DNA of 48,303 nt from Clostridia bacterium. GTDB lineage: Bacteria > Bacillota > Clostridia > UBA1381 > UBA9506. The DNA lies in NCBI GenBank assembly GCA_017935435.1, contig JAGBHP010000045.1:1-48303 (forward strand), written 5' to 3'. Position 1 is the first letter of the stretch, and each line of letters opens with the position of its first letter. The notes under the pieces are model-generated. The model saw only the letters and a list, made by a program, of their open reading frames with translations. It was not told the DNA's origin and did not search any database. Of the stretch, positions 1-48,303 are shown piece by piece. Position numbers and translations under genes: made by a program.

Positions 1-222
1 AAAATTGCAGTAACAATAGTGTATAAAAGGTTATTCTGTTTTTGTTTTTTTTGCTCATAAGTTGTTGCCATTTATCTACACCCTTTTTCTTTTAAGAACA
101 AACAATTAATTTTTGCTTTTATTTTTCGCTTTTTAAAGCACTTTTTCGTATATTTGTATAAATTTTAACATATTAACTTTATTGTAAAATTAATGTACAT
201 TTTAGATGACACTTAATTTTTA
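1..222. other. AT-rich non-coding DNA
   Basis: No open reading frame with a ribosome binding site is visible here on either strand. The sequence is dominated by A/T runs. It may be the upstream or downstream flank of a gene outside the window. Nothing else is supported. Confidence 0.6.
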
Positions 223-406
223 ATGAATTGACAACTTCGTTGTCATGAATTGGCTTTCCGCCATGAATTCTCGCTCCGCTCCATGAATTGAATTGCCTTT
301 ATAATGCACTTTAGTGCAATTCATGAGCCGTAAGGCTCAATTCATGAAAATTGTAATTTTCAATTCATGCCGTCAGGCAATTCATTGAGTTTGCTTTGCA
401 AACTCA
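223..406. repeat. Symmetric array of short hairpins with ATGAATTG / CAATTCAT linkers
   Basis: Four direct copies of ATGAATTG or ATGAATTC (starting at 223, 245, 263, 283) alternate with small palindromes. After a central GCACT-tt-AGTGC hairpin (306-317), four inverted copies CAATTCAT (317, 338, 361, 378) alternate with further palindromes. Clear hairpins are 229-245 (7-bp stem), TGAGCC-gtaa-GGCTCA near 323-340, TGCC-gtca-GGCA near 368-379, and 386-406 (9-bp stem, TTT loop). The whole block is therefore an inverted repeat made of hairpin modules. It lies about 45 bp from the 3' end of a Y1 transposase of the type known to act on REP palindromes, so a REP/BIME-like role is inferred. Confidence 0.8.
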
Positions 407-451
407 TTATATCACAAACTTATATAAAAATCAATAACCTAGTGCTTTCTT

Positions 452-964
452 TTAAGCTTTATATAGCTCTTTAACATAAAAACAATCCTTTTCCCACCGA
501 ATTGCGTTTGTATCTATGTATTCCCATATTTTTTTATAGTCCTTTTCACCGCGTATTATGTGGTCATGGTATGAGGTTTGCCAAAGACGTTTTTTTACGG
601 AATGCATAAATGCATTCCCTACATTTCGGGTTACGCCTGCTTTGAATTTGCCCACAACATTCGGAATATCATATTTCATTGTAGGGAAGGGATTTATCCC
701 TTCCGTTTGAAAAATAGTTATAATCATATGAATATGATTGGGCATAATAACATATTTATCTATTCGTATATTTTGATAATAATTTTGAATTTTTAATACT
801 TCTTGATTTGCAATTTTTCCCAAATCATTCAGTATCATTTTTCCGTCAATTATTTTACCAAACAAAGGCATCTTTTGATGCGTGCACACTGTAATAAAAT
901 ACATGCCTACCGCAGAATAATCATATTCTTTTAGTCTTGTCCTTTTCCTTTTTGGTAAATCCAT
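452..964 (-). CDS. Y1/REP-associated tyrosine transposase (RAYT-like)
   Basis: This is a single-strand transposase of the Y1 (HUH) superfamily, about 170 residues. The start of the protein (PKRKRTRLKEYDYS) and the motifs VIMPNHIHMII (HUH-type metal-binding pair) and YHDHIIRGEKDYKKIWEYI (helix expected to carry the catalytic Tyr) are typical of the small transposases linked to REP palindromes. I chose the ATG at 964, which follows a GAGGTG ribosome binding site and matches the start of the related gene at 17970; ATG 967 is also possible. The coding region contains two perfect palindromes in frame (681-705 and 598-622) that encode the extra peptides TEGINPFPTM and GNAFMHSV, absent from or different in the second copy. 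All family motifs remain, so the gene may be active. Its neighbour is the hairpin array at 223-406. Confidence 0.88.
   Translation of the reverse strand: MDLPKRKRTRLKEYDYSAVGMYFITVCTHQKMPLFGKIIDGKMILNDLGKIANQEVLKIQNYYQNIRIDKYVIMPNHIHMIITIFQTEGINPFPTMKYDIPNVVGKFKAGVTRNVGNAFMHSVKKRLWQTSYHDHIIRGEKDYKKIWEYIDTNAIRWEKDCFYVKELYKA
598..622 (-). repeat. GTAG-type palindrome inside transposase gene
   Basis: A perfect 9-bp inverted repeat (GGAATGCAT - AA - ATGCATTCC, 599-618) is flanked by CTAC. On the minus strand it reads as GTAG followed by the palindrome. It is translated in frame as part of the transposase. The same hairpin, with GTAG and the closing G, recurs at 16607-16631. Confidence 0.85.
681..705 (+). 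repeat. GTAG-type palindrome inside transposase gene
   Basis: GTAG is followed by a perfect 9-bp inverted repeat (GGAAGGGAT - TT - ATCCCTTCC, 685-704). It lies in the transposase gene just after the HUH motif codons. The homologous site of the second transposase (18242-18268) also carries a palindrome ending in CTAC, but with unrelated arms. Confidence 0.85.
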
Positions 965-992
965 CATTTTCACCTCAGGGATTAGTTAAAAT

Positions 993-1760
993 TTACGCAA
1001 GGATAATCTCCGCTCTGCCCTCAGACAATCTTTTTATATATTTAGGCGAAGCTTTTTCGTTAGTTACGATAATATCCGCAGGCTCTATTGTTTCGATTTC
1101 AGCAAAAGCGGTTCTGCCAATTTTGGTATAATCTGCGGCAACAATGGTTTTTGAGGCTCTTTCTGCCATTTTTGAGCAGATTTCCGCCTCCTGATAATAA
1201 AACGTTGAAAAACCTTTTTCGCAATCGATGCCGTCAACGGACAAAAGGAATGTATCTGCGTGGTACTGCTCTAAAAGCTTTAGGGTTTTCATTCCGTAGG
1301 TAAACTGATATGCGCCGTCAACATCTCCGCCTAAGAGAATCACCTTAAAATTCTTATTTTCAGCCCCTTCGAGTGCTAAAGCAATAGAATTTGTCACAAT
1401 CGTCAGGCGTTTATCCTTTAGCTCACGCAAAACGTACAAAAGCGTAGTTCCTGCGTTCATAATTATCGTTTCGTTATCGCAGATTAAGTCCGCTATTTTT
1501 TTAGCAATCGCAATTTTTTCCGCCGAATTGGTTTTCATTCTTTGAGCGAGGCTCATATTGTAATACGAGCGGTAAGATGAAACCGCACCGCCATGCACAC
1601 GAGAAAGCAATTCCTGCTCTTCAAGCTCAGCTAGATCCGCCCTGATGCTTACCTCTGAAACCCCGAAATATCTGCTTAAATCGCCAACTCTTACTCTTCC
1701 TTTTTCCTGCAAAAGCTCTAAAATTGCGTTTCGCCTTTCCTGTAAGGTCAAATCCTGCAT
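993..1760 (-). CDS. DeoR-family transcriptional regulator
   Basis: The 255-residue length and layout are typical of the DeoR/GlpR family. An N-terminal winged helix-turn-helix (residues about 5-60, with RRNAILELLQEKGRVRV and VSIRADLAELE) is followed by a DeoRC sensor domain (about residues 75-235) with the NAGTTLLYVLREL and TIVTNSIALA segments seen in this family. Such proteins bind phosphorylated sugars or sugar alcohols and repress catabolic operons. No sugar-utilisation genes are adjacent, so the ligand cannot be predicted. It starts 12 bp after the addB stop and may be co-transcribed with addB. A ribosome binding site (GGAGGG) lies just upstream of the ATG at 1760. Confidence 0.9.
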   Translation of the reverse strand: MQDLTLQERRNAILELLQEKGRVRVGDLSRYFGVSEVSIRADLAELEEQELLSRVHGGAVSSYRSYYNMSLAQRMKTNSAEKIAIAKKIADLICDNETIIMNAGTTLLYVLRELKDKRLTIVTNSIALALEGAENKNFKVILLGGDVDGAYQFTYGMKTLKLLEQYHADTFLLSVDGIDCEKGFSTFYYQEAEICSKMAERASKTIVAADYTKIGRTAFAEIETIEPADIIVTNEKASPKYIKRLSEGRAEIILA

Positions 1761-1772
1761 TTTGTGCCCTCC

Positions 1773-4700
1773 TTAAAACTTACTTTCCAAATTCTTTTCC
1801 ATTTCGGCAAAAGCCTCTGTTTTGTCAATGCTTAGTGCATTTCTAAACGGCACATCTACATATTTTCCCGCACCGCACACCGAGCCGAATTTGCAATAAT
1901 CACACGCCGTTTGTTTTCCGTTTTTTACGGGCGAAATATCAGTAACACCCGAAAAAATCTCATTTCCGATATCTGAAAGTGCATTTTTTACGTAGTTTTG
2001 CAAAACCTCAAACTCTTTTCCGCTTGCACAACTCGAAAGCTTTTCAGACACTCCCCCGTCTTTCTTTTTATAAAGTGGAATAGTCGCAAAATGTCCGCTT
2101 TCCTTTCCGCTTTCTATCAAGTCAAAAATTTCTGCCTCTGAAAGCACAAGACCGCTCATTTTGTATTTTTTTATAATTTCTTCCGAGATATCATCGCTTT
2201 TTGTCTTAGAGCTTTGCTCGGTTACGGGGTCTGATAATCTGAAATAAAACATTCCTGCCGCTTTTTTGTTTTCACCGTTCTTTAAAATTGCAGTGAGATA
2301 AACCGTAAGCTGAAGTGAAAGCTTATTATATACATCCGAAAGCGAAAAGCTTTTATTTCCCGATTTGTAGTCGATAATTTTTATATAAACCTTGTCGTTT
2401 TTCTCCAGCGCATCCACTCGGTCAATTTTTCCGATTACAGAAAGCTCTCTGCCGTTTGGAAGCGTAATGCAAATAGGCTCGGTATCGCCGTTTTCGCCAA
2501 AAGAAAACTCAAACGCACAAGGCTCAAACTCGCCTCTTTTTACGTGCTCGCATATTGCAAGTGCCGAACGAACTGCTAATGATTTAAGCCTTTTTACAAA
2601 AGATATAAGCTTATTTTTAGAATAAAGCTTTGATATAAAGCTATCGTTTACAATTTCATCGACAGTTTTGCAAATAAGCTCCTCGCACTCGCTTTTTGAA
2701 ATATCACGAAAGCTTCTGCCCTCTTCATAAACCTTTTTTGAAAACAGTTCGATTACCGAGTGCAAAAGGCTTCCCGTATCGGTAGCCTCGGGCGCAGGAC
2801 TTTTTCTTTCCTCCGCTTTTAAGCCATACTGCACAAAATATGCAAACGGACACTGCGAAAACAGTTCAAACCTTGAAACACTTCCCGTAAGGCTTTCGCC
2901 ATAAAGTGCTTTTACACATTCAGGTGCAAGCTTTTCCGCTTTTTTGTCATATTTTATTCTCTCTTCGGTTCTTATTATGCGTTTTTTTATTTCCTCATCG
3001 CAGAAAAGCTCTTTTTTTATCTCGCTTGTCAGCAAATCTTCATTTCCTTTTTCAAGCTGATGCAAATAAAAATTATATGCACTTTTATATGATGAAATAA
3101 GCTCTGTCGGGAAGCCCTCCTCCATAAGCTCGCTACCCTCGGTCTTAATATTTTTAAAAATTCTTTTTATTTGCGATACCATCTGCGACGGTCTTAAACC
3201 TTTTCCCTCAAAATCCGCTATCGAATAGCTGATATAAAGCTTTTCTTTTGGGATTGTGAGTGCGCTATATACGCTGAATCGTAAGTCAAGCACTCTTTTT
3301 TCAGTTGTCGGCGCAAGCTGCATACCCTGTTTTTCGAGGAAAATTCGCTCATTGTCTGAAAAAATTCCGCCCGACTGCACCTCTTGCGGAAATGCGCCCG
3401 AATTTGCGCCTATTATAAATAAGCTTTTTACATTTTTCATAACCGAACGGTTTTCATCGCCCAGTAAAACCTTGTCACATTCTGTCGGCACAACACCTAT
3501 TGCAAGGTCTGCAAAGCCCGATAAAAGCACGGTTTTCAGTCTTTCAACGCCCGCCGTTTGATCCTCCATATACACGCTTGCCTGATTAAGCGTTTCGCAC
3601 AAAATTTCATAAACCGAGCCAAGCTCTGATGCGCTTCTTTTATCGCCCGATTTTTCTAATCTGTCACGTAAAAACGTGAGCTTTTCAAACAAAAATGTTT
3701 CGTCAAAAAACTCAAAAAGCGCATTTATTCTGTGCGAAAATTTCTTATTTTCCGAAAATTTGCGTTTTAAATTGCAAATCGGCACTATTACCTTGTTTTT
3801 AATGTTTAAAATCTCCGCCTGCTCAACGTCTGAAATCTCACTTTCATTTGAAAAGACAGATTTCGCCCTCAAAATAAAGCGTGCATCATCTAACCAGTCA
3901 CTATTTTTTATGCCCGATTTTATTACGTGATTTTCCAAAATATCAGCTTCAAGCTCGCTTATTTTTGAAAATCCCGTTTTTACGTATGTTAAAACATCTT
4001 CCGTATTAAAGCCGTTTGAAAGAATATCAAAAACAGAAAAAATCATAAGCATTAAAGGATGCGAAAGCATACTTCTTTTGTCGTCAACAAATACGGGGAT
4101 ATCGTAATAGTCAAAAACAGTTCCCAAAACAGATGCATATCTGTCATAATTTCCTGCTATAACGCCAATTTCCGAATATCTGTACCCCTCTTTTTTCACA
4201 AGAGTGTTTATTTTTGACGCAACCGCCATTATCTCGCTGTAAATGTCGGGTGCGGCTAAAATTGATACATTTTGCGGAATTTCTTCATATCTGCCGTGCG
4301 GATAATTTGTAAGCTCACGTTCTAAATGCACAAGCTCCTCCGTTTTAAATCTTTTGACTTCGCCAAGATGTCTGATATTCATATGCTCTTGTGCATCTGC
4401 GCAGGTTTTTTTAAGAGCAAAAAAAGTATTTAAAACGGGGTCAAAAACTCCGCCAGGATTTTTTTCATCCATACATAAAGACACCGTAACATCGCATTTT
4501 TCGCATAATAGAGCCTTTATAAAAAGCATTTCCTGACGGGTAAACCTGAAAAATTCATCAATAAAAATATGAGCGTCACAAAACATACCGCTGTTTTTAA
4601 TTTGCTCACACGCAAGCGTTATGCTATCCTGACTGTCTGCAAGATTTTTATTAAATGCCTTGGTATACGTTTCATAAATCATACCAAGCTCTGCCATTTT

Positions 4701-5150
4701 CTGTGCAAAATAGTCATTATCGTCAATTTTTTCAGCACATTTTTTTACTTCCTCAGGCGTTACAACCGCCCTCTTAAATTCCGAAATTACGTCTAAAATA
4801 CTCGTAATAAACCCCGGATTTCTGCTTGCAGAGGCAAAAATACTCAGCTTATTTGAAAGCGCATAAAGCGTATTTGCCATTAGCATATTTTTAACTCTTG
4901 CATCGGCATAGATTTTTGCCTTTGCGCATTTTTTCAAAACAGAAAAAGATAGCCGTTTAAAAGAGGTGGCAAGTATTCTTTCCGATACAAAGCCAACCCT
5001 ATCAGAAAGAGATGATTCTGCCTCGTGCGAATACTGCTCGGGAACAATTAAAATTGCTCTGCCGCCGTTATCTGCTATTTTTTTAATTTTTTCTATTATA
5101 AATTGGCTTTTTCCGCTTCCTGCTCTTCCCGATATTATCTCAAGCGGCAT
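1773..5150 (-). CDS. addB: ATP-dependent nuclease subunit B (AddB)
   Basis: The protein is about 1125 residues, the usual length for AddB, the partner of AddA in the Firmicute counterpart of RecBCD that resects double-strand breaks. The N-terminus has a Walker A motif (GRAGSGKS, residues 8-15). The C-terminal nuclease region has GSLLHSVIELFS, KIIDYKSGNKSFSL and the cysteines of the AddB iron-sulfur cluster: one in FSQCPFAY and three in ACDYCKFGSVCG. The ATG at 5150 follows AGGAGGAAGAAAA and is preferred over upstream in-frame starts. The gene lies 13 bp after the GTPase-nuclease fusion gene. No addA gene is adjacent, although the two are normally neighbours; addA must be elsewhere or missing. 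Confidence 0.93.
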   Translation of the reverse strand: MPLEIISGRAGSGKSQFIIEKIKKIADNGGRAILIVPEQYSHEAESSLSDRVGFVSERILATSFKRLSFSVLKKCAKAKIYADARVKNMLMANTLYALSNKLSIFASASRNPGFITSILDVISEFKRAVVTPEEVKKCAEKIDDNDYFAQKMAELGMIYETYTKAFNKNLADSQDSITLACEQIKNSGMFCDAHIFIDEFFRFTRQEMLFIKALLCEKCDVTVSLCMDEKNPGGVFDPVLNTFFALKKTCADAQEHMNIRHLGEVKRFKTEELVHLERELTNYPHGRYEEIPQNVSILAAPDIYSEIMAVASKINTLVKKEGYRYSEIGVIAGNYDRYASVLGTVFDYYDIPVFVDDKRSMLSHPLMLMIFSVFDILSNGFNTEDVLTYVKTGFSKISELEADILENHVIKSGIKNSDWLDDARFILRAKSVFSNESEISDVEQAEILNIKNKVIVPICNLKRKFSENKKFSHRINALFEFFDETFLFEKLTFLRDRLEKSGDKRSASELGSVYEILCETLNQASVYMEDQTAGVERLKTVLLSGFADLAIGVVPTECDKVLLGDENRSVMKNVKSLFIIGANSGAFPQEVQSGGIFSDNERIFLEKQGMQLAPTTEKRVLDLRFSVYSALTIPKEKLYISYSIADFEGKGLRPSQMVSQIKRIFKNIKTEGSELMEEGFPTELISSYKSAYNFYLHQLEKGNEDLLTSEIKKELFCDEEIKKRIIRTEERIKYDKKAEKLAPECVKALYGESLTGSVSRFELFSQCPFAYFVQYGLKAEERKSPAPEATDTGSLLHSVIELFSKKVYEEGRSFRDISKSECEELICKTVDEIVNDSFISKLYSKNKLISFVKRLKSLAVRSALAICEHVKRGEFEPCAFEFSFGENGDTEPICITLPNGRELSVIGKIDRVDALEKNDKVYIKIIDYKSGNKSFSLSDVYNKLSLQLTVYLTAILKNGENKKAAGMFYFRLSDPVTEQSSKTKSDDISEEIIKKYKMSGLVLSEAEIFDLIESGKESGHFATIPLYKKKDGGVSEKLSSCASGKEFEVLQNYVKNALSDIGNEIFSGVTDISPVKNGKQTACDYCKFGSVCGAGKYVDVPFRNALSIDKTEAFAEMEKNLESKF

Positions 5151-5163
5151 TTTTCTTCCTCCT

Positions 5164-7740
5164 TTAATTTGATATTGCCTGTCTGATTGCGGCCTCTGCT
5201 GCATCTACTTCCTTTTTAAAGTTTTCAGCAGATAGTCTTAGCGCTCCTCCGCCTAAAATAATGAGCTGCTCTAAGCTATCTGACGTCGCAACACGCACCC
5301 TGTTATTTGCACTTAAAACTCTTGAAACCTTTTCAATGTACATATCCGCCGTTTCTGCCTCTTTTGTATAAACCACGTTGATATTATTAATTTTTTCAAC
5401 TGTGCCCGGGTTATTTTTCACCTTATAGGCATCAAAAACGGCAATAAGCTCACATCCTGCAAAGCCCTGATAGTTGCACAAAATATCAATCAGCCTGCCC
5501 CTTGCGCCTTCTAAGTCACTGCGGGCAATGTCTTTTAGCTCGCTCCACGCAAAAATGATGTTATATCCGTCAACCAAAAGGTAATCCTTATCATATTTTT
5601 TAACTTTCGGTGTTTTTTTATATCGTTCGGGAATTTCCACCTCGGTTTTAACCTTTTTCATCGCCGCAAATTCGGGTCTTTTTATTTCCCCGTAGGTACG
5701 CTCAAAAATTGCCATAAGCTCTTTGTCACTCGCCGCTCTTTTTACGTATTCCTCCGCTTTTTTAGCGTTTTCCTGCGCTAAAGCTAAAATTTCATCCTCG
5801 GTCTTAAAGTCCGTTTCTATGTTTGCATAATCCATTACTTCGTCCCACTTAACAGTAAACCCTGCGCCGTGAGCGCAAAAAACAGAATCAGGTGTGTTTT
5901 CAAGGTCACTTTCGGGGTTATATCCGATTTCCTCAATAATTTTTTCGCTGTTTTCGCATTTTTCATAACCCGAAAGCACACAAAAAAGCTTTCCTCTGCC
6001 CGAGGTATAGCTTATTACCTCGCTTTGATAGCTCTGCATCTCGCGAACTGATGCATTTCCCGAAATAACCGCCATATCCCCCGTAATTTCAGGTGACGAA
6101 AAGCGAGCAGACATAAGGCTTAAATCATTTAAGGCTCTGCCCACATTTTCCTGAGGCACGCTTAATTTAAAATCGTATCTCGGCTCTAAAAGCACGCATT
6201 TAGCACGCATAAGTCCCTGACGCACGGCACGGTAAGTTGCCTGACGGAAATCTCCGCCCTCGGTGTGCTTTTTATGCGCTCTGCCTGCAACAAGGCTTAT
6301 TTTCATATCCGTTATCGGTGAGCCTGTTAAAACGCCTACGTGCATTTTTTCCTTTAAATGCGTAAAAATCAGCCTTTGCCAGTTACGGTCTAAGCTATCA
6401 AGCGAACACGTGCTTTCAAATTTTAACCCTGAGCCACGCTCAAGAGGCTCTAAAAGCAGATGTACCTCAGCATAGTGTCTGAGCGGCTCAAAATGCCCGA
6501 TGCCGAGCATTTTTTCTTCTATCGTTTCTTTATAGCTTATTGTTCCCTCACCAAAGCTTACATCTATACCGAATCTGTCCTTTATAAGACTTTTTAAAAT
6601 TTCAAGCTGAACCTCGCCCATAAGGCAAACGCAGATTTCAGCAGTAGCTTCTTTATAAATTACTTTTAAAAGCGGTTCTTCCTCTTCTAAAATCCGTATT
6701 TTTGAAAGTGCATCGGGCGTATTTATTTCTTTTGGGAAAATCACTTTATATGTTAAAACAGGCTCTAAAATCGGACTTACTGCATTTATCTCTTCTCCTA
6801 AGCCTTCACCTGCAAAGGTTTTGGAAAGTCCTGTTACTGCACAAACTGTTCCGCTTTCTGCAATATCTGCCTGCTCAAATTTTTCGCCCGAATATATTCT
6901 TATTCCCGTTACCTTTTCGCTCCATTTTTCGTTTTGACCGCCCGTTATTTCATCACGCACAGATAATTTTCCGCCCGTTATTTTAAGGTGTGTAAGCCTT
7001 GCTCCCTTGCCGTCATCAGAGATTTTATAAACCTTTGCGGCAAATTTCTGCGGATATTTTATCTCTTTGGTATATTTTAAAATTCCGTCTAAAAGAGATT
7101 TCGTTCTGTCGTGCTTTAAGGCAGAGCCAAAAAAGCACGGAAAAAGCTGACGGGAAAATATCGCCTCTTTAATTTCGCCGTCTGTTACCGATGCATTTTC
7201 CAAAAATTCGTTCATAAGACCTTCCGAGCAGAGCGAAAGCTCATCTAAAACTTCTTCCGAAAAATTGTCATTTGAAAAATCTATACAATTATCACTCAGC
7301 TTTTGTTTAAGCTCCGACATAAGCTCTTTTGCATCTTTTTGAGCAATATCCATCTTATTTACGAATATAAACACAGGCACAGAGTATCTTTTAAGCAAGC
7401 TCCAAAGGGTTTCCGTGTGGCTCTGCACTCCGTCGGTTGCGCTTATTACCAAAACGGCATAATCAAGCACCGAGAGCACTCGCTCGGCTTCAGCCGAAAA
7501 ATCCACGTGTCCCGGAGTATCTAAAAGCGTAATTACAGAATTTTCAGCGTGCATTACCGCCTGCTTTGAAAATATTGTAATTCCTCTTTCCCTCTCTAAA
7601 TTAAAAGTATCTAAAAATGCATTTTTATGGTCAACTCTGCCGGGGTTTCTGACCTCTCCCGTAAGATACAAAAGACTTTCAGAAAGTGTTGTTTTTCCTG
7701 AGTCTACGTGAGCTAAAATCCCGAGTGTAATTTTTTTCAT
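5164..7740 (-). CDS. TetM-like translational GTPase fused to Rae1/YacP-type NYN ribonuclease
   Basis: 858 residues. Residues 1 to about 650 are an EF-G/TetM-type translational GTPase: AHVDSGKTT (10-18, G1), DTPGHVDF (74-81, G3), NKMD (128-131, G4), then domains II-V including a TetM-like domain IV (RNWQRLIFTHL, GGDFRQATYRAV). After a basic linker, residues about 716-858 form a complete NYN/YacP domain resembling B. subtilis Rae1: LLVDGYNIIFAW (Asp724), IAVFDAY (Asp770), EAETADMYIEK (Asp799), VRVATSDSLEQ (Asp821). Rae1 is known to cut mRNA in the ribosomal A site. The domain-IV loop that carries SPV in TetM reads AHKKHTEGGDF here, so tetracycline resistance is unlikely. I infer a factor that binds stalled ribosomes through the GTPase and cleaves mRNA or another A-site RNA. 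It stands upstream of addB. Confidence 0.92.
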   Translation of the reverse strand: MKKITLGILAHVDSGKTTLSESLLYLTGEVRNPGRVDHKNAFLDTFNLERERGITIFSKQAVMHAENSVITLLDTPGHVDFSAEAERVLSVLDYAVLVISATDGVQSHTETLWSLLKRYSVPVFIFVNKMDIAQKDAKELMSELKQKLSDNCIDFSNDNFSEEVLDELSLCSEGLMNEFLENASVTDGEIKEAIFSRQLFPCFFGSALKHDRTKSLLDGILKYTKEIKYPQKFAAKVYKISDDGKGARLTHLKITGGKLSVRDEITGGQNEKWSEKVTGIRIYSGEKFEQADIAESGTVCAVTGLSKTFAGEGLGEEINAVSPILEPVLTYKVIFPKEINTPDALSKIRILEEEEPLLKVIYKEATAEICVCLMGEVQLEILKSLIKDRFGIDVSFGEGTISYKETIEEKMLGIGHFEPLRHYAEVHLLLEPLERGSGLKFESTCSLDSLDRNWQRLIFTHLKEKMHVGVLTGSPITDMKISLVAGRAHKKHTEGGDFRQATYRAVRQGLMRAKCVLLEPRYDFKLSVPQENVGRALNDLSLMSARFSSPEITGDMAVISGNASVREMQSYQSEVISYTSGRGKLFCVLSGYEKCENSEKIIEEIGYNPESDLENTPDSVFCAHGAGFTVKWDEVMDYANIETDFKTEDEILALAQENAKKAEEYVKRAASDKELMAIFERTYGEIKRPEFAAMKKVKTEVEIPERYKKTPKVKKYDKDYLLVDGYNIIFAWSELKDIARSDLEGARGRLIDILCNYQGFAGCELIAVFDAYKVKNNPGTVEKINNINVVYTKEAETADMYIEKVSRVLSANNRVRVATSDSLEQLIILGGGALRLSAENFKKEVDAAEAAIRQAISN

Positions 7741-7765
7741 ACTTCACATCCTTTAAAAACAAAAA

Positions 7766-7792
7766 GCGCCGCAAATATTAATTTTGCGGCGC
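7766..7792 (-). terminator. Rho-independent terminator after ECF S-component gene
   Basis: A 10-bp GC-rich stem (GCGCCGCAAA at 7766-7775 with TTTGCGGCGC at 7783-7792) is followed, reading the minus strand, by TTTTTGTTTTT. It separates the ECF gene from the GTPase-nuclease gene, which therefore needs its own promoter in the short gap. Confidence 0.88.
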
Positions 7793-7803
7793 AAAAGTAC
7801 ATC

Positions 7804-8316
7804 TTACATAACCTTGGCAGTTTTTAAAGCCTTGTAAACTACCATTGAAATAGCAAAATCTATCGTGTGATGAATCATCGTAAACACACCGACAGAAAGC
7901 CATACTGCCGAAAAGGCACTGCCGTAAACAGTTGCAACAATTGCCTCAGCCAAGCCATGAAGAACCATGGTTACAGCCCAAACGACAAAAATATTTATCT
8001 TCTTTTTTATCATAAGGCATCCTAAAATCGTAAAAATAATATGTGAAAAGGCACGCATTGCAATAACCGCCGAGCCAAGCCCCAAGAAAAATCCCAAAGC
8101 CGCACCGATTGACGTTGCCACACACACATAAGGGCCCATAAACATTGAAAGAATTGCAGGTAAATGCGATGCAGGTGTTGCAGAAAACGGCTCAATTACA
8201 ATTTTTGGAATTGGCAGCAGCGGAATTACGATAGATAGTGCCGTAAGCATTGCCGCTATCGCCATTGAGCGAATGTTACTCTCACCTTTTACATTTGACC
8301 TTGTTTGAATTTTCAT
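7804..8316 (-). CDS. ECF transporter S component (substrate-binding membrane protein)
   Basis: A 170-residue protein with about five or six hydrophobic segments and a short cytoplasmic N-terminus, the architecture of the S (substrate-specific) subunits of energy-coupling-factor vitamin transporters. The AAMLTALSIVIPLLPIPKIVIEPFS and HLPAILSMFMGPYV stretches are typical of this broad family. The substrate cannot be assigned from sequence; a niacin- or folate-type S component is possible but unproven. No EcfA or EcfT genes are nearby, consistent with a group II system sharing a common energising module. A GGAAGG ribosome binding site precedes the ATG at 8316, and a strong terminator follows the stop. 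Confidence 0.8.
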   Translation of the reverse strand: MKIQTRSNVKGESNIRSMAIAAMLTALSIVIPLLPIPKIVIEPFSATPASHLPAILSMFMGPYVCVATSIGAALGFFLGLGSAVIAMRAFSHIIFTILGCLMIKKKINIFVVWAVTMVLHGLAEAIVATVYGSAFSAVWLSVGVFTMIHHTIDFAISMVVYKALKTAKVM

Positions 8317-8334
8317 AATTTTTCTTCCTTCCTT

Positions 8335-8363
8335 TTGTCACGCTAAGATGCATATTACATAAA
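8335..8363 (+). promoter_or_regulatory. Possible promoter of the small membrane-anchored protein
   Basis: TTGTCA (8335-8340), a 17-bp spacer and CATAAA (8358-8363), or TAAAAT at a 19-bp spacing, lie just upstream of the GAGGTG ribosome binding site at 8371. The match is weak, but it is the only candidate in this short divergent gap. Confidence 0.35.
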
Positions 8364-8382
8364 ATATACCGAGGTGACTTTT

Positions 8383-8715
8383 ATGCTTAATTTCTTTATT
8401 GACTGCATACTTTTGTTTCTTTTGTTTTATGCTTTAGTTTCCATTTCTGAAAAACTATTTGACTTAGCAAGTAAAAATCAAAATTGCAAAATTTCTTATG
8501 CTGTAATTAAACCCTTAGAAAGCGAGGATTTGGAATTTACCTTGCGCAAATCTGCTTCCTTATGCCTGAAAAACGGCTTTCCGCTTGTAATAGTTGATTT
8601 AGGTCTTTCAGATGACGCAAAATACATAATCGACGCACTTTCAAAGGAATTTTCAAATATTTTATTTGTATCGGGTGATGAATTTAGCGCCCAATCGTTT
8701 ATTCAAAAATCTTAG
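8383..8715 (+). CDS. Small membrane-anchored protein of unknown function
   Basis: About 110 residues. A strongly hydrophobic N-terminal segment (FFIDCILLFLLFYALVSI) should be one membrane helix, followed by a soluble cytoplasmic part with alternating beta-type and helical stretches (ISYAVIKPLESEDLEFTLR, FPLVIVDLGLSDDAKYII). I do not recognise the family. The ATG at 8383 sits 6 bp after GAGGTG (8371-8376) and is preferred over GTG 8374, which lies inside that ribosome binding site. It is the only plus-strand gene in the first 12 kb, and its 3' end overlaps the convergent queT gene by 17 bp. Confidence 0.65.
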   Translation: MLNFFIDCILLFLLFYALVSISEKLFDLASKNQNCKISYAVIKPLESEDLEFTLRKSASLCLKNGFPLVIVDLGLSDDAKYIIDALSKEFSNILFVSGDEFSAQSFIQKS

Positions 8716-9166
8716 GATGCTTTTTCATTAAGAAATAAAAAGGTATGCCCAAAGCTACGCACGAAAAAAGCTCGCCCACGCCGACTGTAAGTACATTAAG
8801 TAAAAGAGCAGGACTGTCGGGCACTACAAAATAAAGCATCGGTCCGATTATAAGCGCATTTGAAATAACCGGGCAAAGCGCAGCTAATACCGGCTTACTT
8901 TTAAAATATCTTGTGCCAAGAGCGCCCAATAATGTCGCAAAACTCCCTAAAACCACATCTAAAACTCCAAAGCCGCCCAAAAGGTTTGAAACCAGACACC
9001 CTATGGTAAGACCCCATATCGCAATAGGACTGAATATCGGGAGAATGGTTAATGCCTCAGATACTCTAAGCTGAACAGGGCCAAAGCTAATCGGTGCTAA
9101 AATAAGCGTAAGTGCTGCATATATAGCTGCTAAAATTGCAGCCTTTACCATTTTCTTAGTTGTCAT
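8699..9166 (-). CDS. queT: QueT-family queuosine-precursor ECF S component
   Basis: About 155 residues, five to six membrane segments. KAAILAAIYAALTLILAP and FGPVQLRVSEALTILP are characteristic of the QueT family, S components thought to import a precursor of the tRNA wobble base queuosine. The ATG at 9166 follows GGAAAC and overlaps the last 11 bp of mnmA, so translation is probably coupled. Its place behind mnmA links two different modifications of tRNA position 34. No preQ1 riboswitch is visible, as expected for an internal operon gene. A longer reading frame upstream has no ribosome binding site and duplicates mnmA sequence in another frame. Confidence 0.87.
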   Translation of the reverse strand: MTTKKMVKAAILAAIYAALTLILAPISFGPVQLRVSEALTILPIFSPIAIWGLTIGCLVSNLLGGFGVLDVVLGSFATLLGALGTRYFKSKPVLAALCPVISNALIIGPMLYFVVPDSPALLLNVLTVGVGELFSCVALGIPFYFLMKKHPKIFE

Positions 9167-10214
9167 TTTTTTGTTTCCTTTCCGCCTTTTTAATAATGCC
9201 GCCGCCCAAGAGAATATCCCCGTCATAAAACACAACAGACTGTCCTGCAGTTACTGCTCGAACAGGCTCAAAAAACTCAATTCGTGCCTCATTTTCTCCC
9301 AAAGGTAAAAATTTGCACTCACTTTTTTTTGCGCTATATCTCGTCTTGCACATAAAGCGTGCACCATTTTCAGGAAAAACACCCGACAAAAAGTTTAAAT
9401 TATCTGCTAAAAGTGCCACATAATACTCACTCCCTGCCGGTGATAAAGTAACAGTGTTTTCTTTAGCATCAATTTCCGTCACAAACATCGGTTTTCCAAA
9501 GGTCATTCCCAAACCCTTTCTTTGACCTATCGTAAAGCGGTACGCACCACTGTGCGAGCCGATTTTTTCGCCGTCATCATCTAAAAAATCGCCTGTTTTA
9601 TCGCAAAAACCGCAGTTTTTCTGCAAAAAGCCTATATAATCTCCGTCAGGAATAAAGCAAATATCCTGACTGTCAGGCTTGTTCGCAACAGGAATACCTT
9701 TATCTTTTGCGATTTGTCTAATTTCTTCTTTTGAAAATGCGCTTATCGGGAAAATAGTCCTTTTTAAAATCTCCTGATTGAGATTATAAAGCACATAAGA
9801 CTGGTCTTTTGCTGAATTATCCGCAGTTTTTAAGAAAAATTCGCCATTTTCTTCTACAATTTTTGCATAATGACCGCTTGCAATAAAATCAGCACCGTTT
9901 TCTAAAGCAAAATTCAAAAATGCGCCGAATTTTATTTTTTTATTGCACATAACGCAAGGGTTAGGCGTTCTGCCCGCTTTATATTCTGCGGCGAAATAAT
10001 CGATTATCTCTTTTTTAAAGCTTTCCCTTAAATCTAAAATAAGAAGCTCAATCCCAAGGTGGTCGCAGACTTTTTTTGCATCGGAAGACGTATCTTCATC
10101 GCCAAAGAGCATAAAATACACACCCGTAACGCTAAAGCCTTCATCTAAAAGCAGTGCCGCACTGACGGCAGAATCCACGCCGCCCGAAACTGCTACAAAA
10201 ACCTTCTTTTTCAT
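9156..10214 (-). CDS. mnmA: tRNA 2-thiouridylase MnmA
   Basis: 352 residues, normal for MnmA, which uses persulfide sulfur and ATP to make 2-thiouridine at position 34 of tRNA-Glu, -Gln and -Lys. Seen in sequence: the PP-loop SGGVDSA near the N-terminus, PNPCVMCNKKIKFG with the first catalytic Cys, SGHYAKI, KDQSYVLYNL and SQDICFIPDGDY with the second catalytic Cys, then RFTIGQRKGLG and the C-terminal beta-barrel. Start ATG 10214 lies 2 bp after the iscU stop. The order iscS-iscU-mnmA puts the sulfur donor directly upstream. Confidence 0.95.
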   Translation of the reverse strand: MKKKVFVAVSGGVDSAVSAALLLDEGFSVTGVYFMLFGDEDTSSDAKKVCDHLGIELLILDLRESFKKEIIDYFAAEYKAGRTPNPCVMCNKKIKFGAFLNFALENGADFIASGHYAKIVEENGEFFLKTADNSAKDQSYVLYNLNQEILKRTIFPISAFSKEEIRQIAKDKGIPVANKPDSQDICFIPDGDYIGFLQKNCGFCDKTGDFLDDDGEKIGSHSGAYRFTIGQRKGLGMTFGKPMFVTEIDAKENTVTLSPAGSEYYVALLADNLNFLSGVFPENGARFMCKTRYSAKKSECKFLPLGENEARIEFFEPVRAVTAGQSVVFYDGDILLGGGIIKKAERKQKNDN

Positions 10215-10216
10215 AA

Positions 10217-10648
10217 TTATTCGTGATGTGCCGAGCACGAGCCGCAGCAGCCGTCACATGATTTTTTTTGAAGCGGCTCTTTGCCGAGGCGTTTTAAATA
10301 ATCATTAATTGCAGCGGTGATTGCCTCTTCCGCTAAAACCGAGCAATGAACCTTAGCAGGCGGAAGACCGTCTAAAGCTTCCATAACGGCTTTATTTGTA
10401 AGTGTGAGCGCTTCCTCAACAGTTTTTCCCTTAACCATTTCGGTTGCCATTGAGCTTGTAGCAATTGCCGCACCGCAACCAAAGGTTTTAAACTTGCAGT
10501 CCACAATCACATTATCTTCAATTTTCATATATATCTTCATTATATCTCCGCATTTTGCATTACCAACCTGACCTACTGCATTTGCGTCTTCAATTTCTCC
10601 CACATTTCTCGGATTTGAAAAATGGTCCATTACTTTTTCGCTGTACAT
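10217..10648 (-). CDS. iscU: Iron-sulfur cluster scaffold IscU/NifU N-domain protein
   Basis: 143 residues. The NifU-like N-terminal domain starts YSEKVMDHFSNPRNVGEI and carries the three cluster-binding cysteines in NAKCGDIMKIYM, FKTFGCGAAIATSSM and AKVHCSVLAEEAI. It assembles Fe-S clusters from sulfur delivered by the cysteine desulfurase encoded just upstream. An unusual C-terminal tail (CDGCCGSCSAHHE) adds four cysteines and two histidines and could bind a further metal; similar short tails occur in Clostridia. It lies 21 bp after iscS and directly before mnmA. Confidence 0.94.
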   Translation of the reverse strand: MYSEKVMDHFSNPRNVGEIEDANAVGQVGNAKCGDIMKIYMKIEDNVIVDCKFKTFGCGAAIATSSMATEMVKGKTVEEALTLTNKAVMEALDGLPPAKVHCSVLAEEAITAAINDYLKRLGKEPLQKKSCDGCCGSCSAHHE

Positions 10649-10669
10649 AGTGATTCCTCCCGTTTTAAA

Positions 10670-11827
10670 TTATTTATTTACCTCTTCCCAAAGCGGCGAC
10701 ATCTGTCTTAATCTGTCAACGATTCCGCAGAGTGCCGAAACTGTTTTTTCCATTTCTTCTTCTGTTGTGTTTTCGCTCATTGAAAGGCGAAGTGAGCCGT
10801 GCGCAATTTCGTGCGGAAGCCCGATTGCAAGCAAAACGTGCGACGGGTCAAGCGAGCCTGACGTGCAGGCAGAGCCTGATGATGCCGCAATTCCTGCCAT
10901 ATCAAGTGATAATAAAAGTGCTTCACCTTCAATATACTGAAACGACATATTAATGTTACCTGCAAGTCTGTCGGTTTTATGTCCGTTTAAGCGAACATAA
11001 GGAATTTTTTCCAAAATACTTGCAATTGTTTTATCTCGAAGTTCCGCCATTTTAGCGGTTTTTCCGTTTATATCCTCAGTTGCAAGCTCTATTGCTTTTG
11101 CCATACCCACAATTGATGCAACATTTTCTGTTCCCGCTCTTTTAGTCCTTTCCTGAGCACCGCCGTGGATAAGATTTTCAATATTTATTCCACGTCTTAC
11201 ATATAAAACACCGATTCCCTTAGGTCCGCCGAATTTATGCGCAGACATTGAGAGCATATCTATATTCATTTCTTTTACGTTAATATCCATAAGACCGATT
11301 GCCTGCACTGCGTCTGTATGGAACAAAACGTTATGCTTTTTCGCAATTTCACCGATTTTTTCAATCGGCTCAATTGTGCCGATTTCGTTATTTGCGGTCA
11401 TAATTGTTATAAGACCTGTTTCCTCGGTTATTGCGTTTTCTAAATCGCTAAGACTGATTTTACCGTCAGAATCAACAGGAAGATAGGTAACCTTATAACC
11501 CTTTTTTTCCATAAACTGAAGCGTATGAAGCACCGCATGATGCTCGATAGCTGAGCTTATAATATGAGTTTTTGCAGAGCGTGCCATAACGCCCTTAATT
11601 GCCCAGTTGTCAGACTCTGAGCCACCTGCTGTAAAATAAATTTCGCCAGGGAGTGCGCCTATTCTTTCTGCAATAGTCTTTCTTGCTTCTTCTATTGCGG
11701 CACGACTTTTTCTTCCGATTTCATATATTGAAGATGCGTTACCGTATCCGCCAGTAAGATAAGGCATCATACTGTCTAACACCTCTTTTTTAAGCGGTGC
11801 GGTTGCGCTGTTGTCTAAATATATCAT
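10670..11827 (-). CDS. iscS: Cysteine desulfurase (IscS/NifS)
   Basis: 385 residues, a class V aminotransferase-fold enzyme that takes sulfur from cysteine as an enzyme-bound persulfide. MIYLDNSATAP marks the normal N-terminus. HTDAVQAIG, the PLP-lysine motif SAHKFGGPKGIGVLY, GTENVASIVGMA and the catalytic-Cys loop SSGSACTSGSLDPSHVL are all present. First gene of the iscS-iscU-mnmA-queT operon. A clear promoter lies at 11897-11925. No iscR-type regulator is adjacent. Confidence 0.95.
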   Translation of the reverse strand: MIYLDNSATAPLKKEVLDSMMPYLTGGYGNASSIYEIGRKSRAAIEEARKTIAERIGALPGEIYFTAGGSESDNWAIKGVMARSAKTHIISSAIEHHAVLHTLQFMEKKGYKVTYLPVDSDGKISLSDLENAITEETGLITIMTANNEIGTIEPIEKIGEIAKKHNVLFHTDAVQAIGLMDINVKEMNIDMLSMSAHKFGGPKGIGVLYVRRGINIENLIHGGAQERTKRAGTENVASIVGMAKAIELATEDINGKTAKMAELRDKTIASILEKIPYVRLNGHKTDRLAGNINMSFQYIEGEALLLSLDMAGIAASSGSACTSGSLDPSHVLLAIGLPHEIAHGSLRLSMSENTTEEEMEKTVSALCGIVDRLRQMSPLWEEVNK

Positions 11828-11896
11828 TTATTTGTGCCTCCTTAAAAAAACCTTTATCTTAAACAGTATTATTTGCTTATAAATTCACATTATAAT

Positions 11897-11925
11897 ATTA
11901 TATACCATTTTTAGTTATTTTTCAA
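11897..11925 (-). promoter_or_regulatory. Promoter of the iscS-iscU-mnmA-queT operon
   Basis: Reading the minus strand: TTGAAA (-35, 11920-11925), 17-bp spacer, TATAAT (-10, 11897-11902). The leader to the iscS start is about 65 nt and shows no obvious attenuator. Confidence 0.75.
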
Positions 11926-12049
11926 TTAAAATTTTAACCAAATTTATGTAAATTTATGTTGCCTGCTATATGTAAACAGACAAAAATTCACCGCAAAAAT
12001 TTTTCTGAGCTTAATTTTAGAAATATTTACAAGAAATTTCAAAAAAAAA

Positions 12050-12078
12050 TTTACATTTCATATTTTTTGTGATAAAAT
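12050..12078 (+). promoter_or_regulatory. Promoter of the glmM leader
   Basis: TTTACA (12050-12055), 17-bp spacer, TAAAAT (12073-12078). A transcript would start near 12085, giving a leader of about 160 nt before glmM. Confidence 0.7.
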
Positions 12079-12084
12079 ATTTGT

Positions 12085-12210
12085 TGGATTACTTTTTCTT
12101 GAGTAATCTTATGTGTGGATTTTGCTCAGGCCGTGGGAAGCCTGGGCTGTTTTGCTTACATTTGCGCAAAAATTTACTTTTTTGCAAAATGCTAAAATTT
12201 TAAAGCAAAA
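12085..12210 (+). ncRNA. Structured leader or small RNA upstream of glmM (unclassified)
   Basis: The expected transcript begins with a 7-bp hairpin (GATTACT 12087-12093 pairing with AGTAATC 12102-12108), then an 8-bp GC-rich hairpin (GCTCAGGC 12124-12131, loop CGTGGGAA, GCCTGGGC 12140-12147). A third weak pairing (TTTTGC near 12180 with GCAAAA near 12205) precedes the ribosome binding site. The GC-rich hairpin stands out in very AT-rich DNA. I could not match it to the glmS ribozyme, 6S, SRP, T-box or a riboswitch class I know. It may control glmM-glmS or be a separate small RNA. Confidence 0.45.
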
Positions 12211-12245
12211 TATGGTATAAAAATTTAATATTGGAGGTTTTTTGT

Positions 12246-13595
12246 GTGGGAAAACTTTTTGGAACAGACGGTGTACGCGGGGTTGCAAACCTTGAGCTTA
12301 CGCCTTCTCTTGCTATGGAAATAGGAAGAGCTGCGGCGTTAGTCTTAACTAAAGCAACAAAACATAAGCCTAAAATTCTCATAGGAAAAGATACGAGAAT
12401 TTCAGGTGATATGTTAGAATCTGCCCTTACCGCAGGGCTTTGCTCAATCGGCGCAAGCGTTGTGTCATTGGGCGTAATTCCAACTCCTGCTGTGGCTTTT
12501 TTAACAAGAAAATACGAGGCCGATGCAGGTATCGTTATCTCTGCTTCCCATAATTCAGCAGAATTTAACGGAATTAAAATTTTTAACTCAAACGGCTACA
12601 AGCTTTCAGATGAACTTGAAAATGAAATTGAAGATTTAATCGAAAGCAAAATGGAAGGGATTCCTCTTCCGACAGGAGATGCTGTTGGAACGCTTACAAA
12701 ATGCGATACAGCACTTTCTGACTACGTAGAATTTGCAAAAAGCACGATTGACTGCGACCTGTCAGGTATGAAAATTGCAATTGACTGTGCAAATGGCGCA
12801 AGCTACAAATCTGCAGTTAGGGTTATAGTAGACCTTGGTGCTGAAGCCTATGTGGTTTCAAATCACCCAAACGGCACAAACATTAACTTAAACTGTGGCT
12901 CTACGCATACTAAAGGTTTTGCCGAGTATGTAAAAAACATAAACGTTGATATTGGTCTTTCCTTTGACGGCGACGCTGACCGTTTGCTTGTTATTGACGA
13001 AAAGGGCAATTTAATCGACGGCGACAAAATTATGATGATATGCGCAAAATTCTTAAAAGAAAATAATCTTTTGGTAAAAGACACATTAGTTACTACTGTA
13101 ATGACAAATTTAGGCCTCGTTTTAGCTGCTAAAGAAAGCGGAATAAACATCGTGCAGACGCGCGTTGGTGACCGCTACGTTTTAGAAGAAATGCTAAAGA
13201 GCGGTTTTGTTATAGGCGGTGAGCAGTCGGGTCATATTATCTTTTTAGAGCATAACACGACAGGTGACGGACTTATTTCTGCACTTCAGCTTTTATCGAT
13301 ACTCAAAAAATCGGGCAAAAAGCTTTCAGAGCTTGCAGAAGTTTTTGTTCCTCTTCCTCAGGTAACTGTTAATGCAAAGGTAAAAAATGACAAAAAGGCG
13401 CTCATAGAAAGTGATGAAGTTATAAGAGGCGAAATTGCGGCACTCGAAGAAGAATTTAAAGACAGCGGAAGAGTTTTAATCCGCCCGTCGGGTACCGAGC
13501 CTTGCGTGCGTGTAATGATTGAAGGTCCTGATAACGCGACCATCCAAAAGCGTGCAAATTACTTAGCCACCCTCATTGAAGCAAGACTTAGCTAA
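12246..13595 (+). CDS. glmM: Phosphoglucosamine mutase GlmM
   Basis: 449 residues. It converts glucosamine-6-phosphate to glucosamine-1-phosphate for UDP-GlcNAc and cell-wall synthesis. KLFGTDGVRGVAN, the phosphoserine loop VISASHNSAEFNGIK, the Mg-binding DGDADR and the phosphate-binding RPSGTEPCVRVM are all present, in the usual order of the four alpha-D-phosphohexomutase domains. The GTG at 12246 is chosen because it follows GGAGG (12233-12237) by 8 bp; an upstream in-frame TTG would overlap the ribosome binding site. It is followed after 47 bp by glmS, so two consecutive pathway steps are together. Confidence 0.95.
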   Translation: MGKLFGTDGVRGVANLELTPSLAMEIGRAAALVLTKATKHKPKILIGKDTRISGDMLESALTAGLCSIGASVVSLGVIPTPAVAFLTRKYEADAGIVISASHNSAEFNGIKIFNSNGYKLSDELENEIEDLIESKMEGIPLPTGDAVGTLTKCDTALSDYVEFAKSTIDCDLSGMKIAIDCANGASYKSAVRVIVDLGAEAYVVSNHPNGTNINLNCGSTHTKGFAEYVKNINVDIGLSFDGDADRLLVIDEKGNLIDGDKIMMICAKFLKENNLLVKDTLVTTVMTNLGLVLAAKESGINIVQTRVGDRYVLEEMLKSGFVIGGEQSGHIIFLEHNTTGDGLISALQLLSILKKSGKKLSELAEVFVPLPQVTVNAKVKNDKKALIESDEVIRGEIAALEEEFKDSGRVLIRPSGTEPCVRVMIEGPDNATIQKRANYLATLIEARLS

Positions 13596-13642
13596 AGAAA
13601 ATTTTTCTGTTAATATTTAAGAAAAGAGGTTTAAATTTAATT

Positions 13643-15442
13643 ATGTGTGGAATAGTTGGATATATTGGTGAAAAGCAGGCTTCTCCCGTGCTTTTAGACG
13701 GCTTATCAAAGCTTGAATACAGAGGTTATGACTCAGCAGGCATTGCAGTTTATGACGGAAGTAAAATAAATATCGAAAAATCAAAAGGACGCTTAAAGGT
13801 TTTGTCCGATTTAATTGACGGCGGAAAAAAACTTAAAGGCACATGCGGAATTGGTCACACAAGATGGGCAACCCACGGTGAGCCGTCTGATGTTAACTCA
13901 CATCCGCATACAAATAAGGTTGGAAATATAGCAATTGTTCATAACGGTATTATCGAAAACTATATGAAGCTTAAAACATACCTTATTTCCAAAGGCTATG
14001 AGTTTGTTTCCGAAACCGATACCGAGGTTATCGCTCACCTTGCAGATTACTACTACAAGGGCGATATAATTGATACAGTTATTAAAATTATAAATAAGGT
14101 TGAGGGCTCTTATGCACTCGGTATAATTTCATCAGAACACCCCGATGAAATTATCGCAGTAAGAAAAGACAGCCCCTTAATTGTAGGCTTAGGAGATGGC
14201 GAAAATTACATTGCTTCCGATATTCCTGCAATACTTAAATACACAAAAAATGTTTATCTTATTGATGATAACGAAATAGCAGTTCTGAAAAAATCAGGTG
14301 TTACGCTCTATAACACAGATAAAGAAGTTATAGAAAAAGAAGTTTTTGAGGTTAACTGGGATATTCAAAGTGCTGAAAAAGGCGGATATGAGCACTTTAT
14401 GTTTAAAGAAATCATGGAAGAGCCGATAGGCATTGCAAACACAGTAAACCCGATTATCAAACAGGGATTAATTAAGTTTGACAAAATCCCCAAAAAGCTT
14501 CATATCGTAGCCTGCGGTTCTGCTTATCACGTTGGCGTTGTCGGAAAATATGTAATTGAAAAGCTTGCAAAAATTCCAGTTGAGGTTGATATCGCCTCCG
14601 AATACCGCTACCGTGACCCGCTTCTTACAGAAGACACTTTAGTTGTTATTATAAGCCAGTCGGGTGAAACGGCAGATACACTTGCCGCTCTTCGTGACTC
14701 TAAAAAGAGAGGCGCTAAAATCTTTGGTATCGTAAACGTTGTCGGAAGCTCCATTGCACGTGAATCTGACGAGGTTTTATATACTTTAGCAGGCCCTGAA
14801 ATCGCAGTTGCAACAACTAAAGCTTACAGTACTCAGCTTACTGCAATTTATCTTTTAGCCCTTTCACTTGCAAAGGCAAACGGAAACCTTTCTGCCGAAG
14901 AAGAAAAGGCATATTGCGACGAGCTTATGCGTCTTCCTGATTATGTAAGCGATATGATAAAACAAAAAGAAAAAATACAGTATTATGCATCAAGATTTTA
15001 TAACTCAAAGAGTGTGTTCTTTATAGGCAGAGGCTTAGATTATGCAATCTCTTTAGAAGGCTCTCTCAAGCTCAAGGAAATTTCATACATCCACTCTGAA
15101 GCATACGGTGCAGGCGAATTAAAGCATGGAACTATTTCCTTAATTGAAGACGGAACATTAGTTGTAGCTCTCGCAACTCAAGATGCACTCTATGAAAAAA
15201 CCATGAGCAATATTAAAGAAGTTAAAGCACGCGGTGCGGTTGTTCTTGCAATCACAGAAGACGGTCATTATAATATAGAAGAAACAAGCGATGCTGTTCT
15301 TTATATTCCTAAGACAAATCCGCTCTTTACACCGAGCCTTGCTGTAACGCTTCTGCAGCTTTTTGCATACTATGTTGCGTCATTAAAGGGCTGTGATATT
15401 GATAAACCCCGAAATCTCGCAAAATCTGTAACAGTAGAATAA
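13643..15442 (+). CDS. glmS: Glutamine-fructose-6-phosphate aminotransferase GlmS
   Basis: 599 residues, full length. Makes glucosamine-6-phosphate from fructose-6-phosphate and glutamine. MCGIVGYIGEKQ carries the N-terminal nucleophile Cys2 of the glutaminase domain; HTRWATHGEPSDVNSHPH and HNGIIENY follow. Two SIS isomerase domains (VACGSAYHVG, ISQSGETADTLAALRDSK, FIGRGLDYAISLEGSLKLKEISYIHSEAYGAGELKHG) and the C-terminal KPRNLAKSVTVE are intact. The 47-bp gap upstream is too short for a glmS ribozyme, so control must come from the glmM leader or another route such as the nearby RapZ homologue. Confidence 0.96.
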   Translation: MCGIVGYIGEKQASPVLLDGLSKLEYRGYDSAGIAVYDGSKINIEKSKGRLKVLSDLIDGGKKLKGTCGIGHTRWATHGEPSDVNSHPHTNKVGNIAIVHNGIIENYMKLKTYLISKGYEFVSETDTEVIAHLADYYYKGDIIDTVIKIINKVEGSYALGIISSEHPDEIIAVRKDSPLIVGLGDGENYIASDIPAILKYTKNVYLIDDNEIAVLKKSGVTLYNTDKEVIEKEVFEVNWDIQSAEKGGYEHFMFKEIMEEPIGIANTVNPIIKQGLIKFDKIPKKLHIVACGSAYHVGVVGKYVIEKLAKIPVEVDIASEYRYRDPLLTEDTLVVIISQSGETADTLAALRDSKKRGAKIFGIVNVVGSSIARESDEVLYTLAGPEIAVATTKAYSTQLTAIYLLALSLAKANGNLSAEEEKAYCDELMRLPDYVSDMIKQKEKIQYYASRFYNSKSVFFIGRGLDYAISLEGSLKLKEISYIHSEAYGAGELKHGTISLIEDGTLVVALATQDALYEKTMSNIKEVKARGAVVLAITEDGHYNIEETSDAVLYIPKTNPLFTPSLAVTLLQLFAYYVASLKGCDIDKPRNLAKSVTVE

Positions 15443-15462
15443 TTTTTTTAAAGGTGAGATAA

Positions 15463-15675
15463 ATGGAATTTAATTTTGACCACGAGCCTATGTGTCTATT
15501 TTGCGAAAAGGCTCACAAAATAGAGGGTTCTAATATGGTTATGTGCGAAAAAAAAGGCGCAGTAGACGCAGAATACTGCTGCAAAAAATTCAAATATAAC
15601 CTACTTGCAAGAATCCCGAAAAGAAGAGCAAGCATAGATTTTTCAAAATACTCAAAAGAAGATTTTGAGTTTTAG
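15463..15675 (+). CDS. Small cysteine-rich protein between glmS and rapZ
   Basis: 70 residues with five cysteines: CLFC at the N-terminus, one in VMCEKKG and a CC pair in AEYCCKKFKYN, a pattern that suggests a small zinc-binding fold. The C-terminal part (RIPKRRASIDFSKYSKEDFEF) is basic then acidic. Start ATG 15463 follows AAGGTGAG. It lies 20 bp after glmS and 40 bp before rapZ, so it is very likely co-transcribed with both. I do not recognise a characterised family; function unknown. Confidence 0.72.
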   Translation: MEFNFDHEPMCLFCEKAHKIEGSNMVMCEKKGAVDAEYCCKKFKYNLLARIPKRRASIDFSKYSKEDFEF

Positions 15676-15715
15676 TAAATACACATTTTAGCGTTTATAC
15701 TATGAGGAGGAAAAT

Positions 15716-16570
15716 ATGCAATTTATTATTGTAACAGGTATGTCAGGCGCAGGAAAATCTACCGTTGTGCATATCTTAGAGGACATCGGTTTTTATTGCG
15801 TCGATAATCTGCCGCCTAAGCTTATCTCTGATTTTCATATTTTGTGTCAGAATTCCAACGTCTTAAAGGATAAGGTTGCCTTTGTTGTCGATGCAAGAAG
15901 CGGTGAACCCGTAAAAGAGCTTGCAGGCGAAATTAAAAGCTTAAAATCGCAGGGGCAGAACGTAGAAGTTCTGTTTTTAGAAGCAAGCGACGAGGCAATT
16001 ATAAAAAGATATAAAGAAACAAGGCGCAAGCACCCCAATTCTACCGAAGGTCTGCTTGCAGACGGCATTTTAAAAGAGCGTGAACTGCTTTCTTCAATCC
16101 GCTCAGAGGCTGATTATATAATAGATACAAGCTCGCTTCTTTCAAGGCAGTTAAGAGAGCAAATTTTGGCGCTTTTTGAAACAAAAATCAAGTTTGAAAA
16201 CATAAACGTAAATGTTGTTTCTTTCGGCTTTAAGCGTGGTGTACCACTCGATGCCGACTTGGTTTTTGATGTGCGTTTTCTGCCAAATCCGTTCTACATT
16301 TCTGAGCTTAAAGAGCTTACAGGGCTTGACAAGCGTGTAAGCGGATACGTTTTAGACAGTGACCTTACCAAAACCTTCTTGGAAAAACTCTATGATATGA
16401 TTAAATTTCTTCTTCCTCTTTATATCAAAGAAGGTAAAAACCGTATCGTTATAGCAATCGGATGTACAGGTGGTAAGCACCGCTCGGTAACTGTCGCAGA
16501 AGAACTGGCAGGCTTTTTGAAAGAAAAAAATTATTATACTGTTGTAAAACATAGGGATATCGCACTATAA
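15716..16570 (+). CDS. rapZ: RapZ/YvcJ-type nucleotide-binding protein
   Basis: 284 residues, standard length. N-terminal P-loop kinase-like domain with GMSGAGKST (residues 8-16) and VDNLPPKL, a Walker-B-like VEVLFLEASDEAIIKRYKETRRKHP stretch, and the C-terminal RapZ domain with SFGFKRGVPLDADLVFDVRFLPNP and IAIGCTGGKHRSV. In E. coli RapZ senses glucosamine-6-phosphate and steers the small RNA pathway that controls GlmS; in Firmicutes the YvcJ homologue usually sits beside yvcK and whiA. Here it follows glmM-glmS instead. GGAGG precedes the ATG at 15716. Confidence 0.93.
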   Translation: MQFIIVTGMSGAGKSTVVHILEDIGFYCVDNLPPKLISDFHILCQNSNVLKDKVAFVVDARSGEPVKELAGEIKSLKSQGQNVEVLFLEASDEAIIKRYKETRRKHPNSTEGLLADGILKERELLSSIRSEADYIIDTSSLLSRQLREQILALFETKIKFENINVNVVSFGFKRGVPLDADLVFDVRFLPNPFYISELKELTGLDKRVSGYVLDSDLTKTFLEKLYDMIKFLLPLYIKEGKNRIVIAIGCTGGKHRSVTVAEELAGFLKEKNYYTVVKHRDIAL

Positions 16571-16606
16571 CCTATTGCCTGACGGCATAAACTAAAATAT
16601 TATAAC

Positions 16607-16656
16607 GTAGGGAATGCATTTATGCATTCCGAAAAACAAATGGATTTGTTCTCTAC
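16607..16656. repeat. 50-bp two-hairpin repeat with GTAG...CTAC ends
   Basis: GTAG at 16607-16610 and CTAC at 16653-16656 bound two adjacent hairpins: GGAATGCAT-tt-ATGCATTCC (16611-16630, with the flanking G on each side) and ACAAAT-gg-ATTTGT (16636-16649). The first hairpin is identical to the one inside the transposase gene at 598-622. It sits between rapZ and the terminator at 16700, like a small MITE/REPIN insertion. Confidence 0.75.
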
Positions 16657-16699
16657 AAAGGGTGTCGTATTGGCATACTCTAAAAGACAGTAATATTAT

Positions 16700-16733
16700 A
16701 AGGCTGAACGATTAATTTCGTTCAGCCTTTTTT
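16700..16733 (+). terminator. Rho-independent terminator of the glmM-glmS-rapZ operon
   Basis: A 12-bp stem (AAGGCTGAACGA 16700-16711, TCGTTCAGCCTT 16718-16729) with a 6-nt loop is followed by a T run. It is 130 bp from the rapZ stop because the 50-bp repeat lies in between. Confidence 0.88.
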
Positions 16734-16758
16734 GTAGGGGCAATTCACGAATTGCCCG
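16734..16758 (+). repeat. GTAG-type palindrome after the terminator
   Basis: GTAG followed by GGGCAATTC-ac-GAATTGCCC (16738-16757) and a closing G. Same layout as the palindromes at 681, 16607, 18084 and 40229, with different arms. Confidence 0.75.
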
Positions 16759-16834
16759 TTTTATAAGGTCTTAGGATTATCCTAAATATTGCGGAAAATG
16801 CGATACATTTTCCCACTTGTTACAGTACCGGACA

Positions 16835-17623
16835 TTATTTTTTAGATAATCTTGCTTCAGCAATACACGGAAATGACTTCATTGCATTTGATACAGCTGT
16901 TGTTCCGATGGTGTTCAAAAATTCTACATCAATTTTCAATAATTTAACACTTTCAACCGAAACATCAAAATTTGTTGACTTCATACCATATGACACTGCA
17001 GGAGAAGTATATAGCAACTTTCCATCGCCATAAATTTTTATTACCGAATTTCCAACTCTTGTATTTTCACTTTCTTTATGAGATATTGTTCCGCAGAAAG
17101 ACTTATATTGACCATTGAGAAAATATGATATACTTTCATTACATTCAAATGAACCATCTTTATTCTCCGTCGTACCCCCTGTATTTCCTAAATAATCATA
17201 AAGTTCAAACATAATTCCTCTATCAAATTTCGTATCATCCGACATTTTTGTGTTCTCCGGCAAAGCGGAAAATGAATTTCCAATAGCACTATATTCATAA
17301 TCAACATATCCCATCTGGTCTAACCAATCATAGTTTTTACTGCCTAATATAACGGTGCTTGTCTGTGCTTCCCAGTCAACCTCTTTATCAAATGCTTTTG
17401 CTATTGCTCTTACGGGCAAATATGTAGTTCCATTGTAAATAAACGGTTCAACCGCATTACCATTTACATCAGTTGGTTGATACTCTTTACCATCAATTAA
17501 AATCTTAATGCTATCATAAATAACATTAATAGTTTCAGATACTTGCTTTGCAAACGCCACTCCACTTGTCAGTATTGTTCCAATAAGCATACCTGCAATT
17601 AATCCTTGTAATCTTTTTTTCAT
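16835..17623 (-). CDS. Exported protein with copper-amine-oxidase-type stalk domain and NPCBM-like domain
   Basis: 262 residues. A signal peptide (KKRLQGLIAGMLIGTILTSGVAFA) is followed by a stalk domain of the copper amine oxidase N1 type (IKILIDGKEYQP, NGTTYLPVRAIAKAFDKEVDWE). The C-terminal 140 residues resemble NPCBM-type carbohydrate-binding modules (VIKIYGDGKLLYTS, SVKLLKIDVEF). No catalytic domain is present, so it is probably a cell-envelope binding or scaffold protein. The gene is divergent from the XRE regulator, and its promoter is covered by a tandem operator. A GGAGG-type site precedes ATG 17623. Confidence 0.82.
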   Translation of the reverse strand: MKKRLQGLIAGMLIGTILTSGVAFAKQVSETINVIYDSIKILIDGKEYQPTDVNGNAVEPFIYNGTTYLPVRAIAKAFDKEVDWEAQTSTVILGSKNYDWLDQMGYVDYEYSAIGNSFSALPENTKMSDDTKFDRGIMFELYDYLGNTGGTTENKDGSFECNESISYFLNGQYKSFCGTISHKESENTRVGNSVIKIYGDGKLLYTSPAVSYGMKSTNFDVSVESVKLLKIDVEFLNTIGTTAVSNAMKSFPCIAEARLSKK

Positions 17624-17657
17624 TTTGCTTTACCTCCAAAAATTTAATTTTAATATT

Positions 17658-17686
17658 ATTATACTCAATCTTTGAGTATAAGTCAA
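17658..17686 (-). promoter_or_regulatory. Promoter of the exported stalk-domain protein
   Basis: Minus strand: TTGACT (17681-17686), 17-bp spacer, TATAAT (17658-17663). The spacer is almost entirely one of the operator palindromes. Confidence 0.8.
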
Positions 17687-17704
17687 TACTCAATTTATGA
17701 GTAT
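17661..17704. promoter_or_regulatory. Tandem operator, two ATACTCA-N5-TGAGTAT palindromes
   Basis: Two copies of the same dyad, 17661-17679 (arms extend to 9 bp at 17660-17680) and 17686-17704, centred 25 bp apart. They lie between the divergent stalk-domain gene and the XRE gene and cover the former's promoter. The obvious candidate ligand is the XRE protein encoded at 17747. Confidence 0.78.
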
Positions 17705-17746
17705 GATATTCTTTTCTTGGAATGTCAAAATAGGAGTGTTGATATT

Positions 17747-17968
17747 ATGGATTATAGAACAAGGATAAGAAATTTGAGAGAAGATAACGATTACACACAA
17801 TCATATATAGGTACACTATTACAAAAATCTCAACAGGGATATAACCATATTGAAATAGGCAGAGCAGAATTGAAAATAGAAGATTTAGCTATCTTATGTA
17901 AATTGTATAATGTTTCTGCTGATTACATTATCGGACTAATACAAACTCCCAAAAGTTATGACAGATAA
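17747..17968 (+). CDS. XRE-family helix-turn-helix regulator
   Basis: 73 residues, essentially a lone Cro/C1-type HTH domain: YRTRIRNLREDNDYTQSYIGTLL, SQQGYNHIEIGRAELKIEDLAILCKLYNVSADYIIG. The start ATG 17747 is chosen for the AGGAG site at 17732-17736; longer in-frame starts lie inside the operator. With two dyads directly upstream it is probably an autoregulated repressor that also controls the divergent stalk-domain gene. Its stop is one base from the transposase start, suggesting coupled translation or a joint insertion. Confidence 0.88.
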   Translation: MDYRTRIRNLREDNDYTQSYIGTLLQKSQQGYNHIEIGRAELKIEDLAILCKLYNVSADYIIGLIQTPKSYDR

Positions 17969-17969
17969 T

Positions 17970-18464
17970 ATGAATCTCTCAAAACGGAAACCAACAAGAT
18001 TAAAAGGGTATGATTATAGTACACCAGGGGCATATTTTATTACAATCTGCGTAAAAGACAGAAAACAACTGTTGTCTAAAATCGTAGGGGCGGATAGCCA
18101 CATCGTCCCGAAAAACTATTTGTCAAATTGTGGTTTGATATGTGATAAATATATTAATAACATAAATAACAAATACGAAAATGTAACAGTTGATAAATAT
18201 GTTATAATGCCAAATCATATTCATTTGATTATCTTTCTTCACGGGACGATGAAGGCATCGTCCCCTACAAAGAACATTGAAACCATAATTCGTTCCTTTA
18301 AAACACTGGTTACAAAAGAAATCGGTTATTCCATTTGGCAACGTTCATATCACGACCACATAATTCGCGGTGAAAAAGATTATCAAAAGATATGGGAATA
18401 CATAAATACAAACCCTTTAAAATGGGAATCAGATTGTTTTTATAATAGCGAAACGGAGCCGTGA
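17970..18464 (+). CDS. Second Y1/REP-associated tyrosine transposase
   Basis: About 164 residues, homologous to the gene at 452-964 (shared: KRK.TRLK.YDYS, KYVIMPNHIH, SYHDHIIRGEKDY.KIWEYI.TN). The HUH pair is PNHIHLII. The start ATG 17970 aligns with the chosen start of the first copy; ATG 17958 would overlap the XRE gene. Two palindromes lie inside the reading frame: 18084-18110, translated as VGADSHIVP, and 18242-18268, translated around HGTMKASSPT. The second is at the same protein position as a palindrome in the other transposase. A hairpin at 18452-18480 overlaps the stop codon. Confidence 0.88.
   Translation: MNLSKRKPTRLKGYDYSTPGAYFITICVKDRKQLLSKIVGADSHIVPKNYLSNCGLICDKYINNINNKYENVTVDKYVIMPNHIHLIIFLHGTMKASSPTKNIETIIRSFKTLVTKEIGYSIWQRSYHDHIIRGEKDYQKIWEYINTNPLKWESDCFYNSETEP
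18084..18110 (+). repeat. GTAG-type palindrome inside second transposase gene
   Basis: GTAG followed by GGGCGGAT and ATCGTCCC arms that pair with one bulged G and one G.T pair (loop about AGCCAC). Translated in frame. Confidence 0.65.
18242..18268 (-). repeat. GTAG-type palindrome inside second transposase gene
   Basis: Perfect 9-bp inverted repeat GGGACGATG-aagg-CATCGTCCC (18243-18264) followed by CTAC, so GTAG leads on the minus strand. It occupies the codons right after the HUH motif, as does 681-705 in the first transposase. Confidence 0.85.
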
Positions 18465-18480
18465 TTTTCACGGCTCCGTT
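18452..18480 (+). terminator. Strong hairpin at the transposase 3' end
   Basis: 12-bp stem AACGGAGCCGTG / CACGGCTCCGTT with a 5-nt ATTTT loop overlaps the transposase stop codon. The T tail is short (GTTTAC), so it may be a weak terminator or an end structure of the transposon. Confidence 0.55.
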
Positions 18481-18524
18481 TACTGTCCTTATGAGTCCAT
18501 CTCTTAATCGATGCCCTTTTTTTC

Positions 18525-18553
18525 TTTACTTTTTTTATTTCACGTGATATAAT
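18525..18553 (+). promoter_or_regulatory. Promoter of the MocR-like/FliB-like pair
   Basis: TTTACT (18525-18530), 17-bp spacer, TATAAT (18548-18553). A GGAG site follows at 18584-18587, rather far (16 bp) from the ATG at 18604. Confidence 0.65.
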
Positions 18554-18603
18554 ATTTTTGGTTATATTAATCCATTTAAAAAAGGAGAAAAAGATATACT
18601 CAG

Positions 18604-19701
18604 ATGAGATATACAATTGACAAGAATGCAAAAGAAACTGCATATTTGCAGTTATATAAGCTAATTCGCAGGGATATAACAGACGGAGTTTACAAGTACG
18701 GTGCAAAGCTTCCATCCAAGCGGAATTTAGCATTAGAGGCAGGTGTGAGCGTAATTACGGTAGAGCACACCTTTAATATTCTTTGCGACGAAGGCTACAT
18801 TGAGCCTAAAGAGCGCAGTGGCTACTATGTAATTTATAAAAGCGGTGAGCTATACTCCTCTCCCGAATCCGAAGAAAGAGAAATTTCACTTAGTCAAAAG
18901 CACCACACGAGTGAGGAAAGCTTTCCTTTTTCCGTACTTTGTAGAACTATGCGCTACGTTTTATCTGCACGAGCCGAAGAGATTCTTCTAAAATCGCCCA
19001 ATCTTGGAAGTCCTGAGCTTAGGAAAGCAATTTCGTTATACCTTTTAAGAAGTAAAGGAATGAACGTTTTACCCGAGCAGATTGTAATCGGGTCAGGCGC
19101 AGAATATTTGTACAGTTTGATAGTACAACTCTTGGGAAGAAATGTAATTTTCGGACTTGAAAACCCGTCGTACGAAAAAATTCACAGCGTATATTTAGCA
19201 AACGGTGCAAAATGTGAATTTTTGAAAATGGGCAAAAACGGTATCAAAAGCGCAGAGCTTGAAAAGACTAAAGCAAACGTTTTGCACGTCACACCCTTTA
19301 ACAGTTTCCCGAGTGGAATAACCGCAACGGCATCAAAGCGAATGGAGTACATTAAGTGGGCAAAAGAGCGAGGCGGAATTATCATCGAAGACGATTTCGA
19401 TTCAGAATTTACGGTTTCAACCAAAAATGAGGACACAGTTTTTTCTTTAGAGCCTCACAAAACCGTCATATATATAAACACCTTTTCAAAAACCATTGCC
19501 CCGTCTGTGAGGGTCGGATATATGGTGCTCCCAAAAGAGCTTATGAACACATTTTTAAGCAAAATAGGCTTTTATTCCTGCACAGTTCCCGTTTTTGAGC
19601 AGTTCGTTTTAGCCGAGCTTTTAAACAACGGTGATTTTGAAAGGCACATTAACAGAATCAGAAGAAAAAGACGCCAAAAAAGACTGGAGGGTGAAAAATG
19701 A
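18604..19701 (+). CDS. MocR/PdxR-type regulator, shortened at the C-terminus
   Basis: 365 residues: an N-terminal GntR-type winged helix (YKLIRRDITDGVYKYGAKLPSKRNLALEAGVSVITVEHTF) joined to an aminotransferase-like fold I domain. IVIGSGAEYLYSLIVQLLG, IIEDDFDSEF and the PLP-lysine segment NTFSKTIAPSVRVGYMVLP are intact. MocR proteins usually have about 450-500 residues; this one ends in HINRIRRKRRQKRLEGEK, where the C-terminal small domain would start, so roughly 100 residues are missing. Its stop overlaps the next start (ATGA). It may be a truncated, possibly non-sensing regulator; no pyridoxal or amino-acid gene is adjacent to suggest a target. Confidence 0.85.
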   Translation: MRYTIDKNAKETAYLQLYKLIRRDITDGVYKYGAKLPSKRNLALEAGVSVITVEHTFNILCDEGYIEPKERSGYYVIYKSGELYSSPESEEREISLSQKHHTSEESFPFSVLCRTMRYVLSARAEEILLKSPNLGSPELRKAISLYLLRSKGMNVLPEQIVIGSGAEYLYSLIVQLLGRNVIFGLENPSYEKIHSVYLANGAKCEFLKMGKNGIKSAELEKTKANVLHVTPFNSFPSGITATASKRMEYIKWAKERGGIIIEDDFDSEFTVSTKNEDTVFSLEPHKTVIYINTFSKTIAPSVRVGYMVLPKELMNTFLSKIGFYSCTVPVFEQFVLAELLNNGDFERHINRIRRKRRQKRLEGEK

Positions 19702-20609
19702 GTGTTTTTGCTCCCGATTATTATAAAGATTTTAAGTGCATAGCCTCCCTCTGCCGTCACAACTGTTGCATTGGCTGGGAGATAGATATTGACAAAAAAA
19801 CGATGAAAAAATATGAAAATACAAAAGGCAATTTTAAAAAAAGACTTGATGAAAGCATCACAGAAACAGACGGCACAAATCACTTTATTTTAGGCGAAAA
19901 CGAGCGTTGTCCTTTTTTAAATAATAACAATCTTTGCGACATAATTTTAAATTTGGGCGAGGATAATTTATGCCAGATTTGTGCTGACCATCCCAGATTT
20001 ATGAATTTTTACGAAGAGCGTGAAGAAATCGGGCTTGGACTTAGCTGCGAAGAAGCAGCAAGGCTTATAATCACAAAAAAAGATAAAACTAAAATCGTGC
20101 CTCTTGATAACTCAAAAGCAGAAGATAGTTTTTTTGTAAATTACCGCAATAAGCTTTTTTCCATCGCCCAAAACCGTGAAAAAACGGTTGTAGAGCGTGA
20201 AAAAGAGCTTTTAGCCGAGATTGATGCTCGTTTTATCGAAACTTCGTGGAAAAAATGGGAAGAAATTTTTTCTTCTCTTGAAATACTCGACCCAAACTGG
20301 AAAAATTACATATCGCTCATCGGAAAAGATGTGCCCGAGCCTGTTTTCGCTGACTTTGAAATACCATTTGAACAACTGCTCTGCTATTTTTTATTCAGAC
20401 ACTCAGAGCCTGCTTTTTTATTTGGCGACTTTAAAGAAACCGTTATGTTTTCGGTTTTAAGCGTAAGAATAATACGAAAAATCTTTTCAGCTAAAATTTA
20501 TGCGCAAAAAAGAGCTGATATTTCCACACTTTTAGAAATAATACGTATGTATTCCTCCGAAATTGAATACTGCGAAGAAAATACAGACAAATTGTTTGAT
20601 TTACTATAA
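19698..20609 (+). CDS. FliB-family (lysine-N-methylase-like) protein
   Basis: 303 residues. The Cys-rich N-terminus (YYKDFKCIASLCRHNCCIGWEIDIDKKT), ERCPFLNNNNLCDI and LCQICADHPRFMNFY match the FliB family, named for flagellin lysine methylation in Salmonella. The cysteines probably bind a metal or Fe-S centre. No flagellar genes are in the window, and FliB-type genes are widespread in non-flagellated Clostridia, so the methylase function is uncertain. It is translationally coupled to the shortened MocR-like gene through an ATGA overlap with GGAGGG upstream. Confidence 0.8.
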   Translation: MSVFAPDYYKDFKCIASLCRHNCCIGWEIDIDKKTMKKYENTKGNFKKRLDESITETDGTNHFILGENERCPFLNNNNLCDIILNLGEDNLCQICADHPRFMNFYEEREEIGLGLSCEEAARLIITKKDKTKIVPLDNSKAEDSFFVNYRNKLFSIAQNREKTVVEREKELLAEIDARFIETSWKKWEEIFSSLEILDPNWKNYISLIGKDVPEPVFADFEIPFEQLLCYFLFRHSEPAFLFGDFKETVMFSVLSVRIIRKIFSAKIYAQKRADISTLLEIIRMYSSEIEYCEENTDKLFDLL

Positions 20610-20636
20610 ATTTTTACACTTTTTACTAATAAAAGT

Positions 20637-20665
20637 TTGCATTTTACAATAAAATATGATATAAT
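20637..20665 (+). promoter_or_regulatory. Promoter of hisS-aspS
   Basis: TTGCAT (20637-20642), 17-bp spacer, TATAAT (20660-20665). The leader is only about 45 nt, too short for a T-box. Confidence 0.72.
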
Positions 20666-20718
20666 CAATAAAATGTAGAAGTATTTAAAAAAAATCCGAT
20701 GAAATGGGGGTTGCTTTT

Positions 20719-21969
20719 ATGATAAAGGCTCCGCGAGGAACACATGATGTGCTGCCTCAAGAGGTATATAAATGGCAGGCGGTTGAAAAGAAGATAAGGG
20801 AGCTGTGTAAGGATTTTGCTTACGCAGAAATAAGAACTCCCATGTTTGAGCATACAGAGCTTTTTGAGCGTGGTGTTGGTGAAACCACCGACGTTGTTCA
20901 AAAGGAAATGTATACATTTTTAGACAAGGGTGACAGAAGTATTACGCTTCGACCCGAGGGAACGTCGCCTGTTGTTAGAAGTTTTGTTGAAAATTCGCTT
21001 TACGCTCTTCCACAGCCTACTAAGCTTTACTACATTTCGGACTGTTTCCGTTATGAAAAGCCACAGGCAGGCAGACTCCGTGCTTTTCACCAGTTTGGTG
21101 TTGAGGTTTTCGGTGCAGAAGGTGCTCAAATTGACGCAGAAGTTATTTCAATGGCAATGATGCTCTTTAAGCGTTTCGGCGTAACAGGCATTGAGCTTAA
21201 CATTAACTCTATCGGCTGTCCGACTTGCCGAAAGGTGTATAATGAAGCTTTAAAGGAATATTTTAAGCCTCACTTAGATGACCTTTGCGAAACCTGCCGT
21301 GGAAGATATGAAAAAAATCCGCTTAGAATTTTAGACTGTAAGTCACCTGAATGTAAAGAGATTTATAACTCTGCTCCCGTGCTTTTAGACCATATCTGTC
21401 CTGATTGTTTGGAGCATTTTGAACAACTCAAAAAGTATCTTGACATTATGGGCATAAAGTACAGCGTTGACCCGACTATTGTAAGAGGTCTTGATTATTA
21501 TACAAAGACCGTTTTTGAAATCGTTTCTAAAAATATCGGCGCCCAGGGCACAGTTTGCGGCGGCGGCAGATATAACGGACTCGTTTCCGAGCTTTCAGGC
21601 CCCGAGGTTCCGGGCGTTGGCTTCGGTCTTGGTATTGAGCGTCTGCTCCTTACACTCGATAATTTAGGAATTGAGCTTGAAAATGACAATAAGGTTGATG
21701 TTTTTGTTGCATCAATCGGCGAAAATGCAGATATCTTCGTGCAAAAGCTTGTTTACGATTTAAGAAACGCAGGCGTTAAGGCTGAGCGTGATTATTTGGG
21801 AAGAAGCGTAAAAGCACAGATGAAATACGCAAATAAAATAGGTGCTCATTTTTCATTCGTTTTGGGTGATGATGATATTTCATCAAACAAAGCAGTTGTT
21901 AAAAACATGGAAACAGGTGAACAGGAAGAGGTTTCCTTAGACAAAATATGCGAATACTTCACAAAGTGA
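20719..21969 (+). CDS. hisS: Histidyl-tRNA synthetase
   Basis: 416 residues, class II aminoacyl-tRNA synthetase. [14 protein letters not shown] is the typical start; motif 2 ([23 protein letters not shown]), the histidine-specific motifs [12 protein letters not shown] and GGGRYNGL, motif 3 ([13 protein letters not shown]) and the C-terminal anticodon-binding domain are present. ATG 20719 follows GGGGG by 8 bp. It is 17 bp from aspS, a common Firmicute arrangement. Confidence 0.96.
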
Positions 21970-21986
21970 ACGGAGGAAAAATATAA

Positions 21987-23774
21987 ATGGAAAACTTACA
22001 AGGTTTAAAAAGAACGCATATGTGCGGAGAGCTTTCACTCGCCGATAAAGGTAAAACAGTTACCGTTATGGGCTGGGCGCAGTTCTACCGTAACTTAGGC
22101 GGTGTTATATTTGTTTATTTAAGAGATAGAAGCGGTATCGTTCAGCTTGTTTTTAATGCAGAAAACAACAAAGAGCTTTTTGAAAAAGCAGATACCATCA
22201 GAAGTGAGTTTGTCTTAGCCGCTGTCGGTGAGGTTTTAGAGCGTGACGCTTCAAACATCAACGACAAGGTTTCAACAGGTCAGATTGAAATTAAAGTCGA
22301 AGAGCTCAGAATTTTATCAAAAGCTGAAACTCCTCCGATTTATATTGAAGAAGACAGCGATGTTCGTGAAGAAGTTCGCTTAAAATACAGATATCTTGAT
22401 TTAAGAAGACCCGATATGCAGCGCATAATGCAGACACGTCACAAAATCTGCAAGCTTGCAAGAGATTATTTTGATGAAAACGGCTTTTTGGAGATTGAAA
22501 CACCAATTCTTACCAAGTCAACTCCCGAAGGCGCAAGAGATTACCTCGTGCCGAGCCGTGTGCATCCCGGAAAATTCTATGCACTCCCCCAATCACCTCA
22601 GCAGTATAAACAGCTTCTTATGATTTCGGGTATGGACAGATATTTCCAGATTGCAAAATGTTTCCGTGACGAAGACCTGCGTGCTGACCGTCAGCCTGAA
22701 TTTACACAGATTGACCTTGAAATGTCTTTCGTAAACGTTGATGACGTTATCGAAATGAATGAAGGCTTTATGAAAAAGATATTTAAGGAAATTTTAGGAA
22801 AAGATATTACTCTTCCGCTTCCGAGAATTACTTATAAAGAGGCTATGGAGCGTTTTGGTTCTGATAAGCCTGACACTCGCTTTGGCTTAGAGCTTGTAAA
22901 TATTTCAGACTGCGTAAAGGATTGCGGATTTAAGGTTTTTGCTGACACCATTAAAAATGGCGGTTCTGTTCGTGCAATTAACTGCAAGGGCGGAAACGAA
23001 AAACTTTCCCGTCGTGATTTAGACGCACTCGGCGAATTTGTTAAAACCTACCGTGCAAAAGGTTTAGCATGGATGAACGTTTGCGAAAACGAATTAAAAT
23101 CACCTATCGCTAAATTCTTAACACAGGAAGAAATTGACAGCATCTTAAATACAATGGGTGCTGAAGTCGGTGACATCATTATGATTGTTGCAGACCGTGA
23201 CCAGATTGTGTTTGACGCTCTCGGTGCTCTTCGTTTAGAGCTTGCTAAACGCTTTGAGCTTACAGATAAAGATACTTTCGACTTACTTTGGGTTACAGAG
23301 TTCCCGCTTTTAGAGTATGCCGAAGACGAAGGTCGTTTTGTTGCAAAACACCACCCCTTCACCTCACCTATGGATGAAGATATTCACCTGTTAGATGACC
23401 ATGCTGAAGACGTTCGTGCTAAAGCTTATGACCTCGTATTAAACGGAACAGAGCTTGGCGGTGGTAGCGTTAGAATATTTAACACAGACCTTCAGCAGAA
23501 GATGTTTGAAACAATCGGCTTTACAAAAGAAGAGGCTTGGAACCGTTTCGGTTACTTTATGGATGCTTTCCGTTACGGAACACCTCCGCACGGCGGAATG
23601 GCTTATGGTCTCGACAGACTTGTTATGCTCCTTACAGGTCGTGATTCTATCCGTGACGTTATTGCCTTCCCGAAGGTTAAGGACGCATCAGAAATTATGA
23701 CAAGTGCGCCCGGCGAGGTTGATAACGTTCAGCTTAAAGAGCTTTCTATAAAGATGGATATTTGTGAGGAATAA
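21987..23774 (+). CDS. aspS: Aspartyl-tRNA synthetase
   Basis: 595 residues, the long bacterial form. N-terminal OB-fold anticodon-binding domain (VMGWAQFYRNLGGVIFVYLRDRSGIVQLVF), class II core (FLEIETPILTKSTPEGARDYLVPSR, FRDEDLRADRQPEFTQIDLEMSF), inserted GAD domain (about residues 290-420), then HHPFTSPMDED and motif 3 AYGLDRLVMLLTG. GGAGG precedes the ATG. The second gene of the hisS-aspS operon. The sequence does not tell whether it is discriminating or also charges tRNA-Asn. Confidence 0.96.
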   Translation: MENLQGLKRTHMCGELSLADKGKTVTVMGWAQFYRNLGGVIFVYLRDRSGIVQLVFNAENNKELFEKADTIRSEFVLAAVGEVLERDASNINDKVSTGQIEIKVEELRILSKAETPPIYIEEDSDVREEVRLKYRYLDLRRPDMQRIMQTRHKICKLARDYFDENGFLEIETPILTKSTPEGARDYLVPSRVHPGKFYALPQSPQQYKQLLMISGMDRYFQIAKCFRDEDLRADRQPEFTQIDLEMSFVNVDDVIEMNEGFMKKIFKEILGKDITLPLPRITYKEAMERFGSDKPDTRFGLELVNISDCVKDCGFKVFADTIKNGGSVRAINCKGGNEKLSRRDLDALGEFVKTYRAKGLAWMNVCENELKSPIAKFLTQEEIDSILNTMGAEVGDIIMIVADRDQIVFDALGALRLELAKRFELTDKDTFDLLWVTEFPLLEYAEDEGRFVAKHHPFTSPMDEDIHLLDDHAEDVRAKAYDLVLNGTELGGGSVRIFNTDLQQKMFETIGFTKEEAWNRFGYFMDAFRYGTPPHGGMAYGLDRLVMLLTGRDSIRDVIAFPKVKDASEIMTSAPGEVDNVQLKELSIKMDICEE

Positions 23775-23854
23775 ATTTAAAAATTTATTTACAATTTAAA
23801 CACAATCTTTACACAATTATATTATATACTTAAAAAGTATAGGGCTTAATTTAC

Positions 23855-23887
23855 TATGCGTTTCATGCCAGAGGTATGAAACGCATA
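23855..23887. promoter_or_regulatory. 12-bp dyad in the leader of the ABC operon
   Basis: TATGCGTTTCAT (23855-23866) and ATGAAACGCATA (23876-23887) form a perfect inverted repeat with a 9-bp centre (GCCAGAGGT). No T run follows, so it is more like an operator or mRNA hairpin than a terminator. The ABC ribosome binding site is 24 bp further on. Confidence 0.6.
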
Positions 23888-23925
23888 AGTGTACATATGA
23901 AAAAATAAAGAGAGGAGATTTTTGC

Positions 23926-24966
23926 GTGATTGAAATAAGAAATCTTACGAAAAAATATGGCGACAAGCTCGCAGTTGACAATATTTCATTTAACGTTGCA
24001 AAAGGCGAAATTTTGGGCTTTTTAGGTCCAAACGGCGCCGGAAAATCTACAACTATGAATATGCTTACGGGATATTTGTCCCTTTCATCCGGAAGCATAA
24101 AAATTGACGGCTTTGACATTTTAGATAACCCCGTTGAAGCAAAGGCTAAGGTGGGATATTTACCCGAGCATCCGCCCCTTTATCTTGATATGACGGTTAA
24201 GGAATACTTAGACTTTGTATACGATTTAAAAAAGGTTACAGAAAACCGTGACGAGCATCTGAATAAAATTATGGATACCGTTAAAATTTCAGATGTTAAA
24301 AACCGTGTGATTTCAAACCTTTCAAAAGGCTACAAACAGCGTGTGGGTATTGCTCAGGCAATGATTGGAAACCCCGAGGTGCTTATTTTAGACGAGCCTA
24401 CCGTCGGTCTTGACCCAAAACAGATTATCGAAATAAGAGATGTTATCAAAAAGCTTGGAAGAGAGCATACTGTAATACTTTCCTCTCACATTTTGCAGGA
24501 GGTAAATGCAATCTGCGAGCGTGTTATCATTATAAATAAAGGTAAGCTCGTTGCAAGCGACACTCCCGAAAACTTAGGCCGTGCACTTTCAAACGAAAAC
24601 AAATTCCAAATGAGAATTGCAGGTAAAGAGCGTGATATTTTAGATGCTCTTGAAAATATTACTGGCATAAAATACGTAAAATCGCTCGGCAAAAAGGAAG
24701 AGGGAACGATTGATTTTATCATCGAGTCCGAGCCTGAAAAAGACGTAAGACGTGACATCTTCTTTAGCTTAGCAGATGCTAAATGTCCGATTCTTTCTAT
24801 GCAGAATATGGCGCTTTCATTAGAAGAGGTATTCTTAACTGTAACCAAAAGTGCTGAAAGCGGAATGGAGTTAGTATCCGACATAAACGAAGAAGAAATT
24901 GAAATAGTCGGCGCTAAAAACACCAAAGACGAAGAGGAGGAAAAAGTCGATGAAGGCAATATTTAA
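23926..24966 (+). CDS. ABC transporter ATP-binding protein (GldA/NatA-like)
   Basis: 346 residues. Walker A GPNGAGKST, Q-loop region GYLPEHPPLY, signature LSKGYKQRVGIAQAM, Walker B VLILDEPTVGLDP and switch His in VILSSHILQEV are all present. A C-terminal extension with an acidic end (EEEIEIVGAKNTKDEEEEKVDE) is unusual. The GTG start at 23926 follows AGAGGAG. It overlaps the permease gene by 17 bp. Together with the next two genes it forms a GldA-GldF-GldG-like exporter; the substrate is unknown. Confidence 0.92.
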   Translation: MIEIRNLTKKYGDKLAVDNISFNVAKGEILGFLGPNGAGKSTTMNMLTGYLSLSSGSIKIDGFDILDNPVEAKAKVGYLPEHPPLYLDMTVKEYLDFVYDLKKVTENRDEHLNKIMDTVKISDVKNRVISNLSKGYKQRVGIAQAMIGNPEVLILDEPTVGLDPKQIIEIRDVIKKLGREHTVILSSHILQEVNAICERVIIINKGKLVASDTPENLGRALSNENKFQMRIAGKERDILDALENITGIKYVKSLGKKEEGTIDFIIESEPEKDVRRDIFFSLADAKCPILSMQNMALSLEEVFLTVTKSAESGMELVSDINEEEIEIVGAKNTKDEEEEKVDEGNI

Positions 24967-25684
24967 GCGTGAGATTAAAAGCTACTTTAAATCTCCTATC
25001 GGATATATATTTTTAGCCGCATTTATGTTTTTTGCATCACTTATGTTTGTTTTTATTAACCTTTCGGCGCAAACGGCATCAATGAGCGGATTTTTCCAGA
25101 ATATCAGTATGATTTTCGTATTTGTTATCCCTGTTCTTACTATGAGAACTATGTCAGAAGAAAGAAAGAGCAAAACCGACCAGTTGCTTCTTACCGCACC
25201 CGTTAAAATTACGGATATCGTGCTTGGAAAGTTTTTTGCGGCGGCTTCCGTTCTTTTAATTGGATTTTTAGCAATTTTAAGCTACATTTTTATTTTAAAA
25301 CTTTACGGAAATCCTGCAGTTGCTGAAATTATGGTTGGCTTTTTGGGTCTGTTTTTAATGGGACTTTTATATGTTGCAATCGGCATTTTTATGTCAAGCA
25401 TAACCGAAAGTCAGGTAATTGCCGCAGTTTCAACCTTTGGCGTTTTGTTCTTTATCTGGTTTTTAGGTCTTATCGGACTCAGCTTTTCTTCTGTTTTAAC
25501 AGGCGCACTTTCTTGGCTCGGAAAAGCTCTTGACTGGATTTTGGGCTTTATATCGGTAAATCAGAGATTTTATGATTTTACTGTCGGAACACTTAATTTT
25601 GTTCCCGTTTTCTACTTTGTAAGTTTAACCGCTCTTTTCATCTTCCTGTCAATTCAGGTTGTTGAAAAAAGACGCTTTAAGTAG
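24950..25684 (+). CDS. ABC-2 type permease (GldF-like)
   Basis: 244 residues, six predicted membrane segments (for example FLAAFMFFASLMFVFINL, ISMIFVFVIPVLTM, FLGLFLMGLLYVAIGIFM). MRTMSEERKSKTDQLLLTAPV is a typical ABC-2 permease intracellular loop that contacts the ATPase. It starts within the ATPase gene, preceded by GAGGAGG, and is 11 bp from the GldG-like gene. Confidence 0.9.
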   Translation: MKAIFKREIKSYFKSPIGYIFLAAFMFFASLMFVFINLSAQTASMSGFFQNISMIFVFVIPVLTMRTMSEERKSKTDQLLLTAPVKITDIVLGKFFAAASVLLIGFLAILSYIFILKLYGNPAVAEIMVGFLGLFLMGLLYVAIGIFMSSITESQVIAAVSTFGVLFFIWFLGLIGLSFSSVLTGALSWLGKALDWILGFISVNQRFYDFTVGTLNFVPVFYFVSLTALFIFLSIQVVEKRRFK

Positions 25685-25695
25685 GAGGTAGCAAA

Positions 25696-27105
25696 ATGAA
25701 AAACAAGAAAAATTTTCGTTACAGCGTAAACGCAAATACGCTTATAATCGGTGCAATTGTAATTGTTCTTCTTTTAAATTCAATTTTAATTGCGTTAAAT
25801 GACAAAATTTCGCTCCAGCTTGACTTTACCTACGATGAAATCTTTAAGCTGACAGACGAAACAAAGGAAATTGTTTCAAAAATCGATGAAGATGTTGAAA
25901 TTTTAATGATTACCGACGGTTCGGACACCGAAATGTATTCGCTCGTCAGAAACATTTTGGATAAATACACTCAGGAAAACTCAAAAATTAGTTTTTCGGA
26001 AATAAACTACGTAAAAAATCCTATTGAGATTAAGCCGTATTTAGACGAAATGCCGACAATGCAGCTTGGCTCGCTCATTTTAAAGAGCGCAGGTAAGCAC
26101 GAGATTGCAAACTCTAAGGATTTCTTTACAAACAACAGCCAAAGTAATGTTGAGCGTGTTGTAACAGGTAAGCTTGCAAACTTTATGGATGAATACACAA
26201 TTTCAGAAATTATGCTCACCTCAGGTCACGGCGAAGCCGCTATGACAAGTGCAAACGCTATTTTTGAAATGGAAGGCTACAAAACTGTAAGCTTTGATTC
26301 TCTTACCGAAAATTTCCCCAAAGATGCTAACTCACTCGTTATCATTTGCGCTCCGCAGAAGGATTTTGGTGCAGAAGAAATCGACAAGCTCGATAAATAT
26401 TTAGATAACGGCGGAAACGTGCAGATTTACTTTGACCCATATCACACAGGCGAAGATTTAACCAAGCTTGAAAGCTATTTAGCAGAAGAATGGGGAATTG
26501 TAAGAAGTAAAAACGTTGTTTTTGACACACAAGGCATCGAAGGAAGCCAGTATTTGCTTGCAGAGCTTGGCGACCATGAAATTGTTAAACCCTTAAAAGA
26601 GGGACAAAAAAGGGTTGCATACATTCCTGCAAACCCGATTGAAATTTCGGACACTCTCCCCGTTTATGTTGAAGCAGGCGCACTTTTAACAACTTCAAAC
26701 AGCGCATATTCTGCTACTATGGAAGAAATTACTGCAAACGCATACCAAAAACCGTCAGATTCTGAAAAAGGCAAAATTAACCTCGTTGTTGCAGCAACTC
26801 GCAAAAACTATGACTTAGACGGAAAAGAAACAACAGGAAAGCTTTTGGTAAGCGGAACGGCTGAAACCTTTAACTCAATTGTCAGCGATACCCGTTTTGC
26901 AAACGAGGATTTACTTTTAAATACTATCGGCTGGATGAAGGGAAACAGTGCAAACATTTCTATCCGTGCAAAAATTCTTCCCTCAGGTCAGCTTATGCTC
27001 GAAAGAAATCAGTTCTGGAGCTGGTTTGTGGTTTTAGTTGTTATAATTCCTGTTCTATTGCTTGCTGCAGGTCTTACTGTATTTGTAAAACGCAGATACA
27101 AATAA
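25696..27105 (+). CDS. GldG-like ABC auxiliary protein
   Basis: 469 residues. One N-terminal membrane helix (ANTLIIGAIVIVLLLNSILI), a large extracytoplasmic domain of the GldG/ABC-auxiliary type (DEIFKLTDETKEIVSKI; MLTSGHGEAAM; LVIICAPQKDFGAEEIDKLDKYLDNGGNVQIYFDP), and a C-terminal helix (WFVVLVVIIPVLLLAAGLTVFV) before a KRRYK tail. In gliding bacteroidetes GldFG joins the motility machinery, but homologues are common in non-gliding Clostridia, probably as part of an export system for an unknown substrate. Confidence 0.87.
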   Translation: MKNKKNFRYSVNANTLIIGAIVIVLLLNSILIALNDKISLQLDFTYDEIFKLTDETKEIVSKIDEDVEILMITDGSDTEMYSLVRNILDKYTQENSKISFSEINYVKNPIEIKPYLDEMPTMQLGSLILKSAGKHEIANSKDFFTNNSQSNVERVVTGKLANFMDEYTISEIMLTSGHGEAAMTSANAIFEMEGYKTVSFDSLTENFPKDANSLVIICAPQKDFGAEEIDKLDKYLDNGGNVQIYFDPYHTGEDLTKLESYLAEEWGIVRSKNVVFDTQGIEGSQYLLAELGDHEIVKPLKEGQKRVAYIPANPIEISDTLPVYVEAGALLTTSNSAYSATMEEITANAYQKPSDSEKGKINLVVAATRKNYDLDGKETTGKLLVSGTAETFNSIVSDTRFANEDLLLNTIGWMKGNSANISIRAKILPSGQLMLERNQFWSWFVVLVVIIPVLLLAAGLTVFVKRRYK

Positions 27106-27125
27106 TTGTTTTTTCTAAAAAACGA

Positions 27126-27154
27126 TTGCATAATGCAAAAAAAAATTATATAAT
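27126..27154 (+). promoter_or_regulatory. Promoter of mreB-fabZ
   Basis: TTGCAT (27126-27131), 17-bp spacer, TATAAT (27149-27154). GGAGGGG precedes the ATG at 27211. Confidence 0.72.
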
Positions 27155-27210
27155 ATAAAATAGTAGACAATTACCGCTAAATTTGTTACTTATATATTGG
27201 AGGGGAAACG

Positions 27211-28227
27211 ATGTTTAACTTCGGACAAGACATTGGCATAGACTTAGGTACTGCTACCGTTATAGTTTATGTCAAAGGAAAAGGTATAGTTTTAAAAGAG
27301 CCTTCTGTTGTTGCAATCGATACAAACACAGGTAAGGTTTTAAAGGTCGGAATTGAAGCTCAGGATATGATAGGCAGAACACCCGGAAATATCGTAGCTA
27401 TCCGTCCTCTTCGTGACGGCGTTATTTCTGATTATGACACAACAGAAAAAATGATGAAATATTTTCTTAAAAAGGTATGCAAGGGCAGCTTCTTTAAGCC
27501 GCGTGTAATGGTTTGCGTGCCAAGCCAGGTTACAGAGGTTGAAGAGCGTGCCGTAAAAGAGGCTACAATGGCAGCAGGTGCTAAAAAGACTCGCATTATT
27601 GAAGAGCCGATTGCAGCTGCTATCGGTGCAGGTCTTGATATTGCCAAGCCCTTTGGTCATTTAATCGTTGATATCGGCGGCGGAACTGCGGATGTTGCCG
27701 TTATCTCGCTCGGCGAAATCGTTGTAAGCAATTCAATTAAGGTTGCAGGCGATAAATTTGACGAAGCAGTTGTTAAATACATCAGAAAGAAATATAATAT
27801 GATGATTGGTGACAGAACCGCCGAGGAATTAAAGATTGAAATCGGTTGTGTGTATCCAAGAACCTCCCCTGTTTCTATGGAGGTTAAGGGAAGATGCTTA
27901 ATTACAGGTCTTCCTAAAATCATCACCGTTACATCAGATGAAATGCTTGAAGCTTTAGAAGAATGTGCTACTCAAATCGTTGACGCAGTTCGCTTAGTGC
28001 TTGAAAAAACACCTCCCGAGCTTGTTGGCGATATCAGTTCAAACGGAATTTTACTCACAGGCGGCGGAAGCCTCATTTACGGTCTTGATAAATTAATCAG
28101 CCGTGAAACAGGTCTTGAGGTTTATATCGCTGAAGATGCCGTGCTTTGCGTAGCTAAAGGAACAGGCTCGTCACTTAGCTATATGGACCACTTTGAGCAG
28201 GACAGCGTAAGTAAATCAAGAAGATAA
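27211..28227 (+). CDS. mreB: Rod-shape-determining actin homologue (MreB/Mbl)
   Basis: 338 residues, normal length. Actin-fold nucleotide motifs DIGIDLGTATVIVYVKGKG, IVDIGGGTADVAVISLG and ILLTGGGSLIYGLD are intact, as is IIEEPIAAAIGAGLDIAKP. Forms membrane-bound filaments that guide cylindrical cell-wall synthesis. It is followed 11 bp later by fabZ, as near the mbl gene of Bacillus, so it may correspond to Mbl rather than to the MreB of an mreBCD cluster; mreC and mreD are not here. Confidence 0.94.
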   Translation: MFNFGQDIGIDLGTATVIVYVKGKGIVLKEPSVVAIDTNTGKVLKVGIEAQDMIGRTPGNIVAIRPLRDGVISDYDTTEKMMKYFLKKVCKGSFFKPRVMVCVPSQVTEVEERAVKEATMAAGAKKTRIIEEPIAAAIGAGLDIAKPFGHLIVDIGGGTADVAVISLGEIVVSNSIKVAGDKFDEAVVKYIRKKYNMMIGDRTAEELKIEIGCVYPRTSPVSMEVKGRCLITGLPKIITVTSDEMLEALEECATQIVDAVRLVLEKTPPELVGDISSNGILLTGGGSLIYGLDKLISRETGLEVYIAEDAVLCVAKGTGSSLSYMDHFEQDSVSKSRR

Positions 28228-28238
28228 GGAGAAGCCTG

Positions 28239-28670
28239 ATGCTTGACATAACAGAAATTCAGAAAATCATTCCGCACAGATACCCGTTTTTATTGGTTGA
28301 TAAAATCATTGAAATGGAGCCGGGTGTCAGTGCCGTTGGAATAAAGAATGTAACTGTAAATGAGCCGTTTTTTCAGGGTCATTTCCCCGGACAACCCATA
28401 ATGCCCGGTGTTTTGATTGCAGAGAGCCTCGCTCAAGTCGGAGCTTGTGCAATTCTTGCTCTTCCTGAAAACGAAGGTAAAATCGGCGTTTTTACAGGGA
28501 TTAATAACTTTAAATTCAGAAAACAGGTGGTTCCCGGCGACGTGCTTACGCTAAAAGCTGAGCTTACCGCATTCAGACGCGGTATGGGCAAGGCAAACGT
28601 TGAAGCAACTGTTGACGGAAAAATTGCCGCAGCAGGCGAAATAAGCTTTGCTATAATTGAAAACAAATAA
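28239..28670 (+). CDS. fabZ: 3-hydroxyacyl-ACP dehydratase FabZ
   Basis: 143 residues. Hot-dog fold dehydratase of fatty acid elongation. MLDITEIQKIIPHRYPFLLVDKI, and the active-site segment FFQGHFPGQPIMPGVLIAESLAQVG with the catalytic His and Glu, are typical. No other fab genes are adjacent; it is co-transcribed with the mreB-type gene. Confidence 0.95.
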   Translation: MLDITEIQKIIPHRYPFLLVDKIIEMEPGVSAVGIKNVTVNEPFFQGHFPGQPIMPGVLIAESLAQVGACAILALPENEGKIGVFTGINNFKFRKQVVPGDVLTLKAELTAFRRGMGKANVEATVDGKIAAAGEISFAIIENK

Positions 28671-28728
28671 ATAAATTATATAACAATCAAATAACACTAC
28701 ATCTTTTACTACTTGGAGGTAATTAAAA

Positions 28729-30072
28729 ATGAACAATCTTAAAGCAGGTTTTGCACGTGTAAACATCAATCCCCCTATGGGAATACACATAAGAGGATAT
28801 TTTAAGGTGCGTCTGGCTGAGGCAATTTTAGATGACCTTGAAATAAACGCTTTGGCTTTAGAGCTTGGCGACACAAAAACTCTTCTTTTAAGCATCGACC
28901 ACTGCGGTATCGGACAAGACCTTTCTATGGAATTCAGAAAAGCTGCAAGCGCATCAACAGGTATTCCTACTGAGAATATTATCATCGCTGCAACTCATAC
29001 TCACACAGGTCCTGCTCTTTTACTTGAAACAGAAGACGAGCTTATTAAGGAATACACCGCTTTCGTTAAAAAGAGATTTGCAGACGTTGCAAAATTTGCA
29101 ATTGACGATTTAAAACCCGCTAAAATGGGATTTGGAAAAGGCACAGCTCCGAACGTTGCATTCGTTCGCCGCTATGTTATGAAAGACGGCAGCTTAAAAA
29201 CCAACCCCGGCGTAAACAATCCTGATATTGTTCGTCCTGTTGGCGATACCGACGAAAGCGTAAACGTTTTAAGATTTGACCGTGAGGGTGCAGACTCTAT
29301 CGTTTTTGTTAACTTTGCAAACCACCCCGACGTTGTTGGCGGATCCAAAATTTCAGCTGACTGGCCGGGATTACTCAGAACAAACGTTGAAAAAATCCTT
29401 GATAATACAAAATGTATCTTCTTTAACGGCGCTCAGGGCGATGTTAACCACGTAAATGTTCATCCAAAGGGCGGCGACCTCAACGGAATGTTTATGGATT
29501 TTGATGATGTTTCAAGAGGATATTCTCACGCACAGTACATAGCTCGTGTTGTAACAGGCGGCGTACTTCAGGCTTTTGATAAGGTTGAATATATCGATGT
29601 AGACACCTTAAAATCTGAGCAGAGAGTAATTGATGTTCCATCAAACAAAGCTGACCCCAAAGACCTTCCCGAAGCTCATCGCATAAATGACCTTCACAAT
29701 GCAGGAAAAGACCACGAGCTTCCCTATGAAGGTATGATGCTTACAACAGTAGTTGCAGAAGCAGGAAGAATGGTGCGCTTAGAAAACGCTCCCGATACCT
29801 TTAATATGACACTTTCTGCTATGATTATCGGTCCTGTTGCAATTATCGGTATCCCCGGCGAGCCATTTTCAGGTATCGGCTTTGGTCTTAAAGCAACAGA
29901 AGGGTATAAAATGATACTCCCCTGCTGCTTATCTAACGGTTCTGAAGGATATTTCCCGATGCAGGATTCATACGACGAGGGCGGATATGAAGCAAGAAGC
30001 TCAAGATTTAAAGCAGGCGTTGCAGAATATATTATTGAGCAAGGTAAGGATTTGCTTACAAAACTTAAGTAA
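28729..30072 (+). CDS. Neutral/alkaline ceramidase-family protein, cytoplasmic
   Basis: 447 residues. It matches the N-terminal catalytic domain family of neutral/alkaline non-lysosomal ceramidases: AGFARVNINPPMG, the zinc-site motif AATHTHTGPALL, VNFANHPDVVGG, FNGAQGDVNHVNVH and IGIPGEPFSGIG. There is no signal peptide and the usual C-terminal domain is absent, as in many bacterial relatives whose substrate is unknown and need not be ceramide. GGAGG precedes the ATG. It is followed by an SGNH hydrolase behind a strong hairpin. Confidence 0.85.
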   Translation: MNNLKAGFARVNINPPMGIHIRGYFKVRLAEAILDDLEINALALELGDTKTLLLSIDHCGIGQDLSMEFRKAASASTGIPTENIIIAATHTHTGPALLLETEDELIKEYTAFVKKRFADVAKFAIDDLKPAKMGFGKGTAPNVAFVRRYVMKDGSLKTNPGVNNPDIVRPVGDTDESVNVLRFDREGADSIVFVNFANHPDVVGGSKISADWPGLLRTNVEKILDNTKCIFFNGAQGDVNHVNVHPKGGDLNGMFMDFDDVSRGYSHAQYIARVVTGGVLQAFDKVEYIDVDTLKSEQRVIDVPSNKADPKDLPEAHRINDLHNAGKDHELPYEGMMLTTVVAEAGRMVRLENAPDTFNMTLSAMIIGPVAIIGIPGEPFSGIGFGLKATEGYKMILPCCLSNGSEGYFPMQDSYDEGGYEARSSRFKAGVAEYIIEQGKDLLTKLK

Positions 30073-30084
30073 AAATAATAACGT

Positions 30085-30116
30085 AAACAAAGCCATCTAT
30101 AAAGATGGCTTTGTTT
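30085..30116 (+). terminator. Strong hairpin between ceramidase-like and SGNH genes
   Basis: Perfect 14-bp stem AAACAAAGCCATCT / AGATGGCTTTGTTT with an ATAA loop. The 3' arm ends in TTTGTTTG, so it can act as a partial terminator. It is only 26 bp from the next start codon. Confidence 0.75.
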
Positions 30117-30141
30117 GTAAGATTTATCGGAGGCAAAAAAA

Positions 30142-30813
30142 ATGAAACTCGACGGACTTAAAATCAACTTTTTAGGCGACAGTATTACACAAGGCGTCGG
30201 TGCAAGCGGACCTGACAGTCTTTATCACGCAATATTAAAAAAAGAAGTAAATTTAAAAGAAGCTAAAAACTACGGCATAAGTGCTACCCGCTACGCTCTT
30301 CAAAAGGGCACACCCGAGCGCCCGAAGGATGACTTTGTTGACGTTAACTCTTTCTCAGAAAGATTTGACCAAATGGATGATGACGCCGACATCGTTGTAG
30401 TTTTTGGCGGAACAAATGACTATGGACACGGTGATGCTCCACTCGGCGGTTTTGACGACAGAACTCCCGACACTTTTTACGGTGCTTGTCACTATCTTTT
30501 TTCAGGTCTTGTAAAAAAATATCTCGGAAAACCTGTTGTGATTATGACCCCTCTTCACAGAGTCGGAGAAACCAAAAATACAGGAGCAATAAATAAGTCA
30601 CGTGGCTATGGAACGCTCAAGGAATATGTAAATATCATAAGAGAGGTTGCAGAGTTTTACTCTCTCCCCGTTTTAGACCTTTATGCTACGAGCGGTCTTC
30701 AGCCTGAAATTCCCGAAATAATGGAAAAATATATCCCCGACGGACTTCATCCAAACGATAACGGTCACGAAGTCATAGCACGTAAATTAAAACAATTTTT
30801 AGAGCTTTTGTAA
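30142..30813 (+). CDS. SGNH/GDSL-type hydrolase
   Basis: 223 residues, cytoplasmic (no signal peptide). Block I NFLGDSITQGVGAS (catalytic Ser), block III VVVFGGTNDYGHGD (Gly/Asn) and block V DGLHPNDNGHEVIARKL (Asp/His) define the family. Members hydrolyse esters or deacetylate sugars; the substrate is not predictable. GGAGG precedes the ATG. Together with the ceramidase-like gene it may deal with acylated glycolipid or sugar substrates, an inference from neighbourhood only. Confidence 0.9.
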   Translation: MKLDGLKINFLGDSITQGVGASGPDSLYHAILKKEVNLKEAKNYGISATRYALQKGTPERPKDDFVDVNSFSERFDQMDDDADIVVVFGGTNDYGHGDAPLGGFDDRTPDTFYGACHYLFSGLVKKYLGKPVVIMTPLHRVGETKNTGAINKSRGYGTLKEYVNIIREVAEFYSLPVLDLYATSGLQPEIPEIMEKYIPDGLHPNDNGHEVIARKLKQFLELL

Positions 30814-30843
30814 TCAAACCTACATACGAAAGAGGTAAGAAAT

Positions 30844-31917
30844 ATGAGCAAAATGCCAAAATTTGCAAAAAATGCGCTTATTACAGCCTTTATATTATGT
30901 ACGTGTTTTGTTTGTTGTTTGATTATACAAAGCCTTTTTCACAACACATCGTTAGTTCCTACAATATTTGTTTTGGGAGTATTTGTAACCGCTTTTATAA
31001 CCAAAGGGTATATTTATGGCATTATTGCATCACTCATAAGCGTAATTGCGGTAAATTTTGCTTTTACGTTTCCCTTTTTCGCTTTTGACTTTACCATACC
31101 AGAAAATATACTTTCAGCTATTATTTTATTTGTTGTTTCGTGGATAACCTGCGGTCTTTCCGCACAAATTGCAAGTCAGGAGGCTTTAAAGGCAGAAAGT
31201 GAAAAGGAGCGAATGAGGGCAAACCTTTTAAGAGCCGTTTCGCACGACCTGCGCACTCCGCTTACAACCATATACGGCTCAACTTCGGCACTTTTGGAAA
31301 ACTACGGTAGTTTTAGCGATGAGCAAAAAACAAAAATTCTAAAAGGCATCCAGGAAGATGCACAGTGGCTGAGCAGAATGGTTGAAAATCTGCTTTCTAT
31401 TACAAAGCTTGCTGACGGAAACGTAAAAATAATAAAAACCGACACCGTTTTAGACGAATTGTTAGACTCGGTGCTTGTAAAATTTGCAAAAAGGTATCCC
31501 GAGCAGAATGTAAGTATTTCAATGCCCGAGGAATTTACCATAATTCCTATGGATGCCTTGCTCATTCAGCAGGTAATAATTAACATTTTAGATAATGCGG
31601 CTCAGCACGCTAAGGGTATGACAAAGCTTTCTTTAAAGGTTTACACCTCAAGAAAAAAAGCGCTTTTTGAAATAAGTGATGACGGTTGCGGAATAACTCC
31701 CGAGAAGCTGAAAACTATTTTTTCGGGATACTGTGCATCTTGCGAAATGCCATCTGACGGCACAAAAAATAATGCAGGTATCGGTCTTTCTGTTTGTGCT
31801 TCAATTATAAAGGCGCACGGCGGAGAAATTTTTGCCGAAAACTTGGCAAAAGGCGGATGCGCTTTCCGTTTTACCTTACCGATGGAGGATAGCTACGATG
31901 AGCAACAACAAATATAA
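30844..31917 (+). CDS. KdpD-like sensor histidine kinase without the N-terminal Kdp domains
   Basis: 357 residues. Three or four membrane helices in residues 8-110 resemble the DUF4118 membrane domain of KdpD. Then HisKA with the phosphorylated His in RAVSHDLRTPLTTIYGS, and HATPase with NILDNAAQHA, DDGCGI and GIGLSVCASIIKAHGG. The KdpD UspA/ATP-binding sensor domains are absent. The gene overlaps its response regulator by 20 bp. No kdpFABC potassium pump is in the window, so the target may be different. Confidence 0.9.
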   Translation: MSKMPKFAKNALITAFILCTCFVCCLIIQSLFHNTSLVPTIFVLGVFVTAFITKGYIYGIIASLISVIAVNFAFTFPFFAFDFTIPENILSAIILFVVSWITCGLSAQIASQEALKAESEKERMRANLLRAVSHDLRTPLTTIYGSTSALLENYGSFSDEQKTKILKGIQEDAQWLSRMVENLLSITKLADGNVKIIKTDTVLDELLDSVLVKFAKRYPEQNVSISMPEEFTIIPMDALLIQQVIINILDNAAQHAKGMTKLSLKVYTSRKKALFEISDDGCGITPEKLKTIFSGYCASCEMPSDGTKNNAGIGLSVCASIIKAHGGEIFAENLAKGGCAFRFTLPMEDSYDEQQQI

Positions 31918-32608
31918 AATTCTTATTATAGAAGATGAAAAACACATAAACAATCTTTTGGAAACTCTTCTCCAGACAAACGGCTATAAGGTTATAAGTG
32001 CTGAAAACTGTGCAGGCGGAAAAATGCTTTTTTCATCGCATAATCCCGACCTTGTAATCTTAGACCTCGGTCTTCCCGATGCTGACGGTATGACTTTTTT
32101 AAAAGATATAAGAAAGGATTTTCACACTCCTGTAATCGTGCTTTCTGCAAGAACAGATGAAAAGGACAAGGTTTTAGCTCTTGATTTTGGAGCAAACGAT
32201 TACATAACAAAGCCGTTTGGTGCGGCTGAGTTCCTTGCACGTGTGCGTTCCACGCTTAGAAATTCACGTATTCACGCCGATTCTTTAGATTACAGCGAAG
32301 AAAAATTCGTTTCAGGCGGTCTTTTAATTGACTATGACGCAAGGCGTGTTTTTGTAGACGGAGGCGAAGTAAAGCTCACGCAAACCGAATATAATATCAT
32401 CACTACTCTTTCACGCCATCCCGGCAAGGTTATGACTTATACGGCAATTATCCGTGCAATATGGGGCTATAATGACTTAAACAGTACAAAAAAGCTTCAG
32501 GTAAATATGGCAAACATACGAAAAAAATTCGGTGCAAAGCCGGGCAAGCCTAATTATATTGAAAATGAGCTCGGTGTGGGTTACAGAATGTGCGAACGTG
32601 ATGACTAA
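31898..32608 (+). CDS. KdpE-like OmpR/PhoB-family response regulator
   Basis: About 236 residues. Receiver domain with ILIIEDEKHINN (acidic pocket), phospho-acceptor Asp in DLVILDLGLPDADG and KPFGAAE (conserved Lys), then a winged-helix DNA-binding domain (LTQTEYNIITTLSRHPGKVMTY, LQVNMANIRKKFGAKPGKPNYI, ENELGVGYRM). The ATG at 31898 follows GGAGG and begins MSNNKYKILI; longer in-frame starts lie inside the kinase gene. Confidence 0.93.
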   Translation: MSNNKYKILIIEDEKHINNLLETLLQTNGYKVISAENCAGGKMLFSSHNPDLVILDLGLPDADGMTFLKDIRKDFHTPVIVLSARTDEKDKVLALDFGANDYITKPFGAAEFLARVRSTLRNSRIHADSLDYSEEKFVSGGLLIDYDARRVFVDGGEVKLTQTEYNIITTLSRHPGKVMTYTAIIRAIWGYNDLNSTKKLQVNMANIRKKFGAKPGKPNYIENELGVGYRMCERDD

Positions 32609-32638
32609 ATTTTTTAAAATAAGTAAATAATGACTAAT

Positions 32639-32679
32639 AAGGGTTGTAGCAAAATGAAAAATTTTCTACAACCCTTTTT
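32639..32679 (+). terminator. Terminator after the two-component pair
   Basis: 11-bp stem AAGGGTTGTAG (32639-32649) / CTACAACCCTT (32666-32676) followed by TTTTTC. The loop is 16 nt. Confidence 0.85.
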
Positions 32680-32765
32680 CTTAACCGCATCTTAGCCAAC
32701 TTTATATTATAATATAAAATGGGTTAAATAAGAGAATATTGACTAATTCAAGAAATGAGGTAATT

Positions 32766-34181
32766 ATGCGAAAGACAAAAATTATTTGTACAATCGGTCC
32801 TGCGTGCGAAAACGAGGAAACCTTAACGCAGATGTGCCTAAACGGCATGAATGTTGCAAGACTTAACTTTTCCCACGGCACGCACGAAGACCACAAAGCA
32901 AAAATTGATTTGGTAAAAAGAGTGCGCGAAAAGCTTGGCGCTCCAATCCCGATTATGCTCGACACAAAAGGTCCTGAGTACAGGATAAAAACCTTTGAAA
33001 ACCAAAAAATCACGCTTTCAGAGGGTGATACCTTTACCTTTACGACAAAGGATGTTGAAGGAAACAACGAAAGAGTGTCGGTAAACTACAAGCACCTGCC
33101 CGAAGAGCTTTCAACAGGTGACACCATTATGGTAAACAACGGGCTTGTAAAATTTGAGGTTACAAAAATTCTTCCCGAAGACGTAATCTGCACAGTTACG
33201 GCAGGAGGCGTGCTTTCTGACCGTAAAAGTATGAACTTTCCAAACAAGGTGCTCCTTCACGAATATTTAAGCGACCACGATAAAAGCGACTTGCTTTTTG
33301 GCATAGAAAACGGCATTGATTTCGTTGCGGCATCTTTTGTTTCTTCCAAAAAAGATGTTGACGCAGTTCGTACTTTTCTTAATGAAAACGGCGGAAGCGA
33401 CATTGATATTATCGCAAAAATTGAAAACCGAGCAGGTGTTGACAATATTGATGAAATCTGCGAGGTGGCTGACGGAATAATGGTTGCGCGCGGCGATTTG
33501 GGCGTTGAAATCCCATTTGTAGAAGTTCCCTCCATTCAAAAATATCTTATTAAAAAATGCAGGCTCTTAGGAAAGCGTGTAATAACCGCAACAGAAATGC
33601 TTGAGTCTATGATTGTAAACATAAGACCGTCAAGAGCTGAAATTTCTGACGTTGCAAACGCAGTTTATGACGGCTCTTCTGCGATTATGCTCTCGGGCGA
33701 AACTGCCGCAGGCAAATATCCTGCAGAGGCTGTAAAAAATATGGCTGAAATTGCTGAATTTACAGAAAAACACATAGACTACAAGGCGTGGTTTTCGTCA
33801 ACCGAATATAAAATCAAGAACATAATCGATGCAATTTCCCACGCAACTTGCGCAATGGCAATTGATGTAGATGCAAAATGTATCGTGGTAAACTCCTTAT
33901 CTGGAAGCACAGTAAGAATGGTAAGCCGTTTTCGTTGCCCTGCTGATATTATAGGTGCTACAACCAATTTAAGAGCGTGGCGTCAGCTTAATATGAGTTG
34001 GGGCGTAACTCCCATTTTATGTGAGCAGTATCCCTCGCTTGATATTGTGTTTTATCAGGCGGAAATTCAGGCGAAAAAAATACTTTCACTTAAAAAAGGC
34101 GACAATATAGTTATGACGGGCGGTCAGATTAACGGACTTGTCGGAAATACAAATACAATAAAAGTTGAAGTAATAAAATAA
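32766..34181 (+). CDS. pyk: Pyruvate kinase
   Basis: 471 residues, without the extra PEP-utiliser-like C-terminal domain found in some Bacilli. KTKIICTIGPACEN, VARLNFSHG, LDTKGPEYRIK, IIAKIENRAGVDN, VARGDLGVEIPF and the PK C-terminal domain (CIVVNSLSGSTVRMVSRFRCP) are intact. The usual ATQMLESM is TATEMLESM here, a conservative change. Makes pyruvate and ATP from phosphoenolpyruvate and ADP. ATG 32766 follows GAGGT; the upstream in-frame start lacks a site. It is 16 bp before the Na/Pi cotransporter gene. Confidence 0.95.
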   Translation: MRKTKIICTIGPACENEETLTQMCLNGMNVARLNFSHGTHEDHKAKIDLVKRVREKLGAPIPIMLDTKGPEYRIKTFENQKITLSEGDTFTFTTKDVEGNNERVSVNYKHLPEELSTGDTIMVNNGLVKFEVTKILPEDVICTVTAGGVLSDRKSMNFPNKVLLHEYLSDHDKSDLLFGIENGIDFVAASFVSSKKDVDAVRTFLNENGGSDIDIIAKIENRAGVDNIDEICEVADGIMVARGDLGVEIPFVEVPSIQKYLIKKCRLLGKRVITATEMLESMIVNIRPSRAEISDVANAVYDGSSAIMLSGETAAGKYPAEAVKNMAEIAEFTEKHIDYKAWFSSTEYKIKNIIDAISHATCAMAIDVDAKCIVVNSLSGSTVRMVSRFRCPADIIGATTNLRAWRQLNMSWGVTPILCEQYPSLDIVFYQAEIQAKKILSLKKGDNIVMTGGQINGLVGNTNTIKVEVIK

Positions 34182-34197
34182 CATACGAGGTGAAGAA

Positions 34198-35940
34198 ATG
34201 GACATTTTTAACGTACTAAATCTAATCGGCGGACTGTGTCTTTTCCTGTTCGGTATGAATGTAATGGGCGACAGCTTAGAGCGCAGAGCCGGAAGTAAGC
34301 TTAAAAACTTGCTTGCAAAGCTTACAAAAAACAAACTTACTGGATTTTTAACGGGTCTTGCGGTAACTGCAGTTATTCAAAGCTCTTCTGCTACAACAGT
34401 TATGGTGGTTGGCTTTGTAAACTCAGGTATCATGAGCTTAAAGCAGTCCATAGCGGTTATCATGGGTGCTAACATCGGTACGACTGTAACTGCGTGGGTT
34501 TTAAGCCTTGGCGGCATTTCAAGCGACAACATCTTTATGCAGCTTTTAAAGCCGACCTCGTTTACACCAATCCTTGCTTTAATCGGTACTGCATTTTTAA
34601 TGTTCGGTAAAACAAGTAAGAAAAAGGACACAGGTTCAATTCTCTTAGGCTTTGCAACGTTAATGTTTGGTATGGATACAATGTCTGCTGCCGTTTCGGG
34701 TCTTCGTGACGTTCCTGCCTTCCAGAATTTATTTGTTACCTTTAAAAATCCGATTTTAGGTGTACTTGCAGGAGCAGTTTTAACCGCTATAATTCAGTCG
34801 AGTTCAGCCTCTGTCGGAATACTTCAGGCTCTTTCTTCAACGGGTCAGGTTTCCTTTGGTGCGGCAGTTCCGATTATCATGGGTCAGAACATCGGTACAA
34901 CGGTGACTGCGCTTTTATCCTCATTTGGAACAAATAAAAACGCAAAACGTGCGGCAGTTGTACATCTTTGCTTTAATGCATTAGGTACAATTGCGTGGCT
35001 GACTATTTTTAGTATTATATCAGCGGTATTTAAACCTATGCTTTTAGATATGCCTGCAACACACCTTGGTATCGCAGTCGCACATTCAATTTTTAATGTT
35101 TTGTGTACGCTTCTTTTGCTTCCTGCTGCTAATCTTTTAGAAAAGCTTGCAATAAAGCTTGTTCCTGATACAAGCAAAAAGGAAACCAATGCAGAGCTTG
35201 ACGAAAAGCTTTTAACAATCCCCACAGTTGCGCTTGACCGTTGTAACACGCTCGTTTGCGAAATGGCAACGCTTTCTGTTACCGCTTTAAAGAACAGCCT
35301 TAATATGCTAAATTCTTATGATGAAAAAATAGCAGAGGAAATCCGTGCATTTGAAGAAAAAGCAGACCACTATGAAGATATTCTCGGAACTTATCTTGTA
35401 AAGCTCAGCAGATATAAAATAAACGACGCCGACAGTGCGACAGTATCAAAGCTTTTAAAAGCTATTGGCGACTTTGAACGAATTTCCGACCATAGCGTAA
35501 ACATTTTAGAGTCAGCAGAAGAGCTGAAAAATAAGGAAATTATCTTTACTCCTTCTGCTAAGAAAGAGCTTGATACGCTTTTAGATGCAGTGTCTGAAAT
35601 TCTTACACTTTCATATCACGCTTTTACTAAAAATGACCTCTCCCCAGCTCACGATGTTGAGCCTTTAGAGCAGGTAATTGACGGTCTTAAAGCAAAAATG
35701 AGAAATATGCACATCTGTCGTTTAAAGGATGGCGATTGTTCAATAGAAGCAGGCTTTGTATGGGCAGACCTCATTACAAACCTTGAAAGAACTGCTGACC
35801 ACTGCTCAAATATTGCCGCTTGTGTAATTGATTCTGCTGAGCAGAATATGAATATTCACTCTTCACTCCGCGCAATTAAAGAAGAAGATTCATATTACAA
35901 AGAAAAATTTGCTCTGTATAGTGAAAAATATTCGATATAG
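34198..35940 (+). CDS. Na/phosphate cotransporter (NptA-type) with PhoU-like tail
   Basis: 580 residues. Two inverted Na/Pi-cotransporter repeats, each with the QSSSA(T/S) motif (VIQSSSATTVMVVGFVNSG and IIQSSSASVGILQALSSTG) and a GANIGTT / GQNIGTT motif. A C-terminal cytoplasmic PhoU-like helical region follows (about residues 340-560, with two EKADHYED / ERTADHCSN-type metal motifs). Bacterial members move phosphate with sodium. Probably co-transcribed with pyk. Eleven or so membrane segments in the first 310 residues. Confidence 0.92.
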   Translation: MDIFNVLNLIGGLCLFLFGMNVMGDSLERRAGSKLKNLLAKLTKNKLTGFLTGLAVTAVIQSSSATTVMVVGFVNSGIMSLKQSIAVIMGANIGTTVTAWVLSLGGISSDNIFMQLLKPTSFTPILALIGTAFLMFGKTSKKKDTGSILLGFATLMFGMDTMSAAVSGLRDVPAFQNLFVTFKNPILGVLAGAVLTAIIQSSSASVGILQALSSTGQVSFGAAVPIIMGQNIGTTVTALLSSFGTNKNAKRAAVVHLCFNALGTIAWLTIFSIISAVFKPMLLDMPATHLGIAVAHSIFNVLCTLLLLPAANLLEKLAIKLVPDTSKKETNAELDEKLLTIPTVALDRCNTLVCEMATLSVTALKNSLNMLNSYDEKIAEEIRAFEEKADHYEDILGTYLVKLSRYKINDADSATVSKLLKAIGDFERISDHSVNILESAEELKNKEIIFTPSAKKELDTLLDAVSEILTLSYHAFTKNDLSPAHDVEPLEQVIDGLKAKMRNMHICRLKDGDCSIEAGFVWADLITNLERTADHCSNIAACVIDSAEQNMNIHSSLRAIKEEDSYYKEKFALYSEKYSI

Positions 35941-35961
35941 TAAAAAATTTTAAAAAAACTA

Positions 35962-35990
35962 TTGACAAATAAAAAAACAAATGATATAAT
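35962..35990 (+). promoter_or_regulatory. Promoter of the T-box operon
   Basis: Near-perfect: TTGACA (35962-35967), 17-bp spacer, TATAAT (35985-35990). Transcription should start near 35997, at the base of T-box stem I. Confidence 0.85.
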
Positions 35991-35996
35991 CTTTTA

Positions 35997-36269
35997 AAAC
36001 GCTGTGATGCGGAATAGTATGCATTTTTATTTACCTTTAAGAGAGATGTCGGTTGGTGCAAGACATTGGAAATATTTTGCAGAACTCACCGCGGAGCGGT
36101 TGCCGTGAAAATTTAAAGTAGGGGCAAACGGGAACTCCCGTTACAGAGTTAAGATGTGTTGGCATCTAAGGGCACCGTTTCGGTGAAAAAGAGTGGTACC
36201 GCGGAAGGTTAAATTAGGTTTTAACGTTTTCGTCTCTTTGAATTGACAATGAGACGGAAACGTTTTTTT
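35997..36269 (+). promoter_or_regulatory. T-box leader, probably leucine-specific (CUC specifier)
   Basis: Stem I carries AGAGA and GTCGGTTGGTGCAAGAC (36041-36065 region). The specifier-loop segment AGAACTCACC (36081-36090) offers CTC (Leu) at 36085-36087 in the position normally used in T-boxes. The T-box sequence TGGTACCGCGG is at 36194-36204. The terminator is a 14-bp stem AACGTTTTCGTCTC (36223-36236) / GAGACGGAAACGTT (36251-36264) with a T run to 36269. Uncharged tRNA-Leu should turn on the two genes downstream. Confidence 0.88.
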
Positions 36270-36314
36270 GTTGATTGATACAATTTTTATATAGCAATCG
36301 GAAGGAGAACAAAA

Positions 36315-37703
36315 ATGAAAAGAATTAACATTACAGACATTACACTTAAAAAGCTTTCACAGGACCGTGAAGTTTCGCTTCTGTTCCGTGAAAAAACTGC
36401 AATCGCAGCTTGCGCCGACTCTTTGGGCGTTGATGCAGTAGAGCTTGCTCCCATAAAAAACACCCGTGAAGATACGATTATTTATAAAACTATCACTCAA
36501 AACATAAGCTCTGCTAAAGTTGTAATTCCTGTTGGATTTACTAAGGAAGATGTAGATATAGCCTATGAGTGCATAAAAGATGCAAAATTCCCCCGTCTTC
36601 AGGTAGAGCTTCCCGTTTCTACCGTGCAGATGGAGTACATATATCATTTAAAAGCAGATAAAATGCTTGAAAAAATCGCTGAACTCACCGCTTACGCTAA
36701 AACACTCTGCGATGACATTGAATTTGCAGCACTCGATGCAACAAGAGCTGACGTAGATTTCCTTATAAACGCTGCAAAAGAAGCAAAATCAAACGGCGCA
36801 AATATAATTACAATCTGCGATGATGCAGGAATTTCTCTTCCTGAGGAAATTGCAGAGCTTGCAAAAAGTGTAAAAGATGCGGTTGATACAAGCGTTTACG
36901 TTCAGGTTTCAGACCATATTTCTATGGCAGTTGCTTCGGCAATCGCTGCAATAAACGCAGGTGCTGACGGTCTTAAATGCGCTATGGCATCAAAAGATGC
37001 TCTTATCTTAGGCGAGCTTTCAGACGCAATAAAAGCACGTGGAGAGAAAATATGTGCCGAAACCAATCTCAAAGACACTAAGATTCACGCTTCAATCAGC
37101 GATTTACTTGAAAATATAAGCCACGAGTCATATGATTCGCAAAACACTGTCAGCGAAAAGAAAAAAATTCTTCTCGACTCCGAAACAACTCTTTCTCAGG
37201 TTGCTCAGGCAGCACAAATTTTAGGCTACGACTTATCTGACGAAGACTGCGGAAACGTACATAAAGCTCTCGTTCAGGTTTGCGAAAAGAAGGGTGCGGT
37301 TGGTTCAAAAGAATTAGAAGCCATAATTGCAAGCTCCGCTCAGCAGGCTCCTTCTACCTATCACCTCGAAAACTACACGACAAGTTGTGGAAATCTCACA
37401 AGCTCAATGTCGCAGATAACATTAAAATGCGGCGACGAAATCCTCTCAGGTGTAAGCATAGGCGACGGTCCTATCGACTCGGTTTTCCGTGCAATTGAGC
37501 AGTGCGTAGGTCATCACTACGAGCTTGATGATTTTCAGGTTCAGGCTATCACAGAAGGAAAAGAAGCTCTCGGCTCTGCACTCGTCAGACTTCGCAATAA
37601 CGGAAAGCTTTACTCAGGCAACGGCACATCAACAGATATAGTTGCCGCAAGTATCAGAGCTTATATTAACGCTCTCAACAAAATAGTATTCGAGGAGGTT
37701 TAA
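36315..37703 (+). CDS. LeuA-like protein with degenerate catalytic site and intact leucine-binding domain
   Basis: 462 residues. Residues 1-270 are a TIM barrel of the isopropylmalate/homocitrate synthase family, but key residues are lost. The DTTLRDGEQ motif is DITLKKLSQ here (metal-binding Asp replaced by Lys13), SAED is AALD (139-141), and the metal-binding HxH is Q197-V-S199. The GERAGN motif is also gone. The C-terminal LeuA allosteric domain (about 355-460) is well kept: LSGVSIGDGPIDSVFRAIE, LDDFQVQAITEGKEALGSALVRLRNNGKLYSGNGTSTDIVAASIRAYINALNKI. It is normally shorter than LeuA (about 510). Induced, by the T-box, in leucine shortage. Function unknown: pseudoenzyme, sensor or new chemistry. 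Confidence 0.85.
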   Translation: MKRINITDITLKKLSQDREVSLLFREKTAIAACADSLGVDAVELAPIKNTREDTIIYKTITQNISSAKVVIPVGFTKEDVDIAYECIKDAKFPRLQVELPVSTVQMEYIYHLKADKMLEKIAELTAYAKTLCDDIEFAALDATRADVDFLINAAKEAKSNGANIITICDDAGISLPEEIAELAKSVKDAVDTSVYVQVSDHISMAVASAIAAINAGADGLKCAMASKDALILGELSDAIKARGEKICAETNLKDTKIHASISDLLENISHESYDSQNTVSEKKKILLDSETTLSQVAQAAQILGYDLSDEDCGNVHKALVQVCEKKGAVGSKELEAIIASSAQQAPSTYHLENYTTSCGNLTSSMSQITLKCGDEILSGVSIGDGPIDSVFRAIEQCVGHHYELDDFQVQAITEGKEALGSALVRLRNNGKLYSGNGTSTDIVAASIRAYINALNKIVFEEV

Positions 37704-37705
37704 CA

Positions 37706-40165
37706 ATGAAGTTAGTCTTTTCAACAAAATTTGTAAATCGGCCCTCCTTCCTTGACTTATGCCGTTATGCATATGACTATGGATATTGCGGTTTTGAAAT
37801 ATATGACGCTGTAAAAGAAAGAAAACAACACTATGACAGTATTTTGCGTGCTGACAGAGTTTCGGACTCAAAACGTAAGCTCGTAAACCGTGGTCTTGCC
37901 GTTTCTGCTCTTACCTACCCCTACCCGTTAGAGAGTGACGAAGCTACCGCAGATAACATTTTAAAATACGTCGATATGGCAAGAAGCGCATCTATTGAGC
38001 AGGTAATTGTCCGTGTTGAAGGTGAGGTTTCAAACGAAGTTTTATTTGAAAAATTAAGTGCCGCAATCAAGCGTGCCGAAGAATCAGATGTACGCATTTT
38101 ACTTGAAACCGTTGGATATTTTTCTGACACAACCAAAGTGACAGAGGTAATAAATTTCTTCTCATCTGCAGCTTTAGCTGCATCATGGAATATAAGAGGT
38201 ACTTTTTTTGCAGGCGGCGAAAGCGCAGAAACTACAATAAAAAACCTCGGTGCTTACATAAAATACGTTCGTCTTGGCGATATGAAGGGCGATAAAACTG
38301 TTTTAATCGGCGAGGGCGAGCTTCCCGTCGATAAGGTTGTGAATGCTCTTTCTTCATTAAACTATGACGGCTATATCGCTGTTGCGTGGAATGATGAAAT
38401 TACCGATGCTGATATCGTTTTAACGCATTTTACAAACTATATCGCTTCACTTTCGCGCGAGAAAAAGGAATATGACCGTGCATATTATAACAGAGCAAAA
38501 ACAGGTACTTTCGTGTGGAAAAAGTATGATATTATAGAAGCTACTTTTTCTGACGTGCTCGATACAATGGTAGAAAACTACCCTGACCAATACGCTTTTA
38601 AGTACACAACGCTCGATTACACAAGAACATACAAGGAATTCAGAAGAGATGTTGACGAATGTGCAGCAGCACTCATCTCTCTTGGCGTAAAAGCAGGCGA
38701 CCACGTTGCAGTTTGGGCAACAAACGTTCCTGCGTGGTTTATCACATTCTGGGCAACAACGAAAATCGGCGCAGTTTTGGTTACAGTTAACACTGCATAT
38801 AAAATTCACGAAATTGAATACCTTTTAAAACAGTCCGACACGCATACGCTCGTTATGATTGAAGACTGCAAGGATATCAACTACCGTGAAATTATAGCAG
38901 AACTCTGCCCCGAACTTGAAAATACAAAGCCTGGTGACCCGATTTATTCAAAAAATCTTCCGTTCTTGCGCAATGTCGTAACCGTAGGCTTTGAAATGAC
39001 AGGATGTTTAACCTGGGAGCAGATGCTTTCACGTTCAAAATTAATTCCTCACGAAGAGGTAAGAAGACGTGCTTCCCTTGTTAAACCCGATGACGTCTGC
39101 AACATGCAGTACACATCAGGTACAACAGGCTTCCCTAAGGGAGTTATGCTTACGCACCGCAACATTGTAAACAACGGTAAAACTATCGGTGACAGAATGG
39201 ATTTATCAACCGCAGACCGTATGATGATTCAGGTTCCGATGTTCCATTGCTTCGGCATGGTGCTTTCAATGACCTCTATGATGACTCACGGCGGTACACT
39301 CTGCCCCATTCCGTATTTTTCACCGAAATCGTCACTTGCGTGCGTAAATGACGAGCATATTACCTGCTTTAACGGTGTGCCGACAATGTTTATTGCAATG
39401 TTTAATCATCCCGACTTTGCAAAAACCGATTTTTCATATATGAGAACAGGTATTATGGCAGGTGCTAACTGCCCCGCAGATTTAATGCGTCGTGCATCTG
39501 TCGAAATGAATATGAAAGAAATCATTTCAGTTTACGGTCAGACCGAGGCTTCTCCCGGATGTACAATGGGTGAGGTTAACGAAGACCTTGACCACAGAGT
39601 TGAAACTGTCGGCAGTCCCTTCCCCGGCGTTGAGTGTAAGGTAATCGACCCCGAAACAGGTGAAGAGCTTCCCGACGGCGAAAGCGGCGAATTTGTTGCA
39701 CGTGGCTTTAACATTATGAAGGGATATTATAAGATGCCTGAAGCTACTGCACAGACAATAGACGCTGACGGCTGGCTTCATTCAGGTGATATTTGCTGCC
39801 GCACTTCCGACGGCTACTATAAGGTAACAGGCAGACTCAAGGATATGATTATACGAGGCGGCGAAAACCTGTATCCACGTGAAATTGAAGAATTTTACCT
39901 CACAAACCCCAAGGTGCGTGATGTTCAGGTTGTCGGCGTTCCTGATGAGCGTTATGGTGAGGAATGTTGCGCTTGGATTATTCTCCACAAGGGCGAAACC
40001 GCAGACGAAAACGAAATGCGTGAGTTCGGTAATGCTTCAATTGCACGCCATAAGGTGCCGAGATATTTCCTCTTCGTTAAGGAATTCCCGATGAACGCAG
40101 CAGGAAAGATTTTAAAATATAAAATGAGAGATGAATCTAAAGAAATACTTGGATTAAATAATTAA
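37706..40165 (+). CDS. Fusion of sugar-isomerase-type TIM barrel and acyl-CoA ligase (ANL family)
   Basis: 819 residues, start 2 bp after the LeuA-like gene, GGAGG upstream. Residues 1 to about 255 are an AP-endonuclease-2/xylose-isomerase-like TIM barrel (FLDLCRYAYDYGYCGFEIYD, ILLETVGYFSD, NLGAYIKYVRLGDM, LIGEGELPVDKVVNAL), but several usual metal ligands look changed (HVHLKD-type motif is YVRLGD, the last EW is AW). Residues about 285-819 are a full acyl-CoA synthetase: YTSGTTGFPKG (about 469), YGQTEASPG (about 610), WLHSGDIC, GRLKDMIIRGGENLYPREIE and NAAGKILKYKMRD with the catalytic Lys. It should activate a carboxylic acid with ATP and CoA; the acid is unknown. Confidence 0.88.
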   Translation: MKLVFSTKFVNRPSFLDLCRYAYDYGYCGFEIYDAVKERKQHYDSILRADRVSDSKRKLVNRGLAVSALTYPYPLESDEATADNILKYVDMARSASIEQVIVRVEGEVSNEVLFEKLSAAIKRAEESDVRILLETVGYFSDTTKVTEVINFFSSAALAASWNIRGTFFAGGESAETTIKNLGAYIKYVRLGDMKGDKTVLIGEGELPVDKVVNALSSLNYDGYIAVAWNDEITDADIVLTHFTNYIASLSREKKEYDRAYYNRAKTGTFVWKKYDIIEATFSDVLDTMVENYPDQYAFKYTTLDYTRTYKEFRRDVDECAAALISLGVKAGDHVAVWATNVPAWFITFWATTKIGAVLVTVNTAYKIHEIEYLLKQSDTHTLVMIEDCKDINYREIIAELCPELENTKPGDPIYSKNLPFLRNVVTVGFEMTGCLTWEQMLSRSKLIPHEEVRRRASLVKPDDVCNMQYTSGTTGFPKGVMLTHRNIVNNGKTIGDRMDLSTADRMMIQVPMFHCFGMVLSMTSMMTHGGTLCPIPYFSPKSSLACVNDEHITCFNGVPTMFIAMFNHPDFAKTDFSYMRTGIMAGANCPADLMRRASVEMNMKEIISVYGQTEASPGCTMGEVNEDLDHRVETVGSPFPGVECKVIDPETGEELPDGESGEFVARGFNIMKGYYKMPEATAQTIDADGWLHSGDICCRTSDGYYKVTGRLKDMIIRGGENLYPREIEEFYLTNPKVRDVQVVGVPDERYGEECCAWIILHKGETADENEMREFGNASIARHKVPRYFLFVKEFPMNAAGKILKYKMRDESKEILGLNN

Positions 40166-40181
40166 AAGTATATATTTTTAT

Positions 40182-40312
40182 AGGGGCTATCCCAATAATT
40201 ACAGCAAACGAATATTTTTTGCATCTTTGTAGGGAACGCATTTATGCGTTCCCTACAAATGCAATTGCAACGGTTATATTCTTTATGTGATTATTGAGAT
40301 AGCCCCTTTTTT
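40182..40312. mobile_element. MITE-like inverted repeat serving as terminator, with nested GTAG palindrome
   Basis: 22-nt arms (40182-40203 and 40286-40307) pair with one mismatch and one G.T pair; the ends AGGGGCTATC resemble the terminal repeats of some insertion sequences. A T run follows at 40307-40312, so it can end transcription of the T-box operon. The 82-nt loop contains the palindrome at 40229-40256. No transposase is present. Confidence 0.65.
40229..40256. repeat. Perfect GTAG...CTAC palindrome, nested
   Basis: 13-bp perfect inverted repeat GTAGGGAACGCAT-tt-ATGCGTTCCCTAC. It is the symmetric form of the palindromes at 598, 681 and 16607 and differs from the one at 16607 by few bases in each arm, changed in step so that pairing is kept. 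Confidence 0.85.
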
Positions 40313-40317
40313 GTAAC

Positions 40318-40351
40318 AAAAAATTACTGCGGTAAAAACTTACCGCAGTAA
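40318..40351 (-). terminator. Rho-independent terminator of rpoB-rpoC
   Basis: 12-bp stem TTACTGCGGTAA (40324-40335) / TTACCGCAGTAA (40340-40351). On the minus strand it is followed by TTTTTT. It lies 6 bp after the rpoC stop. Confidence 0.88.
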
Positions 40352-40357
40352 AATAAA

Positions 40358-43300
40358 TTATTCGTTTATATTGCCAGCTTCACTGTCAGGAATTACATTA
40401 CTTCCAATATAATCACTGTCTAAGAATGAGCTATTATCAAACATACTCATATCAAACACAGGCTCAACAGTTTTCGGCTTAATATCAGTGTTCTGATATC
40501 TTGTCATACCTGTACCTGCAGGAACAAGCTTACCGATAATAACATTTTCCTTAAGACCAACGAGCGGGTCGATACGACCTCTGGTTGCAGCTTCTGTAAG
40601 AACTCTCGTTGTTTCCTGGAATGATGCAGCAGAAAGGAATGAATCTGTTGTAAGAGAAGCCTTGGTGATACCAAGAATTATTCTTACGCAGGTTGCAGGA
40701 CGTTTGCCCTCTGAAACCATTTGCTCATTTACTCTTTCAAATTCATTTATATCAATGAGGCTACCCTCTAAGAAGTTTGTATCTCCTGAATCCTCGATAC
40801 GAACGCGACGGAGCATCTGTCTTACGATAACCTCGATGTGACGGTCATTAATATCAACACCCTGAAGTCTGTAAACCCTTTGTACCTCCTGAATTAAGTA
40901 CTGCTGAACTGCAGTTACATCCTTAACTCTTAAGATATCATGCGGATTTACGCTACCTTCAGTAAGCTCGTCACCTTTATTGACAAACTTGCCGTCAACA
41001 TCTTTAATTCTCGAACCGTAAGGAATGAGATATGTTTTAGCATCGCCGTTTTTGTCATCTGTGATAACAATTTCACGTTTTTTCTTATTTTCAACGAGTT
41101 TAGCAACACCGTCGATTTCAGCAAGGATTGCGAGACCCTTCGGCTTTCTTGACTCGAACAATTCTTCAACACGGGGAAGACCCTGCGTGATATCATCTCC
41201 GGCAACACCACCGGTATGGAACGTTCTCATCGTAAGCTGTGTACCAGGCTCACCGATAGACTGAGCTGCAATAATACCAACTGCTTCACCAATCGGCACA
41301 GGATCACCGGTAGCGAGGTTCGAGCCGTAACATTTTGAACAAATACCAACCTTAGCCTGACAGGTAAGAACTGAACGGATTTTAACCTTTTCGATACCTG
41401 CATCAATAATAGCTTTAGCCATTTTTTCGTCCATAATTTCGTTACGTTTTACAATAACCTCACCCGTTTCAGGATGAACAACGTCTTCAACCGGACATCT
41501 GCCGACTAAGCGGTCCATAAACGGCTCGATTCTTTCGTTGCCGTCTTTAATTTCAAATACTTCGATACCTCTGTGCGTACCGCAGTCGTCCTCACGGATG
41601 ATAACATCCTGGCTGACGTCAACAAGACGTCTTGTAAGGTAACCTGAGTCAGCTGTACGAAGAGCAGTATCGGCGAGGCCCTTTCTTGCACCGTGAGAAG
41701 AAATAAAGTACTCTAAGACGTTAAGACCTTCACGGAAGTTAGCTCTAATCGGGATTTCGACAGTTTTACCTGAGGTATCAGCCATAAGACCACGCATACC
41801 TGCAAGCTGTCTGATCTGGTTTTTACTACCACGGGCACCTGAGTCTGCCATCATGTTAATAGGATTGAATTTACCAAGGTTATCCATAAGAGCCTTTGTA
41901 ACCTTGTCAATCGTTTCTGTCCAGGTTGCAATAACGAGGTTGTATCTTTCTTCGTTAGAAATAAGACCACGCATATACTGCTTTGTAATCTTATCAACCT
42001 GAGCTTCAGCTTCAGCGAGTAACTCTTTCTTTTCTTCAGGTACTTCCATATCGGATACACTAACCGTGATAGCACCTCTTGTTGAGAACTTAAAGCCGAG
42101 TGATTTTATGTCATCAAGCACAACAGCAGTATCAGTAAAGCCGTGTACTCTTATGCATTTATCAATAATCTGACCGAGTTGCTTTTTACCTGTCAGAAAA
42201 TCAACCTCAAGGTCTAAAGCGTGCTCAGCATCTGTTCTGTCAACAAAGCCTAAATCCTGCGGAACAGCTTCGTTAAATATAATACGTCCTGCAGTTGCAT
42301 TTATAATACCTGTCTTCTTTTCTCCATTAACCTCTTTTGTAACTCTTACCTTAATAGGAGCATGAAGACCGATTACACCGTTGTTATAAGCAAGAATTGC
42401 TTCATTTTCGCTTGCAAAGATTTTGCCTGCACCCTTTTCGTTCTCGTCAGTAATGGTAAGGTAATAAGCACCAAGGACCATATCCTGAGTAGGAACGGCA
42501 ACAGGACGACCGTCCTGCGGTTTTAAAAGGTTATTTGCAGAAAGCATCAAAAATCTTGCTTCTGCCTGAGCTTCAGGCGAAAGCGGAACGTGAACCGCCA
42601 TCTGGTCACCGTCAAAGTCAGCGTTATACGCTGTACATACGAGCGGATGAAGCTTTAAAGCTCTACCCTCAACCAAGATAGGCTCAAACGCCTGAATACC
42701 AAGTCTGTGAAGCGTAGGCGCACGGTTTAACAGTACGGGATGCTCTTTAATTACATCCTCTAAAACGTCCCAAACCTCAGGTTTAACACGCTCAACCATA
42801 CGTTTTGCGCTCTTTATATTGTGAGCTAAGCCATCGTTTACGAGTTTTTTCATAACGAAGGGTTTAAAAAGCTCAATTGCCATTTCCTTAGGCAGACCGC
42901 ACTGATAGATTTTGAGTTCAGGACCAACTACGATAACCGAACGGCCTGAGTAGTCAACACGCTTACCCAAAAGGTTCTGACGGAAACGTCCCTGTTTACC
43001 TTTTAAAAGGTCAGAAAGGGATTTAAGTGCACGGTTACCGGGGCCTGTTACGGGACGGCCTCTTCTGCCGTTATCGATTAATGCATCAACTGCTTCCTGG
43101 AGCATTCTCTTTTCGTTACGAACGATAATTTCAGGTGCACCAAGGTCTAAAAGTCTTTTTAAGCGGTTATTTCTGTTAATAACACGTCTGTATAAGTCAT
43201 TTAAGTCACTTGTTGCAAAACGTCCGCCGTCAAGCTGCACCATCGGGCGCAAATCCGGAGGAATAACCGGAACAGCGTCTAATATCATCCATTCAGGCTT

Positions 43301-43966
43301 ATTTCCTGAAAGTCTGAACGATTCAACAACTTCGAGTCTCTTAGCAAGTCTTATCTTCTTCTGTCCGCCTGCTGATTCAAGCTCTTTTTTAAGCTCTGCA
43401 GATAAGCTCTCTAAGTCAACCTTAGCGAGCAATTCTTTAATAGCTTCAGCGCCCATGCCTGCTTTAAAGCGGTCACCGTATTTTTCACGGTAACCCTTAT
43501 ATTCAGCGTCGGTTAAAATCTGCTTTTCGCTGAGCTCTGTACGCTTGCCGCCGTCCTCAATTACAACATATGCTGCAAAATAGAGTACCTTTTCGAGCAT
43601 TCTTGGGGTCATATCAAGAAGAAGACCCATTCTTGAAGGAATACCCTTAAAATACCAAATGTGAGAAACAGGTGTTGCAAGCTCGATGTGACCCATTCTC
43701 TCACGACGAACGCGAGCACGTGTAACTTCAACGCCGCAGCGGTCACAAACAATGCCTTTGTGTCTGATGCGCTTATATTTTCCGCAGTGACACTCCCAGT
43801 CCTTTGTAGGACCAAAGATACGTTCGCAGAAAAGTCCGTCACGCTCAGGCTTTAAGGTTCTGTAATTTATAGTTTCAGGTTTTTTTACCTCACCATGCGA
43901 CCATTGTCTGATCATTTCCGGTGATGCAAGTCCTATTTTTATAGCTTCAAAAGTATTTTCTGACAC
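40358..43966 (-). CDS. rpoC: RNA polymerase beta' subunit
   Basis: 1202 residues, usual for Clostridia. N-terminal zinc finger ([23 protein letters not shown]), the clamp region, the active-site [12 protein letters not shown] with three catalytic Asp, bridge helix/trigger loop region ([68 protein letters not shown]), the second zinc site ([17 protein letters not shown]) and the C-terminal [21 protein letters not shown] are present. It lies 64 bp after rpoB, its operon partner. Confidence 0.97.
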
Positions 43967-44030
43967 TTACTCCATCTCCATTTCCGATTTTATTTTTGAT
44001 TCTGCCGGGATATTTTCGAGGTTTTCTGTA

Positions 44031-47000
44031 TTACAGAAGGTCATCCAGAAAATCTCCGTCCTCCTCTTCCTCGTCTTCGTCATCAAATTCATCAGAATCG
44101 GTTTCATCAATATCTTCATCATCAATTAAATCGTCATCAAGTTCAGAATCAAGCTCTGACTCATAATCATCGCGTTCTTCTTCATCTTCGCCAAGGTCAA
44201 TGTAAGCTGCGCTGCCTCTGATTGCCATTTCTGCCTGTGCATCCTCTTCTTCAGAAACCTCTTTGAGTTCAACCTCTTCTAAGTTTTCATCAAGAACACG
44301 CATATCAAGACAAAGGCTCTGAAGCTCTTTAATAAGCACCTTAAACGATTCCGGAACGCTCGGTCTCGGAACGCTTTCACCTTTTACGATAGATTCATAT
44401 GTCTTAACACGACCAATAATATCGTCAGACTTAACAGTAAGAATTTCCTGAAGCGTGTAAGCTGCGCCATACGCCTCAAGTGCCCAAACTTCCATTTCAC
44501 CGAAACGCTGTCCGCCGAACTGAGCTTTACCACCCAGAGGCTGCTGCGTAACAAGTGAGTAAGGACCTGTTGAACGGGCATGGATTTTATCATCAACCAA
44601 GTGAGCAAGCTTTAAGATATACATTACGCCGACTGTTACACGATTATCAAACGGCTCACCCGTTCTACCATCGTAAAGAACAGTTTTACCGTCACGGTCA
44701 AGGCCTGCCTGCTCTAAAGTATCCATAATATCAAATTCGTTTGCACCGTCAAATACCGGTGTTGCAATCTTCCAGCCAAGTTCACGGGCTGCTCTTCCTA
44801 AGTGAACCTCTAAGACCTGACCAATGTTCATACGTGAAGGTACGCCCAAGGGGTTTAACACAATCTCAAGCGGAGTACCGTCAGGGAGGAAAGGCATATC
44901 CTCTTCAGGAAGAATACGTGAGATAACACCCTTGTTACCATGACGACCTGCCATTTTATCGCCGACAGAGATTTTTCTCTTCTGTGCGATATAGCAGCGA
45001 ACGAGCTGATTAACTCCGGGCGGGAGTTCATCGCCTTTTTCACGGTCAAATACTAAAACGTCTACGATAATTCCGTACTCACCGTGCGGAACTCTGAGTG
45101 ATGTATCACGAACTTCTCTTGCCTTTTCACCAAAGATTGCACGAAGAAGTCTTTCTTCTGCAGTAAGCTCTGTTTCGCCCTTAGGTGTAACCTTACCAAC
45201 TAAGATGTCACCCGAGCGAACCTCAGCACCAACACGGATAATACCACGCTCATCGAGGTCTTTTAATGCGTCCTCGCCGACATTCGGGATATCACGTGTA
45301 ATTTCTTCTGCACCGAGTTTAGTATCTCTTGCTTCGCACTCATATTCTTCAATATGAATAGAAGTCAGAATATCTTCACGAACAAGCTTTTCACTAATGA
45401 GCATAGCATCCTCGTAGTTGTAGCCTTCCCATGTCATAAAACCGATAAGGATATTTCTACCGAGTGCTATTTCACCATTTTTAGTAGAAGGACCGTCAGC
45501 AATGATGTCGCCCTCTTCTACTCTTTCACCCTCTGAAACGATAGGCTTCTGATTTATACATGTGCCTTGGTTTGAACGGGTAAATTTAATTAAGCTATAT
45601 TTATCAATTTCGCCTAAATCTGTTTTAATCTGAATTTCGTCAGCTGTAACCTTAGTTGCAACACCTGCACGTTTTGCGAGCACTACAACACCCGAGTCCT
45701 TAGCTGCCTTATATTCCATACCTGTACCGATAATCGGAGAATCGGTTCTAAGGAGCGGAACTGCCTGACGCTGCATGTTTGAACCCATGAGCGCACGGTT
45801 AGCGTCGTCATTTTCTAAGAACGGAATCATAGCAGTTGCAACAGAAACTATCTGCTTGGGAGATACGTCCATATAGTCAAGCTTCGCCGTTTCAACTTCT
45901 AAAAATTCATCACGGAAACGAGCTGTAACCTTTTTAGCAACGAAGCAGCCGTTTTCGTCAACCTCTTCACTTGCCTGAGCGATGGTAAAGCCATCCTCAT
46001 GGTCAGCCGTCATATATTCGATTTCGTCAGTTACCTTACCAACGGGATTTCCGTCAGGACCTGTTACTGCGATAACCTTTCTGTATGGAGCTTCAATAAA
46101 GCCGTACTCATTAATTCTTGCATAGGTTGCAAGTGACGATATAAGACCGATGTTAGGTCCTTCAGGCGACTCAATCGGACACATTCTTGAATAATGTGAA
46201 TGGTGAACGTCACGCACCTCGAAGCCTGCACGGTCACGTGAAAGACCACCCGGACCAAGGGCTGAAAGTCTTCTCTTGTGAGTAAGCTCTGAAAGCGGAT
46301 TTAATTGGTCCACGAACTGCGAAAGCTGCGATGAACCGAAAAATTCCTTAATTGTAGCAACAACAGGGCGGATATTAATAAGCGCCTGAGGTGTTACGAT
46401 ATCTAAATCCTGAATTGTCATTCTTTCACGAACAACTCTTTCCATTCTGGAAAGACCTATTCTGAGCTGATTCTGCAAAAGCTCACCTACACAGCGGAGG
46501 CGACGGTTACCCAAATGGTCGATGTCATCTGTATGACCGATTCCGTAAAGCAGGTTAATCTGATAGTTGATTGAAGAGAAAATATCTTCACGTGTGATGT
46601 GCTTGGGAACAAGCTCATCAATACGTGCTCGGATTTCATCCTTAATATCTTCTTCTGAATCAAATTTTTCTAAAATTTCTTCTAAAACGCTGAGCTGAAC
46701 TTTTTCGTGTATATCAAGGTCAGATACATCAAAATCAACAAATCTGTCAAGCCAAACGGTGTTATTACCAAAAACCTTAACCGATTTTCCGTTAACATCA
46801 ACGAAAACTACGTTTACGCCTGCGTCTTCGATTTCTTTAGCAAGCTCTTTTGTGATGTATTTTCCCTTTTCAGCTAAAATTTCGCCTGTCTGCGGATCAG
46901 CAATGGTTTCAGCCGCATTAAAGCCTGCGATTCTTCCCGAAACGCCAAGCTTTTTATTGTATTTATAACGTCCGACTTTAGCTAAATCATAGCGTTTGGG

Positions 47001-47783
47001 GTCGAAAAGAAGACCGAAGAGCAACGATTTTGCGCTGTCAACCGTGGGCGGCTCGCCGGGACGTAGCTTTTTATAAATTTCTAAGAGTGACTCGTCAGTA
47101 GATTTAACTGCATGACTCTTTTCGATAGTAGAAAAGAGCGCATCAGACTCACCGAACATAGAGAGAATCTCATCGTCGGTTTCAACGCCGAGTGCACGTA
47201 TTAAATAAGTAATCGGAACCTTTCTGGTTCTGTCAATGCTTACCTTTAAAACGTCTTCAACATCGTTTTCATACTCAAGCCAAGCTCCGCGATAAGGAAT
47301 AATGGTTGAAGAAAACAACTCTTTACCGGTTTTGTCGTGCTTCATTGCATAGTAAACACCCGGAGAACGCACAAGCTGGCTTACTATAACACGCTCAGCA
47401 CCGTTAATTATAAAGGTACCCTGCTCTGTCATAAGCGGGAAATCGCCCATAAAGATTTCCTGTTCCTTTACCTCACCGGTTTCCTTATTAATCAAGCGAA
47501 CTCTCGCTTTGAGCGGTGATGCATAATTTGCGTCTCTTTCCTTACATTCCTCAACCGGATACTTAACCCTGTCTTCAAGCTTGTAATCAACAAACTCAAG
47601 AACAAGATTTCCCGTGTAATCCACAATAGGAGAAATGTCATGGAAAACCTCTCTCAAGCCTTCTTCCAAGAACCACTTGTAAGAGTCTTTCTGAACCTTT
47701 ATAAGGTTAGGCATGTCTAAGACTTCTTCAATCTTGGCGTAGCTCATTCTCTGATTTTTTCCCAACTGAATAGGATGTATCAT
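44031..47783 (-). CDS. rpoB: RNA polymerase beta subunit with long acidic C-terminal tail
   Basis: 1250 residues. [27 protein letters not shown] is the expected start; ATG 47783 is chosen because GAGGTGAT, a near-complete anti-Shine-Dalgarno match, lies 7 bp upstream. The rifampicin region ([30 protein letters not shown]) has Asp, His and Ser at the usual sensitive positions. [22 protein letters not shown] and the C-terminal [23 protein letters not shown] are intact. The last 53 residues are about two-thirds Asp/Glu, longer than the acidic ends I know from most Firmicutes. rplJ and rplL, usually just upstream, are not here; the gene has its own promoter. Confidence 0.96.
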
Positions 47784-47939
47784 CGACTTCATCACCTCAT
47801 TAAATATTTGATACAGCATTTTCGACAAAAAATTACGTAATTTTACGCATTTTTCATAGAAAAATCACTGTCCGCCGTTACTGCTTTAATTTACTGAATA
47901 GCATAAATACCCTATTTTGAATATATAATGCAATTTACT
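47784..47939 (-). other. Leader of rpoB
   Basis: About 150 nt between the predicted start of transcription (near 47933) and the rpoB ATG. A few AT-rich dyads are visible (for example GATTTTTC / GAAAAATG around 47851-47870), but no recognisable attenuator, riboswitch or coding sequence. Confidence 0.5.
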
Positions 47940-47968
47940 ATATTACCATAGTAAGGTCAAGATGTCAA
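47940..47968 (-). promoter_or_regulatory. Promoter of rpoB-rpoC
   Basis: Minus strand: TTGACA (47963-47968), 17-bp spacer, TAATAT (47940-47945). Confidence 0.78.
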
Positions 47969-48189
47969 CCTTTATTCAAAAAATAATTGTGAACAATTTG
48001 TGAATTTTTAAAATTTGATATATAATTCCGTAACTTTTACTCCAAAACTTTGTTTTTTACTCTTCCTTTTAAAAAACAGTGCTTTGTTGCAGAGAAAACA
48101 CTTTGCATATCACACGGATGGGCGCACCTACAATGCACACCACAACAATTGCAAATATAAATTGGAATTTATGCGACCAAATGTTGTGG
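47969..48189. other. Non-coding spacer upstream of rpoB
   Basis: No gene with a ribosome binding site is visible. AT-rich; no rplL or rplJ end is found, so the usual ribosomal-protein neighbours are absent here. Confidence 0.5.
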
Positions 48190-48303
48190 TCGAGCGTAGC
48201 CTCCCTTGTGTAAAGGGAGGTGGGTTTTGCGGAGCAAAACTCGGAGGGATTGTTATTAAAATACAGGAGATGACACAAAAACAACCCCTCAGTCACCTTT
48301 CGG
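48190..48303. repeat. Palindromic repeat cut by the window edge
   Basis: CCTCCCTT-gtgta-AAGGGAGG (around 48200-48220) and GTTTTGC-gga-GCAAAAC (around 48224-48240) form two hairpins, followed by an AACAACCCCTCAGTCACC stretch. This arrangement resembles interspersed palindromic elements common in gut Clostridia. The rest lies outside the window. Confidence 0.6.

Follow-up and report, generated by a model that had tools for sequence, protein, structure and literature searches.

The window analyzed here is a 48,303-nucleotide stretch of DNA from a Clostridia bacterium, and the gene of interest is one reading frame on its reverse strand that opens with an ATG at 7740 and encodes 858 amino acids (Table 1). 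The product joins two complete modules, an EF-G/Tet-fold translational GTPase (aa 4-598) and a Rae1/YacP NYN nuclease domain (aa 719-856). Pfam matched all five EF-G-type domains and NYN_YacP (aa 721-856) in this single frame, with PF05991 reaching 162 bits against a cut-off of 24.6; the EF-G_D2 match for domain II was weak (23.6 bits vs a cut-off of 27) and the domain is present in the structure model. The G motifs with their catalytic histidine, together with domains II-V, place the first module among the translational GTPases of the EF2 superfamily. The motifs AHVDSGKTT, DTPGH (catalytic His, H78) and NKMD are intact in the window protein, as are the NYN residues D724, N727, D770, D799, E803 and D821, and all of these are invariant or nearly so among 109 aligned fused homologues. 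When seven NYN positions were checked in 130 fused frames, only two frames deviated, one of them cut short.

The closest solved structure for aa 1-594 is TetM (3j9y), and that for the NYN domain is B. subtilis YacP/Rae1 (5mq8/5mq9). The AlphaFold2 model (mean pLDDT 87, pTM 0.67) has an EF-G fold, an ordered extension at aa 595-640, helices at 648-670 and 673-683, a disordered stretch at 689-712 and an ordered NYN domain; its Foldseek matches are EF-Gs. Both modules are, by prediction, apparently active. The first-pass annotation of this DNA had described a complete GTPase followed by a complete NYN domain with the Rae1 motifs and acidic residues, and Pfam, the structures and the catalytic residues all agree with that description.

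Table 1. Features of the fusion gene and its upstream region; positions are those of the window and amino acids are numbered in the 858-aa product.
Feature	Position	Strand	Basis
Fusion gene (EF-G/Tet-fold translational GTPase + Rae1/YacP NYN nuclease)	5164..7740	-	ORF, Pfam, kept in 135/393 genomes
G domain, aa 4-225; P-loop AHVDSGKTT, DTPGH78, NKMD	7066..7731	-	PF00009 GTP_EFTU, E 5e-53; invariant columns
Domain II, aa 233-312	6805..7044	-	PF22042 EF-G_D2 below cut-off; structure model
Domain III, aa 327-397	6550..6762	-	PF14492 EFG_III
Domain IV, aa 399-514	6199..6546	-	PF03764 EFG_IV
Domain IV tip loop GRAHKKHTEGGDFR, aa 486-499, where TetM has its P509 loop and EF-G its tip	6244..6285	-	Nearly invariant across the family, fused or unfused; differs from TetM and EF-G
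Domain V, aa 516-598	5947..6195	-	PF00679 EFG_C
Family-specific C-terminal extension of domain V, aa 595-640	5821..5958	-	In fused and unfused members; ordered in model
Conserved short linker motif, aa 672-684, D-x-E-L-x-x-I-F-E-x-T-Y-G	5689..5727	-	Alignment; helix in model
Disordered tether, aa 689-712	5605..5676	-	pLDDT <50
Rae1/YacP NYN nuclease domain, aa 719-858; D724 N727 D770 D799 E803 D821	5167..5586	-	PF05991 E 2e-47; 5mq8/5mq9 match
Probable ribosome-binding site AAAGGATG	7747..7754	-	By reading the sequence
Terminator-like hairpin with T-tract, 26 nt upstream of fusion ATG	7766..7792	-	Sequence

The hairpin upstream of the gene is perfect (GCGCCGCA...TGCGGCGC followed by the T-tract), leaves no room for a promoter between itself and the ATG, and is the only one of its kind in the 1.08 Mb bin. 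At three other loci (L085, L087 and L104), behind an unrelated gene, the fusion is preceded by a similar hairpin at 20-30 nt, and terminator-like hairpins are enriched (20/126 vs 43/731). The genes that precede the hairpin are unrelated, and it turns up as many as three times elsewhere in relatives; attenuation by it is possible. Farther upstream (7804-11827, reverse strand), the genes look on visual inspection like mnmA, transporters of the folT and queT types, and NifU/NifS-type Fe-S genes, a context that is not conserved around other fusions. Even the commonest neighbor family is found at 11 of 77 fusion loci at most, so the addB, folT and tRNA-modification genes near this copy are uninformative and an operon-based function was dropped; nor did any conserved gene neighborhood across the 77 loci link the fusion to rescue. 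Elsewhere the window carries a T-box leader RNA (35995-36240, forward strand, 129 bits) and a REP-associated tyrosine transposase-like gene (452-973, reverse strand) that, at 75 bits, falls just below the NCBIfam cut-off of 80.

The genome sample comprised 393 genomes of the window's class (Clostridia), most of them at least 90% complete. NYN_YacP was found in 250 of these genomes, fused in 135, a set partly assigned from truncated contig-edge frames, and not fused in 115, which are counted as standalone and include a few unresolved contig-edge cases such as G185. The fused genomes fall in 26 families, and 80 named loci, each assembled independently, carry the fusion as well. The first-pass annotation had left it to a domain search whether the fusion was conserved across Clostridia or two genes had been joined by a sequencing error. 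It is conserved, and the numbers of genomes and of independent loci exclude a chance, frameshift or sequencing-error join. Beyond the class, fusions were also found in further families of the same phylum. Named carriers are Ruminococcus flavefaciens, R. bromii and Monoglobus, and Lachnospiraceae carry the GTPase family, fused or unfused. The fusion is chromosomal, with one copy per genome, and was present in 14 of 15 sampled members of one family (f2).

In the NYN tree, the fused domains form one clade (98/94), save two long-branch rows of family f4, and the fusion is judged on this sequence evidence to have arisen once. One genome (G209) carries a standalone 173-aa NYN gene (L030; L233:6790-7308, reverse strand) nested within the fused clade, and an unfused GTPase on another contig. 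This separate NYN gene is likely a secondary split of the fusion, and with both parts present as separate genes in this genome, the fusion is not obligatory.

The architecture had been noticed before. Atkinson 2015 stated in one sentence that the Tet proteins of ten Clostridiales had acquired a YacP-like NYN RNase domain, and suggested an RNase-based resistance mechanism or an rRNA RNase (PMC4342817). Those proteins have the same architecture as ours, with the YacP NYN domain at the C-terminus, and come from Clostridiales; they and the window fusion presumably form the same family, and the earlier impression that the fusion was undescribed has to be given up. At NCBI, the architecture goes by the name “translation factor GTPase family protein.” We found no later paper studying the fusion in the open-access literature. 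As far as we can tell, what is new here is the separate subfamily, the replacement of rae1, the loss of the tail, the unfused sister and the scale of the distribution.

The GTPase module had been labeled a ribosomal-protection protein of the TetM type in the first-pass annotation, a label that the comparisons do not support. Against the NCBIfam tet_protect model (cut-off 775), the window protein scored 412.9 bits, the fused members tested 413-444 and the fused and unfused members tested together 413-468, compared with 877 for a TetM control; the window GTPase fails every NCBIfam Tet cut-off. The EF-G equivalog TIGR00484 gave 302 bits against a cut-off of 659. Phylogenetic trees of the GTPases placed the fused proteins in one clade (SH-aLRT 99; 78 in an earlier tree), with an unfused group of ~650 aa as its sister (84, 94), and TetM/TetO/OtrA and other Tet-like proteins in a separate clade (91) that excludes both the fused and the unfused family. 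This Tet-like clade and the fused/unfused family are sister groups relative to EF-G, which stands apart at 100. In almost every member, fused or unfused, the domain IV tip has the sequence G-x-A-H-x-K-H-T-x-G-G-D-F-R, where TetM/TetO have GLYYSPVSTPADFR and EF-G has GSYHEVDSSEMAFK. In TetM, P509 reportedly occupies the tetracycline site (PMC8161019); it aligns with K491, and a lysine stands at that position in 99% of fused members. Membership among the TetM-type resistance proteins was ruled out by the tet_protect score, the separate clade and K491 in place of P509; the GTPase belongs to a subfamily of its own. A further Clostridia Tet-like clade, with a His-rich GEHHxxHTHPLDF tip (L200, L201, L202, L197), is distinct from both TetM and the fusion family.

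If the Atkinson 2015 suggestion were followed, the protein would protect ribosomes against tetracycline or another A-site antibiotic, the NYN RNase adding a new resistance mechanism that acts on rRNA. The overall fold and the best PDB sequence match, both TetM, would fit such a role, as would the sister position of the Tet-like clade and the “TetM/TetW/TetO/TetS family” label that NCBI gives to some plasmid relatives. We nevertheless consider it improbable, because the scores stay far below those of a real TetM, the P509 position is an almost invariant lysine, the gene is chromosomal, single-copy and nearly universal in f2, unlike mobile resistance genes, and the gene that it replaced is the mRNA-cutting rae1 (see below).

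The unfused sister GTPase, found in Clostridium and relatives, is 42-49% identical to the fused proteins and has the same domain IV tip and C-terminal extension; it differs in being without the NYN domain and in occurring mostly in genomes with a separate Rae1. The extension, absent from TetM/TetO/EF-G, has conserved C595, Y607, D612, S619, F621, C622 and W632; a zinc site was considered there and dropped, as the window protein lacks H596 and H640. The unfused GTPase was found in 26 genomes, 20 of which have a separate Rae1, and one family (f36) dominates, so that a strict Rosetta-stone pairing of the two genes is only partial. Six genomes (L147, L159, L160, L161, L187, L189) carry the unfused GTPase but lack any NYN_YacP gene, so the GTPase must have a role that does not depend on Rae1; Rae1 in turn occurs in many genomes that have no such GTPase. 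An unfused member 48% identical, split over two frames, lies on the Ligilactobacillus salivarius plasmid NZ_CP137609.1 (L168:5001-6919). The unfused GTPase occurs in 32 more L. salivarius plasmid records, and copies in other records are annotated “TetM/TetW/TetO/TetS family” or “translation factor GTPase.” Some members of the family are probably mislabeled as tetracycline-resistance genes.

Several lines of evidence connect the fused nuclease domain to the standalone rae1 gene. Only one of the 135 fused genomes (G284) carries a full-length standalone Rae1 alongside the fusion, compared with an NYN_YacP gene in 115 of the 258 non-fused genomes (Fisher p 7e-25, with genomes that are not independent and uncorrected for phylogeny). 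In two genomes with standalone Rae1, the gene order is cysS-mrnC-(thyX)-rlmB-rae1-sigH. In five fused genomes (G191, G120, G238, G022, G299), the order is mrnC-rlmB-sigH, with rae1 gone from the slot and no second full NYN_YacP match in any of the five. RlmB and SigH were identified by NCBIfam in two of the fused genomes and mrnC by PF00636 in all five, the other slot genes being recognized by eye. The window's own genome bin is 67% complete, too incomplete to establish the absence of a separate rae1. Gene content and gene order indicate that the fusion replaces standalone Rae1, and the empty rlmB-sigH slot in the five genomes argues that the fused NYN domain inherited the only Rae1 job. One could still imagine that the domain acquired a target other than A-site mRNA, such as tRNA, rRNA or a ribosome-associated RNA, making the protein a ribosome-degradation or hibernation factor, given that nucleases of the NYN/PIN group act on several classes of RNA and that an rRNA/tRNA role was once proposed for the NYN domain (PMC4342817). 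With all Rae1 catalytic residues kept and the rae1 gene itself replaced, this is very improbable.

Nearly all fused NYN domains have lost the C-terminal Rae1 motif that contains R166 in B. subtilis, or keep it only in eroded form. All 33 standalone Rae1 frames examined (33/33) end in a tail of 27-31 residues carrying a basic motif, which aligns with the EKWRR stretch of the B. subtilis protein, R166 included. R166P is a loss-of-function rae1 allele, among those recovered as efp suppressors (PMC6613710). The tail with the R166 motif is absent from the window protein; 94 of 130 fused frames have no tail, and in the remainder it is mostly degenerate. A few fused frames (e.g., L078) still resemble the old motif, so erosion of the tail came after the fusion. 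Such a loss would follow if docking had passed to the GTPase. The linker between the modules is variable except for the motif at aa 672-684, in which E674 (1.00), I678 (0.99) and T682 (0.99) are conserved among the 109 aligned fused homologues; this motif, a short helix in the model, is a candidate docking site.

These features bear on whether the two modules work together or are only tethered for convenience. In the latter case, the GTPase would have a translation role of its own (EF-G2-like or as a rescue translocase) while the NYN domain does normal Rae1 work, with no mechanistic coupling. Points in favor of this would be the predicted disorder that separates the modules, the six genomes with the GTPase alone, the many with Rae1 alone, and the separate parts in G209. 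The retention of a single fusion in 26 families, the erosion of Rae1's own tail and the one conserved motif in an otherwise variable linker speak against it and argue for functional dependence of the modules. We regard the absence of coupling as rather unlikely.

Translational GTPases with the EF-G fold, as established for EF-G, TetM and TetO, bind beside the A site and place domain IV in the decoding center. We favor, as reasonably probable, a model where the fusion is a core factor of gut Clostridia, with a GTPase that docks on stalled ribosomes and a Rae1 domain that is thereby delivered to the A-site mRNA and cuts it. The protein would be a chromosomal housekeeping translation factor and not a resistance factor. 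Its EF-G-like GTPase, from a subfamily of its own, would dock in the factor-binding site of a ribosome with the A site free or blocked, and domain IV with its AHxKHTxGGDFR tip would probe the decoding center. The flexibly tethered C-terminal Rae1 nuclease would then cut the A-site mRNA, opening the complex for rescue and decay. Because domain IV and the nuclease cannot share the decoding center at once, the steps would have to be sequential, or the NYN domain would cut from outside; GTP hydrolysis would set the moment at which domain IV leaves and makes way for the NYN domain or, later, a rescue factor. As the last Rae1 of the fused genomes, with its active site kept, the fusion would most economically serve to cleave A-site mRNA; we infer the ribosome binding, the cleavage itself, the part played by GTP and the sequence of events.

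Only a handful of Rae1's mRNA targets are known. A Rae1 welded to a translational GTPase, with its own tail lost, gives a hint as to where and by what the cutter is delivered, and the docking-and-delivery model predicts GTP-dependent A-site cleavage. The family, fused or unfused, is an uncharacterized group of translational GTPases in common gut bacteria. More tentatively, and with some doubt, we propose that the fusion may act as an A-site mRNA endonuclease gated by GTP. It would be the first translational GTPase with an mRNA-cleaving domain of its own, a sensor and cutter of stalled ribosomes in one protein that would have replaced the diffusible Rae1 in much of the gut Clostridia, with the unfused sister as a hitherto unknown Rae1 partner in Clostridium.

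Compared with known systems, the fusion shares with the Tet(M)/Tet(O) ribosomal protection proteins a five-domain EF-G fold, about 31% identity and a sister position relative to EF-G. It differs from them in lacking P509 and the Tet tip loop, in having an extension after domain V, and in being a chromosomal core gene that carries a nuclease and fails the NCBIfam Tet cut-offs. With Rae1/YacP, the ribosome-associated A-site endoribonuclease of B. subtilis, it shares the NYN_YacP domain and the same catalytic residues, and it takes over the job of the rlmB-rae1-sigH slot; unlike Rae1, it has the NYN domain placed after a GTPase, and the window protein and most fused relatives lack the tail that carries the R166 motif. 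SmrB cuts mRNA on the ribosome ahead of rescue. The RelE-type A-site endonuclease toxins resemble the fusion in such a cut on the ribosome ahead of rescue, as a review describes for RelE, but both they and SmrB differ from it in their unrelated folds and in having no GTPase module.
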